From Phycicoccus sp. HDW14 (lineage in GTDB: Bacteria; Actinomycetota; Actinomycetes; Actinomycetales; Dermatophilaceae), in NCBI RefSeq assembly GCF_011383005.1, contig NZ_CP049935.1:3410001-3474000 (forward strand): 64,000 nucleotides of DNA, written 5' to 3'. How positions within the stretch are numbered: the first letter of the stretch is position 1; each line of letters starts with the position of its first letter. Below the pieces are notes generated by a model. The model was not told where the DNA came from. It was given only the letters and a program-made list of their open reading frames with translations, and did not search any database. Below, piece after piece: positions 1 to 64,000 of the stretch. Position numbers and translations under genes: made by a program.

Positions 1-1
1 G

Positions 2-754
2 ACGATGGTGCAGTCCGCGCTCGGAGTGGCCCACGTCGACGGCGTCTACTGGACGCTGTTCGCCGAGCTCCTCTTCTACGTGCTCGTCACCCTGCTGCTC
101 CTCGTCGGCCTGACCCGCGGGCGGGTGCTCGTCCTCGTGCTCGTGTGGCCGCCCCTGGCCGCTCTGGCGCACACGAGCGGCCAGGACCTGCTCGCCACGC
201 TGCTCAACTGGTACACCGCGCCCTTCTTCTGCCTCGGCATGGTGCTGTACCTCATCCACCGGTGGGGACCCTCGCTCCTCCACCTGCTGCTGCTCGGGTA
301 CTCGTGCGCCCTGGCCGTCGGGGTCACGGCGACGCGCTTCCCGGACGGCGCTCCCTCCGTCACCGGGGCGACGCCCTCGCTCGGCGTCGTCCTCGGCACG
401 GTGAGCGTCATCCCGCTGCTCGTGTGGGCGGCGGCCCGGTTCGCGCCGCGGGGGCGGGCCTGGCGGTGGCTCACCGTGCTCGGGGCGCTCACCTACCCGC
501 TCTACCTGCTGCACGAGTACTGGGGCTGGTACGTCCTGCACCTCGTGGCGCCCCGGCTGGACCGCTGGGCCGCCCTGGCGCTGGCCATCGCGGTGTGCCT
601 GGCCCTGGCCTGGGCGGTGCACCGGCTCGTCGAGCGACCGCTCGCACCCCGGCTGCGACGGGCGCTGCAGCAGGGGCTGGACGAGGCCGCGGCCGAGTCG
701 GCGTCCGGAGCGGCGGCCGACCCCGGACGCACCTCGGCGTCGACGACCGCCTGA
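2..754 (+). CDS. Acyltransferase family 3 membrane protein, C-terminal part (5' end outside window)
   Basis: The reading frame is open to the left edge, so this is the C-terminal ~250 residues of a longer polytopic protein. It starts inside the membrane domain with the stretch WTLFAELLFYVLVTLLLLVG, typical of OafA/acyltransferase-3 proteins, followed by several more hydrophobic segments. After the last membrane helix comes the family-typical positively charged VERPLAPRLRRAL segment and a low-complexity Ala/Glu tail. These enzymes acylate sugars or lipids at the inner membrane; the substrate cannot be read from this fragment. It converges with the YceI gene, only 12 bp away, with no obvious terminator between them. 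Confidence 0.8.
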   Translation, partial: TMVQSALGVAHVDGVYWTLFAELLFYVLVTLLLLVGLTRGRVLVLVLVWPPLAALAHTSGQDLLATLLNWYTAPFFCLGMVLYLIHRWGPSLLHLLLLGYSCALAVGVTATRFPDGAPSVTGATPSLGVVLGTVSVIPLLVWAAARFAPRGRAWRWLTVLGALTYPLYLLHEYWGWYVLHLVAPRLDRWAALALAIAVCLALAWAVHRLVERPLAPRLRRALQQGLDEAAAESASGAAADPGRTSASTTA

Positions 755-766
755 CCCGCCGGGCGG

Positions 767-1336
767 CTACTTCTTCGCGGGGGCGTCCTCGCGGCGCACG
801 GCGGAGATCTCGAACTCGAGGGTGATGCGCTCGGAGACCAGGACGCCGCCGGAGTCGAGCGGCATGTTCCACTCCAGCCCGAAGTCGCGGCGGTTGACCT
901 TGCGGCTGCCCTCGAAGCCAGCCCGCAGCACCCCGAAGGCGTCCTTCTCGACCCCCGTGAGGGCGATCGGGAAGGACAGGGTCTGCGTGACGTCGCGGAT
1001 GGTCAGGTCGCCGGTCACGAGGAAGGCGTTGTCCTCGACCTCCTCGACGCGGCTGCTGAGGAAGGTGATCTCGGGGTGGTTCTCGACGTCGAAGAAGTCG
1101 GCGCTGCGCAGGTGCTCGTCGCGCTGGGCGGTCCGGGTGTCGACGCTGGCCGCCTTGAGGACGACCTCGACGTAGCTCTGGGACATGTCCTCGAGGTCGG
1201 CGTGGACGTGGCCCTCGACGTCGTTGAACGAGCCCCGGACGGTCGTGATCATCGCGTGGCGTGCGGAGAACCCGATGCGGGTGTGCTGGGGGTCGAGGTC
1301 CCAGTCACCACTGAGGGACGGTGCGCTGTCGGTCAT
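767..1336 (-). CDS. YceI family protein
   Basis: About 189 residues. The start GDWDLDPQHTRIGFSARHAM and the later FFDVENHPEITFLSS and GDLTIRDVTQTL segments are hallmarks of the YceI lipocalin-like beta barrel, which binds isoprenoid or other amphipathic ligands. No signal peptide is visible, so this is probably the cytoplasmic actinobacterial type. The ATG at 1336 has a GGAG six bases upstream; a GTG at 1348 is also in frame but less well placed. Physiological ligand unknown. It is divergent from the secreted nuclease gene, and the roughly 225 bp between them must carry both promoters. Confidence 0.88.
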   Translation of the reverse strand: MTDSAPSLSGDWDLDPQHTRIGFSARHAMITTVRGSFNDVEGHVHADLEDMSQSYVEVVLKAASVDTRTAQRDEHLRSADFFDVENHPEITFLSSRVEEVEDNAFLVTGDLTIRDVTQTLSFPIALTGVEKDAFGVLRAGFEGSRKVNRRDFGLEWNMPLDSGGVLVSERITLEFEISAVRREDAPAKK

Positions 1337-1561
1337 GGTCGGCTCCACGTCTCGGCGACGCGGGACGCGTCGGGGCTGTCACGCGCAGTGTGGCAGACCG
1401 CACCCGTCCCCGGGAGGGAGTGTCGGGGCCACACGCCGACGTCGGTCCCGGACACGGCGGGTAACCCGTCCGCGCACCCGGCATCGGCCGTCCGGCCGAA
1501 CCTGCCGCCCTCGAGTGGTGGAGCCCACGGGCCCGTGCGACGCTCGCCCGCGGAGGTCATC

Positions 1562-2791
1562 ATGAAAGCACTGATCGCACTGGGAGTCGCCGTGGTCGCC
1601 GCGGTCGCGGCGGCGGCACCGGCCGTGTCCGCGAGCACGGACCAGCGGGGCAAGGTCGTCAACGTCGTCGACGGCGACACCGTCGATGTCGACATCGCCG
1701 GTGACGGCACCTCACGCCCGGTGACCATCCGCAACGCCGGCCTGCAGACGATGGAGCTCGGCCAGTGCCACGCCGACGACGCCGCCGCGGTCATGCGGCA
1801 GGTCGCGCTCGGCAAGACCGTGCGGGTCACGGCGCAGAGCTCGGGGTCGACGAGCCTGGGCCGGCCGGTCCGCACCGTCGACGTCATCGGCTCCTCGGGC
1901 ACCGTCGACACCCAGCTCGAGGTGCTGCGGCGCGGGCAGGCGCTGCCCTTCCCGATGGGCTTCGAGCAGAGCCGCAGCACGGCCTACCTCCTCGCCGCCG
2001 AGAAGGCGGCCGTGGCCGGCACCGGCCTGTGGGACGACGACGCCTGCGGGGCCGGCCCCTCGGTCGGGGCCCCGCTGCGGGTCATGGTCATGTACGAGGG
2101 CGACGGCGACGAGTCGCGCAACCCCAACGCCGAGTGGGTCGACATCCGCAACGAGGGCAGCACCGACGTGCCGATCGCCGGCTGGTGGCTGCGCAGCGCG
2201 GCCCAGGACAGCTTCTTCTTCCCCGCCGGCTCGGTCGTGCGGGCCGGTGGCACCACCCGGGTGTACGTGGGCAAGGGGACGCAGACCGCCACCTCCTTCC
2301 ACTGGGGCTTCAGCGCGCCGCGGTTCAACAACCTCTCCCCGACGCGGCGGGTCGGCGGGGGCGCCTACCTCTTCGACCCGCAGGGCGACCTGCGCGCGCA
2401 CTCCTCCTACCCGTGCCTGTACGGGTCCTGCCTCACCCCCGTCGCGCGCGGGAAGGTGCGCCTCCAGGCCCGCTACGACGCCCCGGGCGACGACGCGAAG
2501 AACGTCAACGGCGAGTACCTGACGATCACCTCGCTGGTCACCAAGCCGGTCAACCTCGCGTGGGTCGTCGTCGAGGTCAACGGCAACACCCTGCAGCTGC
2601 AGCCGGGCACCGTCCTGCCGAAGAAGGGCTCGACGGTCCGCATCCACATGGGCAAGGGCACGACCACGGCGACGACCAAGTACTGGGGCCACACGGGCAG
2701 CATGCTGACCAACAGCGGCGGCTCGGTCGAGCTGCGCACCGCGGAGTCCTCCCGGATCGCCTGCGCCAGCTGGGGCACCGGCCACTGCTGA
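1562..2791 (+). CDS. Secreted thermonuclease-like protein with two lamin-tail domains
   Basis: 409 residues, with a GGAGG Shine-Dalgarno directly before the ATG. Residues 1-27 form a Sec signal peptide (MKALIALGVAVVAAVAAAAP, cut near VSA). Residues ~30-165 are a staphylococcal-nuclease fold: GKVVNVVDGDTVDVDIAG is the classic first motif and GLWDDDACG the end of the domain. Two lamin-tail-like beta sandwiches follow, ~170-285 (NAEWVDIRNEGSTDVPIAGWWLR) and ~295-409 (NGEYLTITSLVTKPVNLAWVVVE). Lamin-tail domains often accompany secreted bacterial nucleases. I infer an exported nuclease or DNA-binding surface protein. The catalytic Arg and Glu positions are not clearly matched, so activity is uncertain. 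Confidence 0.82.
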   Translation: MKALIALGVAVVAAVAAAAPAVSASTDQRGKVVNVVDGDTVDVDIAGDGTSRPVTIRNAGLQTMELGQCHADDAAAVMRQVALGKTVRVTAQSSGSTSLGRPVRTVDVIGSSGTVDTQLEVLRRGQALPFPMGFEQSRSTAYLLAAEKAAVAGTGLWDDDACGAGPSVGAPLRVMVMYEGDGDESRNPNAEWVDIRNEGSTDVPIAGWWLRSAAQDSFFFPAGSVVRAGGTTRVYVGKGTQTATSFHWGFSAPRFNNLSPTRRVGGGAYLFDPQGDLRAHSSYPCLYGSCLTPVARGKVRLQARYDAPGDDAKNVNGEYLTITSLVTKPVNLAWVVVEVNGNTLQLQPGTVLPKKGSTVRIHMGKGTTTATTKYWGHTGSMLTNSGGSVELRTAESSRIACASWGTGHC

Positions 2792-2795
2792 CCTG

Positions 2796-2883
2796 GTGGG
2801 CGGGCCCACGCCGGAGGGACGACGGAGTCGGTACTCCAGTGGGCGGGGGCCCACGCTGGAGGAACGACGGACTCGGTACTCCG
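2796..2883. repeat. Tandem palindromic intergenic repeat (two ~44 bp units)
   Basis: Unit 1 (2796-2838) and unit 2 (2839-2883) are near-identical direct repeats, with the beginning of a third GTGGGG copy at 2884. Each unit contains a perfect GTGGGC/GCCCAC hairpin with a 2-4 base G loop, then a spacer, then GGAGT-CGGT-ACTCC, which is perfectly paired in unit 1 and has one changed base in unit 2. It lies 4 bp behind the nuclease stop codon and may act as a transcription terminator or be a dispersed REP-like element. Confidence 0.7.
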
Positions 2884-2967
2884 GTGGGGAGTTCTCCCCA
2901 TCGTGTCCTCCCGGGCGCGCGGTCTAGGCTCGGACGGACATTTCTCACCGTCCGAGGGGATCGCTCC

Positions 2968-3441
2968 ATGCGCGTGCTCGTCCATCCCGGTCCGAGCGCC
3001 CCGGCGCCCCCGGGGGTCCGCCTCGAGGTGCCGGAGTCGTGGGTCGCGTCCCCGGCGGGCGATGCCCTGCTGCGGGCCGCCGGGCCGGGCGCGAACGGGC
3101 GGGTCGAGGTCGTCGTGCGGCACCGTGCCGAGCCCCCGCAGGACGTCGTCGAGGACGTCGTCGCGGCGCTCGCCGCTGCCGCCGGTGGCCCGGAGGGCGA
3201 GGTCGAGGAGCCGTTCGTCGTCGAGATCGGCGGCCGCGAGTGGCACGCCCGCAACGTCTCCTGGGACGAGGACGGCACGGCGGTCGTCGAGGTCCACCTC
3301 GTGACCGCGCTCCCCGCCACCGACGAGGCCAGCCGGGTCGTCCACGTCGCCGGCCGGGTCGCCGGCGAGGGCCTGGACGCCGACTACGACGTGCTCCAGC
3401 AGGTCCTCGAGACCCTCGTCGTCCAGGAGGCCGGCGCGTGA
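2968..3441 (+). CDS. Hypothetical protein, first gene of the kinase/MoxR operon
   Basis: 157 residues, soluble, no signal peptide or membrane segment. GAGG about eight bases upstream supports the ATG. The sequence has an alpha/beta pattern with a VRLEVPESWVASPAG start and a long acidic mid-section. I do not recognise the family; the overall shape slightly resembles PsbP/LpqN-type domains but no diagnostic motif is visible. Its stop overlaps the GTG of the PP2C gene by three bases, so it is translationally coupled to the signalling genes and probably works with them. Confidence 0.7.
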   Translation: MRVLVHPGPSAPAPPGVRLEVPESWVASPAGDALLRAAGPGANGRVEVVVRHRAEPPQDVVEDVVAALAAAAGGPEGEVEEPFVVEIGGREWHARNVSWDEDGTAVVEVHLVTALPATDEASRVVHVAGRVAGEGLDADYDVLQQVLETLVVQEAGA

Positions 3442-4247
3442 GGGCCGGGGGCCGGGTGCTGCGCGGCAGCTCGATGCTCGTGCGGGCCGGCAGCGCCACC
3501 GACGTCGGCCGGGTCCGCGACCACAACGAGGACTCCGTCATCTCCGGCAGCCGCGTCTTCGCCGTGGCCGACGGGATGGGCGGGCACGCCGCGGGCGAGG
3601 TCGCCTCGGGCATCGTCGTCGACGCCCTCACCGCCCTCGAGCAGCGCCCGCCGACCCGGCCCGAGGACGTCACCGAGGTCCTGCGCGAGGCGAACCGCCG
3701 CATCCTCGCGGCCGTCGCCGAGCACCCCGAGCTGCGGGGGATGGGCACCACCGTCACGGGGGTCACGGTCGTCGACACCGGCGGCCGCGAGCACTGGGTC
3801 GTCTTCAACGTCGGCGACTCGCGCGTCTACCGGCTCGTCGACAACCGGATGCACCAGGTGACGCGCGACCACTCCGAGGTCCGCGAGCTGCTCGACGCCG
3901 GCCTGCTCGACGCCTCCGAGGTCGCCCGCCACCCGCTGCGCAACGTCATCACGCGCTCGCTCGGCACCGACCCCGCTCCCGAGGTCGACGTGTGGGTGCT
4001 CGCGCCCACGCCCGGTGAGCGCTTCGTCGTCTGCAGCGACGGTCTGAGCGGCGAGCTCGACGACCGGGACATCATGCTGCTCGCCCGCCAGTACGCTGAT
4101 CCCCAGAACGCCGCCGACGAGCTGGTCGGTGCGGCCGTGCGGGCCGGGGGACGCGACAACGTCTCCGTCGTGGTCGTCGCCGTCGAGGCAGGAGAGGATG
4201 ACGACGACGCGGACACCGCACCGCGCGCCGGCCTGCACCGACCCTGA
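3438..4247 (+). CDS. PP2C family Ser/Thr protein phosphatase
   Basis: 269 residues from the coupled GTG at 3438, which has GGAGG seven bases upstream; an ATG at 3474 is the alternative. All PPM motifs are present: RVRDHNEDS near the start, VADGMGGHAAGEVAS, GTTVTG, VGDSRVY, TRDHSEV, VVCSDGLSGELDD and the final GGRDNVSVVVV. The metal-binding aspartates of DHNED, ADGMGG, CSDGL and RDN are intact, so it should be an active Mn/Mg-dependent phosphatase. It has no membrane segment, unlike PstP. The adjacent kinase is the obvious partner, the phosphatase reversing its phosphorylations. Confidence 0.93.
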   Translation: MRAGGRVLRGSSMLVRAGSATDVGRVRDHNEDSVISGSRVFAVADGMGGHAAGEVASGIVVDALTALEQRPPTRPEDVTEVLREANRRILAAVAEHPELRGMGTTVTGVTVVDTGGREHWVVFNVGDSRVYRLVDNRMHQVTRDHSEVRELLDAGLLDASEVARHPLRNVITRSLGTDPAPEVDVWVLAPTPGERFVVCSDGLSGELDDRDIMLLARQYADPQNAADELVGAAVRAGGRDNVSVVVVAVEAGEDDDDADTAPRAGLHRP

Positions 4248-4261
4248 CGAGGAGCCGCCCC

Positions 4262-5685
4262 GTGACCGAGGTGCGATCCTCCGTGCACCCGGGGTTCCTC
4301 GAGATCACCGGACCCGACGTCCTGGCCGTCGTCGAGGTGGCCGACCGGCACCGTGAGCCGCTCGAGGCCGCCGCCGCCGACGGGATGGTCCAGCTCCTCG
4401 ACCTGCTGTGCTCGCGCGGCCTGCTCGTCCTGCCGTCCTTCGCGCTCGCCGCCCGGCACGGCGACTCCGTGCGGGTGCTGCTGCGGGGCACGGCCACCGC
4501 GGTGCTCGCGGACGGCACGGTGCTCAGCGCCGACGGCCGGCTGCCGTGGCGCGAGGTCGAGGTCGACGAGGCCGCGGCCGGTGGCGTCGTCACCCTGTCG
4601 ACGCCGGAGCCCGAGCCCGAGGTCGCCCGCGGGTGGCGCCGACCGGCCCGCCTGCGCGCCGGCGCCGCCGCAGCCGTCGCCCCCGACGCCGCACCGGAGC
4701 CGGTCGCCGGTGAGCCGGTCGTGGACGAGCCGGAGGTCGTGCAGGAGCCCGTCGTCGAGGCGGAGCCCGAGGTCGTGCCCGAGCCGGAGGTCGTCGAGCC
4801 CGAGCCCGAGCCCGAGCCGGAGCCCGAGGTCGTGCCCGAACCGGAGCCCGAGCCCGAGGTCGTCGAGCCGGAGCCCGAGCCGGAGCCGGCCCCGGTCATC
4901 CCGCCGGCCGACCTCACCCTGCCGCCGCCCGAGGACTCCCCGGGCGCCGCCCCCGTCGAGCGGGTGCCGCCGGCCCCGCCGCCGGACCGCTCGATCATCG
5001 ACTCCGTCCCGTGGCGCACGGCCGGTGGCGCGCCCCTCGCCGCCGCCGCACCCGCCGTCCCGGTCCCCACCACGGCCCCGGAGCCGACCCCCCCGCCACC
5101 GCCCCCGGTCGAGCACACCGTCGCCCCGAGCCCGAGCCCGAACCGGTGGCCGACGACGTGCCGGTCGCCGACGTCACGACCTCGCGCGGCGGCCTGCCCC
5201 GCTCCGACGAGGACCTCGACCGCCCGGTCGTCCTCGCCGTGCTCTGCCCGGCCGGCCACCACTCACCGCCGCACGCCGGCCGGTGCCGCACCTGCCGGCG
5301 CGAGATCCCGCCCCAGCAGCCGACACCCATCCCGCGCCCCCCGCTCGGGGTGCTGCGCATCTCCACCGGCGGCGTCGTGCCGCTCGATCGCGGGGTCCTC
5401 CTCGGCCGGGCGCCCCGCGTCAACGAGGAGCTGCCGGCCAACCAGCGCCCGCACCTCATCCGGGTGGGCGGCGTCGACCGCGACATCAGCCGCAACCACG
5501 CGGAGGTCGTCCTCGAGGGCTGGCACGTCCTCGTCCGCGACCTCGGGTCGACCAACGGCACCACCGTCGCGCTGCCCGGCGAGGAGCCGGTCCGCCTGCG
5601 CCCCACCGAGGACCAGGGCATCGAGCCAGGCACCGTCATCACCCTCGCCGACGAGGTCTCGCTGACCTACGAGGTCGAGGGATGA
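4262..5685 (+). CDS. FHA domain protein with Pro/Glu linker and zinc-ribbon motif (one apparent frameshift)
   Basis: GTG start with GAGGAG seven bases upstream. Residues ~1-115 form an N-terminal alpha/beta domain I cannot name. A long linker of repeated EPEPEPEVV units follows (~4595-4900), then a proline-rich stretch. A CPAGH...CRTC zinc-ribbon-like motif precedes a canonical C-terminal FHA domain with LGRAP, DISRNHAEV and DLGSTNGT, which binds phosphothreonine. The frame breaks in the C run 5124-5127; adding one C restores a continuous protein of about 474 residues ending at 5685. That stop overlaps the kinase ATG. It probably docks on the phosphorylated kinase or its substrates. Confidence 0.85.
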
Positions 5686-7142
5686 GCCCAGCCGACGCCC
5701 CGGACATCCCGGGCCTGGAGTTCGTGCGCCCGCTCGGCTCCGGCGGGTACGCCGACGTCTACCTCTACGAGCAGCAGTCACCGCGGATGAACGTCGCGGT
5801 CAAGGTGCTCAAGCGCCAGGGCCTGACCACGGCGATCCGCCGGCAGTTCGTCGACGAGGCGAACACGATGGCCCAGCTCGCCGACCACCCGTTCATCGTC
5901 CAGGTCTTCCGGTCCGAGCAGACGGCCGACGGCGGCGCCTACCTCGTCATGAAGTACTACCCGCCGCCGAACCTCGCGCAGCGGGCCAAGGCCGAGCGGC
6001 TCACGGTCGAGGAGGTGCTGCGCACCGGCATCCAGCTCGCCAGCGCCGTCGAGACCGCGCACCGGGCCGGCATCATCCACCGCGACATCAAGCCGGCCAA
6101 CGTCCTCGTCAGCCAGTACGGCCAGCCCGGGCTCACCGACTTCGGCATCGCCGGACGGGGCGGGCACGCCGAGGACGTCGACGAGGACGTCGGCGTCTCG
6201 GTGCCGTGGTCGGCGCCCGAGGTGCTCTACGGCCAGTCCAACGGCGACTCCCGCAGCGACGTCTACTCCCTGGCCGCGACGCTGTGGCACCTGCTCGTCG
6301 GGCGCTCGCCGTTCGAGCAGCCGGGCGGCGACAACTCCGCGTACGCCCTGATGCCGCGGATCCGCGCCACCCCCGTGCCGACCACGGGGCGCGCCGACGT
6401 ACCGGTCTCGCTCGAGCGGCTGCTGTCGCACGCGATGGCCAAGAGCCCCGACGGCCGCCCGCAGACCGCCCTCGAGCTGGCCCGCGGGCTGCAGGCCGTC
6501 GAGCGCGAGCAGCGGCTGCCGAGCACCTCGGTCGTCGTGCTCGACGAGACCGGTCGGACGACGAGCGCCGACGTGCCGTCGGCCCGCCCCGGCGGCCTCG
6601 ACGAGCAGGACCGCACCAGCGTGCGCGCCGTCTCGGTGCCCAGTGCGCCGGGGCCCGCGCACACGCCGGTCGAGGCCCCGCTCGACGACGACGAGGACGG
6701 CCCGGCGACCATCAGCGGCGGCGTCGTGCTCGGCGTGCTCGCGCTGCTCGTCGTCGTCACCGTCGGGGTGCTCGTCTGGGCGGTCAACCGCGGCGGCGAG
6801 GACGAGGTCCCCACACCGGCCCTGAGCACCCGCACGAGCACCGGCGCCCCGACGAAGGTCGTCGACGCCCCCGAGCAGCCGGCCATCGACGCCCGGTCGG
6901 CGGCCGGCGCGGTGACCTTCTCGTGGAACTACGTCGGCGCCGAGGCCGACGACTTCTTCCAGGTGCGGGTCGCCTCGTCCGAGGCCGCCGTCGCCGACGC
7001 GCGACCCATCATCGTCAAGTCCACGGCGAGGTACTCGGCGAAGGCGGCGCCGGGGAAGACGGTCTGCGCGCAGGTGCGGGTGTCCCGGAAGTCGGGCATC
7101 TACTCCCCGCTGTCACCGATCCGCTGCGAGAGCGCCGGATGA
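5682..7142 (+). CDS. Transmembrane Ser/Thr protein kinase with FN3-like ectodomain
   Basis: 486 residues; the ATG overlaps the FHA stop (ATGA). The N-terminal ~275 residues are a complete Hanks-type kinase: GSGGYADVY glycine loop, VAVKVLK lysine, HRDIKPANV catalytic loop, DFGIA and SAPEVLYG. A Thr/Ser-rich juxtamembrane region follows, then one membrane helix (~345-368, VVLGVLALLVVVTVGVLVWAV). The outside part (~395-480) begins with AAGAVTFSWNY and looks like a single fibronectin-III-like sandwich instead of PASTA repeats. It probably senses envelope state and phosphorylates operon partners such as the FHA proteins; the ligand is unknown. Confidence 0.93.
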   Translation: MSPADAPDIPGLEFVRPLGSGGYADVYLYEQQSPRMNVAVKVLKRQGLTTAIRRQFVDEANTMAQLADHPFIVQVFRSEQTADGGAYLVMKYYPPPNLAQRAKAERLTVEEVLRTGIQLASAVETAHRAGIIHRDIKPANVLVSQYGQPGLTDFGIAGRGGHAEDVDEDVGVSVPWSAPEVLYGQSNGDSRSDVYSLAATLWHLLVGRSPFEQPGGDNSAYALMPRIRATPVPTTGRADVPVSLERLLSHAMAKSPDGRPQTALELARGLQAVEREQRLPSTSVVVLDETGRTTSADVPSARPGGLDEQDRTSVRAVSVPSAPGPAHTPVEAPLDDDEDGPATISGGVVLGVLALLVVVTVGVLVWAVNRGGEDEVPTPALSTRTSTGAPTKVVDAPEQPAIDARSAAGAVTFSWNYVGAEADDFFQVRVASSEAAVADARPIIVKSTARYSAKAAPGKTVCAQVRVSRKSGIYSPLSPIRCESAG

Positions 7143-7170
7143 CGATGTCGTTCCGAGAGAGGGGGCCCCG

Positions 7171-7872
7171 ATGGCCGTGACCGTCGAGTTCTGCGGCGAG
7201 GAGTTCGTCGCACCCGAGGGCCGACCGCTGACCATCGGTCGGGTCGCCGACGTCGAGATCGACGACAACCCCTACCTGCACCGGGTCTTCCTCCAGGTGC
7301 ACCACGAGCACGGGCTGTGGTGGCTCAGCAACGTCGGGTCGACCCTCACCGCGACCGTCGCCGACACCAAGGGCCTCTTCCAGGCGTGGCTCTCGCCGGG
7401 CGCGCGCATCCCGCTGGCCCTCGAGGCCTTCACGGTGTGGTTCACCGCCGGCCCGACGACCTACGACTTCGACATCGTCGTCGAGGACACCCCGTTCGTG
7501 TCGGTCGAGACCGCCGCCGAGCTCGAGCCGGAGGACTCCAGCGCCCAGACCACGGTCGGGCGGGTGTCGATGACGCCCGACCAGAAGCTGCTCGTCGTCG
7601 CCCTCTGCGAGTCCTTCCTGCGCACCACGTACGCCGGCGGCGGGCAGATCCCGTCCTCGGCGGAGGCGGCCCAGCGGCTCGGGTGGACGGTCACCAAGTT
7701 CAACCGCAAGCTCGACAACGTGTGCCAGAAGCTCGCCGACGCCGGCACCCGCGGCCTGCACGGCGGGCCCGGCAAGCTCGCGAGCAACCGCAAGTCCCGG
7801 CTCGTCGAGCACGCCCTCTCGACCCGGATGGTCACCGAGGTCGACCTGCGGCTCCTGCCCGACCCCGCCTGA
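7171..7872 (+). CDS. FHA-like / winged-helix protein
   Basis: 233 residues with a GAGAGGGGG Shine-Dalgarno. Residues ~1-100 resemble an FHA sandwich: LTIGRVADVEIDDN carries the GR, and SNVGS stands where DxGSxNG is expected. The canonical SxxH phosphopeptide motif is replaced by YLHRVFLQVHH. Residues ~125-220 are helical with a helix-turn-helix-like LGWTVTKFNRKLDNVCQKL, suggesting a winged helix. It is probably the regulatory output of the neighbouring kinase/phosphatase pair, perhaps binding DNA such as the 8.0 kb promoter region. The DNA-binding role is inference. Confidence 0.75.
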   Translation: MAVTVEFCGEEFVAPEGRPLTIGRVADVEIDDNPYLHRVFLQVHHEHGLWWLSNVGSTLTATVADTKGLFQAWLSPGARIPLALEAFTVWFTAGPTTYDFDIVVEDTPFVSVETAAELEPEDSSAQTTVGRVSMTPDQKLLVVALCESFLRTTYAGGGQIPSSAEAAQRLGWTVTKFNRKLDNVCQKLADAGTRGLHGGPGKLASNRKSRLVEHALSTRMVTEVDLRLLPDPA

Positions 7873-8034
7873 CCGGGCGCCCCCGCTCGAGGCCGCGCCC
7901 GGGTAGTCCTCCCCATGGCCCCGGGTCCCGGGTGGCGCCATCCTGATGAACAGCGACCACCTCGCGGTTACGCTGGACCGGCGTGCCCGGCGGGGGAGCC
8001 GGGACGGGGTCCCAGACGATGACGAGGAGCTGAC

Positions 8035-11000
8035 GTGACACGGGTCGGTGCTGCGCGCGCGCGCGTGGCGAGGAACCGCGCCCGACGCCGCACCGCCGGC
8101 GTCGTCGCCGTCACCCTCGTCGCCGCGGGCCTGGGCTACGCCGCCGTGGCCAGCGACGGAACCACCGTGCACGAGAGCGACCTCCACGACGCCGGGGTGT
8201 GGGTCAGCTCGGCCCAGCAGGCGAAGTTCGCCAAGGCCAACGTGCCCATCGGACAGCTCGACACCGGCGTGGCCACCGACGCGGCCCCCGGTGCCTCGCT
8301 CGACGTCCTGCAGGACGGCGCCGTCGTCCTCGGCCTCGACTCCGGAACCGGCGAGCTCTTCCCCCTCGACGCGCGCACCTCGGCCGCCGGCGACCCCGTG
8401 GCCGGCGTCGCCGCCGTCTCCGGGGCCCGGGGCCGCTTCGCCCCCCGCCCGGTCGACCTGCGCGGCGGCACCCTCGCCCTCCTCGAGCCGTCCACCGGCA
8501 AGGTCTACGCCCAGCGGGTCGACCCCCAGGCCGGCACTGCGACCTTCCCCGACGTCGCCGTCGGCGCCAAGCCGGTCGCGACCGTCGGGAAGAACGCCGC
8601 GATGGCGGTCGGTACCGACGGTGTGGTCCACGTCGTGTCCGGAGCCGACGGCAAGGTCACGAGCATCGCCCCGGCCGCCACCGGGTTCCGGGCGCCCGTC
8701 GTCGTCGGCACGGAGCTGCGCTCGAGCCTGCCCGACATCACCGCGGTCGGTGCCGACTGGGTGGCCTACGACGCCGGGTCCGACCGGGTCTTCACCGCCG
8801 AGAAGCCGTCCGGCCTCGACGCCCAGGTCACCCTCGAGGGCAACCGGGTCGCCGCGCTCCAGCAGCCGGGCCCGGAGTCGCCGACGGTCGTCGTCGAGGG
8901 CGTGGGCCGGGCCGTGCAGGTGCCTCTCGACGGTGGCGCCTCCCCGGGCGGTGTGGTCGTCGGAGAGCAGGTCAACCGGGTGCCCGGTGCCACCCTCGTC
9001 ACCCGACCGGTCGTGCTCGACGGCTGCGTGCACGCCGCCTGGGCCGAGCAGGAGCGCGTCTTCTACGGCGTCAACTGCGGCCGCACCGGCGACCAGCCCA
9101 CCGCCACCCTCCCCGCCGACGGCGAGCAGTCGACGCGCGACGGCGTGGCCTTCCGGGTCAACCGCGGCCTCATCGTGCTCAACGACCTCGACAACGGCGG
9201 GGTGTGGGACCTCGACGACAAGCCCAAGAAGATCGACAACTGGGACGCGCTGACCCCGCCGGTGCGCCAGGACGACAAGAACAAGAAGAAGGACGAGAAC
9301 CTCGTCGACGAGGCGAGCGCCAACCAGCCGCCCAAGGCCGTGCCCGATGCCGAGTCCGTGCGCCCGGGGCGCACGAGCAAGCTGCACGTCCTCGACAACG
9401 ACACCGACGTCGCCGGGTCGGTGCTGGCCATCGACCAGCGCGACGTCACCCGCCCGAGCATGGACGGCGTCACGGCCAGCGTCTCGGCCGACGGCCAGGC
9501 CATCGACGTCTCGGTCCCGCCGCGCACCGAGAACCAGACCTTCGAGTTCTCCTACAAGGTGAACAACGGCAAGGCCACCTCGAAGGAGTCGGCGAAGGTC
9601 ACCGTCCGGGTGGTCCCCGACAGCGTCAACGGCGCCCCGGCCCTCCGGCAGGGCGGGGCGAAGCTCGCGGCGCAGGTGTACCCGGTCATCGCCGGCCGCC
9701 GCCTCTCGGTGCCGGTGCTGGCCGACTGGCGCGACCCCGAGAACGACGTCCTCGCCGCCCGGGCCGACGTCGAGGGCGGGGTCGTCGACGGCCAGGGCCG
9801 GGTCACCCTCACCGCGCCCACCGAGGAAGGACGCCAGCCCGTCGGCTACGTCGTCACCGACGGCCGGGGCGGCACGACCAAGGGCACCGTCAACGCCCAG
9901 GTCATCTCGCCCAGCGGGGACTCGAAGTTCGTGGCGCCCCGCACCCAGCCCGATGCCGTGCGCGGGGTCGTCGGCAAGCCGCTGCAGGTCGAGCCGCTCG
10001 GCAACGACGTCGCCGGCGCCGACCCCGGCGAGCCCGACGCCACGCTCCGGCTGCGCTCCGAGGTGCGTCCCGTCGGACCGCTGCAGGTCGACACCGACCT
10101 CGCCACCGGCCAGGTCACCGTCACCGGGTCCGCCCCGGCACCTACGAGCTGACCTACTCGGCCACGACCGGCGCCGGCGCGGCACCCGGCCGCATCCGCA
10201 TCGACCTGACGCCGCCCCCGGAGGGCGCGCCCCCGGTCGCCGTCCCCGACACCGCGACCCTGCACGACCAGGCGCCCACCGTCGTCGACGTCCTCGCCAA
10301 CGACTACAGCCCCCGCGGCGACGTCCTCGTCACGGCCGCGACCGAGCCGGGCACCGACTCCTCGTGGCTCCAGCCCTCGATCTACCAGGGCCGCTGGGTG
10401 CGGGTCGAGGCGCTCGACCCCGCGCCGGCCGGCGACACGGGCCGCCGGGGCGTCGTGCGCTACACGGTCAGCGACGGCACGCAGCGCACCACCGGTGAGA
10501 TCGAGGTCCTCCAGCAGGGGGCGCTCACCGATGCCCTGCCCCTCGTCCAGGACGACAAGGCCGTCGTGCGTGAGGGCGACACCGTGTCGATCCCGGTGCT
10601 GGACAACGACACCATGGCCGACGGCATCCCGCTGCGCCTCGACCCCGCGAGCGTCAAGGTCATCAGCAAGGGCGACGCCCAGCGGGCCTTCGCCTCGGGC
10701 AACGTCGTCCGCTACGTGCCCGAGGCCAAGGGGCTCAAGGCGGAGAAGTTCGTGACCATCGAGTACGCCGCCTACGCGGACGGGCTCAAGGCGCGCGCCC
10801 AGACCGCCCGGGTGCGGGTGCAGGTCACGCCGCTGCCGAACGCCCAGCGGGTCAACCAGGCCCCGGTCGCGCGCAGCTTCACGGCGACGGTGACCGCCGG
10901 CGACCCGATCACGATGACCGTGCCGACCTTCGGCGTCGACCCCGACGGCGACTCCGTGTCGGTCACCGGTGTCGTCGGCACGGACGGCAAGGCCGTCGAC

Positions 11001-14000
11001 CTCACCCTGGGCCGGGTCGTCGGCATCGGGCCCAACACCATCCGCTACGAGGCGTTCCCGCTGGCCGCCGGCACCGAGGTCATCACCTACGAGGTCCGCG
11101 ACCGGTTCGGGGCCACGAGCCGGGCGACGGTGCGGGTCGGGGTCGTGCAGCCCGGCGACCCGCAGCCCCCCGTCGCCGTGCCCGACGAGGTGTTCGCGGC
11201 CCCCGGCAAGACGGTCACCATCAAGCCCCTGACCAACGACCTCATCGCGCGCGGCGACGTCGTCGAGGTGCAGACCGACGGCCTCAACCCGTCGGACACG
11301 TTGAAGCAGTGGCGGATCGACGCCGACCACGTGCTCCAGACCAAGGTCCCCGACGACACCACCGCGCTGCACCAGCTCGTCTACGGCATCAGCGACGGCC
11401 TCTTCGACCCCAGCCGCGCGACCGTGCTCGTCCGGGCGGTCAAGGGCTACCTCAACCCGCCGGTCGCCAACGACGACGTCGCCGCGCCCAAGCCCGGCGA
11501 GACGAGCACCCTCGTCGACGTCCTGGCCAACGACACCGACGTCGACTCCGACCCGGCCACCCTGAAGATCGTCGACGTGCTCTCGCCCGACGCGGCGGTC
11601 GAGGACGGCCGGGTGCGCGTCAAGGTCCTCGACCACCCGTACGCGGCGCCGTACGTCATCGAGGACGAGGACGGCCAGCGCGCGATGGCCGTCGTCAACG
11701 TGCCCACCGGTGCGAACGGTCAGCCCTTCGTCGTCGCCGGCAAGGTCATCGAGATGGACCCCGACTCCACCGAGACCGTCGCGCTCAACGACTACGTGAA
11801 GTCGCCCCGCGACCGGGTCGTGTCGGTGACCACCGCCGACACCCTCAGCGCCTCGCCCGCCCAGGACCTGTCCGCCTCGCTCACCGACAACAAGACCCTC
11901 CAGCTCACCTCGGCGAACAAGTACGTCGGGCCGGCGGCCCTGATGGTCGAGGTCACCGACCAGGACGCGGTCGGGCAGAAGGACTTCGGCACGGCGTACG
12001 TGTCGATCCCGGTGCAGATCGGACCCAAGGTGCCGCTGCTGCGCTGCCCCGACGGCGCCGTCACCGTGCAGGCCGGCGGGCTCGACCGCACCATCGACAT
12101 CCCGACCCTGTGCCACGCCTGGCTCCCGGTCGGCCTGACGATGGACGACATCGACTTCGAGACCCGCTGGGAGACCGAGGCCGACGCCTCCTTCCGTGCC
12201 GACGGCCCCGGCAACCGGCGGGTCACCCTCTCGGCCGCGGCCGACGCCACGACGTCCACCGGCAAGCTCGCGGTCTCGTCGCGCGGGATGGCCGCGCCGT
12301 CGGCGATCAACGTCCGCGTGGTCGGCGGCGAGGCCCAGGCCCCGGCCCGGCTCCGACCCATCAGCGTCACCGGGCTCGAGGAGGGTCAGTCCCGCACGGT
12401 CGACGTCTCGACCTACCTCGACTCCCCGCTGCGCGAGCCCTCCTGCTCGATCACGGGGGCTCGGGTCGAGTCCGGCAGCGGCCTGACCGCGAAGGCATCC
12501 GGCTGCACCCTCACCCTGACGGCGGGTGCCAAGCCGTCGCAGACCGCCTCGGTCGCGCTGACGGTGAGCGACGGCCCGAACCGCGAGACCACCGGTCGGG
12601 TGTCGGTGACCCTGCTCGGCCGTCCCGGCCAGCCGCGCCAGGTCCAGGCCGTCGCCGACCGCGACGCCGGCGGCCAGGCCCGGGTGTCGTGGCTCGCGCC
12701 CACCTACGACGGCGGCTCGGTCGTCACCTCCTACGTCGTGCGCTACACCGGCGGCTCGAGCGGCCAGGTCACCTGCTCGGCGAGCCCGTGCACGGTCACC
12801 GGCCTGACCAACGGCCAGGACTACCGGTTCACCGTCGCCGCCGTGAACGGCATCGGCGAGGGCGACCCGTCGGCCGCCAGCGCGGCCGTGCGGCCCGACC
12901 GGCTGCCGGAGGCCGTCATCGGCGTGCGGATGGTCGCGCGCGGCGACGGCAGCCTGACCATCGGGTGGGACGAGCCGGTCAACGAGGGCAGCGCCCTGCG
13001 CAAGTACGTCGTGCGGCTCATCTCCTCCGCCGGCGCGACCAAGACCCAGGACGTTCCGGCGACCTCGCGCCAGGCGGTCGTCACCGGGCTCGACAACATG
13101 GCCGAGCAGTCGGTGCAGGTGCAGGCCTGGAACGAGCTCGGCGCCGGGCAGTTCGGGCCGGCCGTGACGATGCAGTCGGCCGGCCGCCCGGGAGCGCTGC
13201 CCGCACCGGCCATCGCCGCGAGCGGTCCGGGACCGGCCGCCGACTCGGCGACGCTCACCGTCTCGTGGGAGCAGGGCTCACCGAACGGCCCGCCCACGAC
13301 GCGGTACTCGCTCTACCAGCGGGTCGGCGGCGGCGCGTGGAGCAAGGTCACCGACACCGCACCCGACGTGCGGTCGGCCGACGTCGTCATCCCCTACGAC
13401 GGGCGCACGTACGAGTACACGGCGACGCTGACCAACGGCGCCGACCTCGAGTCCCCGCAGGCGAACTCGTCGAGCTTCACCTCGGTCGGTCAGCCGAGCA
13501 ACCCCACGGTGTCGCTGTCGACGCCCCGCGCGGACCGGTCCATCGACGTGGCGGTGGCCGTCGGCCAGCCGCGCGCCGGCAGCTTCAGCGCCATCCGCTG
13601 GTCGTCCAGCGACGGCCGCTCGGGCACGCACACCTGCGGCTGCACGCCGGGCACGACGGTGCCGTTCAGCATCTCGGGCTTCGACACCAGCCCGACGCGC
13701 AGCGTCACCATCACCGCGTGGACGGTGAACTCCGGTGGGAGCGAGTCGAACCGGGCCAACGACTCGGCCATCCCCTACGGCGCCACCCTCACCCCCACCG
13801 GGTTCAACGGCCAGCGCAACGGCAACGACGCGGACTGGTCCTGGAACCTCCCGGAGAACGGTCGACCGATCGACCAGGTCGAGGTCGACGGTGACGGCGG
13901 CGGCACGTTCGGTGGCGGCCGGACGACGCACCACGTCAACGGCAGCCCCGGTGGGTCCTACACCATCCGCGTCCGGTCGCACTCGGCCGCCGGCTGGTCC

Positions 14001-14384
14001 GGGTGGACGAACCGCATCACCGTCACCATCCCCGTGCCCGACCCCGAGGTCTACAACGTCCACAAGGGACCGGGCTACATCCCGCCCAACGGCGTCGGGT
14101 CCTGCGCCAGCAGCCCCTGCCCGCGCGTCAACTTCGACGTCCGCAACTTCCCGGCCGGAGGTGGCGGCTGGACCGTGGGCGTCTACAAGTCCAACGGGTC
14201 CGAGCTGTACACCTCGAGCGTCCAGTTCTTCCCGAGCTCGGACGGGACCGGGACGACCGGTGAGACCGGCAACACCGCGAACTGGCGCAGCACCGGCATC
14301 GTCATCGCCAACGGCAACGGCCCGCTCTACGTCCGGCTCTGCCGTGGCGGCACCTGTTACCGCTCGGGGGACGTCGGATGGTGA
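8035..14384 (+). CDS. Giant membrane-anchored Ig-like/fibronectin-III surface protein (one apparent frameshift)
   Basis: GTG start behind GAGGAG. One signal-anchor helix (~21-40) follows a basic N-terminus. Residues ~45-420 form a repetitive beta region, probably a propeller. From ~424 to ~1500 come Ig/cadherin-like repeats with recurring PPVAVPD and VDVLANDTD phrases. Three FN3 domains start near 1530 (ARVSWLAPTYDGGS, TIGWDEPVNEGS, TVSWEQGSPNGPP), then a beta-rich C-terminus. There is no sortase signal, so the N-terminal helix is the anchor. The frame breaks in the C run 10133-10136; adding one C gives 2,116 residues. Genes of this type precede moxR-DUF58-transglutaminase operons in actinobacteria; an adhesive or wall-associated role is inferred. 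Confidence 0.9.
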
Positions 14385-14433
14385 CCCCCTTCTCGACCCC
14401 GACCCCCTGCTCCTCCACGGAAGGAACACCCGC

Positions 14434-15405
14434 ATGACCGTCTCGCCCGACCAGGCCGCCTGGTTCTCCCAGACGTTCTCCGCCATGGTCGCCAACGTCG
14501 ACAAGGCGGTGCTCGGCAAGGAGCACGTCATCCGGCTCGCCCTGACCTGCATGCTCTCCGAGGGCCACCTCCTCCTCGAGGACTTCCCCGGCACCGGCAA
14601 GACCCAGCTGGCGCGGGCCATGGCCGGCACGGTCAAGGGCACGAACTCGCGCATCCAGTTCACCCCGGACCTGCTGCCCTCCGACGTCACCGGCGTGACG
14701 ATCTACGACCCGAACAGCAAGGTCTTCGAGTTCCACGAGGGCCCGATCTTCGCGACCATCGTCCTCGCCGACGAGATCAACCGCGCCTCGCCGAAGACCC
14801 AGTCGGCGCTGCTCGAGGTGATGGAGGAGGGGCACGTCACCGTCGACAAGACGCGCCACAGCGTCGGCGAGCCGTTCATGGTCATCGCCACCCAGAACCC
14901 CATCGAGCAGGCCGGCACCTACCGCCTTCCCGAGGCCCAGCTCGACCGGTTCCTCATGAAGACGACGCTCGGCTACCCCGACCACGATGCGACCGTCCGG
15001 GTGCTGCGCGACGCCGCCACCCGTGACCGCACCAAGGCCCTCGAGCCGGTCGTCACCTCGCAGGTGGTCAGCGACATGGCCGAGCTCGCCGACGAGGTGC
15101 ACGTCGACGACGCGATCCTCGACTACGTCTCGCGCCTCGCCGAGGAGACCCGTCGGCACGTGAGCATCCGGCTCGGGCTGTCGGTGCGCGGCTGCCTCGC
15201 GTTCGTCCGGTGCGCCAAGACCTGGGCGATCAGCCAGGGCCGCGACCACGTCGTCCCCGACGACGTGAAGATGCTCGCCCAGCCGGTGCTCAACCACCGG
15301 CTGCTCGTCACCGCCGAGGCGCAGTTCGCCGGGATCTCGGTCGCGCAGGTCATCGACCAGATCCTCGCCGAGGTCGCCCCACCGACCGAGCGCGTCGCCG
15401 TATGA
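14434..15405 (+). CDS. MoxR family AAA+ ATPase
   Basis: 323 residues, with AAGGA upstream of the ATG. Walker A is EDFPGTGKTQLA (~43-54), Walker B is IVLADEINR, sensor 1 is ATQNP and the arginine-finger region is YRLPEAQLDRFLMK; all are intact. MoxR ATPases act as chaperones that mature or activate partner proteins, usually together with DUF58 or VWA proteins. Here the stop overlaps the ATG of the DUF58 gene, and the giant Ig/FN3 protein lies directly upstream as a plausible client. Confidence 0.95.
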   Translation: MTVSPDQAAWFSQTFSAMVANVDKAVLGKEHVIRLALTCMLSEGHLLLEDFPGTGKTQLARAMAGTVKGTNSRIQFTPDLLPSDVTGVTIYDPNSKVFEFHEGPIFATIVLADEINRASPKTQSALLEVMEEGHVTVDKTRHSVGEPFMVIATQNPIEQAGTYRLPEAQLDRFLMKTTLGYPDHDATVRVLRDAATRDRTKALEPVVTSQVVSDMAELADEVHVDDAILDYVSRLAEETRRHVSIRLGLSVRGCLAFVRCAKTWAISQGRDHVVPDDVKMLAQPVLNHRLLVTAEAQFAGISVAQVIDQILAEVAPPTERVAV

Positions 15406-17044
15406 GCGACCCCACCGGGCTGCCCGAGGACTCCGAGTCGACGGTCCGTCGCTCGGACCTCACGCCACCCCGGCGCCGCGAGGCGCCGGCCGTGCCGCGC
15501 GCCCGGTGGCCGACGACGGCTCCACCACCTCGCGCGGGGCCCTGCGCACCGGAGCCGGCGCCGGCGCCAACGCCGGACCCGGTGCCGGACCCGGCGCGGC
15601 CAAGCGCGGCCGCGGCGAGCGGGGACCCAAGCGGCGCAAGGGTCCTCGCGTCAGCCTGCCCCGGCTGCGCAGCACCGGACCCGGCCGCGAGGACGCCCCC
15701 GCGGCGCGGAAGCCGGCCCGCCCCACCACCCGGGGCCGCACCCGCGCCGACGGCCAGACCCGCACGATCACCCTGCCGCGCGTGCAGGTGCCGAGCGCCC
15801 TCACCGACACCGGCGCGCGCATCCTCGTCCTCACCGGCAGCCGGATCCGCCCCCTCGCCGAGCAGACCCGTCCGGTGTGGCACCCCGTCGTGGAGGTGCT
15901 GCGCTGGGTCTCGGCGCTCGGTTGGACGGTGCTGGCCATCGGCCTGCTCGGCTGGTGGCTCGCCGCGCACTACGCCTGGGCCGAGCTCGGGATGGTCGCC
16001 GCTGCGTGCCTCGTGCTCGTCGTGGCCTGCCTCCTGCTCGCCCTCGACCGCGCCAAGGTCCGCATCCGCGCCGACGTCGAGCCGACCCGCGTCACCGTGG
16101 GCGAGCCCGCCACCGGCCGGGTCGCCGTGACCAACGGGTCGAAACGGGCGATGCTGCCCCTGCTCGTCGAGCTCCCGGTGGGGCACACCGCCGCCCGCTT
16201 CACCCTGCCGGCCCTGGCCTCGGGTCGCACGCACGAGGAGCTCTTCGTCGTCCCGACCCACCAGCGCGGTGTCGTGCCCGTCGGCCCGGCGACCACCGTG
16301 CACGGCGACCCGCTCGGCCTGGTCCGCCGCACCGTCGAGTGGACCGAGCGCACCGAGCTCTACGTCCACCCGCGCACCATCTCGCTCGACAACCTCGGCG
16401 CCGGCCTGCTGCGCGACCTCGAGGGAGAGGTCACGCCGGACCTGTCGATGTCCGACCTCGCCTTCCACGCCCTGCGCGAGTACCAGGCCGGTGACGACCG
16501 CCGGTACGTGCACTGGCGCTCCTCGGCCAAGCACGGTCGCCTCCTCGTCCGGCAGTTCCTCGACACCCGGCGCTCGCACCTCGCGCTCGTCGTCGACACC
16601 ACCCCGGACGTCTACGCCGGGGGCGAGGACGACGTCGAGATGGCCATCTCCTGCGCGGCCTCGCTGGCCCTGCGCTCGATCCTCGACGAGCAGGACACGA
16701 CGGTCGTGTGCCACGGCGAGACCGCGTCCCGCACCACGGCGCCGCTGACCCTCGACGCGCTCTCCCGGGCCGAGGTCGGCGACCTCGACCTCTACGCCTC
16801 GGTCGGCCAGGCGTCGGCGCTGGCCCCGGACGCGAGCATCGCGGTGCTCGTCACCGGGGTCGAGCGGCCCTTCATCCAGGTGCAGCGCACCCTCGACCAG
16901 TTCGAGCCCGAGGTCGTCAAGGTCGCCCTGGTCGTCGACCCCGAGGTGCCCGTCGGCGTGCGCCGGCTCGGCTCCATCGTCATCCTCCACGTCCGGGAGC
17001 TCACCGACCTGCGACGGGTCCTCTTCTCGGGAGCGCTGGCATGA
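15402..17044 (+). CDS. DUF58 domain membrane protein (one apparent frameshift)
   Basis: The ATG at 15402 overlaps the moxR stop (ATGA). The N-terminus is a basic, Ala/Pro/Gly-rich cytoplasmic tail of ~150 residues. Two membrane helices follow (VSALGWTVLAIGLLGWWLA and LGMVAAACLVLVVACLLL), then a beta domain and the DUF58 signature YVHWRSSAKHGRLLVRQF with a VWA-like fold (LALVVDTTPD). The tail is read in two frames: SDPTGLPEDSEST from the coupled start, and the main frame from 15506. A single missing base near the C run 15502-15504 would join them into ~547 residues. It is the usual operon partner of MoxR. Confidence 0.88.
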
Positions 17045-19575
17045 GCGGCACCGCACCGACCGGCGACCGGCCGGCGGCCCCCAGCCTCGCGACCGCCCTG
17101 CGCGGGGGCGCCGCCGCCCGCCGCCGCCCGCAACGCGACCCCGACGCCCCCGGATGGCTGGCCACCGCGCTGCCCGACCGCGACGCCCTCGTCGACCTCG
17201 GGTTCGCCGCCGCGCTCTGCACCATCGCGCTCGTCGGGATGCGCACCGGCTTCCTCGGGGTCGAGTGGGTCGTGGCCGCCGGCATCGGGCTGGTCCTCGG
17301 CCTGCTCATCGGCCACCTCGCCGGGACCCTGCGCTGGATGGCCCTGACGACCTTCCTCGTCCTCACGGCCACCTACTTCCTCCTCGGCGGTCCGGTCGCG
17401 GTGCGGGACAACCTCGTCGGCGGCGTGCTGCCGACCCCGCAGACCTTCGTCGACCTCGCGACCTGGGCGGTCACCGGCTGGAAGAAGTGGCTGACCCTGC
17501 TGCCGCCGGTCGACGCCCGCGGCCCGGTCGTCGCCCTCCCGTGGCTGGCCGGCCTGCTCGGCGGAGCGCTGACGCTCGGGGTGGCGCGCCGGTGGGCCGG
17601 CGTGCCCGTCGTCGCCGTCGCGCCGCTCGCCCTGCTCGCCGCCTCCATCGCCTTCGGCACCTCGCAGTCCGCCGCCCTGCTCGTCCAGGGGGTCGGGTTC
17701 GCCGCCGTCCTCGTCGCCTGGCTCGTCGTCCGGGCCCACCGCTCGCGCCCGCCCGTGCAGAACGGCGCGGGCCGGGGGGTGCGCCTGGCCACCGGGGGCG
17801 CGCTCGTCGTCATCGCGCTGCTGGCCGGCACCTTCGCCGGGCCGACCCTGCCCGGCACCTCGGCCGCCGAGCGCCGCGAGGTCGTGCGCGACGGGCTCGT
17901 GCCGCCGCTCGACGTCTCACAGTTCGCCAGCCCGCTGCCCGGGTACCGGCGCTACACGGAGCCCAACGACGCCAAGCTCTACGACCAGGTCGTCCTGCGG
18001 GTGCAGGGGCTGCCGTCGGGCGTCCCGGTGCGGTTCGCGACCCTCGACCACTACGACGGGCTCGTCTGGGGCGCCGCCGACCGCAGCGCCGACGGCGTGC
18101 CGTTCCAGCAGGTCGGCTCGCGCATCGCGGCCACGCGCGAGGGCCGGTCGGTCGACGTCGAGGTCACCGTGCCCGACGGCGGCTACCGCGGCAACTGGCT
18201 CCCCACGGTCGGCGACCCGACCCGCGTCCAGTTCTCCGGCCCCCGGGCCGACGAGCTCGCAGACGCCCTGTGGCTCAACACCGACACCGAGACCGCCGTC
18301 GTCTTCGCCGGGCTGCTCGGTGGCGAGACGTACTCGATGACGGCCGTGCTGCCCGAGAAGCCGGCGGCCGAGCTGCCCAAGGAGCTCGACGTCGCGACCG
18401 GCGCCTCCACCGGGGTCGACACCGACTTCCTCGACTCGCGCATCGACGCCTGGACCTCGCGGGCCGAGGGTGGCGCGTGGTCGAAGCTGCGGGCGTTCGC
18501 GACGGCGATGCGCACCGAGGGCACCTACACCGACGGCGGCACCCCGAACAGCTTCGAGAAGGTCTACCTGCCCGGCCACGCGGTCTCCCGGCTCAGCCGG
18601 TTCGTCGGCTCGAGCAAGCTCGCGGGCAACGACGAGCAGTACGCGGCGACCCTGGCGCTCGTCGGGCAGCGGCTCGGCATCCCGTCACGCGTCGTCATGG
18701 GCGCGACCCCGCAGGCCGGCGGCGACGTCCGCGGCAAGGACGTCCACGCGTGGGTCGAGGTCCGGCTCGACGACGGCAGCTGGTACCCGCTCGGCTCGCA
18801 GACCTTCGTGCCGAGCCGCGACAAGACCCCGAGCGAGCAGCAGCTGAAGACCGAGGAGCAGAAGGTCGGCGCCCAGGTGCCGCCCCCGGCCGGGGTCAGC
18901 CCGCCGTCGGTGCTCCAGGGTCCGGACCAGGCGCAGAACGCCACCGACGTCACGAAGCGCAAGAAGAACCCGTTCGACGTCACGGCCTGGCCGCTGTGGC
19001 TGCAGGTCCTCGCGGGCCTGGTGCTGCTCGTCCTCCTCGCCGTCGGCTACGTGGCCCTGCTGCGGTGGCTCAAGCGCCGCCGCCGGCGCAAGCACGTCGG
19101 GCTCGGGCCGGTGCCCGGACGGGCGGCGTGGGTGTGGCGCGACCTCGTCGCCGAGGCCCGCTCGCTGCGGGTCGCGGTGCCGCGCGGGGTCACCCGTCGC
19201 GAGCAGGCGCACGCCATCGACGCCGCCGTCGTCGAGGCCTCCCTCGGTGCCGGCGAGCCCGGGGAGCCGGTGCGCGCCGCCGCCCTGCCCGACGACGTCG
19301 TCTCGGCATCGTCGGTCGCGGCCGCCGTCGACGCCGTCGTGTTCGGCCCCGGCGAGGGCGACCCCGCCGCGACCGACGCGCTGCACGGGCACGCCGAAGC
19401 CGCCCTGACGACGATGCGCACGGGCGTCGGCCGGTGGACGCGGCTGCGCTCGGACGCCGACCCGCGCCCGCTGCTCGTCCGTCGCGAGCGCACCGGGGCG
19501 AGCCTCGCGTGGTGGCGCCGGCTGCGGCTCCCGAACCTCCCGCGCCGCGGCGGCAGCGACCCGACCCCGGCCTGA
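17041..19575 (+). CDS. Membrane transglutaminase-like protein lacking catalytic Cys and Asp
   Basis: 844 residues; ATGA overlap with the DUF58 gene. About six N-terminal membrane helices (residues ~50-260), a large extracytoplasmic part, a helix near ~650 and a cytoplasmic basic/helical tail. The extracytoplasmic region contains a transglutaminase-core fold: LAGNDEQYAATLALVGQRL, GIPSRVVMGATP, DVHAWVEV and GSWYPLGSQTF. In active members the first motif reads GxCEQ and the last WYPxD. Here Asp531 replaces Cys and Gly585 replaces Asp; only His569 remains. I therefore infer a non-catalytic binding or scaffold role, possibly presenting peptidoglycan or the giant protein to the MoxR/DUF58 pair. Confidence 0.9.
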   Translation: MSGTAPTGDRPAAPSLATALRGGAAARRRPQRDPDAPGWLATALPDRDALVDLGFAAALCTIALVGMRTGFLGVEWVVAAGIGLVLGLLIGHLAGTLRWMALTTFLVLTATYFLLGGPVAVRDNLVGGVLPTPQTFVDLATWAVTGWKKWLTLLPPVDARGPVVALPWLAGLLGGALTLGVARRWAGVPVVAVAPLALLAASIAFGTSQSAALLVQGVGFAAVLVAWLVVRAHRSRPPVQNGAGRGVRLATGGALVVIALLAGTFAGPTLPGTSAAERREVVRDGLVPPLDVSQFASPLPGYRRYTEPNDAKLYDQVVLRVQGLPSGVPVRFATLDHYDGLVWGAADRSADGVPFQQVGSRIAATREGRSVDVEVTVPDGGYRGNWLPTVGDPTRVQFSGPRADELADALWLNTDTETAVVFAGLLGGETYSMTAVLPEKPAAELPKELDVATGASTGVDTDFLDSRIDAWTSRAEGGAWSKLRAFATAMRTEGTYTDGGTPNSFEKVYLPGHAVSRLSRFVGSSKLAGNDEQYAATLALVGQRLGIPSRVVMGATPQAGGDVRGKDVHAWVEVRLDDGSWYPLGSQTFVPSRDKTPSEQQLKTEEQKVGAQVPPPAGVSPPSVLQGPDQAQNATDVTKRKKNPFDVTAWPLWLQVLAGLVLLVLLAVGYVALLRWLKRRRRRKHVGLGPVPGRAAWVWRDLVAEARSLRVAVPRGVTRREQAHAIDAAVVEASLGAGEPGEPVRAAALPDDVVSASSVAAAVDAVVFGPGEGDPAATDALHGHAEAALTTMRTGVGRWTRLRSDADPRPLLVRRERTGASLAWWRRLRLPNLPRRGGSDPTPA

Positions 19576-19736
19576 CCCCGTCGCCTTGTCGACCGACGGC
19601 CCACGTCGGGGACGCGCCGCCGGCACAGCGAAACCGCAGCGTGACGGGGCCGGCCGCGCAGCCGATCCGCAGGGCGGCGGACGAGGGTGCTGGACGAGCC
19701 GGGGAGAGCCTCCGGGGAGGACGAAGGAGCACCAGC

Positions 19737-20291
19737 ATGAAGCGGATGATGACCTCGCTGCTCGCGGCGAGCACCCTGACGGCGGCCGTCGTGGCCGCGG
19801 CACCCCTCGCGGCCGAGGCGGCCGGCGCCCGGCCCGGGTTCAAGGCCCCGTTCAACTGCGGGACGACCTGGCGCGGCAGCGCGTGGACCGTGTCCGACGG
19901 CCACACCCACAACCCGCTGAAGTCGGTCGACTGGAACTGGGGCTCCGGGGAGGACGACAACGGCAAGCCGGTGCGCGCCTCGGCCGCCGGCACCGTCGAG
20001 TTCGCCGGCACCGGGGGCGGCGGCTACGGGAAGATGATCGTCATCAAGCACGGCACGAGCGGCTGGAAGACCCGCTACGCCCACCTCAAGGACGGCTCGA
20101 TCCAGGTCGCCCAGGGCGCGCACGTCAGCCAGGGCCAGTTCATCGGCCGGGTCGGCAAGACCGGCGGCCAGTCCTCGTCGCACCTGCACTACGAGCAGAT
20201 CCGCGACGGCAGCGTCGTCGACGCCGTCGTCCAGGGCGTCACCTTCGCGCCGAACAGCGTGCACTTCATCAAGAGCACCAACCACTGCTGA
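19737..20291 (+). CDS. Secreted M23 family metallopeptidase
   Basis: 184 residues; GAAGGAG eight bases before the ATG. A Sec signal peptide (residues 1-29, MMTSLLAASTLTAAVVAAAP, cut after AEA) is followed by a compact LytM domain: HNPLKSVDWNWG carries the first metal ligands, then GTVEFAGTGGGGYGKMIVI, RYAHLK and the HLHYEQ HxH motif. It should be a zinc endopeptidase cutting peptidoglycan cross-bridges, or a secreted antibacterial peptidase, since it has no wall-binding domain. It stands alone with its own 160 bp leader and a strong terminator behind it. Confidence 0.9.
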   Translation: MKRMMTSLLAASTLTAAVVAAAPLAAEAAGARPGFKAPFNCGTTWRGSAWTVSDGHTHNPLKSVDWNWGSGEDDNGKPVRASAAGTVEFAGTGGGGYGKMIVIKHGTSGWKTRYAHLKDGSIQVAQGAHVSQGQFIGRVGKTGGQSSSHLHYEQIRDGSVVDAVVQGVTFAPNSVHFIKSTNHC

Positions 20292-20298
20292 GCGCACG

Positions 20299-20337
20299 CG
20301 AGCGGGGCGGCACCCGGAAGGGGTGCCGCCCCGCTCG
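20299..20337. terminator. Strong hairpin between the M23 and ino1 genes
   Basis: A perfect 17 bp stem (CGAGCGGGGCGGCACCC paired with its complement at 20321-20337) with loop GGAAG. It lies 7 bp after the M23 stop and 24 bp after the ino1 stop of the opposite strand, so it can terminate both converging transcripts. No U tract follows, as is common in GC-rich actinobacteria. Confidence 0.85.
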
Positions 20338-20361
20338 GGCGTGCTCGGGTCGGGCTGCGGC

Positions 20362-21453
20362 TCAGCGCTCCTCGGTGCCCGCGATGAACGCCTCGAGGCG
20401 GGCGCGGCCGACCTCGTCGGGGCGCTGCTCCGGCGGGGACTTCATGAGGTAGGACGACGCCGACAGCAGGGCGCCGCCGATGCCGCGGTCCTTGGCGATC
20501 TTCGCCGCGCGGATGGCGTCGATGATGATGCCCGCCGAGTTCGGGGAGTCCCAGACCTCGAGCTTGTACTCGAGGTTGAGCGGCACGTCACCGAAGGCGC
20601 GACCCTCGAGGCGCACGTACGCCCACTTGCGGTCGTCGAGCCAGGCGACGTAGTCGGACGGGCCGATGTGGACGTTGCGGTCCTCGGTCTTGCCGGCGAG
20701 CGACCCGGTGAGGTTGCTCGTGACGGCCTGGGTCTTGGAGATCTTCTTCGACTCCAGGCGCTCGCGCTCGAGCATGTTCTTGAAGTCCATGTTGCCGCCG
20801 ACGTTCAGCTGGTAGGTGCGGTCCAGCTGCACCCCGCGGTCCTCGAACAGCTTGGCCATGACGCGGTGGGTGATCGTCGCGCCGACCTGGGACTTGATGT
20901 CGTCGCCGATGACCGGCACACCCGCGGCCTCGAACTTCGCGGCCCACTCGGGGTCGGAGGCGATGAACACCGGGAGGGCGTTGACGAACGCGACGCCGGC
21001 GTCGATGGCGCACTGGGCGTAGAACTTGTCGGCCTGCTCCGAGCCCACCGGGAGGTAGGAGACGAGGACGTCGACCTGCGCGTCACGCAGGGCGGCGACA
21101 ACGTCGACCGGCTCGGCACCGGACTCGTCGATGGTCTGGCGGTAGTACTTGCCGAGGCCGTCGAGGGTGTGGCCCCGCTGGACGGTGACGCCGGTGGTGG
21201 GGACGTCGGCGATCTTGATGGTGTTGTTCTCGGAGGCGTTGATGGCCTCGGCGAGATCCTTGCCGACCTTCTTGTCGTCGACGTCGAACGCGGCGACGAA
21301 CTCGACGTCGCGGACGTGGTACTCGCCGAACGCGACGTGCATCAGGCCGGGGACGGTCGCGGTCGGGTCGGCGTCCCGGTAGTAGTGGACGCCCTGGACG
21401 AGCGAGGAGGCGCAGTTGCCGACTCCGACGACGGCGACGCGGATGGAACCCAT
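20362..21453 (-). CDS. ino1: Inositol-3-phosphate synthase
   Basis: 363 residues, full length for the short actinobacterial form. The NAD-binding start [18 protein letters not shown], the central [31 protein letters not shown], the NVGGNMDF motif and the C-terminal [19 protein letters not shown] are diagnostic. It converts glucose-6-phosphate to inositol-3-phosphate, feeding phosphatidylinositol and, in many actinobacteria, mycothiol. The PadR regulator lies directly upstream in the same direction, as in Mycobacterium (Rv0046c/Rv0047c). The same window also encodes an inositol breakdown operon, so synthesis and degradation genes lie within 36 kb. Confidence 0.97.
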
Positions 21454-21526
21454 GGCTTGCTCCTGTGACGGGGGTTGGGGACGGGGATGGACGGGCGGGG
21501 TCGCGGCACCGGGGCGCCGGCGGCTC

Positions 21527-22090
21527 CTACGGCTGGGGGCCGGGGTCGGTGGGGTGGCGGCGCTCGGCGTCGATGAGCTCGGTGAGCCAGCGGACCTCGC
21601 GCTCGGCGCGGTCCTCGCCGTGCTGCTGGAGGGCGGCGGTGTAGGAGTCGAGGCGCTCGCGGCTGCGGGTCGAGCGCTCGCGCACCCGGCTCAGGTCGTC
21701 CTCGAGGCGGGTGCGGCGCCCCTCGAGGATGCGCAGGCGCACCTCGCTCTCGGTGCGGGCGAAGAAGGCGAAGCGCACGTCGAACGCGTCGTCCTCGTAG
21801 GTGGAGGAGTCGGCGTGCGCGACGAGGGCGGCGAAGTGCTCCTTGCCGGCGGCGGTCAGCTCGTAGACGACGCGGGGGCGCTTGCCGGGCCGGCCGGGGT
21901 CGGCGGCCTCGGCGATGAGCCCGCGGCCGAGGAGCGACTTCAGCGCCGGGTAGAGGGTGCCGTAGGACAGCGCACGGAACGGGCCCAGGGCCTCGTTGAG
22001 CCGGCGGCGCAGGTCGTAGCCGTGGGTCGGCCCCTCGTGGAGCAGCCCGAGGACGGCGAACTCGAGGAGGTGGGCGCGGCGTGAGACCAC
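21527..22090 (-). CDS. PadR family transcriptional regulator
   Basis: 187 residues. The N-terminal winged helix reads [20 protein letters not shown] then [19 protein letters not shown], the PadR signature; a long C-terminal coiled helix ([17 protein letters not shown]) serves dimerisation. I chose the GTG at 22090 because a GGGAGG sits seven bases upstream; an ATG at 22108 would place that Shine-Dalgarno inside the gene. A perfect TATCG-CAG-CGATA dyad 81 bp upstream is a likely autoregulatory operator. It probably also controls ino1, which follows 73 bp downstream. Confidence 0.9.
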
Positions 22091-22170
22091 GGCGGTTCCT
22101 CCCTGCATCCGGTCGGCGACGGTCCGAGGTGACAAACTCGGACCTTGTTCGCTCGACGCTAACACAGATA

Positions 22171-22183
22171 TATCGCAGCGATA
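22171..22183. promoter_or_regulatory. Putative PadR operator (TATCG-CAG-CGATA)
   Basis: A perfect dyad in an AT-richer patch (CAGATATATCGC ... GATACATCGC) between the divergent padR and ponA genes. The half-site ATATCG with its inverted copy matches the usual form of PadR boxes, in which ATGTAT/ATACAT-like ends flank the centre. Its position fits repression of padR-ino1; an effect on ponA is possible. Confidence 0.55.
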
Positions 22184-22424
22184 CATCGCGCCTGCCCGGC
22201 CCGCATCCCGCGACCCCACTCCCGACCGCCCTCCGGCCCGGCTCGCGAGCTGCCCCGCGCGTCCCGAGCCCGGTCGGTGCGGCTCGTCACGCCGCCACCT
22301 GGCTCCCGGGCCCACTCGACCCCCGCGGTTCGTCCGCGTTTGGGTTTTTCCCAGACGGCGTCGTCATACTGGCGGCTGGGTGCGTGTCCGTGCCCTGCCC
22401 CACGCCCCCGTCCCCCGGAAGCCC

Positions 22425-24658
22425 ATGTCGCAACGAAAGCCCCGTACCCGCGCCGAGGCCAAGCAGGCCGCCGCCACCCGACCCGCCGCCCGCGGTGGCG
22501 CCTCGGGGTCCGGCCCCGGTGGCAAGGCCCCCCGTTCCGGCCGCCGGAAGTGGCTGCGCCGGGGGATGTGGACCGCGCTCGGGCTCTTCGTCCTCGGCGT
22601 CGCCGGCTTCGGGGTCGCGTACGCGCTGACCGACATCCCGCAGCCGAACGCGATGGTCGACGCGCAGGCGAGCATCGTCTACTACTCCGACGGCAAGACC
22701 GAGCTGGCCCGCCTCTCCGACGAGGGCGGCAACCGCGTGTCGGTGCCGCTGGACCAGATCAGCCCGAACATGCAGCACGCGATCCTCGCCGCCGAGGACC
22801 GCGACTTCTACCAGAACAGCGGCATCAGCCCCACGGGCATCGCCCGCGCGGTCTGGGTGGCGCTCAAGGGTGGTGAGGCGACCCAGGGTGGCTCGACCAT
22901 CACCCAGCAGTACGTCAAGAACTACTTCCTCACCCAGGACCGCACGATCACACGCAAGGCCAAGGAGATCCTCATCTCCCTGAAGATCGACAAGCAGCAG
23001 TCCAAGGACGAGATCCTCGCCAACTACCTCAACACGATCTACTACGGCCGCGGGGCCTACGGCATCGAGACCGCCGCCCAGGCCTACTTCGGGCCGAAGG
23101 TGCACGCCAAGGACCTCTCCCCGAGCAGTCGGCCCTGCTCGCCTCGATCATCCGCGGGCCCTCGCTCTACGACCCCACCCTCGGCGACCAGCAGAAGAAG
23201 AACGCCGAGACGCGCAGCAGCTACATCCTCGACGCGATGGTCACCAAGAAGTGGCTGACCCCCGAGGAGCGTTCCCAGGCCGACGTCCCGAAGATGCTCG
23301 ACGGCATCTCGGCCTACAAGCCCAAGGCGCTCGGCGGCACCGCCGGCTACATCGTCGACCTCGTGAAGAAGGAGCTGCTCGGCAAGTACAAGCTCTCCGA
23401 GGCCGACGTCCAGCGCGGTGGGCTGCGGGTGGTCTCGACCATCGAGCGCAGCAAGCAGGCCGACGCCATCAAGGCGATCAAGGAGGAGCAGCCGAAGCAG
23501 AAGGACATCCACGAGGGGCTGGTGTCGATCAAGCCCGGCAACGGGGCGGTCGTCGCGCTCTACGGCGGTGAGGACTTCGCCAAGCGGGCGCTCAACAACG
23601 CGACGCAGGCCAAGATGCAGGCCGGCTCGACGTTCAAGATCTTCACGCTCATCGCGGCGCTGCAGTCCGAGAAGGTCAGCACGCGCAGCCGCTTTCCCGG
23701 GTACAGCCCGCAGTACTTCAAGGAGTTCGCCGACCCGAGCGCCTCCACCGACAACGCCCGGCGCGGGCGGGTGAAGAACTTCGGCAACGAGCAGTTCGGC
23801 AACATCGACCTGCTGACGGCGACCGGCCACTCGGTGAACACCGTCTACGCGGCGCTCAACATCCTCGCCGGCCCGGAGAACACGATGAAGGCCGCGGAGG
23901 ACGCCGGCGTGCGCTCGAAGCTCGAGCCGAACATGGCCGACGTGCTCGGTACCGACTACGTCACCGTCATGGACATGGCCAACGCCTACGCGACGATCGC
24001 CGCCCAGGGCGTGCGGGCCGAGCCCTACCTCGTCAAGCAGATCAAGTTCGCCGACACGAGCCTCCCGACGATCAAGGCCGAGCCGAAGACCCAGCCGGTC
24101 TTCGACAAGAAGCTGATGAGCGACGTCATCGACGCGATGCAGGAGCCGGTCAACGGTGGCACCGCGCGCTACGTGGGCCAGAACCTCGGGCGGCCGGCGG
24201 CCGGCAAGACCGGCACCTCGGAGTCGTTCCGCTCGGCGTGGTTCGACGGCTACGTGCCGCAGCTGGCGACCGCCGTCGGGCTCTACCGCTCCGGTTCGAA
24301 CGGCAAGGAGCTGGCGATGGAGAACCTGCCGAACGACGGCTCCATCACCGGTGGCACCTTCCCGACCCGCATCTGGACGGCGTACATGAAGGCCGCGCTC
24401 GGCAACTCCGAGGTCGTCGACTTCCCGAAGCCGGCGCACGTCAACGAGAACGCCGACCCGCCGCCGCCCACGACCACGCGTCCGCCGTCGAGCTCCTCGG
24501 CCCCGCCGAGCTCGAGCGCGCCGCCGCCGTCCTCGAGTGCGCCGCCGTCGCCCACCGAGTCGCCCTCACCGTCGGCGTCCCTGCCCTCGCTGCCCTCCGG
24601 CCCGCCCAGCTCGCCGGGTGGTCTGCCGACGGGTGTGGCGCGCCCGCCCACGGGCTGA
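22425..24658 (+). CDS. ponA: Class A penicillin-binding protein (one apparent frameshift)
   Basis: A basic cytoplasmic tail and one membrane helix (~48-68) precede a GT51 glycosyltransferase domain with the catalytic glutamate of AAEDRDFY (~124), GGSTITQQYVKN and LNTIYYGRGAYG. The transpeptidase domain has GSTFK (active serine), SVN and KTGTSE. The C-terminus is a Pro/Ser-rich tail outside the cell. The frame breaks in the C run 23119-23122 (LSP | EQSALLASIIRG); adding one C gives 744 residues. It polymerises and cross-links peptidoglycan. The order ino1-padR-ponA-membrane protein-rpsF matches Mycobacterium Rv0046c-Rv0053. Confidence 0.94.
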
Positions 24659-24677
24659 CCGGTCACGCCCCACTCCG

Positions 24678-26135
24678 GTGCCGCCCGCGCCCGCAGGACC
24701 CGCTTCGCCCCTCGACCGCCTGCTGACGGCGGCCGGGGGGCCGCGTGGTGCCCGGGCCCCGCGACCCCCTCGAGGTCCCGGCGGCCTGGGCGCCCTCGCC
24801 CCGGTCGTGCTGCTGCTCGGCCTGCCGCTGCTCGTCGCCGCCCTGCGCCAGACCGCGTGCGCGAGTGGCGGGTGGGAGGGACGCGCCCCCGTCTGGAGGC
24901 AGTGCGCCTCGCCGCTGTTCGCCTCGATGATCGAGGACCGGGCCGGCCTCGGCGTCGGCGCGTGGCTCTCCGGCGACACGACCCTCGACGTGCCGTTCGT
25001 CCGCGGGGTCGTGACGACGGGCCTCGGGTCGCTGGCGCCGGGGGCCGGGCTGGCCCAGCAGCGGTGGGTCCTCGTCCTGTGGACGCTGCTCGCGGCCGTG
25101 CTGCTCGCCGGGCTCGTGCTCGCCGTCGGCACCGTCCGGGGCCACCCGCTCGCCGACCCGGTCGCGCTGGCGCTCTCGCCGGTGCTGGCCCTGTCGGTGC
25201 TGCTGTCGGTCGACCTCGTGCCGCTGGCCCTGGCCGTCGTCGCCGTCTGGGCCTGGAGCCGGGGGCGTCCGGTGCTCGCCGGGGCGCTGGCCGCGGTGGC
25301 CGTCCTCGGCGGACCGCTCCCCGCGCTCGTGCTCCTCGCGATGGCGCTCGTGCCGCCGCCGGGGCTGCGCGACGGCGTCCGCCGGCTGCTCGTGGCGGCC
25401 GGGGTGTCCCTGCTGCTGCTCGTCGGACCGGTCGCGGCGGTCGACCTCGGGCTGCTGGTCCGTCCGGTCACGGCGTGGCTCGACTGTGGGGCGGGTGCCG
25501 GGTCGGTGTGGTTCGTCCCGACCCTGGCCCACCACCCGCTCGGGGCGTCGGTCGTCGCCGGCTTCGCCACCTCGGGGATGCTCGTCGCGGCCGCCCTGGC
25601 CGTCGTGGTCTCGCGACGCCTCCCGCGCCCGCCGGTCGCCGACGTCGCGCTGCTCGCCGTCGTCGTCGCGCTCCTCACCGCGCCGGCGCTGCCGCCCGCT
25701 GCCGGCCTGTGGCTCGTCCCGTTCGTCGCGCTCGCCGGCGTGCCCTGGCGCGACCACCTCGTCTGGGTGGGGGCCGAGGTGGTGCACGCGGTCGCCCTCT
25801 TCGGCTGGCTCGGGGCGGCGAGCGACCCCGGGCACGGGCTGCCCGCCGGGTGGTACGCCACCGCCCTGGCGCTGCGGCTCGTCGCGCTCGGGCGCATCGG
25901 CTGGGTCGTGTGGGCCCGGGCCACCTGGGGTCTGCCCGCGCCGCGGCCACCGCGCCCGCCCCTGCCCCCGAGGACCGGGCGGACGCGAGTTGGGCGGGGC
26001 CGCCGGCGGCGGGTACGCTGGGAGGGTTGCCCATCGAGCACCCTGTGGACATCTCTCCGAGGGTGGTGGGCGACACCGCATACCCTCCTGTCACGGAGAG
26101 ACCGTGACCGCTTGAGACCGAAGGAGGCGGGTTAG
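24678..26135 (+). CDS. Polytopic membrane protein, probably glycosyltransferase-like (Rv0051 position)
   Basis: GTG at 24678, 19 bp after ponA. About ten hydrophobic segments between residues ~35 and ~430, with large polar loops between some of them, and an early [20 protein letters not shown] loop with two cysteines. Position between ponA and rpsF matches the mannosyltransferase-like Rv0051 of mycobacteria; I infer a polyprenyl-sugar-dependent GT-C enzyme but see no catalytic motif I can assign. The C-terminus is uncertain: after the C run 25965-25969 the frame becomes Arg/Trp-rich to the stop at 26135, while adding one C would end the protein at 26107. Confidence 0.7.
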
Positions 26136-26138
26136 CGC

Positions 26139-26426
26139 ATGCGTCAGTACGAACTCATGGTCATCCTCGACCCCGAGCTCGACGACCGGACCGTCCAGCC
26201 CTCGCTGGAGAAGTTCCTCAAGGTCATCACGACCGACGGCGGGTCCGTCGACACGATCGATGTCTGGGGCCGTCGTCGCCTCGCGTACGAGATCAAGAAG
26301 AAGGCCGAGGGCATCTATGCCGTCGTCAACTTCACCTCCGAGCCGGCCACGGCCAAGGAGCTCGACCGCCAGCTCGGCCTCAACGAGTCGGTCATGCGGA
26401 CCAAGCTCCTGCGCCCCGGCGCCTGA
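26139..26426 (+). CDS. rpsF: 30S ribosomal protein S6
   Basis: 95 residues, standard length, with the family start [19 protein letters not shown] and the [18 protein letters not shown] core. GAAGGAGG stands a dozen bases before the ATG. First gene of the conserved rpsF-ssb-rpsR-rplI operon; S6 pairs with S18 on the 30S platform. The 5' leader overlaps the end of the upstream membrane protein gene, so the operon promoter lies inside or just behind that gene. Confidence 0.98.
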
Positions 26427-26467
26427 GCACTCCGCCACCAGACCACGACTCCGAAGGGACCACCGTC

Positions 26468-27048
26468 ATGGCAGGCGACACCGTCATCACCGTCATCGGC
26501 AACCTCACCGCCGACCCCGAGCTCCGCTTCACCCCCTCGGGTGCAGCGGTCGCCAACTTCACCGTCGCGTCCACTCCGCGCCAGTTCGACCGGAACAGCA
26601 ACGAGTGGAAGGACGGCGAGACCCTCTTCATGCGCTGCTCCATCTGGCGTGACGCGGCCGAGAACGTGGCCGAGTCCCTCCACCGGGGCACCCGGGTCGT
26701 CGTGACGGGCCGGCTGAAGTCGCGCTCGTACGACACCAAGGAGGGCGAGAAGCGCACCGTCATGGAGCTCGAGGTCGACGAGGTCGGCCCCTCGCTCCGC
26801 TACGCCTCCGCGAAGGTCACCAAGGCCGAGCGCGGCGGTGGCGGCGGTGGCGGCTTCGGCGGCGGTGGCGGCGGCTTCCAGCAGAACAACGACCCGTGGG
26901 CCACCGGTGGCTCCGCCCCCAGCAGGGTGGCGGCGGCCAGCAGGGCGGTTACGGCGGTGGCCAGCAGGCCCCGCAGCAGCCGCAGCAGGGTGGTCAGCAG
27001 GGCGGTGGCTGGGGCCAGGCGCCGAGCTACGACGAGCCCCCCTTCTGA
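26468..27048 (+). CDS. ssb: Single-stranded DNA-binding protein (one apparent frameshift)
   Basis: The N-terminal ~115 residues are a complete OB fold ([56 protein letters not shown]). A Gly/Gln-rich linker and an acidic tip ASYDEPPF-type end (PSYDEPPF) follow, the tip being the contact point for repair proteins. The frame is lost in the C run 26916-26920 (GGSAP | QQGGG); adding one C restores the linker and tail up to the TGA at 27046-27048, giving ~193 residues. The intact acidic tail in the shifted frame shows that the gene is functional. Confidence 0.95.
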
Positions 27049-27144
27049 CCGTCCCCGCGACGGTCGCACCAGACACAGACAGACACCATCCCCGGGTGAC
27101 CGGGGCTCATCCGCCGGCCCGGCCGGCAGAAGGAGAGCACCACG

Positions 27145-27381
27145 ATGGCCAAGCCCGCCATTCGCAAGCCGAAGAAGAAGGCCAACCCGCTCAAGGCGGC
27201 GAAGGTCGAGAACATCGACTACAAGGACGTCGCGCTGCTGCGCAAGTTCATCTCCGACCGCGGCAAGATCCGCGCGCGTCGGGTGACCGGCGTCTCCGTC
27301 CAGGAGCAGCGCCTCATCGCCAACGCCGTGAAGAACGCGCGCGAGATGGCGCTCCTGCCGTACTCGTCCTCATCCCGCTGA
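27145..27381 (+). CDS. rpsR: 30S ribosomal protein S18
   Basis: 78 residues, with AAGGAGAG upstream. The sequence [20 protein letters not shown] and [19 protein letters not shown] are standard S18. It has no cysteine, so it is the zinc-independent form. Third gene of the rpsF operon, 96 bp after ssb and 22 bp before rplI. Confidence 0.97.
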
Positions 27382-27403
27382 CCTCGGAGAAGGAGCCAGA
27401 ACG

Positions 27404-27850
27404 ATGAAGGTCATCCTCACCCACGAGGTCTCCGGCCTCGGCGCCGCCGGTGACGTCGCCGACGTCAAGGACGGCTACGCCCGCAACTTCCTCTTCCGCC
27501 GCGGTCTCGCGACGGCGTGGACCAAGGGCGGCCAGAAGCAGGTCGAGGCGCTCGCCAAGGGTCGCGAGACCCGCGCCGTGAAGTCGCTCGAGGAGGCGCA
27601 GTCCATCAAGGGCAACCTCGAGTCCAAGGCCGTCACGGTCACCGCGCACGCCGGCACCGGGGGCCGCCTCTTCGGCGCCGTCTCCACCGCCGACATCGCG
27701 GCCGCCGTCCGCGCCGCGGGCGGTCCGGCGCTCGACAAGCGCACGATCGAGGTCCCCACCCCGATCAAGACCACCGGCACGCACTCCGCGCTGGTGCGCC
27801 TGCACCCCGAGGTCCAGGCGAGCGTCGAACTCGACGTCGTCGCCGGCTGA
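27404..27850 (+). CDS. rplI: 50S ribosomal protein L9
   Basis: 148 residues, full length. The N-terminal [20 protein letters not shown] and [13 protein letters not shown] segments are the L9 signature, followed by the long connecting helix and the C-terminal domain ([17 protein letters not shown]). GGAGAAGGAG precedes the ATG. Last gene of the operon, followed within 17 bp by a strong terminator. Confidence 0.98.
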
Positions 27851-27866
27851 CGCCGACACCTCGCAC

Positions 27867-27902
27867 CGAGGGCCCCGGACCGTTCGCGGTCCGGGGCCCT
27901 CG
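27867..27902 (+). terminator. Terminator of the rpsF-ssb-rpsR-rplI operon
   Basis: Perfect 16 bp stem, CGAGGGCCCCGGACCG and its complement, closed by a TTCG tetraloop (27883-27886). It starts 16 bp behind the rplI stop. The very stable UUCG loop makes this a convincing intrinsic hairpin, though without a U tract. Confidence 0.88.
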
Positions 27903-27942
27903 TGCGTCGTGCGCGAGGTCTCGGCCCGGCCCGGTCTGCGCG

Positions 27943-28037
27943 GGTCCGCGTGCGAACGCACCCGGACCGCCGCAGGTCACGCGGAGCGGGGACGGGTGCC
28001 GCCGAGCACCGGTCCGAGACCGGATCGTGACCTGCGG
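27943..28037. other. Densely structured intergenic segment before the BCCT gene
   Basis: The 338 bp gap between rplI and the BCCT gene holds the rplI terminator and this segment. A first hairpin pairs GGTCC/GGACC and GTGCG/CGCAC around AA (27943-27968). Directly behind it a perfect 12 bp inverted repeat, CCGCAGGTCACG (27970-27981) and CGTGACCTGCGG (28026-28037), encloses two smaller hairpins, GGTGC/GCACC and GGTC/GACC. As RNA this would form a stem with a branched loop. The remaining bases up to 28188 carry the leader, ending with GGAGGAG before the GTG. Confidence 0.55.
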
Positions 28038-28188
28038 GTGAACCCTCCACCGGGACACCGCAACCCGGCCCGAGGACTGGCTGCAGCCCGCCGACGGGGC
28101 CCGGCGGCATTGGCCAGCGGCCCCCGGACGCCGTTAGCGTCGACGGCTGACCCGAGCCCAGACCGCCGTCCACCGGAGGAGCAAGACC

Positions 28189-29946
28189 GTGTCCGTGACC
28201 GACCGTCCCACCCAGCGAGTCCCCGACGGGGGCCCGCCGCCGGACCCCCGGCAGAGCGAGAAGCGCATCACCGCCCCCCGCGTCTTCTGGCCCGCCCTGG
28301 CCATCATCGGCACCTTCGTCGTGCTCGCGCTGGCGCTGCCCGACCAGATGGGCGAGCTCTTCTCGACCCTCAACGACACCGTCGTCGGTGACCTCGGTTG
28401 GTACTACATCCTCATCGTCAGCGGCTTCGTCCTCTTCTCGGTCTGGATCGCCCTCTCGCCGATGGGCCGCGTCGTCCTCGGCCGCGACGAGGAGAAGCCG
28501 GAGTACTCGCTCACCGCGTGGTTCGCGATGCTCTTCGCCGCCGGCATGGGCATCGGCCTCGTGTTCTGGGGGGTCGCCGAGCCGCTCAACCACTTCGCGT
28601 CCCCGCCGCCCGGCACCGGTGAGGCGGCGGCCGAGCGGGCCCGCGCCGCGACCGACGCCACCTACCTGCACTGGGGCCTGCACGCCTGGGCCATCTACGT
28701 GGTCGTCGGGCTCGCGATGGCCTACGCCATCCACCGCAAGGGCCGGCCGGTCTCCATCCGCTGGGCCCTGGAGCCGCTGCTCGGGAACCGGGTCAAGGGC
28801 ACCCTCGGTGACGCCATCGACGTCATCGCCGTCGTCGGCACCCTCTTCGGTGTCGCGACCTCGCTCGGGTTCGGCGTCAAGCAGGTCGGGGCCGGCCTGG
28901 CCTACCTCGGCGTCGTCGGCGAGGCCACGACCGGGCTGCTCGTCGTCCTCGTCGTCGCGATCACCGTCATGGCCACGACCTCGGTGGTCACCGGCCTGGA
29001 CAAGGGCATCAAGTACCTCTCGAACCTCAACATGGGTCTCGCCGGCGCGCTGATGCTGCTCGTGCTCGTCCTGGGGCCGACGGTCTTCCTGCTCGGGGAC
29101 TTCGTCTCGTCGGTCGGCAGCTACCTGACGAACTTCTTCACCCTCTCCTTCCGCACCCTGTCCTTCCAGGGCGGCGACGGCACCTCGTGGCTCTCGGGCT
29201 GGACGACCTTCTACTGGGGCTGGTGGATGAGCTGGGCGCCGTTCGTCGGCGTGTTCATCGCCCGCATCTCCCGCGGTCGCACGGTGCGCGAGTTCGTCAC
29301 CGGCGTCCTGCTCGTGCCGACCGTCGTCACCTTCGCCTGGTTCGCGGTCTTCGGCGGCTCGGGCATCCACCGCGAGATCTTCGGCGAGGGCGGCCTCGTC
29401 GGCCCCGACGGCGCGGTGAGCACCGACAGCGCGCTGTTCCAGATGCTCGACGGGCTGCCCTGGTCCTCGGTGCTCAGCGTCATCGCCATCGTGCTCGTCG
29501 TCGTCTTCTTCGTCACGAGCTCGGACTCCGGCTCGTTCGTCGTCGACATGCTCGCCAGCGGCGGCGACCCCGAGCCGCCCGTGTGGAGCCGCGTGCTCTG
29601 GGCGCTGCTCGAGGGGTCGGTGGCCATCGCGCTGCTGCTGGCCGGAGGGGACAGCGGGCTGACCGCGCTCCAGACGGCGGCCATCCTCCTGGCCCTGCCG
29701 TTCAGCCTCGTGATGATCGGCATGGTCATGTCGGTGACCCGCGCCCTGCTCGCCGAGAACGGCCGGATGCAGCGGGCCGAGCGCCGGCTGCTGGCCGACG
29801 AGATCGCCGGCCACATCGCCCGCACGCCCGACCTGCGCGACCGGGTCAGCGGGAACGGGCACGACGAGGGGCTGCCGGCCGGCGACGCCGTGCCCGCCGC
29901 CGTCGCCGACCCCGCCGAGACCCGGACCGTGCCGCACCGCCGCTAG
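28189..29946 (+). CDS. BCCT family (betaine/carnitine/choline-type) transporter
   Basis: 585 residues, GTG start with GGAGGAG seven or so bases upstream. Twelve membrane segments; family motifs are GMGIGLVFWGVAEPLNHF and, in the eighth-segment region, TTFYWGWWMSWAPFVGVFIA with the aromatic substrate box, then ISRGRTVREF. The glycine stretch MGIG is typical of Na+-coupled BetP/OpuD-type carriers. The C-terminal tail (~50 residues) is charged and may sense osmolality as in BetP. Likely imports a compatible solute such as glycine betaine; the exact substrate cannot be decided. Monocistronic, framed by terminators. Confidence 0.92.
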   Translation: MSVTDRPTQRVPDGGPPPDPRQSEKRITAPRVFWPALAIIGTFVVLALALPDQMGELFSTLNDTVVGDLGWYYILIVSGFVLFSVWIALSPMGRVVLGRDEEKPEYSLTAWFAMLFAAGMGIGLVFWGVAEPLNHFASPPPGTGEAAAERARAATDATYLHWGLHAWAIYVVVGLAMAYAIHRKGRPVSIRWALEPLLGNRVKGTLGDAIDVIAVVGTLFGVATSLGFGVKQVGAGLAYLGVVGEATTGLLVVLVVAITVMATTSVVTGLDKGIKYLSNLNMGLAGALMLLVLVLGPTVFLLGDFVSSVGSYLTNFFTLSFRTLSFQGGDGTSWLSGWTTFYWGWWMSWAPFVGVFIARISRGRTVREFVTGVLLVPTVVTFAWFAVFGGSGIHREIFGEGGLVGPDGAVSTDSALFQMLDGLPWSSVLSVIAIVLVVVFFVTSSDSGSFVVDMLASGGDPEPPVWSRVLWALLEGSVAIALLLAGGDSGLTALQTAAILLALPFSLVMIGMVMSVTRALLAENGRMQRAERRLLADEIAGHIARTPDLRDRVSGNGHDEGLPAGDAVPAAVADPAETRTVPHRR

Positions 29947-29960
29947 CCAACGCCGCGGCC

Positions 29961-30000
29961 CGGCCGGGTCCCACCGACGCCCGTCGGTGGGGCCCGGCCG
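29961..30000 (+). terminator. Terminator after the BCCT gene
   Basis: An 18 bp stem, CGGCCGGGTCCCACCGAC against GTCGGTGGGGCCCGGCCG, with one G-U pair and loop GCCC. It starts 14 bp after the stop codon and separates the transporter from radA. Confidence 0.85.
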
Positions 30001-30053
30001 TGTCCGGGGGCGGGTCCTGCCGGATGTCGGGGCGGGTCGTAGGTTGGGCGCCA

Positions 30054-31454
30054 TGGCAGGAGCGACGGCACGACGGGGCAGGGGGGCCAGTGCCTTCCGC
30101 TGCTCCGAGTGCGGGTGGCAGACGGCCAAGTGGGTCGGCCGGTGTGGCGAGTGCCAGGCGTGGGGGTCGGTCGCCGAGGTCGGTGCCGTCAGCGCGCGCA
30201 CGGCCGCCGCGACCACCCTCGAGCGGCCGGCCCTGCCCATCGCCGAGGTCGACGTCACGCACGCCGTGGCCCGCCCCACCGGGGTCGCCGAGTTCGACCG
30301 GGTCCTCGGGGCGGGCTCGTGCCGGGTGCCGTCGTGCTCGTCGCCGGCGAGCCGGGCATCGGCAAGTCCACGCTGCTCCTCGACGTCGCCGGGCGGGCGG
30401 CCCGCTCCGGTGAGCACGGCGAGCGCAAGGTCCTCTACGTCAGCGGCGAGGAGTCCTCGGCCCAGGTCCGGGCCCGTGCCGAGCGCATCGAGGCGATGGC
30501 CCGCAGCCTCTACCTCGCCAGCGAGACCGACCTCGCCACCGTCCTCGGGCAGGTCGAGCAGGTGCAGCCCGAGCTGCTCGTCGTCGACTCCGTGCAGACC
30601 ATCGCGAGCGCCGAGGTCGAGGGGTCGGCCGGCAACGTCACGCAGGTGCGTGAGGTCGCGGCCTCCCTCATCCAGCTCGCCAAGGCCCGCGGCATCGCCG
30701 TGCTGCTCGTCGGGCACGTCACGAAGGACGGCTCGATCGCCGGCCCGCGCGTCCTCGAGCACCTCGTCGACGTCGTCGTCCAGTTCGAGGGCGACCGGCA
30801 CTCGCGGCTGCGGCTCGTGCGCGCCGTGAAGAACCGGTACGGTCCCACCGACGAGGTCGGCTGCTTCGACCTCTCCGACGTCGGCATCGTCGGGCTCGCC
30901 GACCCGAGCGGGCTCTTCCTCTCCGGACGCACCGCCGCGGTGGCCGGCACGTGCGTCACCGTCACGCTCGAGGGCCGCCGGCCGCTGGTCACCGAGGTGC
31001 AGGCCCTCGTCACCGCGTCGTCACTGGCCACACCGCGCCGGGCCACGAGCGGCCTCGACTCCGCGCGGGTCAACATGGTGCTCGCCGTGCTCGACAAGCG
31101 GGCCAGGGCACCGATCGGGTCCAGCGACGCCTACCTCTCGACGGTCGGCGGGGTGCGGCTCGCCGAGCCCGCCGCCGACCTCGCCATCACCCTCGCGCTC
31201 GCCGGGGCCATCACCGACCGGCCGCTGCCCCCGGCACCGTCGCGTTCGGCGAGGTCGGGCTGGCCGGCGAGGTCCGCCCGGTCACCGGCGCGCACCGGCG
31301 GCTCGCCGAGGCCGCCCGGCTCGGCTTCACCCGCGCCGTCGTGCCCACCGGGGTGCTCGGGGCCGGGCCGGTGCCCGAGGGCCTGTCGGTCCTCGAGGTC
31401 GGCACCGTCGCCGAGGCCGTCGGGCGGGCGCTGCACGAGGTCCCCGTCCGCTGA
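30054..31454 (+). CDS. radA: DNA repair protein RadA (two apparent frameshifts)
   Basis: The N-terminal zinc finger ([20 protein letters not shown]), RecA-like Walker A ([14 protein letters not shown]), Walker B (LLVVDSVQT), the [11 protein letters not shown] motif and the C-terminal Lon-like domain are all present, but in three frames. The breaks are in the G run 30308-30311 (EFDRVLGG | GLVPGAVV) and the C run 31228-31232 (DRPLPP | [10 protein letters not shown]). Adding one base at each gives ~466 residues, the usual length. RadA drives branch migration in recombination; the radA-disA pair is conserved and RadA restrains DisA in other bacteria. Confidence 0.95.
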
Positions 31455-31471
31455 CCCGTCGGTCGCCGGGT

Positions 31472-31512
31472 CGAGGTGATGCCGGGCCGTCTCGTGGTGC
31501 GCTGTCACCTCG
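31472..31512 (+). terminator. Weak inverted repeat behind radA
   Basis: CGAGGTGA (31472-31479) pairs perfectly with TCACCTCG (31505-31512) across a 25-base loop, in the 193 bp gap between radA and disA. It could be a weak terminator or a regulatory dyad. A TAGGAT box further down may serve as the -10 of a separate disA promoter. Confidence 0.35.
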
Positions 31513-31647
31513 AACCGGTGGGGGATGCCCACTGCGAGGTCCCGCAGATCGAGACCTCGTCGTGACCGACCGCCCGATAGGATCGCGCCGGACCGGCCCA
31601 CCACCGACGCGTGGGCCCGGGGGCCCGGAACCCGTGAAGGAGGAGGA

Positions 31648-32729
31648 GTGAGCGTGCCGCAGAGCGAGGACGACCTCCTGCGCGCCACCCTCGCAGCGGT
31701 CGCCCCCGGCACCGAGCTGCGCGACGGCCTCGAGCGCATCCTGCGCGGTCGCACCGGCGCCCTCATCGTCCTCGGCCACGACCGGGTCATCGACCAGATC
31801 GCCACCGGCGGCTTCCCCCTCGACATCGAGTTCTCGGCCACCCGCCTGCGTGAGCTCGCGAAGATGGACGGCGGCGTCGTCGTCGACCGCGACGTCACCC
31901 GCATCCTGCGCGCCGCCACCCAGCTGCTGCCGGACGCCGGCATCGAGACCCTCGAGTCCGGCACCCGGCACCGCACCGCCGAGCGCGTCGCCAAGCAGAC
32001 CGGCTTCCCCGTCGTCTCGGTCAGCCAGTCCATGCGCATCATCCAGCTCTACGTGGCCGGCCGGCGTGTCGTCCTCGAGGACTCCAGCGCCATCCTGTCC
32101 CGCGCGAACCAGGCCCTGCAGACCCTCGAGCGCTACAAGTCGCGCCTCGACGAGGTCACCGGCACGCTCTCGGCGCTCGAGATCGAGGACCTCGTCACCG
32201 TCCGCGACGTCGCCAACGTCCTGCAGCGCCTCGAGATGGTCCGGCGGATCAAGGACGAGATCGCCGAGTACGTCGTCCAGCTCGGCACCGACGGGCGCCT
32301 CCTGAGCCTCCAGCTCGAGGAGCTCACCGGCGGCCTGTCCGACGACCTCGGCCTCGTCATCCGCGACTACCTCCCGGAGGCCAAGGCCGGCTTCACCCTC
32401 GACGAGGCGGTCGACAACCTCACGGCCATCGACAGCACCGAGCTGCTCGACCCCGCGGCCGGGCCAAGGCGATGGGCTTCACGGTCGTCGGCGACTCCCT
32501 CGACTCCTCGGTCAGCCCGCTCGGCCACCGGCTGCTCTCGAAGGTGCCGCGGCTGCCGGGCGCGATCGTCGACCGGCTCGTCACCCACTTCGGCAGCCTC
32601 CAGAAGCTGCTCGCGGCGAACATCGACGACCTCATGGACGTCGACGGCGTCGGCGAGGGCCGGGCCCGCCTCGTCCGCGAGGGCCTGAGCCGGCTCGCCG
32701 AGACGAGCATCCTCGAGCGCTACGTCTGA
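31648..32729 (+). CDS. disA: DNA integrity scanning protein DisA, c-di-AMP synthase (one apparent frameshift)
   Basis: GTG start behind AAGGAGG; a second GTG at 31654 is equally possible. The diadenylate cyclase domain has GALIVLGHD, the DGGVVVDRD (DGA-type) motif and [14 protein letters not shown] (RHR motif). A central helical spine follows, then the C-terminal helix-hairpin-helix domain ([20 protein letters not shown]). The frame breaks at the G run 32461-32463 just before [14 protein letters not shown]; one added base gives ~360 residues. It scans DNA for branched structures and makes c-di-AMP, a messenger linked to osmotic and wall control. Confidence 0.95.
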
Positions 32730-32730
32730 C

Positions 32731-33681
32731 GTGCCGCCGCCCGTCCCGGGCCGCGAGGTCCTCCACCGGCGCGTCCTCGACTGGTTCGCCGCCAACGCCC
32801 GGCCCCTCCCGTGGCGCGACCCCACGACGACGCCCTGGGGCGTGCACGTCTCCGAGGTGATGGCCCAGCAGACGCCCGTCGCCCGGGTCGAGCCGGTGTG
32901 GCGGGAGTGGATGGAGCGCTGGCCGACCCCGGCCGCGCTCGCCGCGGCCACCCCCGGCGACGTGGTCCGGGCGTGGGGGCGGCTCGGCTACCCCCGGCGC
33001 GCGCTGCGGCTGCGCGAGGCCGCCGTCGCCGTCGTCGAGCGCCACGGCGGCGAGCTGCCCGCCGACGAGGACGCCCTTCGCGCGCTGCCCGGCGTCGGCA
33101 CCTACACCGCTGCGGCCGTCGCCGCCTTCGCCTTCGGCCGGCGCTCGGTCGTCGTCGACACCAACGTGCGGCGGGTGCTGGCCCGGGCGGTCGAGGGTCG
33201 CGCGCTGGCCTCGCCCTCGCTCACCGCGGCCGAGACCCGGCTGGCCGCCTCGCTCGTCCCCGACGATCCGGCGACCAGCGCGGTCTGGAACGTCGCGGTG
33301 ATGGAGCTGGGCGCCCTGGTCTGTCGCGCCCGGGGCCCGGAGTGCGGGGCCTGCCCCCTCGAGGACGTCTGCGCGTGGGTGGCGGCCGGCAGCCCGCCCG
33401 ACGACGGACCGGCCCGCCGCGGGCAGGCCTGGCACGGCACCGACCGCCAGGTCCGGGGCACGCTCGTCCAGGTGCTGCGCGAGAACGAGCACCCCGTGGC
33501 CCGTCGGCTCCTCGAGGACGAGGTGCTCACCCGGCTGGGCCTGGACGCCCACCGGCACGCGGCCCAGGTCGACCGCTGCCTCGCCTCGCTCGTCGAGGAC
33601 GGCCTCGTCGAGACCGTCCCCGCGGCGGAGGCGCCCGAGGGGGAGGCGCCAGGCGGGGAGGCCGTCCGCCTCCCCGCCTGA
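32731..33681 (+). CDS. mutY: A/G-specific adenine glycosylase
   Basis: 316 residues; GTG one base behind the disA stop, so co-transcribed. The helix-hairpin-helix LPGVGTYTAAAVAAFAFG with the catalytic aspartate of VVVDTNVRRV, the VSEVMAQQTPVARV motif and the Fe-S loop CRARGPECGACPLEDVC (C-x6-C-x2-C-x5-C) identify MutY. The C-terminal part is shorter than the E. coli NUDIX-like domain, as usual in actinobacteria, and ends in an acidic tail. Removes adenine opposite 8-oxoguanine. Confidence 0.95.
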   Translation: MPPPVPGREVLHRRVLDWFAANARPLPWRDPTTTPWGVHVSEVMAQQTPVARVEPVWREWMERWPTPAALAAATPGDVVRAWGRLGYPRRALRLREAAVAVVERHGGELPADEDALRALPGVGTYTAAAVAAFAFGRRSVVVDTNVRRVLARAVEGRALASPSLTAAETRLAASLVPDDPATSAVWNVAVMELGALVCRARGPECGACPLEDVCAWVAAGSPPDDGPARRGQAWHGTDRQVRGTLVQVLRENEHPVARRLLEDEVLTRLGLDAHRHAAQVDRCLASLVEDGLVETVPAAEAPEGEAPGGEAVRLPA

Positions 33682-33694
33682 GCGCCGCCTCCGG

Positions 33695-34572
33695 TCAGGG
33701 CAGGTAGTAGTTCGGGTTCGGCAGCTTGAAGGTGCGGTCGGCGAATCCGCCCTTGAGGTCGCTGTACTGGTCGCCGAAGTTCGCGACGAGGTCGAACCCG
33801 AGCGACTCGATGTGCGCCCGCGTCGCCGCCTTGTAGTGGATGGTCGTGCACTTGCCGCCCGGGTCGCCCGCGCAGGCCTTCTGCAGGTAGTCGGGGTACG
33901 CGGCGACGTCGGGCTTGGTGAACAGGCCGTCCTCGCCGTCCGGCAGCGCGGTCGGCGCGGGGTAGCCGGCGTCGACGCCGATGCCGTCGGCGGTGAGGTT
34001 GCCGAGGGTCGCGGCCTCCTGCGAGGTCGGGCGGCCGGTGAGGAAGAAGACCGCGTAGCCCTGCGCCTTGGCCTTCTTGACCATCTCGACCATGCCCGGG
34101 GTCGCCGGGAACTTCTGGTCGGTGACGTACTGACCGTTGGTCGTCGGGTTGTACGCCCAGTTGCTCGCGATCTCGTAGTTCCACGTGGTCAGGCTGGTGT
34201 CGTCGACGTCGAGGACGATGGCCTTCGCGCCGCGCGCGTGGTGCCCGTCCTCGCGCGAGCTCGAGGAGTGCCCGTGCTCGTGGCCCCGCCCGTCGAGCCA
34301 GCGCGACCCGGCGCGGGCGACCGAGGCCGCCTCCTTGGCGTAGTTGCCGTCGGGGGCGAAGGTGCCGGTGCCCAGGGGGTCGCCGTAGTAGTTGCGCAGC
34401 TGCTGGCGCAGCACGTCGATGTTGGTCACCTGGTCCGCCGAGCGGGGGTGAAGGTCCTGATGGCGGGCTCGGCGGTCGCGGCGTAGGCGACGCCGCCGCC
34501 GACGAGTGCAGCACAGACCAGGGCGGTGGCCGTCGTCGTGCGGCGGGACAGGGAACGGGTGCGGGGCTTCAT
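33695..34572 (-). CDS. Secreted HAD family acid phosphatase (one apparent frameshift)
   Basis: The ATG at 34572 follows AGAGGAGG. The signal peptide (RTTTATALVCAALVGGGVAY, cut near AYA) is in one frame and the enzyme in the next; adding one base in the G run 34444-34448 (+ strand) joins them into ~292 residues. The HAD acid phosphatase signature is AKAIVLDVDDTSLTTWNYE (DxDxT nucleophile), then FFLTGRP and NFGDQYSDLKGGFAD. A His/Ser-rich insert, HEHGHSSSSREDGHH, precedes the first motif and may bind metal. Probably releases phosphate from organic phosphates outside the cell. Confidence 0.9.
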
Positions 34573-34723
34573 CGAGGGGTCCTCCTCTGGTGGCGGGCGG
34601 TGACGGACGGACGCTAGCCCCGGCCCGGCGCCGGTGGCGGCGCAGCGTCGGGCGGGCCGACGCGCGCACTCAGGCGGCTCTCAGACGGTTCGGGCGCCTC
34701 GGACGGGGCTAGGGTCCCCGGGT

Positions 34724-35450
34724 ATGGACATGCTGACGGGGGACCAGATCGCGCAGGCCGGGCTGGCGGACTGGCGCAAGCTGGCCCAGGCCCTTCACTC
34801 CCGCTACCTCACCCCGGACTTCGGCGCCGGCGCCCGGTTCGTCGTCGCCGTCGGCGAGGCCGGGGACGAGCTCGGGCACCATCCCGGGGTGTCCATGGGC
34901 CCGGGGTACGTCGACCTGCGGCTGGTCACCGACGACGCCGTCTACCGCGCCGACGACGGCACCGAGTACGTCGTCCAGTGGCCCACCCAGCAGGACGTCG
35001 ACCTCGCCCGGCGGATCAGCGAGGTCGCAGCCGAGCACGGGCTCGCCGCCGACCCGGCCGCCGTGAGCGTCGTCGAGCTCGGCCTCGACACGGGCGACTC
35101 GGCGGCCATCGCCCCGTTCTGGGCGGCCCTGCTCACGGGCGACGCAGCGGCCCGGGGGCGAGGCACGCCGGGTGACGAGGTCCGTGACGCCTCGGGGCGG
35201 GTGCCGAACCTCTGGTTCGGGGACGCCCCGACGACCAGGGCGCCGGCCAGCGCTTCCACGTCGAGGTCTACGTGCCGCGCGAGGTGGCCCGCGAGCGCAT
35301 CGCGGCGGCGCTCGCCGCGGGAGGCACGGTCGTCGACGACAGCGAGTCACCGGGACTCACCGTGCTCGCCGACCCGGACGGCAACCGGGGGTGCTCTGCG
35401 TCGCCGAACCGCCGGCCGAGCCGCCGGCCGAGCCGCCGCCCGCCGGCTGA
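34724..35450 (+). CDS. Pterin-4a-carbinolamine dehydratase / VOC domain fusion (two apparent frameshifts)
   Basis: The first ~105 residues are a PCD domain with the diagnostic GDELGHHPGV motif. The second part (VSVVELGLDTGDSAAIAPFW ... GQRFHVEVYVPREVARERI ... LADPDGNRG) is a glyoxalase/VOC domain. Breaks at the C run 35226-35229 and the G run 35387-35391 are both repaired by one added base, giving ~242 residues with an AEPPAEPP tail. PCD recycles or dehydrates 4a-hydroxy-tetrahydropterin; the function of the fused VOC domain is unknown, though this architecture recurs in actinobacteria. Confidence 0.85.
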
Positions 35451-35535
35451 CCCCGCCGGCCGACCTCACCGACCGGACCCGCCGAGTGGTGGAACGGCGT
35501 GGCGCGGCGCGACGGCCGCCCGTCACACTGGCCGC

Positions 35536-36125
35536 GTGACCGAGACCGCCCTGCGCCACCGCACCCCGAGGAGCTCGAGGCCTTCCTGCCGACGCTCCTC
35601 GCCGAGAGCCCGCGCGACCACGGCACCCTCGAGCTCGTCGTCCGCCGCCCCGCGCCCTTCGAGCGCGAGGTGCTCGACGAGGGCGAGCTCGACCTCGCCG
35701 AGGGGCTCGTCGGAGACGGCTGGCGGGCCCGCGGCAGCAGCCGCACCCCGGACGGCAGCGCCCACCCCGACATGCAGCTGAACATCATGAGCGCCCGGCT
35801 CGTCGCCTTCCTCGCGGGCGAGCCGGAGCGGCGGGCGCTCGCCGGCGACCAGCTCTACCTCGACCTCGACCTCTCGCACGAGAACCTGCCGGCCGGCACC
35901 CGCCTGGTCATCGGCGACCCCGCCGTGCGTGGTGCCGTCGTCGAGGTCACCCCGGCCCCGCACACCGGCTGCGCGAAGTTCGTCGAGCGCTTCGGCGCCG
36001 AGGCCATGCGCTTCGTCAACGGCGAGGTCGGCCGTCCGCTGCGGCTGCGCGGCCTGGCCGCCCGGGTCGTCGTGCCCGGCCGGGTGCGCCCCGGCGACCG
36101 CGTCACGGTCCAGCGCCCGGCCTGA
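35536..36125 (+). CDS. MOSC domain protein (one apparent frameshift)
   Basis: Starts with a GTG whose first residues (VTETALRHRTP) are separated from the rest by the C run 35564-35567; one added base gives VTETALRHRTPEELEAFLPT and ~196 residues. The MOSC core includes NIMSARLVAFLAG, DQLYLDLDLSHENLPAGTRL and the cysteine motif HTGCAKFVERFGAEA. MOSC domains carry sulfur or bind the molybdenum cofactor; stand-alone forms like this one are poorly characterised and may transfer or detoxify. Followed by a bidirectional hairpin. Confidence 0.88.
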
Positions 36126-36150
36126 GCAACGGCACCGCCACGAGCACGCG

Positions 36151-36186
36151 GAACGGCCCGCCCCCGACGTGGGGGACGGGCCGTTC
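36151..36186. terminator. Bidirectional hairpin between the MOSC and LVIVD genes
   Basis: GAACGGCCCGCCCCC (36151-36165) pairs with GGGGG-A-CGGGCCGTTC (36171-36186), one bulged A, loop GACGT. It lies between two converging stop codons, 25 and 27 bp away, and can serve both strands. Confidence 0.8.
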
Positions 36187-36213
36187 GCGCGTCGTGCGTC
36201 AGCGCCTCAGGCG

Positions 36214-37629
36214 TCAGCGCTTGTAGACCGGCTGCGACTGCGGGTTGAGCTGGTCGAGGTGGACCGACTCGGCCTCCTTGAGCGACTTGTCCTTGAGCTT
36301 GAGGACGTCGAAGCCCTTGACCAGGTCGTTCGAGTAGACGAACCCGTTGTAGTAGTAGCTCGACCACGTGCCGCCGCCGACGAGCGTGGTCTTGCTGATC
36401 GGGCCGCGCTCGAAGTAGCCGATCTCCTTCGGGTTCTCGGAGTCGGTGAACTCCCAGACCGAGGTGCCGCCCTGGTACCAGGACTGGACCATGACGTCGC
36501 GCCCCTCGACCGGCACGAGCGAGCCGTTGTGGGCCACGCAGTTCTCGGTGTTGAACTGGTTGCGCGGGATCTTGTAGTACGACTTGAACGTCAGCTGGTT
36601 GCGCTTGGACAGGTCGTAGATGGCGTTGGCCCCACGGGTCGGGCCGACGGTGGTGTTGCACGTCGCCGCGCCGCCGCCGCCGAGCTCGTCGGTGAAGACG
36701 ACCTTCGTGGCGTCGCTGTTGAAGGTCGCCGAGTGCCAGAACGCGAAGTTCTCGGTGTCGCTCACGCGCTCGACCACCGTGGGCGCCTTCGGGTCCTTGA
36801 CGTCCATGATGATGCCGTCACCCATGCACGCGCCGGCCGCGATGTTCTTCTTGGGGTAGACGGTGATGTCGTGGCAGCCCGTGGTCGCCGAGTAGCCGGC
36901 GCCGGTCGGGCCGGTGCCGCCCGGGTTGCCGCCGTCGGGGAAGAGGTTGGGCGTCGCGACGACCCGCGAGGCGGCCGGGTTCTTCTTCGGCACCTCGACG
37001 ATCGAGATGATGTCGTGCGGCGGCTGGCAGTCGGGGAACGTCGAGTTCGGCGAGTAGCTGGAGACGTAGAGGTAGTCGTTGCCCTTGTTCTTGCCCTTGC
37101 CGGGGAGCAGCGAGTGGGTGTGCGACCCGCACTTGGTCTCGACGGCCTTGAGGTAGCGCGGCGCCGACTTGTTCTTGATGTCGAAGATCTTGATGCCCTC
37201 CCACGACGACTTCTCCGTCGCCGGGGCGCTCGTGCTCGCACAGCTGTCGTCGCTGCGCGAGGAGTCGGTGGACAGGTAGAGCAGGTTGCCGCTGACGGTG
37301 ATGTCGTTCTGCGACCCCGGGCAGCTGACCTGCGCGACCGTCTTGGGACGCTTCGGGTTGGAGATGTCGTAGATGACGAACCCGTTGTAGTTGCCGGCGA
37401 AGGCGTAGGTGTCCTGGAAGGCGATGTCGGACCCGGTGGACCCGGCGAAGCTGCCGACCGGTGGGGTGTTGCTCAGGTGCTGGACGGTCTTGCTGTAGCC
37501 GATCTCGTCGACCTCCAGCTGGGTGCCGGACTTGTTGAGTCCGTCCCCGGCGGAGGCGATGCCGATCCCTCCCATGGCGGTGGCCAGGGCGCTCGCGGCG
37601 GCGACCGCGAGGATGCGTGTGAGTCTCAT
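36214..37629 (-). CDS. Secreted LVIVD-repeat beta-propeller protein
   Basis: 471 residues. Signal peptide 1-27 (RILAVAAASALATAMGG, cut after ASA). The mature part has repeated propeller blades of the LVIVD type: GFVIYDISNPKRPKTVAQV, GIKIFDIKNKSAPRYLKAV, GIIMDVKDPKAPTVVERV and SVWEFTDSENPKEIGYF. Several cysteines (SCPG, DDSCAST, TKCGSH, TGCHD, CNTT, TENCV) suggest disulfides outside the cell. Function is unknown; these proteins resemble secreted scaffold or choice-of-anchor propellers. The gene is divergent from a DUF305 lipoprotein gene, and the AT-richer 150 bp between them carries both promoters. Confidence 0.85.
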   Translation of the reverse strand: MRLTRILAVAAASALATAMGGIGIASAGDGLNKSGTQLEVDEIGYSKTVQHLSNTPPVGSFAGSTGSDIAFQDTYAFAGNYNGFVIYDISNPKRPKTVAQVSCPGSQNDITVSGNLLYLSTDSSRSDDSCASTSAPATEKSSWEGIKIFDIKNKSAPRYLKAVETKCGSHTHSLLPGKGKNKGNDYLYVSSYSPNSTFPDCQPPHDIISIVEVPKKNPAASRVVATPNLFPDGGNPGGTGPTGAGYSATTGCHDITVYPKKNIAAGACMGDGIIMDVKDPKAPTVVERVSDTENFAFWHSATFNSDATKVVFTDELGGGGAATCNTTVGPTRGANAIYDLSKRNQLTFKSYYKIPRNQFNTENCVAHNGSLVPVEGRDVMVQSWYQGGTSVWEFTDSENPKEIGYFERGPISKTTLVGGGTWSSYYYNGFVYSNDLVKGFDVLKLKDKSLKEAESVHLDQLNPQSQPVYKR

Positions 37630-37781
37630 GGGTGACCTCGATCCGTCGGCCGGGCGCGCGTCGAGACGGGTGTGTCGTGCCCGGGCAGGCGTGTGATCCG
37701 GCCACCCTGCCTCACTCAGGAACTTCTCAGAGTATGGGGAGCGTAAAGAATTCCCACAATCGCCATTGCTAGGGTGAATGG

Positions 37782-38479
37782 GTGACCACCCCCCTCCACG
37801 TCCCCGTCCGGCTCCGTCGTGCCGGTGTCGTCGCGGCGGTCGTGGTGGCCCTCGTCGGCTCCGCCGCGTGCACCGCGGGAGGGGGTCCGCGCCCGCCGTC
37901 ACCCCCGCCACGCCCAGCGTGCCGGTGCTCCAGCCGGGGAAGCCCGGCCAGCCCAACGCCACCCTCACCGGGTCGGCGGCGGCCCCGGTCACGACGCCGG
38001 GCATCCGGCCGGGTGACGCCCGGTTCCTCACCGACATGGTCACCCACCACGCGCAGGCGATCGTCATGGTCGATGCCGTCGCGAGCGACCTCACCGACCG
38101 GCAGGTGGCCTCCCTCGCCTCGCGCATCCGCGACGAGCAGCGCCCCGAGATCGACGCCATGGCCGGCTACCTCGAGCAGCGCGGGGCTCCGGTGCCGCCC
38201 GAGGCGACCAACCCCAACCTCGTCGACCACGGGTCGCACTCGATGCCGGGCATGGCCAGCGAGAAGGACCTGCGCGAGCTCGCCGCCGCGACCGGCGCCG
38301 GCGCGGACCGGCTCTTCCTCACCCTGATGATCCGCCACCACGAGGGCGCCCTGACCATGGTCGAGGAGCACGCCCGGCAGGCCGCCGACGAGCGCGTCGA
38401 GGAGATCGCGGCCGACATCAACGTCACCCAGGCCAAGCAGATCGACCAGATGCGCGTGATGCTCGCCCGCCTCGGCTGA
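37782..38479 (+). CDS. DUF305 lipoprotein (one apparent frameshift)
   Basis: The GTG at 37782 begins a lipoprotein signal peptide (VVAAVVVALVGSAAC; lipobox cysteine near residue 30). The frame changes in the G run 37881-37885; one added G links it to SAPAVTPATPSVPVLQPG and the DUF305 domain, ~232 residues in all. The domain has the two ferritin-like histidine motifs DARFLTDMVTHHAQAIVM and LFLTLMIRHHEGALTM. DUF305 proteins are exported helical bundles often linked to copper or other metals; the exact role is not established. Confidence 0.9.
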
Positions 38480-38521
38480 GCCGGACGCCGCGCGGGGCCT
38501 CGCCCGGGGCAGGATGGGCCC

Positions 38522-39349
38522 ATGCCCGAGGGACACACCCTGTTCGCGCTGGCCCGCGACCTGCACGCCGCCTTCGCCGGCACCCGCCCCACCGTCACGA
38601 GCCCGCAGGGCCGCTTCACCGAGGGTGCCGCGCAGCTGAGCGGTCGCGAGCTGGTCGCCGCGACCTCCCGCGGCAAGCATCTGTTCCTCGAGTTCGAGGG
38701 GGAGCGCTGGCTGCACGTGCACCTCGGGCTGATCGGCACCTTCACCATCGACGAGGGGGCCTGGACGGCGGAGGCGCCCGTCGTCGGCGCGGTCCGGGTG
38801 CGGCTGGCCACGCCCCAGCACGTCGCCGACCTGCGCGGACCGACGCTCTGCGCCGTCGAGACCCCCGAGGAGGTCGCGGCGGTCCTCGACCGGCTCGGGC
38901 CCGACCCGCTGCGCCCGGACGCCGACCCCGAGCGCGCCTGGCGACGGATCAGCCGCTCCTCCCGGCCGGTCGCCGAGCTGCTCATGGACCAGGCCGTGCT
39001 GGCCGGCGTCGGCAACGTCTACCGCTCCGAGGTGCTCTTCCGGCACCGGCTCTCGCCGTTCACCGAGGGCCGCCTCGTGCGGAAGGCGTCGTGGCGCCTC
39101 GTCTGGGACGACCTCGTCCGGCTGATGCCGCTCGGGGTCGCGACCGGCCGGATCGTCACGGTGGAGGAGCAGGTGCTCGAGGTCGAGGCGGCGCTGGGTC
39201 GCGGCGAGGTGCCCCGGCTCGAGTCGCGCACCTCGGCCGTCTACAAGCGGGCCGGGGAGCCCTGCGAGGTGTGCGGTTCACGCATCCGCACCCAGGTCGT
39301 CGCCGGCCGCAACCTCTTCTGGTGCGGCCGCTGTCAGCGTCGTCGCTGA
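38522..39349 (+). CDS. Formamidopyrimidine/endonuclease VIII-type DNA glycosylase
   Basis: 275 residues. The start MPEGHTLFALARDL gives the catalytic Pro1-Glu2 of the Fpg/Nei family, and GHT points to the Nei2 subgroup. LMDQAVLAGVGNVYRSEVLF is the helix-two-turn-helix, and the C-terminal zinc finger is CEVCGSRIRTQ ... LFWCGRC. Excises oxidised bases, especially pyrimidines, with AP-lyase activity. Stands 42 bp after the DUF305 gene in the same direction. Confidence 0.93.
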   Translation: MPEGHTLFALARDLHAAFAGTRPTVTSPQGRFTEGAAQLSGRELVAATSRGKHLFLEFEGERWLHVHLGLIGTFTIDEGAWTAEAPVVGAVRVRLATPQHVADLRGPTLCAVETPEEVAAVLDRLGPDPLRPDADPERAWRRISRSSRPVAELLMDQAVLAGVGNVYRSEVLFRHRLSPFTEGRLVRKASWRLVWDDLVRLMPLGVATGRIVTVEEQVLEVEAALGRGEVPRLESRTSAVYKRAGEPCEVCGSRIRTQVVAGRNLFWCGRCQRRR

Positions 39350-39386
39350 CCCGCCACGGCGCCCGTCCGGCTGGTATCCACGGAGG

Positions 39387-39878
39387 ATGACCACCGAGCC
39401 CGACCCGCACGTCCTGGACCCCCAGCACCTGCCGACCCCGTTCAGCGCCGACGAGATCCGGGCGGCCTCACCCGACGGCCGCACGCAGGTGGTGCGCGTC
39501 GAGCCCGCCGGGGCCCCCGCCGCGACCCGCCGGATCGCCTACGCCGAGGCCGGCGCGGAGGGTGCGGTCCAGGTGCGCACACCGCTGGACGCCGACGGCG
39601 AACCGGCCGGCGACCCCGTGCGCGAGGCCGTCGGCTGGGCCGACCTCCAGGCCCACGCGTCCTTCCCGGCCAACCGCACCGTGCGCGAACGGGTCCGGCT
39701 CGAGCACCCGCTCGGCGACCTCGACTGCCTGCGCTACACCGTGACCGACGGGGACGCGGTCGACCACTACTGGTTCGACCTCGCCCGCCCCGGGATGCCG
39801 GTGCTCGTCGAGTCGCGCCGCGGGGCCGACCTCGTCCTCGCGATGACCGTCGTCACCGACGAGGTCCGCCCCGCCTGA
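39387..39878 (+). CDS. Hypothetical protein
   Basis: 163 residues, soluble, no signal peptide, Pro/Glu/Asp-rich start followed by a beta-rich region with RRIAYAEAGAEGAVQVRTP, LDCLRYTVTDGDAVDHYWFD and MPVLVESRRGADLVLAMTVV. This looks like an LppX/outer-membrane-lipoprotein-like antiparallel sheet, but I do not recognise the family. Lies 37 bp behind the glycosylase gene and converges with the next gene 16 bp further on. Confidence 0.7.
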   Translation: MTTEPDPHVLDPQHLPTPFSADEIRAASPDGRTQVVRVEPAGAPAATRRIAYAEAGAEGAVQVRTPLDADGEPAGDPVREAVGWADLQAHASFPANRTVRERVRLEHPLGDLDCLRYTVTDGDAVDHYWFDLARPGMPVLVESRRGADLVLAMTVVTDEVRPA

Positions 39879-39894
39879 GCTCGGGTGACCGGGG

Positions 39895-40476
39895 TCAGTC
39901 GATGGCGTCGCAGACGTCCTCGGCCGTGCCGTGCCGCCCCAGGTGGAAGCTGCGGGTGCCGTCGGTCTCGAAGGTGACGCTCGTGCCGTGGCCCCCGAGC
40001 ACGTAGAGACCGGTGTCCGGGGTGCTGCCCGGGGGCATCGTCGTGCCGAAGGCGCCGTGCACCGACGTCAGCGACGCGGGCGAGCCGTCCGGGCGGTAGG
40101 TGAAGACGGCCGTCGCGCTGAGGTCGCGCACCACGGACGCACCGGTCGCCAGGTTCGTGTAGCTCTCGACGAGGGCGCCACGGAAGAGCTGGGTCCGGGG
40201 GGTGCCGTCGGGCCAGGTCGAGGTGGTCCGGTACTCCTCCTCGTCGCGCAGCGGGGTGATGCGCACGTCGAACCCGCAGGTCGAGCGGGCGGCCGGCACG
40301 ACCACCTCCTCGGTCCGGTACGGGGTCCACGGCGACCCGTGGCCGCTGCCGTGGCCGCCGTCGTGGGCACCACCGTGACCCGTGGCCAGGGCCGCGGGGG
40401 CGGCCGGGGCGGCGAGCAGGGCGACGGCGGCGAGCGGGGTCGCGAGACTCCGGAGCAGGGGCCGGGCGGTGTTCAT
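39895..40476 (-). CDS. Secreted hypothetical protein with His/Gly-rich N-terminus
   Basis: 193 residues. A Sec signal peptide (LATPLAAVALLAAPAAPAAL, cut near ALA) is followed by a His/Gly-rich stretch, GHGGAHDGGHGSGHGSP, that could bind metal. The rest is beta-rich, with one early cysteine (STCGFDV) and one late (AEDVCDAID) that may pair. Family not recognised. It is divergent from the CGNR regulator; the 69 bp between the starts holds two dyads, so the regulator may control it. Confidence 0.75.
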   Translation of the reverse strand: MNTARPLLRSLATPLAAVALLAAPAAPAALATGHGGAHDGGHGSGHGSPWTPYRTEEVVVPAARSTCGFDVRITPLRDEEEYRTTSTWPDGTPRTQLFRGALVESYTNLATGASVVRDLSATAVFTYRPDGSPASLTSVHGAFGTTMPPGSTPDTGLYVLGGHGTSVTFETDGTRSFHLGRHGTAEDVCDAID

Positions 40477-40484
40477 GGGGTCTC

Positions 40485-40513
40485 CTAACCACTGGATGCA
40501 TTCATCCGGTTAG
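40485..40513. promoter_or_regulatory. Inverted repeat upstream of the secreted protein gene
   Basis: CTAACC...GGATG and CATCC...GGTTAG form an interrupted dyad, nine bases upstream of the start of the secreted protein gene and overlapping its expected ribosome-binding region or leader. Likely operator or leader hairpin. Confidence 0.45.
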
Positions 40514-40521
40514 CCCCGACC

Positions 40522-40536
40522 GTAACCGACGGTTAC
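40522..40536. promoter_or_regulatory. Perfect dyad GTAACCG-A-CGGTTAC before the CGNR regulator gene
   Basis: A 15 bp perfect palindrome ending nine bases before the regulator's GTG. This is a typical place and size for an autoregulatory operator; the related GGTTA half-site also occurs in the neighbouring dyad at 40485-40513. Confidence 0.5.
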
Positions 40537-40545
40537 CCTCCTACG

Positions 40546-41172
40546 GTGGCGGAGCAGCACTGGAGGACGGTCGAGGGGCTCGTGCTGCCCCAGCCCGTGG
40601 CCCGCCACCCCGCCCTCGAGCTGGTGAACACCTTCTCCGGATGGGACGGGGCCCACGCGAGCGACTACCTCGTCTCCTTCGACCACCTCGCCGTGCTCGC
40701 GGCCGACGTCGGCCTGCTCCCCGAGCACGACGTCGCCCGCCTGCGCCGCGCGGCCTCGCGCCAGCCGGAGGTGGCCGAGGCCGCCCTCGACCGGGCCCGC
40801 ACCGTGCGCGCCGTCGTGCGCGCCGCCGTCCTCGACCCCGGCGACGCCGAGGCCGTCGGGCAGCTCGGCGTCGCGACCCAGTCGGCCGCCCCCACCGTCG
40901 AGCTCGTCCCGGGCCACCCGGCGCGCTGGGTGGTCGGGGGCATCACCGCCGAGCACCTCGACCGCCCGGCCGACGCCTTCGCCTGGGCGGCCGCCGACCT
41001 CGTGACCCGGCCCGAGGTCGCCTCGGTCCGCAGCTGCCCCGGCCTCGGGTGCGGCTGGGTCTTCCTCGACCCCACGGGCCGGCGCCGCTGGTGCTCGATG
41101 CGCTGGTGCGGCAACCGCGCCAAGGTCCGGGCCCACGCCGAGCGGCGCCGGACGGCCGAGCGCCGTCGCTGA
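40546..41172 (+). CDS. ABATE/CGNR zinc-finger transcriptional regulator
   Basis: 208 residues. The N-terminal ABATE (stress-sensing) domain contains HPALELVNTFSGWDG, and the C-terminal zinc finger reads CPGLGCGWVFLDPTGRRRW then CSMRWCGNRAKVRAHAERRR, the CGNR signature. These are small actinobacterial DNA-binding regulators of unknown ligand. The start is a GTG with poor Shine-Dalgarno, consistent with a very short leader downstream of the dyad. Confidence 0.92.
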   Translation: MAEQHWRTVEGLVLPQPVARHPALELVNTFSGWDGAHASDYLVSFDHLAVLAADVGLLPEHDVARLRRAASRQPEVAEAALDRARTVRAVVRAAVLDPGDAEAVGQLGVATQSAAPTVELVPGHPARWVVGGITAEHLDRPADAFAWAAADLVTRPEVASVRSCPGLGCGWVFLDPTGRRRWCSMRWCGNRAKVRAHAERRRTAERRR

Positions 41173-41199
41173 CCCCGGCTCCCGAGCCGTCCCGTCCGG

Positions 41200-41227
41200 T
41201 CGCGAGCCCCACCGTCGTGGCTCGCGA
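41200..41227 (+). terminator. Hairpin after the CGNR regulator gene
   Basis: TCGCGAGCC (41200-41208) pairs perfectly with GGCTCGCGA (41219-41227), 28 bp behind the regulator stop. A second element containing CTCGCGAG follows at 41231-41258. Confidence 0.5.
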
Positions 41228-41230
41228 GGA

Positions 41231-41258
41231 CGCGAACGGGCTCGCGAGCCGGTTCGCG
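41231..41258. promoter_or_regulatory. 28 bp near-perfect palindrome upstream of clpC
   Basis: CGCGAACGGGCTCG and its inverted copy differ at only one pair. It contains inverted GCGAAC/GTTCGC half-sites, the type of sequence bound by ClgR, the known activator of clp genes in actinobacteria. It lies 171 bp before the clpC start. Confidence 0.4.
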
Positions 41259-41280
41259 CGCCGCCGCGTCGAGGGGGTGC

Positions 41281-41298
41281 GCTACGCCGTGGGCGAAC
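41281..41298. promoter_or_regulatory. Possible ClgR box upstream of clpC
   Basis: CGC-N5-GCGAAC (41285-41298), i.e. GTTCGC-N5-GCG on the other strand, as described for ClgR operators of clp genes. A TTGACC that could be a -35 element lies about 30 bp downstream. The assignment is by resemblance only. Confidence 0.4.
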
Positions 41299-41428
41299 GC
41301 GGAACACCGTGCGCCCGCCCCCGCGTTGACCACCCTGTAGGACGCGCGACCCGTGCCTTCGACATCGAGGGCACCCCGCTCAGGTCACGCGACTAGCATC
41401 GAGGGGACTCGACGTCAGGAGAAGCACC

Positions 41429-43948
41429 ATGTTCGAACGGTTCACCGACCGCGCACGCCGCGTCGTCGTGCTCGCCCAGGAGGAGGCGCGCGGTCTCAAC
41501 CACAACTACATCGGGACCGAGCACATCCTGCTCGGCCTGATCCACGAGGGCGAAGGCGTCGCGAGCAAGGCCCTCGAGAGCCTCGGCATCAGCCTCGAGG
41601 CCGTCCGCGAGCAGGTGCAGGAGATCATCGGCCAGGGCCAGCAGGCCCCCACCGGGCACATCCCGTTCACCCCGCGCGCCAAGAAGGTCCTCGAGCTCAG
41701 CCTGCGCGAGGCCCTCCAGCTCGGCCACAACTACATCGGCACCGAGCACATCCTCCTCGGCCTCATCCGCGAGGGTGAGGGCGTCGCCGCCCAGGTGCTC
41801 GTCAAGCTCGGCGCCGACCTCTCGCGGGTGCGTCAGCAGGTCATCCAGCTCATCTCCGGCTACCAGGGTGGCAAGGAGGGCTCGGCCCAGGGCGCCGGGT
41901 CGGCGCAGGGCGGCCCCGCCGAGGGCACCCCGGCCGGCTCGCTGGTCCTCGACCAGTTCGGGCGCAACCTCACCCAGGCGGCGCGCGAGGGCAAGCTCGA
42001 CCCGGTCATCGGGCGCGAGAAGGAGATCGAGCGGGTCATGCAGGTGCTCTCCCGCCGCACGAAGAACAACCCCGTCCTCATCGGCGAGCCCGGCGTCGGC
42101 AAGACCGCCGTCGTCGAGGGCCTGGCCCAGGACATCGTGCGCGGCGAGGTCCCCGAGACCCTCAAGGACAAGCAGCTCTACACCCTCGACCTCGGCGCGC
42201 TCGTCGCCGGCAGCCGCTACCGCGGTGACTTCGAGGAGCGGCTGAAGAAGGTCCTCAAGGAGATCCGCACCCGCGGCGACATCGTCCTGTTCATCGACGA
42301 GATCCACACCCTCGTCGGGGCCGGTGCGGCCGAGGGCGCCATCGACGCCGCCTCCATCCTCAAGCCGATGCTGGCCCGCGGCGAGCTGCAGGTCATCGGC
42401 GCGACGACGCTCGACGAGTACCGCAAGCACATCGAGAAGGACGCCGCGCTCGAGCGCCGCTTCCAGCCCATCCAGGTCGCCGAGCCGACCCTCGCGCACG
42501 CCATCGAGATCCTCAAGGGCCTGCGCGACCGCTACGAGGCGCACCACCGGGTGTCCATCACCGACGGCGCGCTCGTCGCGGCGGCCAACATGGCCGACCG
42601 GTACGTCAACGACCGCTTCCTCCCGGACAAGGCGATCGACCTCATCGATGAGGCGGGCGCGCGCTTGCGCATCCGCCGGATGACCGCACCGCCGGACCTG
42701 CGCGAGTTCGACGAGAAGATCGCGGGCGTGGTCCGCGAGAAGGAGTCGGCCATCGACGGCCAGGACTTCGAGAAGGCCGCGCGCCTGCGCGACGACGAGA
42801 AGAACCTGCGCACCGAGAAGGCACGTCGTGAGGCCGAGTGGAAGTCCGGCGACATGGACGTCATCGCCGAGGTCGACGAGGAGCTCATCGCCGAGGTCCT
42901 CGCCGCGTCGACGGGCATCCCGGTCTTCAAGCTGACCGAGGAGGAGTCCAGCCGCCTGCTCCACATGGAGGACGAGCTGCACAAGCGCGTCGTCGGCATG
43001 GACGAGGCCATCAAGTCGCTCTCGCAGGCCATCCGCCGCACGCGGGCCGGCCTCAAGGACCCGCGCCGTCCGGGCGGCTCGTTCATCTTCGCCGGCCCCA
43101 CCGGCGTCGGGAAGACCGAGCTCGCGAAGACCTTGGCGGAGTTCCTCTTCGGCGACGAGGACAGCCTCATCCAGCTCGACATGTCGGAGTACAGCGAGAA
43201 GCACACCGTCTCGCGGCTCTTCGGCTCGCCCCCCGGTTACGTGGGGTACGAGGAGGGTGGCCAGCTCACCGAGAAGGTGCGCCGGAAGCCGTTCTCGGTC
43301 GTGCTCTTCGACGAGGTCGAGAAGGCGCACCCGGAGATCTTCAACAGCCTCCTCCAGGTGCTCGAGGACGGCCGGCTCACCGACTCCCAGGGTCGGATGG
43401 TCGACTTCAAGAACACGGTCATCATCATGACGACCAACCTCGGCACCCGGGACATCTCCAAGGGCACGCTCGGCTTCTCCGCCGGCCCCGACAGCCGGTC
43501 GGACTACGACCGGATGAAGGCCAAGGTGCAGGACGAGCTCAAGCAGCACTTCCGCCCCGAGTTCCTCAACCGCGTCGACGACACCATCGTCTTCCCGCAG
43601 CTGTCCCAGGCCGAGATCGTCCAGATCGTCGACCTCGAGATCGCCAAGCTCGACAAGCGGCTCAAGGACAAGGACATGGGGATGGAGCTCACCCCGGCCG
43701 CGAAGAACCTCCTCGCGGTCAAGGGCTACGACCCCGTGCTCGGTGCCCGTCCGCTGCGCCGGACGATCCAGCGCGAGATCGAGGACGTCCTCTCGGAGAA
43801 GATCCTCTTCAACGAGCTGAAGTCCGGCGAGATCGTCGCGGTCGACGCCACCGGCGAGGCCAAGGACGACACGTTCACCTTCCAGGGGATGCCGCACAGC
43901 CGCGGCATCGAGCTGCCGGTCGTCGCGGCCGAGGTGGTCGAGGGCTGA
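41429..43948 (+). CDS. clpC: ATP-dependent Clp protease ATP-binding subunit ClpC
   Basis: 839 residues. The N-terminal double Clp-N repeat ([33 protein letters not shown] twice), first AAA+ module ([29 protein letters not shown]), UVR-containing middle domain ([15 protein letters not shown]) and second AAA+ module ([29 protein letters not shown]) are intact, with the [13 protein letters not shown] pore loop. GGAGAAG precedes the ATG. It unfolds proteins for ClpP1P2. Unlike in Mycobacterium it is not directly next to lsr2 but 8 kb away and in the opposite direction. Confidence 0.98.
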
Positions 43949-43967
43949 GCCCCGCCCACCTCCCGCA

Positions 43968-44002
43968 CCGAGGGCCCCCGACGCACCAGTCGGGGCCCTC
44001 GG
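43968..44002 (+). terminator. Terminator after clpC
   Basis: CCGAGGGCCCCCGAC against GTCGGGGCCCTCGG with one extra C on the left side, loop GCACCA; 19 bp behind the clpC stop. Confidence 0.8.
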
Positions 44003-44117
44003 CGTCCGCGGTCGCGATATTTCCACGGTCGACGACGGATTCCGTAGGTCCTTGGGGCTGGGGCAGAAACTTACTGTTCCTTTACCCACCAGACGGCTCG
44101 GGTGTCGCACACTGGAG

Positions 44118-44178
44118 CTGCAAGGGCCTCCGGGGCACCTTGCAGCGGCCCGCCACCACCCCTGCGGTGGCGGGCCGC
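44118..44178 (+). promoter_or_regulatory. Two adjacent perfect hairpins in the leader of the acetyltransferase gene
   Basis: The 305 bp between clpC and the next gene holds the clpC terminator, an AT-richer patch (GAAACTTACTGTTCCTTTAC, ~44066-44085) that may contain a promoter, and this element. CTGCAAGG/CCTTGCAG (44118-44145) is followed at once by GCGGCCCGCCACC/GGTGGCGGGCCGC (44145-44178). The second stem is 13 bp without mismatch and lies 75 bp before the GTG, a layout that could act as an attenuator. Confidence 0.5.
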
Positions 44179-44253
44179 ACCCATGCCCGGACCCCTCGCT
44201 GCTGGCGCCGGACGGTCCCTCGAGGGGCCTCCCGACGCCGCTACGCTGCCTCC

Positions 44254-44807
44254 GTGGCCCCGCAGACCCCGGATTCCGCAGCCCCCGTGCGCGGTGGCGC
44301 ACCCTCGTCCCCGACGTGGTCGGTGCGCCCCGCCCGGACGGCCGACGTGCGGGCCATCCGGGCCCTCGTCACGCCCCTGGCCGAGCAGCGCGTCCTGCTC
44401 CAGAAGGAGGCGGTGGCCTACTACGAGTCGGTCGGTGACTTCGTCGTCGCGGAGGAGGACGGACGGGTCGTCGGGTGCGGCGCGCTGCACGTGCTCTGGG
44501 AGGACCTCGGCGAGGTGCGCACGCTGGCCGTCGACGCCTCCGCGCTCGGGCGGGGGTCGGGTCGGCGGTGCTCGACGCGCTCGTCGGGCGGGCCCGGCTG
44601 CTCGGGCTCTCGCGGTTGTTCTGCCTGACCTTCGAGACCGCCTTCTTCGGGCGCCACGGCTTCGAGGCCATCGAGGGCCAGGCCGTCGAGCCCGCCGTCT
44701 ACGCCGAGCTGCTGCGCTCCTACGACGAGGGCGTGGCCGAGTTCCTCGACCTCGAGCGGGTCAAGCCGAACACCCTGGGCAACACCCGGATGCTCCGCGT
44801 CCTCTGA
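44254..44807 (+). CDS. argA: Amino-acid N-acetyltransferase, GNAT type (one apparent frameshift)
   Basis: GTG start; residues WSVRPARTADVRAIRALVTP begin the GNAT domain. The acetyl-CoA loop is split by a frame break in the G run 44552-44556 (DASALGRG | VGSAVLDALV); one added G gives 184 residues. The C-terminal ERVKPNTLGNTRMLRVL is the signature of the short actinobacterial N-acetylglutamate synthase (Rv2747 type), the first step of arginine synthesis. The two hairpins upstream could regulate it. It converges with the metallopeptidase gene 19 bp away. Confidence 0.87.
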
Positions 44808-44826
44808 GCCCCGCTGGGTCGCTCGG

Positions 44827-46956
44827 TCAGCCGACGGGGCGGTCGACGCGGTGCTGTTCGGTGGCCGCGTCGGGCCCGACCGCGTGGGGCACGACCTCGT
44901 CGGGCACGACCTCGCCGGGCACGACCTCGGTGCCGGACCCGTCGTCGCCCGGCACGAGGTCGTCGGGCGCCGGCCCGGCGCGGGACCCGGCGACGTCGGC
45001 GTGCCGCGGGGCCGGCCGGCGTAGCACGAGCACGAGCACCGTGACCGCTCCCGCGACGAGCACGACGACGAGCAGGACGAGCCCGAGGCCGAGCGGCAGC
45101 GCCCATCCGGCCCGGTCGCGGGCGTCGTCGGCCAGCGTCGTGGCCCGCGCGACGTTCCCGCCGGCCAGGGCGGTCACGGCGCCGTCGGCCCGCTCGCGCA
45201 CACCGAGCAGCCCGGCGCCGAGGTCGGTGAGCGGGTCGTGGTCGGCGCTCGCGGTGCGCCGCGCGGCCCCGACGTCGGTGATCGCGGACGCGGCGAGGGG
45301 CAGGCTGGTCGCGAGGTCGGCGTAGTCGTCGTCGAGCGAGGCCTCCTCGTAGGACTCGCGGACCGCCTTCGGCACGGGCAGGCCGGTGGCCCGGGCGGCC
45401 TCCTGCACCGCGGCGGCCTTCGCGCCGAGCGGGGCGACGGCGTCGCGCACGCGGGTCGCGCGGTCGAAGTCCCAGACGGTCATCGCGTCGCGCAGGCCCT
45501 CGGGCGGGACCCACGCCCCGTCGGCGCGGTCGAGCGCGGCGTAGGCCTTGCGGGCGGCGGCGCGGGGCACGAGCTTCTTGGCCTGGGCCGGGGTGAGCAC
45601 CCACTCCGAGAACACCTTCGGGGCGTTCGTGACGCGGCCGCGGCTCTCGACGAGGTCGAGCCAGTCGGTCCACGAGGTGCGCCCGCCGCTCGGGGTGACG
45701 AGACCCGCGGGGTCGTAGGCCCGCTCGCCCCGCACACCGGCGCCGACGACGGCCGCGAAGGTCTTGTCGTCGAGCTTCCCGAGGAGCTCGGTCATCACCC
45801 GGTAGGAGGCGGGGTAGGCGTAGGAGTCGACGTCGGCGGTGCGGCTGCCGGCATCGCCCTCCCAGGAGTTGAGGGGCACCGCCCCGTCCGCGGAGCGGGA
45901 GACCTTGGAGTGCGGACGCGGCGTGCCGCCGGTGGCCTCGACCGCCCGCTCGGCGATGGACTGCGCGAGCCCCTCGTAGAGCCAGCGGCCCTCGAAGCTC
46001 TCGCCGGACACCCAGGCGTGCGACAGCTCGTGGAAGATCAGGTCGTCGTCGAGCTGCTCGCCGACGACGATCTCGTCACCCGTCGGGTCGAACCAGCCGT
46101 CGTAGCCGCGCAGCGACGGCGAGGCGTCCTCGCGGATGCGCTGGAGGCCGCCCGGCCACGGGTTGCCGACGAGCCGCTCGAGCTGGGGGAGCCCGGCGGT
46201 GACCTTCCCGGCGACGAACGAGGACCACTTCTCGTCGTCGGGGAAGGACTCGAGGGTCAGCGAGAGGTCGCCGACGTCGACCGTGCGCTCCTTGGCCCGC
46301 TTCGGGTCCCGGAACGACACCGCCGCCCAGAGCCCACCCTCGAAGGTGTTCTCGGTGGCGGTGTACGTGGTGGTGTCGCCGTCCCCCGCGGGCGTGAACC
46401 CGTCGACGGTGCTCGTGAAGGACATCGCCGACGGCGCGACGACCTGCACGGTGTTGTGCCCCTCGTCGCCGGGGCCGTACGCGACGAAGGTGGCGTAGCC
46501 GGGCCCGACGCGCGTGTTGTTGTCCGAGCGGGGCGGGGCGCCGGGGATGTCGAAGGTCAGGACGATGCGGCGCTTCTGGTGGTAGCGCAGGTCGGGGAAG
46601 GTGATCCGCGCCAGCTGGGTGCTCGGGTCGTCGCTCCCCGAGAGCGACACCGGCAGCTCACCGCCCCCGCTGACCGCCGTGACCTTCTCGATGCCGGCCG
46701 GCACGGGGATCGTGTAGGCGTCGAAGTAGTAGGTGTAGACCCCGCCGTCGGCCTGCTTGTCCGGGCTGACGTTCTCGAGGTCGACGGTCATCCGGGTGTG
46801 GACGACCTCGGCCTTCGTGTCGAGGACGTAGCGGCTCGTCGCGCTCGCCGACAGGCCCTCGGCGGCGGCCGCGACCGGGGCGCCGAGCAGCGCGGCGGAG
46901 GCCGCGAGCGCACTGACGAGGGCGACGCCGGCGGCGCGCAGGACCATCCTCGCCAT
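44827..46956 (-). CDS. Membrane-anchored gluzincin-like metallopeptidase
   Basis: 709 residues from the ATG at 46956, which has GGAGGGA upstream. Signal peptide (AAGVALVSALAASAALLGAP, cut near AAA). A beta-rich N-terminal domain leads into FHELSHAWVSGESFEGRWLYEGLAQ: HELSH plus a glutamate 18 residues later is the HExxH...E arrangement of gluzincins, so zinc peptidase activity is likely. A helical domain follows, then one membrane helix near residue 635 (GLGLVLLVVVLVAGAVTVLV) and a cytoplasmic tail with repeated EVVPGEVVPDEVVP. Substrate unknown; the active site faces outward. Confidence 0.85.
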   Translation of the reverse strand: MARMVLRAAGVALVSALAASAALLGAPVAAAAEGLSASATSRYVLDTKAEVVHTRMTVDLENVSPDKQADGGVYTYYFDAYTIPVPAGIEKVTAVSGGGELPVSLSGSDDPSTQLARITFPDLRYHQKRRIVLTFDIPGAPPRSDNNTRVGPGYATFVAYGPGDEGHNTVQVVAPSAMSFTSTVDGFTPAGDGDTTTYTATENTFEGGLWAAVSFRDPKRAKERTVDVGDLSLTLESFPDDEKWSSFVAGKVTAGLPQLERLVGNPWPGGLQRIREDASPSLRGYDGWFDPTGDEIVVGEQLDDDLIFHELSHAWVSGESFEGRWLYEGLAQSIAERAVEATGGTPRPHSKVSRSADGAVPLNSWEGDAGSRTADVDSYAYPASYRVMTELLGKLDDKTFAAVVGAGVRGERAYDPAGLVTPSGGRTSWTDWLDLVESRGRVTNAPKVFSEWVLTPAQAKKLVPRAAARKAYAALDRADGAWVPPEGLRDAMTVWDFDRATRVRDAVAPLGAKAAAVQEAARATGLPVPKAVRESYEEASLDDDYADLATSLPLAASAITDVGAARRTASADHDPLTDLGAGLLGVRERADGAVTALAGGNVARATTLADDARDRAGWALPLGLGLVLLVVVLVAGAVTVLVLVLRRPAPRHADVAGSRAGPAPDDLVPGDDGSGTEVVPGEVVPDEVVPHAVGPDAATEQHRVDRPVG

Positions 46957-47130
46957 GCGGTCCCTCCGGGTCGGTGCGCCCACCGGTGGGGGCGTTCGAC
47001 CGATGCTAGGCAGAAAGTCCGGGAAATCTCAGGACTACCCGGGAGTTCGGACGCGCGGCGGCGTCCGGAAAGGGCGACGAGGGACATTCTCGCGCATTGT
47101 CCGGGTTTCCTCCCCCCTCCGCCGGGAGGG

Positions 47131-48045
47131 TCAGCTGGCCTTCTTCTCGGCCTTCTTGCCCGTCGACTTCTTGGCCGTGGTCTTCGTGGCGGCGGCCTTC
47201 TTCGTGGCGGGGGCCTTCTTCGCCGCCGCCTTCTTCGCCGTCTTCTTCGCCGGGGCCGGCGCCTCCCCGCGGGAGGCCTTGGCCTTCTCGACCGAGCGGG
47301 ACAGGGCCGCGAGCAGGTCGACGACCTCGCCGGACTCCTCCTCCTCGGGCGCGGCCACCCGCACCTCGCCGCCCTCGACCTTGGCCCGCACCAGCTCCTT
47401 GACGGCCAGGGCGTAGTCGTCCTCGTACTCGTCGGGCTCGTAGTCGCCGGCCAGCTGGTCGATGAGCATGCGCGCCATGTCCATCTCCTGCCGGCTGGCC
47501 TTCTGGTCCTCGGTGACCGCGGCGAAGTCGGCGGCCCGGATCTCGTCGGGCCAGAGCATCGTCTGCATGACGATGACGCCGTCGCGCACGCGCAGCACGG
47601 CCATCGTCGTCCGGGTGCGGATCGCGACGGTGACGATGGCCATCCGCTTCTCGGTCTCGAGGGCGTCGCGCAGCAGCACGTACGGCTTGGTGGCGGACTT
47701 GTCGGGCTCGAGGTAGTAGCTCTTGTCGAGCCACATGGGGTCGATCTGGTCGGCGGGGACGAACTTCGTCACGCCGATCTCCTTGGACGAGGTGCTCGGC
47801 AGGTCGGCGAAGTCGTCGTCGGTGAGCACGACCATGTCGCCGTCCTCGGTCTCGTAGCCCTTGGCGATGTCGTCGTAGCTCACCTCCTCGCCGTCGATCG
47901 AGCAGGTGCGCTTGTACTTGATGCGCCCGCCGTCCTCGCGGTGCACCTGACGGAACTGCACGTCGTGGTTCTCGGTGGCGGAGTACAGGCGCACGGGCAC
48001 GTTGACCAGCCCGAAGGAGACCGCACCCTTCCAGATCGCTCGCAT
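47131..48045 (-). CDS. ku: Ku protein (bacterial NHEJ)
   Basis: 304 residues. The start MRAIWKGAVSFGLVNVPVRL is diagnostic, followed by the Ku core (VHREDGGRIKYKRTC, GYETEDGDMVVLTDDDF, FADLP). The C-terminal ~45 residues are a Lys/Ala-rich tail (PAKKTAKKAAAKKAPATKK), as in other actinobacterial Ku proteins, where it aids DNA binding. Ku encircles DNA ends and recruits LigD. Same strand as the TOPRIM gene 54 bp upstream; both are divergent from the ligase and polymerase genes. Confidence 0.97.
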   Translation of the reverse strand: MRAIWKGAVSFGLVNVPVRLYSATENHDVQFRQVHREDGGRIKYKRTCSIDGEEVSYDDIAKGYETEDGDMVVLTDDDFADLPSTSSKEIGVTKFVPADQIDPMWLDKSYYLEPDKSATKPYVLLRDALETEKRMAIVTVAIRTRTTMAVLRVRDGVIVMQTMLWPDEIRAADFAAVTEDQKASRQEMDMARMLIDQLAGDYEPDEYEDDYALAVKELVRAKVEGGEVRVAAPEEEESGEVVDLLAALSRSVEKAKASRGEAPAPAKKTAKKAAAKKAPATKKAAATKTTAKKSTGKKAEKKAS

Positions 48046-48099
48046 CGTCCCAGCGTAGGCGGGTCGCGGGCCGCTGGGGAGGGGTCGGGTCGCCCGGCC

Positions 48100-48660
48100 T
48101 CAGGCGCCGATGACGACGACGGCCTCGACGAGCGGACCGAGCGGGTCGGGCAGGGCGTCGGGGTCGAGCCGGTCGGCGAGCCGCGCCGCCAGCCGGACCT
48201 TGCGCCCGGACCCCGACCCGGCGAAGCGGTGCAACTGCTCGGCGACCGGCCGTCCGCGCCAGTGCGGCATCTGGGCGAGGGACTCGAACGCGCCGAGCTC
48301 GGACATCCCCGCGAGGGCGTCGAGGACGGCGTCCGGGCCGAGGGAGCGGATGAGGACGTCCTCGAGGTCGCGGTCGCAGACGAGCACGCCGTGCCAGCCG
48401 AGCTCCTCGACCGTCTCGGCCCGCACCCCGTGCCGGCGCAGCGCCCCGACCGCGAACCGCACCTCCGGGGCGTCGACGAGCGCGAGCACGCCGGGGCCCG
48501 GCCCGCCGAGGGCGTCGAGGTGCGCGGCGAGGTTGGTGACCCCACCCATCGGCACGACCTCGGCGGGCGCACCCCGGCGGGCGAGCAGGGCGCGCACGAG
48601 CACCGCGTCGCTCTCGCCCTCGACGAGCACGACCGGCCCGCCGGTGCCCATGGCCTCCAT
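48100..48660 (-). CDS. Stand-alone TOPRIM domain protein (OLD-nuclease type) in the NHEJ locus
   Basis: 186 residues. PVVLVEGESDAVLVRALLAR is the TOPRIM glutamate motif, VLALVDAPEV a variant second motif, and VLVCDRDLEDVLIRSLGPDA the acidic DxDxxD motif found in the TOPRIM part of OLD-family nucleases and related transferase/hydrolase domains. No ATPase domain accompanies it. It starts 40 bp from the divergent ligase gene and is followed by ku, so it is probably part of the end-joining machinery, perhaps as an end-processing nuclease. That role is inference. Confidence 0.8.
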   Translation of the reverse strand: MEAMGTGGPVVLVEGESDAVLVRALLARRGAPAEVVPMGGVTNLAAHLDALGGPGPGVLALVDAPEVRFAVGALRRHGVRAETVEELGWHGVLVCDRDLEDVLIRSLGPDAVLDALAGMSELGAFESLAQMPHWRGRPVAEQLHRFAGSGSGRKVRLAARLADRLDPDALPDPLGPLVEAVVVIGA

Positions 48661-48700
48661 GTCCGTGACCGTAGCCCGAGCGGGCGGGCAGGATGGGCCC

Positions 48701-49657
48701 ATGCGCCCGATGCTCGCGACCGCCGCGGAGGCCCCGCCGCGCGGCGACGCCTGGGTGCACGAGGTGAAGTGGGACGGGATGCGCGTGCTCGTCGACGTGC
48801 GCGGCGGTTCGGTGACGGTCTCGTCGCGGACCGAGCGCGACGTCACCCCGGCCTTCCCCGAGCTCGACGGCCTCGCCGACACCTACGACGACCTGCTGCT
48901 CGACGGCGAGGTCGTCGCGATGGACGACGGCCGCCCCAGCTTCCACGCCCTCGCCGAGCGGATGCACGTCACGAAGCGGCGCCAGGCCGAGAAGCTCGTG
49001 GCGTCGCGGCCGGTCACCCTCATGGTCTTCGACCTGCTGCGCCTCTTCGGCCAGGACCTCACCCGCCAGCCGTGGAGCGTGCGCCGGAAGCTCCTCGAGG
49101 AGCTCGAGCTCGACGGCCGCTCGTGGCACGTCCCCGAGGTCCACGACGACGGCGAGCTGCTGCTGCGGGTCACCGGCGAGCAGGGGCTCGAGGGCGTGGT
49201 CAGCAAGCGCCGCTCGGCGACCTACCTGCCGGGCCGGCGCTCGGCGGACTGGCGCAAGGTGGCTCACCGGCGCACCTACTCGGTCGTCGTCGGGGGTTGG
49301 CGGCCGGAGGTCGGGTCGGGCGCGTCGTCCGCCGACCGGCTCGGGGCGGTGCTCGTCGGGCTGCCCGACGACGACGGCGGCTGGCGCTACGCGGGCCGGG
49401 TGGGCTCGGGGCTGGCCGGGTCCGCCGGGGCGGCGCTGCTGCGGCGGCTGCGGTCCGCCGAGTGCGACACCTCCCCGTTCTCCGACGAGGTGCCGCGCAT
49501 CGACGCGTCGGGCACGACGTGGGTGCAGCCGCGGCTGGTCGTCGAGGTGCGCACGCTGATGCTCACCGCCGACCACCGGCTGCGCCAGCCGACCTACCTC
49601 GGCGTCCGGCACGACCTGACGCCCGAGGAGCTGCGGGAGGTGGAGGAGGGTGGCTGA
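48701..49657 (+). CDS. ligD: ATP-dependent DNA ligase (separate LigD ligase domain)
   Basis: 318 residues. The adenylation motif is HEVKWDGMRVLVDVR (KxDG-type lysine), then DGEVVAMDDGRPSFHALAER (motif III), EGVVSKRRSATYLPGRRS (motif IV) and WRKVAH (motif V); an OB fold follows with AGRVGSGL and the EVRTLML end. No polymerase or phosphoesterase domain is attached. Seals DNA ends brought together by Ku. The last eight bases overlap the polymerase gene. Confidence 0.95.
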   Translation: MRPMLATAAEAPPRGDAWVHEVKWDGMRVLVDVRGGSVTVSSRTERDVTPAFPELDGLADTYDDLLLDGEVVAMDDGRPSFHALAERMHVTKRRQAEKLVASRPVTLMVFDLLRLFGQDLTRQPWSVRRKLLEELELDGRSWHVPEVHDDGELLLRVTGEQGLEGVVSKRRSATYLPGRRSADWRKVAHRRTYSVVVGGWRPEVGSGASSADRLGAVLVGLPDDDGGWRYAGRVGSGLAGSAGAALLRRLRSAECDTSPFSDEVPRIDASGTTWVQPRLVVEVRTLMLTADHRLRQPTYLGVRHDLTPEELREVEEGG

Positions 49658-50534
49658 GCGGTACGTGCCGTCGGTGACGCGGGTCGAGGTGGCCGGGCGC
49701 CGGTTGAAGCTGACCAGCCTCGAGAAGGTGATGTACCCCGCCACCGAGACGACCAAGGGCGAGGTGCTCGACTACTACGCGCGCATCGCCGAGGTGATGC
49801 TGCCGCACCTCGCCGACCGGCCGGTCACGCGGGTGCGCTGGCCGCACGGCGTCGAGGACCAGATGTTCTTCGAGAAGAACCTGCCGTCCGGGGCGCCGTC
49901 GTGGCTGCCGCGGGTGCCCATCGACGACGTCACCTACCCGCTCGTGGCCGGGGTCGCCGAGATCGCCTACCTCGTCAACCTCAACTCCCTCGAGCTGCAC
50001 GTCCCGCAGTGGACGGTCGACGCGGACGGCGTGCGGCAGAACCCGAACCGGCTGGTGATCGACCTCGACCCGGGCAAGCCGGCGGGGCTGCACGAGTGCG
50101 CCCAGGTCGCCCTGGTCCTGCGGGCTCGGCTCGAGCGGCTGGGGCTCGAGCTGTACCCGGTCACCTCGGGCAGCAAGGGGATGCAGCTGTACGCGGGGCT
50201 CGGCGGCGACCTGTCCTCCGACGAGGTCCGTGAGCTGGCGATGCAGCTGGCCCAGGAGATGACGAAGAAGCACCCGGACCTCGTGCTCTGGAAGATGACC
50301 AAGTCGCTGCGCCCGGGGAAGGTCTTCCTCGACTGGAGCCAGAACGTCGCCGCGAAGACGACCATCAGCCCGTACTCCATGCGCGGGCGCGAGCTGCCCC
50401 ACGTCGCGGCGCCGCGCACCTGGGACGAGGTGGAACGCGGTGCGCAGGAGCCGGACTCGCTGCAGCAGCTGATGTTCGACGAGGTGCTCGAGCGCGTCGA
50501 GCGCGACGGCGACCTCCTCGCCGACCTCCCCTGA
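49650..50534 (+). CDS. LigD-type DNA polymerase/primase (separate NHEJ polymerase)
   Basis: 294 residues; GTG overlaps the ligase stop by eight bases. The AEP polymerase motifs are LTSLEKVMYPATETTKGEVL, MFFEKNLPSGAPSWLPR, NRLVIDLDPG (catalytic DxD) and PVTSGSKGMQLYAGL, with WSQNVAAKTTISPYSMR near the end. Adds ribo- or deoxynucleotides to break ends before ligation. The ligase and polymerase being separate genes, with no phosphoesterase gene seen, is a common actinobacterial alternative to three-domain LigD. Confidence 0.95.
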   Translation: MAERYVPSVTRVEVAGRRLKLTSLEKVMYPATETTKGEVLDYYARIAEVMLPHLADRPVTRVRWPHGVEDQMFFEKNLPSGAPSWLPRVPIDDVTYPLVAGVAEIAYLVNLNSLELHVPQWTVDADGVRQNPNRLVIDLDPGKPAGLHECAQVALVLRARLERLGLELYPVTSGSKGMQLYAGLGGDLSSDEVRELAMQLAQEMTKKHPDLVLWKMTKSLRPGKVFLDWSQNVAAKTTISPYSMRGRELPHVAAPRTWDEVERGAQEPDSLQQLMFDEVLERVERDGDLLADLP

Positions 50535-50556
50535 CCCCCGGCTCCCGCCCGACTTG

Positions 50557-50615
50557 TTGCCCAGAACCCACCGGGACGGGCGCGAGAACGCGCTCCCGAG
50601 GTGGGTTCTGGGCAA
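50557..50615. terminator. 59 bp almost fully paired hairpin after the NHEJ polymerase gene
   Basis: TTGCCCAGAACCCACC (50557-50572) pairs perfectly with GGTGGGTTCTGGGCAA (50600-50615). Inside it CGGGA and GCGCG pair with CGCGC and TCCCG around an AGAA tetraloop, leaving only a CGG bulge and one or two unpaired bases. It starts 22 bp after the stop codon. It may be a terminator or a mobile palindromic element. Confidence 0.75.
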
Positions 50616-50684
50616 TCAGTGGGTCATCGAGGCTACACAGCGAGCGCACAGCGGGGGCATTCGCGGGCGGCGCAGCGTGGGGCC

Positions 50685-50942
50685 ATGACCAGGACCCGCA
50701 CCCCGAACCCTCGTCCCTCCGGCCGGCGCGTCCTCGGGGCGCTCACCTCGGCCGCCGCCGTCGCGCTCGTCGGCACCGCAGCCCTCCCACCGGCCGCGGC
50801 GGCCGCAGCGGGGGTGCTCGACCCGCACCCCCGGGTCCTCCGGGCGGCGCCCGACCTGGCGGCCCTCCCGTCGGAGGCCAACACGCGGGCGGTCACCTAC
50901 CGCTGGGACGGCACCCGGTTCGTCCGCGCAGACCTCGCCTGA
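50685..50942 (+). CDS. Small secreted hypothetical protein
   Basis: 85 residues. Twin-arginine-like start (PSGRRVLGALTSAAAVALVG) and a clear signal peptide cut after AAAAA, leaving a mature peptide of ~45 residues that ends in TYRWDGTRFVRADLA, a short beta-hairpin-like end. No known family. Weak Shine-Dalgarno; codon use fits the neighbouring genes. Followed by a hairpin. Confidence 0.55.
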   Translation: MTRTRTPNPRPSGRRVLGALTSAAAVALVGTAALPPAAAAAAGVLDPHPRVLRAAPDLAALPSEANTRAVTYRWDGTRFVRADLA

Positions 50943-50976
50943 CCCCCGCCCCCACCACCCACTCCGTGCGACGTGA

Positions 50977-51014
50977 GGGCGGTTGTGACCCCCGAGACGT
51001 GCGTCGAACCGCCC
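50977..51014. terminator. Inverted repeat between the small secreted gene and the FhuF-like gene
   Basis: GGGCGGTT (50977-50984) pairs with AACCGCCC (51007-51014) around a 22-base loop; an outer CGTGCG/CGCACG pair extends it. It lies between converging stop codons. Confidence 0.6.
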
Positions 51015-51035
51015 GCACCCCGCACGAGGTCGGGG

Positions 51036-51617
51036 TCAGGGGGTGCGCAGGCGGGGGCAGCCGGCGCACTCGACGCACCCGGGCAGGGCGTAGATGAGGC
51101 AGCACGACTGCCGCGGAAGGGTTCCCGGCCGCACGACACCGGCCGCGCCCTCGGCCTCCCGCCGGGCCGCGGCCCACATGTCGTCGACCAGCGCCGAGCG
51201 GACGTGCGGCCCGAGCCGCACCGAGGACGGGTACGCCTGGGCCAGCGGCGCGGCGACCGCGCGGTAGTCGTCCTCGGCGGCGTCGAGCCGGGCGCCGAGG
51301 TCGCCGTCGTCGGCGACCAGCCCGACGAGCCGCACGACGTCGGGCACGAGCGCGCCGCCGAGGGAGAACGTGAGGTCGGGCAGCAGGGCCCGCCACGGAC
51401 CGGCGGCCGCTGCGTGCGCCGCCGTGTGCGCGGGCACCTGGAGCAGCCACTGCAGGACGAAGACGGCCGCGACGGCCGGCGGGGCGACGCCGTCGTACCA
51501 GCGGGCGTGCAGCACCCCGAGGCCGCGTTGCCACCCCTCGACCTGCGCGCCGTCGAGCCGCCGGGGCAGCGGAGGGCCCTCGGCGGTGAAGCGCAGCCAC
51601 GCGTGCCGCCGGGACAT
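51036..51617 (-). CDS. FhuF-like (2Fe-2S) ferric siderophore reductase-type protein
   Basis: 193 residues from the ATG at 51617. The C-terminus QSCCLIYALPGCVECAGCPRL carries the CC-x10-C-x2-C cluster motif of FhuF-type iron-siderophore reductases. The upstream part is helical with hydrophobic segments. Such proteins release iron from siderophores in the cytoplasm. There is no siderophore transporter nearby, so its substrate is open. Confidence 0.8.
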   Translation of the reverse strand: MSRRHAWLRFTAEGPPLPRRLDGAQVEGWQRGLGVLHARWYDGVAPPAVAAVFVLQWLLQVPAHTAAHAAAAGPWRALLPDLTFSLGGALVPDVVRLVGLVADDGDLGARLDAAEDDYRAVAAPLAQAYPSSVRLGPHVRSALVDDMWAAARREAEGAAGVVRPGTLPRQSCCLIYALPGCVECAGCPRLRTP

Positions 51618-51624
51618 GCGAACA

Positions 51625-51653
51625 GCGGCGGCACCCGGGTCGGGTGCCGCCGC
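51625..51653. terminator. Terminator of lsr2
   Basis: Perfect 12 bp stem GCGGCGGCACCC / GGGTGCCGCCGC with loop GGGTC, between the lsr2 stop (minus strand) and the start of the FhuF-like gene. Confidence 0.85.
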
Positions 51654-51676
51654 CGTGCTCGTGGAGCCGGGGTGGG

Positions 51677-52015
51677 TCAGGAGTTGGCCTTCTCGTAGGC
51701 CTCCTGGACCTCCGTGGAGATCCGCCCGCGCTCGCTGATGTCGTAGCCGTTGGAGCGGGCCCACTCGCGGATCGCACTGACGTCGCGGCGGGCCCCCTTG
51801 CCCGACGACCCTGCCGACCGACCGCTGGAGCGGCGTCCGCCGGTGCGCTCGGCGTGGCCGATCCACACGGCGAGCGAGTCGCGGAGCTTGGCGGCGTTGG
51901 CGCTCGTGAGGTCGATCTCGTAGCTGACGCCGTCGAGCGAGAACGTCACCGTCTCGTCGGCGGGCGACTCCTTGTCGACGTCGTCGACGAGCAGGACCTG
52001 GACCTTCTTGGCCAT
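51677..52015 (-). CDS. lsr2: Nucleoid-associated protein Lsr2
   Basis: 112 residues. The dimerisation part begins MAKKVQVLLVDDVD and ETVTFSLDGVSYEIDLTSAN; the C-terminal DNA-binding part has VSAIREWARSNGYDISERGRI, containing the RGR minor-groove hook. A Ser/Gly/Arg linker joins them. It silences AT-rich, often acquired DNA. AAGGAAA precedes the ATG. The ~115 bp upstream are clearly more AT-rich than the rest of the window, which fits autoregulation. Confidence 0.97.
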   Translation of the reverse strand: MAKKVQVLLVDDVDKESPADETVTFSLDGVSYEIDLTSANAAKLRDSLAVWIGHAERTGGRRSSGRSAGSSGKGARRDVSAIREWARSNGYDISERGRISTEVQEAYEKANS

Positions 52016-52075
52016 CTGTGTTTCCTTCGGAGGTGGATGATTTCCGGGACGGCACCGAGCCTGCCCCATGACGGT

Positions 52076-52112
52076 TATACCCTCGGTATAGTAATCGTAA
52101 AGCAAAGGTAAA
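52076..52112 (-). promoter_or_regulatory. Putative lsr2 promoter with TATACC dyad
   Basis: Reading toward lsr2 (minus strand), TTTACC (52107-52112) and TATACC (52085-52090) are separated by 16 bp and resemble -35 and -10 boxes. The -10 box is half of the dyad TATACC-CTC-GGTATA (52076-52090). The leader to the ATG is ~65 bases. Confidence 0.5.
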
Positions 52113-52114
52113 GA

Positions 52115-52128
52115 CTGCGCATTCGCAG
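52115..52128 (-). terminator. Small intrinsic terminator behind the short membrane protein gene
   Basis: CTGCG/CGCAG stem with a four-base loop, followed on the minus strand by the T-rich TCTTTACCTTTG. It starts 6 bp behind the stop of the short membrane protein gene and precedes the lsr2 promoter. Confidence 0.5.
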
Positions 52129-52133
52129 AAAAC

Positions 52134-52385
52134 TCAGGGACGATTGCCGTCCGTCGCGCCGGCGTCCCCGGGGGTTTCCGTGATGTCGTCGGCCGGTGCA
52201 TTTCCGGCGGCACCCGCGCCCGCATCGGCCGCTGACCTGCGACGATCCTCGTCGGCCTCGAACTTGCTCTGCGCCAACCGTTCCCGGCGGTCGCCCTCGA
52301 TCATCCGGGTGATGATCACGTAGAAGAACGCCGCGACGACGATGGTCGGCACGATGGCCACGAGGTAGGGGACGAGCGAATCCAT
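52134..52385 (-). CDS. Small single-pass membrane protein downstream of lysS
   Basis: 83 residues: membrane helix near the N-terminus (LVPYLVAIVPTIVVAAFFYV), then a basic segment (GDRRERLAQSKFEADEDRRR) and an Ala/Asp-rich cytoplasmic tail. Starts four bases after the lysS stop, so it is translated from the same message. Function unknown; the layout resembles small actinobacterial membrane proteins next to lysS. Confidence 0.8.
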   Translation of the reverse strand: MDSLVPYLVAIVPTIVVAAFFYVIITRMIEGDRRERLAQSKFEADEDRRRSAADAGAGAAGNAPADDITETPGDAGATDGNRP

Positions 52386-52389
52386 CGGC

Positions 52390-53901
52390 TCAGGCCTCCG
52401 GCTTGAGATGGGGGAAGAGGATGGTCTCGCGGATGGAGGCTCCGGTGAAGAGCATGACGAGCCGGTCGATTCCCAGACCGAGCCCGCCCATCGGCGGTGC
52501 ACCGTATTCGAGGGCCCGCAGAAAGTCCTCGTCGAGCTGCATCGCCTCGGGGTCGCCGCCGGCCGCACGCAGCGACTGCGCGGTGAGCACCTCGCGCTGG
52601 ACGACGGGGTCGACGAGCTCGGAGAACCCGGTGCCGCGCTCGACCCCGGCGATGATCAGGTCCCAGGCCTCGATGAGCCCCGGCGCGCTGCGGTGGGGCC
52701 GGGCCAGCGGCTGGGCGATGGCCGGGTAGTCGCAGAGGAACGTCGGCTGGAGCAGCTGCGGCTCGACGAGCTCGCCGAGCAGCTCGAGGAAGACCTTGTC
52801 CTTCTCGAGCCCCGGGTCGACCTCGACCCCGTGCCGCTCGGCGTACCCGAGGAGGGTCTCGCGCGGGGTGTCGATCGTGACGGTCTCGCCGACGACCTCG
52901 CTCACCGCGTCGTACACCGGCAGCCAGCGCCATTCGCCGTCGAGGTCGACCGTGCCGGCCGGGGTCTCGACCTGCCGCGAGCCGAGCTCGTCGGCGACGC
53001 CGAGGTACAGGTCGCGCATCAGCGCCCCGATGGAGGTCTGGTCGCCCCAGGCCTGGTAGGCCTCGAGCATCGTGAACTCCGGTGAGTGCGTGGCGTCGAC
53101 GCCCTCGTTGCGGAAGATCCGGCCCATCTCGTAGACCCGGTCGACCCCGCCGACGACGGCCTTCTTGAGGTTCAGCTCGAGGGCGATGCGCAGGACCATC
53201 TCGTGGTCGAAAGCGTTCATGTGCGTCCGGAACGGCCGGGCCGCGGCGCCACCGTGGACGAGCTGGATGACGGGGGTCTCGACCTCGACGTACCCCTGCC
53301 CGTCGAGCACCGAGCGCACGGCGCGCAGGGCCGCGGCCTTGGTGCGCACCATGTCGCGGGCCTCCTGGCGCACGACGAGGTCGGCGTAGCGCTGGCGCAC
53401 CCGCGACTCCTCGGACAGCTCCTTGTGCAGCACCGGCAGCGGCCGCAGCGCCTTGCTCGCCATCCCCCAGCGCGTGGCCATCACCGAGAGCTCACCCCGG
53501 CGTGAGGAGATGACCCGGCCCTCGACCCACACGTGGTCGCCGAGGTCGACGTCGGCCTTCCAGGCGGCCAGCGCCTCCTCGCCCACCTCGGCGAGGCTGA
53601 GCATCACCTGGAGGCGGGTACCGGCGCCCTCCTGGAGCGTGGCGAAGGCGAGCTTGCCGGTGTTCCGGACGAAGACGGCGCGGCCGGCGACCGCGACGAC
53701 GTCGTCGGTCTCGGCACCGGTCTCGAGGTGCCCCCACCGCTCGCGGACCTCCTCGAGGGAGTGCGTGCGCGGGACGGCGACGGGGTAGGCCTCGCCGCCG
53801 GCCCCGATGAGGCGGTCGCGCTTCTCGCGACGGACCCGCATCTGCTCGGGCAGGTCGACCTCGGGGACGGCGGGGGTGGCGTTCTCGGTCACGGTGCTCA
53901 A
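52390..53901 (-). CDS. lysS: Lysyl-tRNA synthetase (class II)
   Basis: 503 residues from a TTG at 53901; a GTG at 53892 is the other possible start, neither with a clear Shine-Dalgarno. The OB fold (VAGRAVFVRNTGKLAFATLQ) and the class II motifs are present: YVEVETPVIQLVHGGAAARP (motif 1), RIFRNEGVDATHSPEFTMLE (motif 2) and GGLGLGIDRLVMLFTG (motif 3). Attaches lysine to tRNA. The lysS-(small protein)-lsr2 order is close to Mycobacterium. Confidence 0.97.
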   Translation of the reverse strand: MSTVTENATPAVPEVDLPEQMRVRREKRDRLIGAGGEAYPVAVPRTHSLEEVRERWGHLETGAETDDVVAVAGRAVFVRNTGKLAFATLQEGAGTRLQVMLSLAEVGEEALAAWKADVDLGDHVWVEGRVISSRRGELSVMATRWGMASKALRPLPVLHKELSEESRVRQRYADLVVRQEARDMVRTKAAALRAVRSVLDGQGYVEVETPVIQLVHGGAAARPFRTHMNAFDHEMVLRIALELNLKKAVVGGVDRVYEMGRIFRNEGVDATHSPEFTMLEAYQAWGDQTSIGALMRDLYLGVADELGSRQVETPAGTVDLDGEWRWLPVYDAVSEVVGETVTIDTPRETLLGYAERHGVEVDPGLEKDKVFLELLGELVEPQLLQPTFLCDYPAIAQPLARPHRSAPGLIEAWDLIIAGVERGTGFSELVDPVVQREVLTAQSLRAAGGDPEAMQLDEDFLRALEYGAPPMGGLGLGIDRLVMLFTGASIRETILFPHLKPEA

Positions 53902-54211
53902 GCGTACGGGGGCCCGCCGGAGCGCCGGACCGGCGGCCGGGACGTGGTCGCGTGCGCTGACCAGCGGCGCGTCCGGGGTCGAGCCCTCCCCGGCGCTCGC
54001 GGTGGGGACCGACGGATGGCCGGGTGACGCACGTCGTACGCCTGGGGCATCCGCCGAACGGCTGAGAAGTGCTCTGCGGGAGGCGAGCCGGGCCAGTCCC
54101 CACCATCGTCAGGGGCGCGGGCGAGGCCTACCTGCACCCCCCACCCTCTCGACGGTGACCGGTTCACGACGGGCCGGACAAAGTTGTCACTCCGTGCCGC
54201 CCAGGAGAACC
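53902..54211. other. 310 bp divergent intergenic region
   Basis: Between lysS and the surface protein gene. I see no convincing gene, RNA or long palindrome. It must hold both promoters; CCAGGAGAACC just before 54212 is the Shine-Dalgarno of the surface protein gene. Confidence 0.5.
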
Positions 54212-55175
54212 ATGCGTCGGGACTCGTTCCCGAGCCCGTCCGCGCCCGCGCGCCCGTCCCGCATCCTGCGTCCCGTCCTGGCAGGCGTCCTCGCCGCCGG
54301 AGCCGGGTTGGGAGGCATACAAGCCACATCGAGGACAGCAACGGCACGACGGACACCGCCTGCTCACCGTGCTCGTCCAGCCCGGACCGACGGCGACGCC
54401 GGACCGTGCGACGACGCCGCAGAATGTGCCGGTCACGCTGTCCCCGCTGGGCAACGACACCCCGGGCAACGCCACCGACGGCTCGGACGGGTCGTGGGAC
54501 GTCACCTCGGTGACCTCGGTCCGGCTGCTGCCGGACGGGCTGCCCCGCGGCAGCACGGTCTCGGCGGACGGCAAGACGGCGACGGTCCCGGGCCAGGGCA
54601 CCTTCACCGTCGGCGCCGACGGCGTGGTGACCTTCACCCCGGAGGCGGGCTTCACCGGCACCGTGGCCCCCATCGGCTACTCGGTGGCGGACGCGAACGG
54701 CACGACGGTCGAGGCGACCGTCCGGGTCGTGGTCGGCCCGGCCGGTGTCGTCGCGCCGAACAAGGTCGCCGCGAAGCCGGGTACGCCCGTCACGGTCGAC
54801 GTGCTCGCCAACGACACCCCGCCCACGGGCGAGGAGTGGGTGCCGAGCTCGGTCTGCCTCGTGCCGCACGGCACCTGCCTCAAGGAGTACACCGAGGACG
54901 GGGTCGGGACCTGGGTGGTCAACCCCGACGGGACGATCACCTTCACGCCCGCCGACGGCTACAGCGGCACGGCGACGATCGCCTACTCGGTGACCGACAC
55001 GGCCGGCAACGTCTACACGACGACGCTGACCATCACGGTGCCGCCGGGCTCGCTCGCGCAGACCGGTGCCGAGCTGGCGCCGTTCCTGCTCACCGGGTTC
55101 GGGGCGCTGTTCGCCGGTGTGCTGCTCGTCGGCGTGGCCCGTCGTCGCCGCCGCGTGGTGGTCGAGGGCGCCTGA
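54212..55175 (+). CDS. Sortase-anchored surface protein with CshA-type repeats (N-terminus out of frame)
   Basis: An ATG with CAGGAG upstream opens a signal peptide (RILRPVLAGVLAAGAGLGG), but the repeats lie in another frame from about 54340. They are two CshA-fibril-like units (TTPQNVPVTLSPLGNDTPGN and PGTPVTVDVLANDTPPTG, each ending in a VTFTP/ITFTP strand). The end is SLAQTGAELAPFLLTGFG plus a hydrophobic helix and RRRRR: an LAXTG class E sorting signal (55053-55067). Joining the frames needs a net change of two bases, for example one added base near 54310 and one near 54358. The join is uncertain. Confidence 0.75.
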
Positions 55176-55210
55176 CGGATCCTGTCGGTCCTGCTCGCTA
55201 CGGTCCTCCC

Positions 55211-55984
55211 GTGGCGAGCAGGCGGCAGGCGTGGGAGGAGGGGCTGCCGGCCCGGCGGCTCGAGCGGGTCCAGCATATCGAGCTGCCCGAGCCCGGCACC
55301 TGGCCGCGCACCGTCCCGGCCGTCGAGCAGGTCCTCACCCACGGCCTCGACCTCGCCCGCTGCACGGTGCTCGTCGGCGAGAACGGCTCGGGCAAGTCGA
55401 CCCTCGTCGAGGCCCTGGCCATGGCCGCGGGGATGAACGCCGAGGGCGGGTCCACCGGTGCCCAGCACCGCACGCACGCCAGCGAGTCACCGCTGCACGA
55501 GTGGGTCCGGGTGGTCCGCGACCCCGGGGCGCCGCGCTGGGGCTACTTCGTGCGCGCCGAGACGATGCACGGCCTCTTCACCTACCTCGACACCTCCCGG
55601 TCGGAGTCGCCGTGGAGCCGCGACCCGCTCTTCCACACGCTGTCGCACGGAGAGTCGTTCGTCGCGCTCCTCGGTACGAAGCGGTTCCGGGGTGAGGGGC
55701 TGTTCGTGCTCGACGAGCCCGAGGCCGGGTTGTCGTTCTCCGCGCAGCTGCACCTCGTCGCCGAGCTCACCGAGATGGCCCGGCGGCCGCGTACCCAGGT
55801 CGTCATCGCCACCCACTCACCGGTGCTGGCGGCCATCCCCGGGGCGAGGCTCCTCGAGCTCGGCGAGCACGGCGTCCGGCGCAGCACGTGGGAGGACCTC
55901 GACGTCGTCGCCCACCACCGCGGCTTCCTCGAGCACCCCCGCCGCTACCTGCGGCACGTCGTCGACGACCTCGACGACCTCTGA
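55211..55984 (+). CDS. ABC-type/SMC-like ATPase (COG3910 type)
   Basis: 257 residues; GTG start 35 bp behind the surface protein gene. Walker A VLVGENGSGKSTLVEALAMA (~55-74), signature-like TLSHGESFVALL and Walker B GLFVLDEPEAGLS followed by QVVIATHSPVLAAI. It has no membrane part and no transporter partner. Proteins of this kind are predicted ATPases of unknown function; they are frequent as single genes in actinobacteria. Confidence 0.88.
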   Translation: MASRRQAWEEGLPARRLERVQHIELPEPGTWPRTVPAVEQVLTHGLDLARCTVLVGENGSGKSTLVEALAMAAGMNAEGGSTGAQHRTHASESPLHEWVRVVRDPGAPRWGYFVRAETMHGLFTYLDTSRSESPWSRDPLFHTLSHGESFVALLGTKRFRGEGLFVLDEPEAGLSFSAQLHLVAELTEMARRPRTQVVIATHSPVLAAIPGARLLELGEHGVRRSTWEDLDVVAHHRGFLEHPRRYLRHVVDDLDDL

Positions 55985-56000
55985 CGCCCGGAGGCGACCC

Positions 56001-56741
56001 TCACCGCTCGGCGAGCGTCATCTCGAGGGAGTAGGCGTCGGCGTCGTAGCAGTGGTTCGCGTGCTCGATCGGCTCGCCGTGCGGCCCGAAGGCCGTGCGG
56101 GTCATCGTCAGCACGGGACGGGTGCCCTGCAGCCCGAGCCGGCGGCGCTCCTCGGGTGTCGGCATCCGGGCCCCGATGGCCTGCCGGGCGACGACGGGGA
56201 CGGCGCCCCGGGCCCGCAGCGCGGCGTACAGGCCGGTCGACTCCAGCTCCTCGGACGTCAGGTCGGACAGGTTCGGGGGCAGCCAGTTGTGCAGGACGGC
56301 CAGCGGTCGCCCGTCAACGACCCGCAGCCGGACCACGCCGAGCAGCGGTGTGTCGGAGGGCAGCTCGAGGGCGGTGGCGGCTGCGAGGTCGGTCGTGACC
56401 CCGAGCGAGAGCACCGTGGTCCCCGGTGTCCGGCCCGAGCGCACGAGGTCGTCGTGCAGGCTGGACAGCTCGGCCTGCCGGTGGACCCGCGCCGGCGCGA
56501 CGGTGGTGCCGATGCCGCGGCGCCGGACGAGCAGGCCGCGGTCGACGAGGTCCTGCATCGCGCGCCGCACGGTGGGGCGGGACAGGCCGATCCGGGCCGC
56601 GAGGTCGACCTCGTTCTCGACGGAGTCGCCGGGGGCGAGGGTCCCGGAGCGGACGGCGTCCCCGAGCTGCTCGGCCAGCTGGTGCCAGAGCGGGATCGGG
56701 GAGGTGCGGTCGATGCGCACGTCCAACCGTCGGGCCACCAT
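56001..56741 (-). CDS. GntR/HutC family regulator (probable inositol operon repressor)
   Basis: 246 residues. The GntR winged helix is IPLWHQLAEQLGDAVRSGTL to RPTVRRAMQDLVDRGLLV, and the UTRA ligand domain includes LLGVVRLRVVDGRPLAVLHN and PVLTMTRTAFGPHGEPIEHA. Divergent from iolG, with a TGTCAG-N6-CTGACA dyad between them. It probably represses the iol operon until an inositol breakdown product binds; this follows from position, as for IolR of other actinobacteria. Confidence 0.88.
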   Translation of the reverse strand: MVARRLDVRIDRTSPIPLWHQLAEQLGDAVRSGTLAPGDSVENEVDLAARIGLSRPTVRRAMQDLVDRGLLVRRRGIGTTVAPARVHRQAELSSLHDDLVRSGRTPGTTVLSLGVTTDLAAATALELPSDTPLLGVVRLRVVDGRPLAVLHNWLPPNLSDLTSEELESTGLYAALRARGAVPVVARQAIGARMPTPEERRRLGLQGTRPVLTMTRTAFGPHGEPIEHANHCYDADAYSLEMTLAER

Positions 56742-56771
56742 GGTCGGGACTGTACAGCGGGTCCCGGGCCG

Positions 56772-56789
56772 TGTCAGTATGTCCTGACA
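56772..56789. promoter_or_regulatory. Putative operator of the GntR regulator (TGTCAG-N6-CTGACA)
   Basis: An 18 bp inverted repeat between the divergent regulator and iolG, directly before the GGAGG of iolG. Its place is right for blocking transcription of the operon. A second small palindrome, CTGTACAG, lies at 56750-56757. Confidence 0.6.
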
Positions 56790-56800
56790 AAGGAGGTCAC

Positions 56801-57805
56801 ATGCGGATCGGTCTCGCCGGTGCCGGGAGGATCGGCGCCTTCCACGCCCGGACCCTCGCCGGGCTCGACGGCGTGGAGCACCTCGTCGTCGCCGACGCGG
56901 ACGCCGCCCGGGCCACCGCCGTCGCCGACTCGCTCCCCGCGGCCACCGCGACCTCCGTCGACCAGCTGCTCGACGCCGACCTCGACGCCCTCGTCGTCGC
57001 GACCTCGACCCCCGGCCACGCGCCCCTCGTGCGGGCCGCCGTCGCCGCCGGGGTCCCCGCCTTCGTCGAGAAGCCGGTGGCGGCCACGCTCGAGGAGACC
57101 GTCGACGTCGTCCGGCTCGTCGAGGCCGCCGAGGTCCCCGTGCACGTCGGCTTCCAGCGTCGCTTCGACACGGGCTACCGGCGGGCTCGCGAGGCCGTGG
57201 CCTCCGGCGAGCTCGGGTTCGTCCACCTCCTGCGCGCCACCACCTCGGACCGGCGTCCGCCGCACGCCGACTACCTCCCCACCTCGGGCGGCATCTTCCG
57301 CGACTGCGCCGTGCACGACGCCGACGTCGTCCGCTTCGTCACCGGCCGGGAGGTCGTGCGGGTGCAGGCCGTCGGCGGGGCCAAGGGCGAGCCGTTCTTC
57401 GCCGCCGCCGGTGACGTCGCCACGGCCGCCGCGCTGCTGACCCTCGACGACGGCACCGTCGCGGTCCTCACGACCACGCGCCACTCCGGCCAGGGGCACG
57501 ACGTGCGCCTCGAGGTCGTCGGGTCCGAGGGGTCGGTGGCGGTGGGGCTGGACCACTCCCTGGCCCTGCGCAGCGTCGAGGACGACGTCGACTTCCCCCG
57601 CGGGCCCGTCCACGACGCGTTCATGGACCGCTTCGAGCCGGCCTACCGCACCGAGCTCGCCGCCTTCCTCGACGTCGCGCGCGGCGCCACCCCGAGCCCC
57701 TGCACGGTCCGCGACGCCCTCGAGGCGTTCCGGGTCGTCGAGGCCTGCACCATCGCCCTCACCGAGGGGCGACCCGTCGCCCTGTCCGAGATCCCCACCA
57801 CCTGA
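56801..57805 (+). CDS. iolG: Inositol 2-dehydrogenase, Gfo/Idh/MocA family
   Basis: 334 residues; GGAGG before the ATG. The Rossmann start MRIGLAGAGRIGAFHARTLA, the FVEKPVAATLEE motif (EKP, catalytic lysine) and the GFQRRFDTGYRRAREAV and GGIFRDCAVHDADVVRF (active-site Asp/His) segments are typical of IolG. Oxidises myo-inositol to scyllo-inosose with NAD. First gene of the iol operon, with the next start 10 bp behind. Confidence 0.92.
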   Translation: MRIGLAGAGRIGAFHARTLAGLDGVEHLVVADADAARATAVADSLPAATATSVDQLLDADLDALVVATSTPGHAPLVRAAVAAGVPAFVEKPVAATLEETVDVVRLVEAAEVPVHVGFQRRFDTGYRRAREAVASGELGFVHLLRATTSDRRPPHADYLPTSGGIFRDCAVHDADVVRFVTGREVVRVQAVGGAKGEPFFAAAGDVATAAALLTLDDGTVAVLTTTRHSGQGHDVRLEVVGSEGSVAVGLDHSLALRSVEDDVDFPRGPVHDAFMDRFEPAYRTELAAFLDVARGATPSPCTVRDALEAFRVVEACTIALTEGRPVALSEIPTT

Positions 57806-57814
57806 AGGACCCTG

Positions 57815-58723
57815 ATGAGCACCGCCGTACCCGTCCGCCAGCGCATCGCCGGGGCCCCCATCTCCTGGGGCGTCTGCGAGGTGCCCGGCTGGGGCCACCA
57901 GATGTCCCCCGACGACGTCCTCGCCCAGATGCACGCGGTCGGCCTGTCCGCCACCGAGTTCGGGCCCGACGGCTTCCTGCCCGACAGCCCGGAGGGGAAG
58001 GTCTCGACGCTCGAGGGCGCCCACCTGCGCGCCGTCGGCCAGTTCGTGCCGGTCGTGCTCCACGACCCGCAGGTCGACCCGCTCCCGGTCGTCGAGGAGG
58101 CGATGGAGGGCCTCGTCGCGGCGCGGGCCGGGGTCGTCGTCATCGCGGCGGCCACCGGCGCCGAGGGGTACGACGAGCGGCCCGTGCTCGACGACGACCA
58201 CTGGCGCACCCTTCTGGCCAACCTCGACCGGATCAGCGACGCCGCGGCCGCCGTCGGCCTGCTCGCCGCCCTCCACCCGCACGTCGGCACGATCGTCGAG
58301 AGCGGCACCGAGACCGAGCGCGTCCTCGCGGGCAGCCGGGTCGCGCTGTGCCTCGACACCGGCCACCTCCTCATCGGCGGCGGCGACCCGGTGGCGGTGG
58401 CGGCCGAGCACCCGGAGCGCATCGGGCACGTGCACCTCAAGGACGTCCGCCTCGACCTCGCCCGCCGGGTGCAGCTCGGCGAGCTGACCTACACCGACGC
58501 CGTCGCGCAGGGGATGTACGTGCCGCTCGGCGCGGGTGACGTCGACGTCGCCGCCATCATCGGGTCGCTCGAGGGCGCCGGGTACACGGGCTGGTACGTG
58601 CTCGAGCAGGACACCATCCTCGACGCCGACCCCGCGACGACCGGCCTCGACCCGGCCGCCGACGTCCGGGCCTCGGTGGCCCACGTCGTCGCCGTCGCCG
58701 ACGGGCTCGGGGTGGCCTCGTGA
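57815..58723 (+). CDS. iolE: Inosose dehydratase (TIM-barrel, IolE type)
   Basis: 302 residues. Starts with RIAGAPISWGVCEVPGWGHQ, the IolE signature, then LSATEFGPDGFLP, AALHPHVGTIVES, VALCLDTGHLLIGG and IGHVHLKDVRLDLA, which carry the metal ligands Glu, His and Asp of the xylose-isomerase-like barrel. Removes water from scyllo-inosose. Its stop overlaps the iolC start (GTGA). Confidence 0.94.
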   Translation: MSTAVPVRQRIAGAPISWGVCEVPGWGHQMSPDDVLAQMHAVGLSATEFGPDGFLPDSPEGKVSTLEGAHLRAVGQFVPVVLHDPQVDPLPVVEEAMEGLVAARAGVVVIAAATGAEGYDERPVLDDDHWRTLLANLDRISDAAAAVGLLAALHPHVGTIVESGTETERVLAGSRVALCLDTGHLLIGGGDPVAVAAEHPERIGHVHLKDVRLDLARRVQLGELTYTDAVAQGMYVPLGAGDVDVAAIIGSLEGAGYTGWYVLEQDTILDADPATTGLDPAADVRASVAHVVAVADGLGVAS

Positions 58724-59673
58724 GCGCCCCGGACCTGGTCGCGATGGGCCGCACGGGCGTCGACGTCTACCCGCTCCAGCACGGCGTGGGGCTCGAGGAC
58801 GTCGACACCTTCCAGAAGTTCCTCGGCGGCAGCGCCACGAACGTGGCGGTCGCCGCGGCCCGCCACGGCCACCACGCGGTGCTCGTCACCAAGGTCGCCG
58901 ACGACGCCTTCGGCCGGTACGTCCGGCGCGAGGCCGAGCGGCTCGGGGTCGACCCCTCCGCGATCGCCGTCACCGACGGCGACGGCCCGCCGACCCCCGT
59001 CACCTTCTGCGAGGTCCACCCGCCCGACCACTTCCCGCTGTCGTTCTACCGCTGGCCCACGGCCCCTGACCTCCTGCTCACCGCCGACGACCTGCCGCTC
59101 GAGGCGGTGCGCACGGCCGGGGTGTTCTGGGCCACCGTCACCGGTCTGTGCCAGGAGCCGAGCCGCGCCACGCACCACGCCGCCTGGGCGGTCCGCGCCC
59201 GGGCCCGCCACACGGTGCTCGACCTCGACTGGCGCCCGATGTTCTGGTCCGACCCCGCCGAGGCCACCGCCGAGGTCGGCCGGGCCCTCGAGCAGGTCAC
59301 CGTCGCCGTCGGCAACCGCGAGGAGTGCGAGGTCGCCGTCGGCGAGACCGACCCCCACCGGGCGGCCGACGCGCTGCTCGAGCGCGGCGTCGAGCTGGCC
59401 GTCGTCAAGCAGGGTCCGCGCGGCGTGCTCGCGGCCACCGCCGACGAGCGGGTCGAGGTCGCGCCGTTCCCCGTCGACGTCGTCAACGGGCTCGGGGCCG
59501 GTGACGCGTTCGGCGGCGCCCTCGTCCACGGCCTGCTCGAGGGCTGGGACCTCGAGCCGATGGTCCGCTTCGCCAACGTCGCCGGGGCCATCGTCGCCGG
59601 CCGGCTCGAGTGCTCCACCGCGATGCCGACGACCGCCGAGGTCGAGGCCGCGCTCGCCGGGGCGGGGAGGTGA
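58720..59673 (+). CDS. iolC: 5-dehydro-2-deoxygluconokinase, PfkB family
   Basis: 317 residues. The N-terminal PfkB motif FLGGSATNVAVAAARHGHHA and the C-terminal VVNGLGAGDAFGGALVHGLL with the catalytic aspartate are present, together with IolC-like DVYPLQHGVGLEDVDTFQKF. Phosphorylates 2-deoxy-5-keto-gluconate. Coupled by overlaps to the genes on both sides. Confidence 0.94.
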   Translation: MSAPDLVAMGRTGVDVYPLQHGVGLEDVDTFQKFLGGSATNVAVAAARHGHHAVLVTKVADDAFGRYVRREAERLGVDPSAIAVTDGDGPPTPVTFCEVHPPDHFPLSFYRWPTAPDLLLTADDLPLEAVRTAGVFWATVTGLCQEPSRATHHAAWAVRARARHTVLDLDWRPMFWSDPAEATAEVGRALEQVTVAVGNREECEVAVGETDPHRAADALLERGVELAVVKQGPRGVLAATADERVEVAPFPVDVVNGLGAGDAFGGALVHGLLEGWDLEPMVRFANVAGAIVAGRLECSTAMPTTAEVEAALAGAGR

Positions 59674-60580
59674 CCGCCGTGGCCGACCCGTCCGTCACCG
59701 CCGCCGACCTCGCACGGCTCACCGAGTGGCGGGCGCGCGAGCCGCAGCGCATCGCCCGCGCCTGGGACGAGCGCCGGCTGCGCCCGCTCCTGCCCGACGA
59801 CGGCCGGCTGCTGCTCGTCGCCGCCGACCACCCGGCTCGTGGCGCCCTCGGCGTCGGGGCCGACCCGATGGCGATGGCCAGCCGCTCCGAGCTGCTCGGG
59901 CGGCTCGTGACGGCCCTCGCGCGCCCCGGCGTCGACGGCGTGCTCGGCACCCCGGACATCCTCGAGGACCTCCTGCTCCTCGGCGCCCTCGAGGACAAGG
60001 TGGTCATCGGGTCGATGAACCGCGGTGGGCTGCAGGGGTCCTCGTGGGAGCTCGACGACCGGTTCACCGCCTACACCGCCGACGCCGTGCAGCGCCTCGG
60101 TCTCGACGGCGGCAAGATGCTCACCCGCATCGCCCTCGACGACGCCGGCTCGGTGCGCACCCTCGAGGCGTGTGCGCAGGCGGTCACCGACCTCGCCGAG
60201 CGCGGGCTGATGGCGATGGTCGAGCCGTTCTGGTCGGTCGTCGACGACGGCCGGGTCCGCAACCTGCTCGACGCCGACTCGATGGTCCGCGCGGTCCACG
60301 TCGCCTCCGGCCTGGGGCCACCAGCGCGCACACGTGGATGAAGCTGCCGGTCGTCGACGGCCTCGAGCGGGTCATGGACGCCACGACGCTGCCGACCCTC
60401 CTGCTCGGGGGCGACCCCGCGGGCGCGCCGGCCGAGACCTACGCCTCCTGGGGCCGGGCCCTGGACCTGCCGTCCGTCCGCGGCCTCGTCGTCGGAAGGG
60501 CGCTGCTCTACCCGCGCGAGGGTGACGTCGCATCCGCGGTGGACGTCGCCGCCGACCTCGTCCACGGTGGGGTGTCATGA
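59670..60580 (+). CDS. (beta/alpha)8 aldolase-like protein, Cgl0159 family (one apparent frameshift)
   Basis: GTG overlaps the iolC stop; a GTG at 59679 is also possible. Residues LLVAADHPARGALGV, VIGSMNRGGLQGSSWELDDR, KMLTRIALDD and WMKLPVVDGLERVM fit a class I aldolase barrel, KMLTR and MKLP being likely active-site strands. The frame breaks at the G run 60314-60317 (ASGLG | ATSAHTW); one added base gives ~303 residues. From its place between iolC and iolB I infer cleavage of 2-deoxy-5-keto-gluconate-6-phosphate, the IolJ step. Confidence 0.82.
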
Positions 60581-61524
60581 CGACCACCGGCTGGGGCAGG
60601 GACAACGAGCAGTACGTGCGGCCGTGGGGCACCGCGGTCGACGGCGCCTTCCAGGCCGCCGTCACGCCGGGTGCCTCCCTCCCGGTGCCCGGCTGGGCGC
60701 ACACCACCCTGCGGGTCGCGGCCGTCGAGGTCGACGCGGTGGTCGCGCACGACAGCGGCGACGAGGAGACGCTCGTCGTCCCCCTCGCGGGCTCGTGGCG
60801 GGTCGAGGTGACGGCGGCGGACGGGTCCACCCACACCGCCGACCTCGTCGGCCGGGCCTCGGTCTTCGACGGGCCCACCGACGTCGTCTACGCCGGGCGC
60901 GGGTCGGTCCTGCGCGTCGTCAACACCACCGGCGGCCCGGCCCGGGTCGCCCTGTGCGGCGCCCCGGCCTCGAAGGCCGAGCAGCCGAAGCCGTTCCGGC
61001 ACATCACTGCCGCCGAGGTCCCCGTCGAGCTGCGGGGCGCCGGCCGCGCCAGCCGCGAGGTCCGCAACATGGGGCTGCCCGACGTCCTCGACGCCGACTC
61101 CTTCCTCGTCTGCGAGGTCGTCACGCCGGCGGGCAACTGGTCGAGCTGGCCCCCGCACAAGCACGACGAGGAGCGCCCCGGCGAGGAGACCGAGCTCGAG
61201 GAGATCTACTACGTCGAGACCCGCTCCACCGACCCGCGCGGCACCGACCCCGTCGGCTACCTGCGCGTCTACGGGTCGAGCGAGGAGCGCCCGCTCGACG
61301 TCGTCGCCGAGGTGCGCACCGGCGACGTCGTCCTCGTCCCGCACGGCTGGCACGGCCCGGCCGTCGCCGCCCCCGACGCCGACCTCTACTACCTCAACGT
61401 CATGGCCGGCCCGGGGTCCGAGCGCGCTTGGCGGATCTGCGACGACCCCGCCCACGCCTGGGTCCGGGAGTCCTGGCCCGACGAGCCCGTCGACCCGCGA
61501 CTGCCCCTGGGAGGCACCCGATGA
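60577..61524 (+). CDS. iolB: 5-deoxy-glucuronate isomerase
   Basis: 315 residues. IolB cupin pair with the metal-binding SSWPPHKHDEERPGEETELE motif and YYVETRS, then GDVVLVPHGWHGP. Converts 5-deoxy-glucuronate to 2-deoxy-5-keto-gluconate. ATG overlaps the aldolase stop; its own stop overlaps the iolD ATG. Confidence 0.95.
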   Translation: MTTTGWGRDNEQYVRPWGTAVDGAFQAAVTPGASLPVPGWAHTTLRVAAVEVDAVVAHDSGDEETLVVPLAGSWRVEVTAADGSTHTADLVGRASVFDGPTDVVYAGRGSVLRVVNTTGGPARVALCGAPASKAEQPKPFRHITAAEVPVELRGAGRASREVRNMGLPDVLDADSFLVCEVVTPAGNWSSWPPHKHDEERPGEETELEEIYYVETRSTDPRGTDPVGYLRVYGSSEERPLDVVAEVRTGDVVLVPHGWHGPAVAAPDADLYYLNVMAGPGSERAWRICDDPAHAWVRESWPDEPVDPRLPLGGTR

Positions 61525-63479
61525 CCCCGCCCGAGACCGTCCGGCTCACCGTCGCCCAGGCGGTCGTGCGCTTCCTCGCGCAGCAGTGGACCGAGCGCGA
61601 CGGCGAGCGGCAGCGGCTGTTCGCCGGGTGCCTCGGCATCTTCGGGCACGGCAACGTCGCGGGCATCGGGCAGGCCCTGCTCGAGGACGAGGTCCGGGCG
61701 GCGGAGGCCGGCGACGAGCCGGGCCTGCGCTACGTCCTCGGCCGCAACGAGCAGGCGATGGTCCACACCGCCGTCGGCCACGCCAAGCACCGCGACCGGC
61801 TCTCGACGTGGGCGGTCACCGCCTCGGTCGGGCCGGGCTCGACGAACATGCTCACGGGCGCGGCGCTGGCCACCATCAACCGCCTCCCCGTCCTCCTCCT
61901 GCCGTCGGGCACCTTCGCCACCCGGGTCAGCGCTCCCGTGCTCCAGGAGCTCGAGCTGCCCCACGCCGCCGACGTGTCGGTCAACGACGCCTTCCGGCCG
62001 CTGTCCCGCTTCTACGACCAGGTCGACCGGCCCGAGCAGCTGCCGGCCGCCCTCCTCGGCGCCTGCCGCGTGCTCACCGACCCGGCCGAGACCGGCGCCG
62101 CGACCATCTCCCTCCCGCAGGACGTCCAGGCCGAGGCCTTCGACTGGCCGGTCGAGCTCTTCGCCGAGCGAGTGTGGCACGTGGCGCGCCCGCCGGCCGA
62201 GCCGTCGCGGCTGGGCGACGTCGCCGACGCCGTCCGGGCGTCCGAGCGCCCGCTGGTCGTCGCCGGCGGAGGCGTCCACTACTCCGGCGCCGAGGCGGCG
62301 CTCGCGGCGTTCGCCGAGGCCACCGGCATCCCGGTCGCCGAGACCCAGGCCGGGAAGGGCTCTCTGCCGCACGGCCACCCTCAGCTCGTCGGGGCGGTCG
62401 GCTCGACCGGGACGACGGCGGCCAACGCCCTCGCGGCCGAGGCCGACCTCGTCATCGGCATCGGCACGCGCTGGTCCGACTTCGCGACCGCGTCCCGGAC
62501 CGCGTTCCGCGAGAACGGGGTCCGCTTCGCCAGCCTCAACGTCGCCTCCTTCGACGCCGGCAAGCACAGCGGGCTGGCCCTCGTCGCCGACGCCCGCTCC
62601 GGCCTCGACGCGCTGACCGAGGCCCTCGACGGATGGCACGTCGGCACCGCTCACGCCGAGCGCACCGCCGACCTCTGGCAGCAGTGGGACGCCCGGGTCG
62701 AGGCCACCTACGACCCGCCCGCCGAGGTCACCGACGCGCTCGCCGAGGGCCTGCTCACCCAGGGCCAGGTGCTCGGGGTCGTCAACGAGCACACCGACCC
62801 GCGCGACGTCGTCCTCTGTGCCGCCGGCTCGATGCCCGGCGACCTGCACAAGCTGTGGCGGGTGCGCGACCGGAAGGGGTACCACGTCGAGTACGGGTAC
62901 TCGTGCATGGGCTACGAGATCCCCGGCGCCCTCGGCGTCGCGCTGGCCGACGACACCCGCGACGTGTTCGCGATGGTCGGCGACGGCGGCTACCTCATGA
63001 TGCCGACCGAGCTCGTCGTCGCCGTCCAGGAGCGGGTCAAGCTCGTCGTCGTCCTCGTCCAGAACCACGGCTTCCACTCGATCGGCTCGCTCTCCGAGGG
63101 TCTCGGCTCGCAGCGCTTCGGCACGAGCTACGAGTACCGCGGGGGTGACGGGCGGCTCGACGGCGGCCACCTGCCCGTCGACCTGGCCGCCAACGCCCGC
63201 AGCCTCGGTGCCCACGTCGTCGAGGTGCACTCGCGCGACGAGCTCGTCGCCGCGGTGGCCGACGCCCGGGCCTGGCCGCGCGACGGCGGGCCGTTCGTCA
63301 TCCACGTCGAGACCGACCCGCGCGTCCACTCGCCCTCGAGCGACTCGTGGTGGGACGTCCCGGTCGCGCAGACCTCGACGCTCGAGTCCACCCGCGCCGC
63401 GTCCGACGCCTACCGGGCGGCCAAGGCCGACCAGCGCCCCCACCTCGCACCCACCACCCCGAAGGAGACCACCCGGTGA
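61521..63479 (+). CDS. iolD: 3D-(3,5/4)-trihydroxycyclohexane-1,2-dione hydrolase (ThDP-dependent)
   Basis: 652 residues, standard length. [35 protein letters not shown] (ThDP-activating glutamate region), [20 protein letters not shown] and the ThDP motif [10 protein letters not shown] ... [15 protein letters not shown] identify IolD. Opens the ring to 5-deoxy-glucuronate. The iol operon continues into another dehydrogenase gene with a GTGA overlap. Confidence 0.97.
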
Positions 63480-64000
63480 GCCACCCCACCGTGCGCGTCG
63501 GCGCCGTCGGCGTCGGCCTCATGGGCACCGACCACGCCGAGCGGCTGGCCACCCGGGTCGCCGGCGCCTCGCTCGTCGCCGTCAGCGACCCCGACACCGC
63601 GCGGGCCGGCGCGCTCGCGGACCGGCTCGGCGTGCGCGCGGTCGACGACCCGCTCGAGCTCGTCGCCTCCCCGGACGTCGACGCCGTCGTCATCGCCTCG
63701 CCCGGGTTCGTCCACGAGGAGCAGGTCCTCGCCTGCCTCGCCGCGGGCACCCCGGTGCTCTGCGAGAAGCCGCTGACGATGGACGACGCGTCGTCCCTGC
63801 GGCTCGTCGAGGCCGAGGCGGCGCTCGGGCGCCGACTCGTCACCGTCGGGTTCATGCGCCGCTTCGACCCCGAGTACGCGCAGGCCAGGGCGGCGCTGGC
63901 CGGTGGTGCGCACGGCCGGCTGCTCGTCCTGCACAACGTGCACCGCAACCGGTCGGTCCCCAACGCGGACTTCCGCTCGGAGATGATCGTGCGCGACAGC
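63476..64000 (+). CDS. iolG: Second Gfo/Idh/MocA dehydrogenase (3' end outside window)
   Basis: 175 residues visible. GTG overlaps the iolD stop. [20 protein letters not shown] is the Rossmann start, VLCEKPLTM the EKP motif, and [20 protein letters not shown] an IolG-like segment. It is probably a second inositol dehydrogenase, perhaps for scyllo- or D-chiro-inositol. The rest of the operon (transporter, methylmalonate-semialdehyde dehydrogenase iolA) is expected beyond the right edge. Confidence 0.9.

Follow-up and report, generated by a model that had tools for sequence, protein, structure and literature searches.

A stand-alone OLD-type TOPRIM gene between ku and the ligase-polymerase genes of a Phycicoccus-like genus, probably an orphan nuclease gene that landed there once

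The OLD nucleases of Gabija, retrons and PARIS have been studied together with their ATPase half. What the nuclease half can do by itself is described for BpOLD in the available part of PMC6755086, according to which the isolated C-terminal region, lacking the ATPase, introduces nicks into plasmids and digests duplex DNA in the 5′ to 3′ direction. The same excerpt assigns E400, D455 and D457 to metal A and E404, T506 and E508 to metal B, and it adds K562 to the site; D457 contacts the metal-bound water, and single substitutions, D457A included, had no discernible effect. As for bacterial end joining, systems in which the POL or PE domains are absent or reside in separate proteins are called 'nonconventional NHEJ' in the accessible portion of PMC7719229. 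Among the papers listed by our literature search, none dealt with a TOPRIM protein in bacterial NHEJ.

The locus described here lies in a stretch of 64,000 nucleotides from Phycicoccus sp. HDW14 (referred to as the window) and combines separate NHEJ genes with a small TOPRIM gene. On the reverse strand, ku (47131-48045) encodes a bacterial NHEJ Ku of 304 aa (PF02735, E 8.8e-53; TIGR02772, E 1.3e-97). Upstream of it on the same strand is a stand-alone TOPRIM nuclease-like gene (48100-48660; 186 aa), whose product is of the type of the Class 2 OLD/GajA catalytic C-terminal region, with a spacing of 54 bp from the TOPRIM stop to the ku ATG. Divergent from these two genes, the forward strand carries an ATP-dependent NHEJ DNA ligase of the LigD LIG type (48701-49657; TIGR02779, E 7.1e-74; PF01068 and PF04679) and a LigD-type primase-polymerase (49650-50534; PF21686, E 3e-80; TIGR02778, E 4.4e-76), each as a separate open reading frame, the two overlapping by 8 bp. 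The TOPRIM gene starts with the ATG at 48660, the codon at 48669 being GTC, which is no start, and 40 bp lie between this ATG and that of the ligase at 48701. An earlier reading of the letters alone (the sequence-only reading) had described TOPRIM and ku as divergent from the ligase and polymerase with 40 bp between the starts, and the ligase and polymerase as separate genes, and it was right in coordinates, strands and gene identities; the interval 48100-50534 that it gave contains the TOPRIM, ligase and polymerase genes and leaves ku outside. Its remark that no LigD phosphoesterase domain is seen extends to the whole genome, as PF13298 had no match anywhere in the single contig of 4.07 Mb that was searched (estimated completeness 92.7%), which contains one Ku match. 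Behind ku, all 12 genus genomes have a large gene (window positions 44827-46947) that is perhaps a metallopeptidase gene, the match to PF01433 reaching no better than E 0.066; two of the genomes (L160, L161) carry two copies of it in tandem.

The assignment of the TOPRIM protein to the OLD type is weak for the single protein and firm when its family is considered. PF20469 (OLD-like_TOPRIM) scored 17.7 bits against the single protein, below the cut-off of 23.2, whereas it was matched by 58 of 64 aligned relatives at E<=0.01. The PADLOC GajA profile gave E 9.2e-7 with the protein itself, and the GajA profile was matched by all 64 family members at E<=0.1. A profile built from the 64 relatives found 6njv (E 1.8e-8) and 6nk8 (E 7.6e-5) in the PDB over its full length, these entries being the crystallised C-terminal regions of the Class 2 OLD proteins XccOLD (6NJV) and BpOLD (6NK8). 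When the AlphaFold2 model of the protein (pLDDT 92.9, pTM 0.87) was compared with the PDB by Foldseek, the best matches were OLD C-terminal regions (E 2.4e-7), and in VIA the model aligned with 6nk8, the C-terminal region of BpOLD, over 170 residues with Z 15.9, an rmsd of 3.2 A and about 20% identity. Next after the OLD C-terminal regions in VIA came GajA entries with Z 9 to 11, and the 306-residue PARIS chain 8ux9_A, which we take to be AriB, reached Z 8.5. Neither a Pfam search nor the AlphaFold2 model revealed an ATPase domain in the 186-aa open reading frame, and PF13298 had no match in the protein at E<=1. The DRDLED motif on which the sequence-only reading had based a stand-alone OLD-type TOPRIM protein is present, and the OLD type was made firm by the family profiles and the fold; at the level of sequence and predicted structure, the analysis confirms the protein as an OLD/GajA catalytic core without the ATPase half. 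The accompanying label of a nuclease-like gene is plausible, and the gene is embedded in the NHEJ locus as that reading had described. Among the best 80 of at least 443 GTDB loci, the nearest named relative is from Phycicoccus sonneratiae (L064), with 90% identity, which is why the genus is referred to as Phycicoccus-like.

In the alignment with BpOLD, residues E400, D455, D457, E404, T506, E508 and K562 correspond to E14, D63, P65, D18, D98, E100 and K154 of the TOPRIM protein. Four of the seven published positions are identical (E14, D63, E100 and K154), two carry acidic replacements (D18 and D98), and D457 is lost (P65); the Asp at the position of T506 is not a conservative change. In a pooled set of 93 family sequences, which represent about 88 different genes, D63, D98 and E100 are conserved in all 93, E14 and D18 in 92 each and K154 in 90, whereas position 65, that of the second DxD Asp, is Asp in 5 of the 93, and E66 next to this gap is Glu in 86. 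The two-metal site thus appears largely kept, with Asp replacing Glu and Thr at two positions and the second DxD Asp gone. Because P65 takes the place of that Asp (D457), the putative nuclease activity may be weak or altered. Since the C-terminal region of BpOLD works without its ATPase, an ATPase-free version could work as well, and we infer that this one does.

Within the Phycicoccus-like genus, all 12 genomes have Ku and ten of them have TOPRIM; in every one of these ten the TOPRIM gene is located between ku and the ligase gene in the orientation of ku. Two genus genomes have a Band-7/SPFH gene between TOPRIM and ku (L155; L159, with L064 of the same layout). As for the two genomes lacking TOPRIM, the gap between ku and the ligase gene is 211 bp in one (L156) and is occupied in the other by an MMPL transporter and two-component genes (L162, 7199-11359). 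The Band-7/SPFH genes in two genomes and the MMPL and two-component genes in one indicate that the site between ku and the ligase accepts other genes too. The TOPRIMs of the ten genus carriers group in a single clade (support 0.995), the sisters of which are four copies from the same bacterial family that are not linked to ku. In a tree of Ku, ligase and polymerase, one TOPRIM-less genome is the earliest branch of the genus (support 0.77), the second one falling among the carriers with poor support; the simplest reading of this would be one arrival of TOPRIM near the base of the genus and one loss. The TOPRIM gene is under purifying selection, with a median dN/dS of 0.42 over 45 pairs, and the constraint is tighter on its neighbours, for which 66 pairs each gave 0.19 (ku), 0.24 (ligase) and 0.20 (polymerase); TOPRIM also evolves faster, with a dN of 0.239 versus 0.062-0.112 for Ku, ligase and polymerase.

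The TOPRIM gene is preceded by a TAnnnT (-10-like) element at 48668-48673 on the reverse strand, 13 bp before its ATG, and a further element of this kind is located at 48052-48057 on the same strand, 12 bp before the ku ATG. All ten genus carriers have TAnnnT upstream of a candidate TOPRIM ATG at a distance of 12 or 13 bp, a count that is somewhat favoured because the start was picked in each genome from up to four candidates. In the window, TAnnnT at that spacing precedes 8 of 3207 ATG/GTG sites and 4 of the 56 genes called by a crude gene caller, TOPRIM and ku included. A distance of 12-13 bp from TAnnnT to ATG is typical of leaderless actinobacterial transcripts, and the motif suggests that the TOPRIM transcript may be leaderless. 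The element of ku itself is found in 2 of 12 genus genomes, that of the window and one close relative, and there is none at this place in the other ten, from which it follows that co-transcription of TOPRIM and ku is possible and not required.

The linkage to ku, for which the sequence-only reading had suggested a genome survey, was seen in these 10 of 12 genus genomes and was not found in the other samples. In the family sample, where carriers were defined by a search with the single protein, TOPRIM was detected in 22 of 59 genomes and Ku in 54; counting G028, which has a 78-residue partial hit with a stop, as a non-carrier leaves 21 of 59. Of the 18 family carriers outside the genus, one lacks Ku, and in the remaining 17 TOPRIM and ku are on different contigs or at least hundreds of kb apart; in none of the 18, many of which are drafts, was ku within 20 kb of TOPRIM on one contig. 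The class sample contains TOPRIM in 50 of 296 genomes and Ku in 223, with weak or partial hits (such as G141, G180 and G138) retained among the 50 carriers and genomes that have TOPRIM without Ku (G138, G164 and G340) kept in the counts. Here too ku was within 20 kb of TOPRIM on one contig in none of the 49 other carriers (46 with Ku, all Ku places compared, many genomes being drafts), the nearest Ku on the same contig being about 21 kb away (G123, a genome with eight Ku matches, some of them fragments). As the profile searches scored at most 11 (class) or 8 (phylum) first-look candidates per genome, carriers in the class and phylum may have been missed. In the phylum, one of 30 loci, taken from the best rows of 38 matching genomes, has Ku within about 1.5 kb, namely that of the window, and the other 29 have none. 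Likewise, one of the best 80 of at least 443 confirmed GTDB loci, some of which end early at contig ends, has Ku in its flank, and this is the Phycicoccus one; conversely, tblastn found no TOPRIM in 20 other ku loci. In draft genomes separate contigs do not wholly exclude adjacency, and in G050 (L043) and G267 the contig ends close to TOPRIM. The TOPRIM family is common away from ku in the family, class, phylum and GTDB sets, an outcome that the sequence-only reading had itself named as refuting, and a general link between TOPRIM and ku is rejected.

With genes called by a crude script and the TOPRIM gene found in 78 of 109 loci, recurrent neighbours outside the genus occur among close relatives only (three Promicromonospora loci, the pair L031/L032 and some Streptomyces) or belong to large generic families, such as ABC transporters, that have no fixed place. 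Ku is more frequent in TOPRIM carriers in the class sample (47 of 50, versus 176 of 246 non-carriers; Fisher p 0.0005, uncorrected for ancestry or genome size), which speaks in favour of a wider connection with Ku; among the 68 family and genus genomes, Ku is present in 27 of 28 carriers and 36 of 40 non-carriers. Among the 80 GTDB loci, ligase- and polymerase-like stretches are located about 4-5 kb from a TOPRIM relative in Streptomyces spiroverticillatus (L127, 12246-13871), and a LigD-polymerase-like stretch about 2.3 kb from another in Nonomuraea deserti (L105, 474-1226), neither flank containing ku; these could be due to chance and count mildly against an orphan gene. A second TOPRIM-like place in the window's genome (G000:C1:2360680, E 6e-4) contains an open reading frame that is transposase-like judging from its translation and was treated as a chance match. 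A phage origin was rejected, phage records giving no TOPRIM match at E<=0.01 and no relative being confirmed in viral contigs (33 matches to one peptide pattern); plasmids gave 25 records, 21 of them from Streptomyces, annotated as 'TOPRIM nucleotidyl transferase/hydrolase domain-containing protein' or 'ATP-dependent endonuclease'.

The TOPRIM protein could be a dedicated end-processing nuclease of NHEJ in this genus, which, expressed with Ku, would trim or open ends before the polymerase and ligase act, offsetting the missing phosphoesterase. Such a role would agree with the same place and orientation by ku in 10 of 10 genus carriers (with one gene between in two), with the closeness of ku, 54 bp behind TOPRIM in the window's genome, and with the absence of a PF13298 match from 11 of 12 genus genomes. 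However, the linkage to ku is seen in one genus and does not recur in independent lineages, TOPRIM is missing from 2 of the 12 genus genomes while the other genes of the locus are retained, and its dN exceeds that of its three neighbours. The sequence-only reading had further proposed that a stand-alone TOPRIM protein takes the place of the phosphoesterase, and this is unsupported: PF13298 was found in 18 of the 68 family and genus genomes, about equally often in TOPRIM carriers (8/28) and non-carriers (10/40; Fisher p 0.79), and both TOPRIM and PF13298 are missing from 27 of the 63 genomes with Ku. The one genus genome that possesses the phosphoesterase domain (G065, E 3.6e-40) has kept TOPRIM as well. 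With no anticorrelation in the 68 genomes, mutual replacement was rejected. A further difficulty is that BpOLD degrades 5′ to 3′, as far as the available text on it goes, whereas the LigD phosphoesterase, by its Pfam name, acts on 3′ ends. We therefore hold a dedicated NHEJ role to be rather unlikely, and the specific proposal that an ATPase-free OLD-type nuclease was recruited in the genus as a Ku-linked, Artemis-like end processor replacing the LigD phosphoesterase to be unlikely.

Two further explanations leave NHEJ aside. The protein could be the nuclease in a split OLD/PARIS-like pair serving in defence, with its ATPase provided in trans, for example by the AAA_21 gene at 55211-55984. An ATPase is a normal part of OLD nucleases, and in PARIS it is separate from the nuclease, according to the accessible part of PMC10568477; the AAA_21 gene is about 6.6 kb from TOPRIM and also has a -10-like element (TAnnnT, 12-13 bp before its start). 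Its distribution is a problem for this explanation: at E<=1e-30 the AAA_21 gene was detected in 8 of 28 genomes with TOPRIM and 12 of 40 without it (p 1.0), and it is located 5-9 kb from ku also where TOPRIM is missing there. Being equally common with and without TOPRIM, it seems not to be the partner of TOPRIM and was dismissed as such. No OLD-type ATPase recurs beside the TOPRIM relatives, and the ABC-transporter-like ATPases seen in 14 of 78 loci have no fixed place. We find a split pair very improbable. Irrespective of this, an AAA_21-type gene 5-9 kb from ku is a feature of at least ten family genomes, whether TOPRIM is there or not (G000, G011, G012, G022, G042, G043, G051, G062, G063 and G064). 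Because the DxD motif is incomplete, the protein could also be a degenerate or repurposed TOPRIM that serves in DNA binding, nucleotidyl transfer or RNA cleavage and is no DNA nuclease. The second DxD Asp is missing in 88 of the 93 pooled sequences, and the TOPRIM nuclease AriB can target tRNA, as stated in the available excerpt of PMC12409363; yet the lysine and the rest of the metal site hardly vary, E66 is Glu in most sequences, and single substitutions such as D457A had no discernible effect in BpOLD (PMC6755086, in the part cited above). A repurposed TOPRIM seems distinctly improbable to us.

We consider it probable that this is an orphan gene for a two-metal DNA nickase/exonuclease, which arrived a single time in the divergent region between ku and the ligase gene and has no dedicated NHEJ role. 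Its product would be a small stand-alone metal-dependent DNA nuclease made up of the Toprim and helical core of Class 2 OLD (GajA) proteins, which, by analogy with the C-terminal region of BpOLD, may introduce nicks into duplex DNA and digest ends in the 5′ to 3′ direction with Mg or Mn, putatively through E14, D18, D63, D98, E100 and K154. The family would consist of orphan genes scattered through Actinomycetota, for which no fixed partner was found, and a single copy would have entered the intergenic region between ku and ligase-polymerase near the base of the Phycicoccus-like genus. One clade, one site and the same orientation were observed and are the basis for a single entry; its timing we infer. 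A leaderless-type promoter motif of its own precedes the gene, which has been retained under purifying selection. That 10 of 12 species have kept it at one site, in the orientation of ku, is also what a functional link would lead one to expect. The locus is shared with ku and a common function may exist; since the relatives elsewhere were not found near NHEJ genes, an end-joining role is no more than a possibility. A widespread stand-alone OLD catalytic core for which no partner gene was found would constitute a simple nuclease family. If the genus copy does process ends, a bacterial NHEJ system without the usual phosphoesterase would possess a nuclease; otherwise the locus advises caution, as one ancestral insertion can mimic a functional cluster.

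Compared with the known systems, the protein is most like the C-terminal region of Class 2 OLD/GajA proteins (BpOLD, 6NK8; XccOLD, 6NJV), with which it shares the Toprim and helical domains over its whole length, and the metal A, metal B and catalytic lysine positions appear mostly kept. It differs from them in having no N-terminal ABC ATPase in the same polypeptide, in the missing second DxD Asp, in the change of T506 to Asp and in an identity of about 20%. Gabija has a GajB-type helicase, whereas no such gene is next door here, the gene downstream of TOPRIM being ku. The resemblance to AriB of PARIS is that the TOPRIM is encoded apart from any ATPase (PMC10568477, in the text available), yet no AriA-type ATPase gene stands beside it and its neighbours are ku and the ligase gene. 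The LigD phosphoesterase (PF13298) is alike only in the supposed job of end processing in an NHEJ locus; its domain is absent from the TOPRIM protein, and no mutual replacement of the two is seen in the 68 genomes. Proteins encoded by Streptomyces plasmids belong to the same family by tblastn; among the 25 records, the 20 that were listed have 35-44% identity. Under the classification of OLD proteins, as we read the accessible part of PMC10568477, the TOPRIM protein is not a Class 2 OLD because it lacks the ATPase and a helicase gene; by analogy, it probably works like the catalytic core of one.
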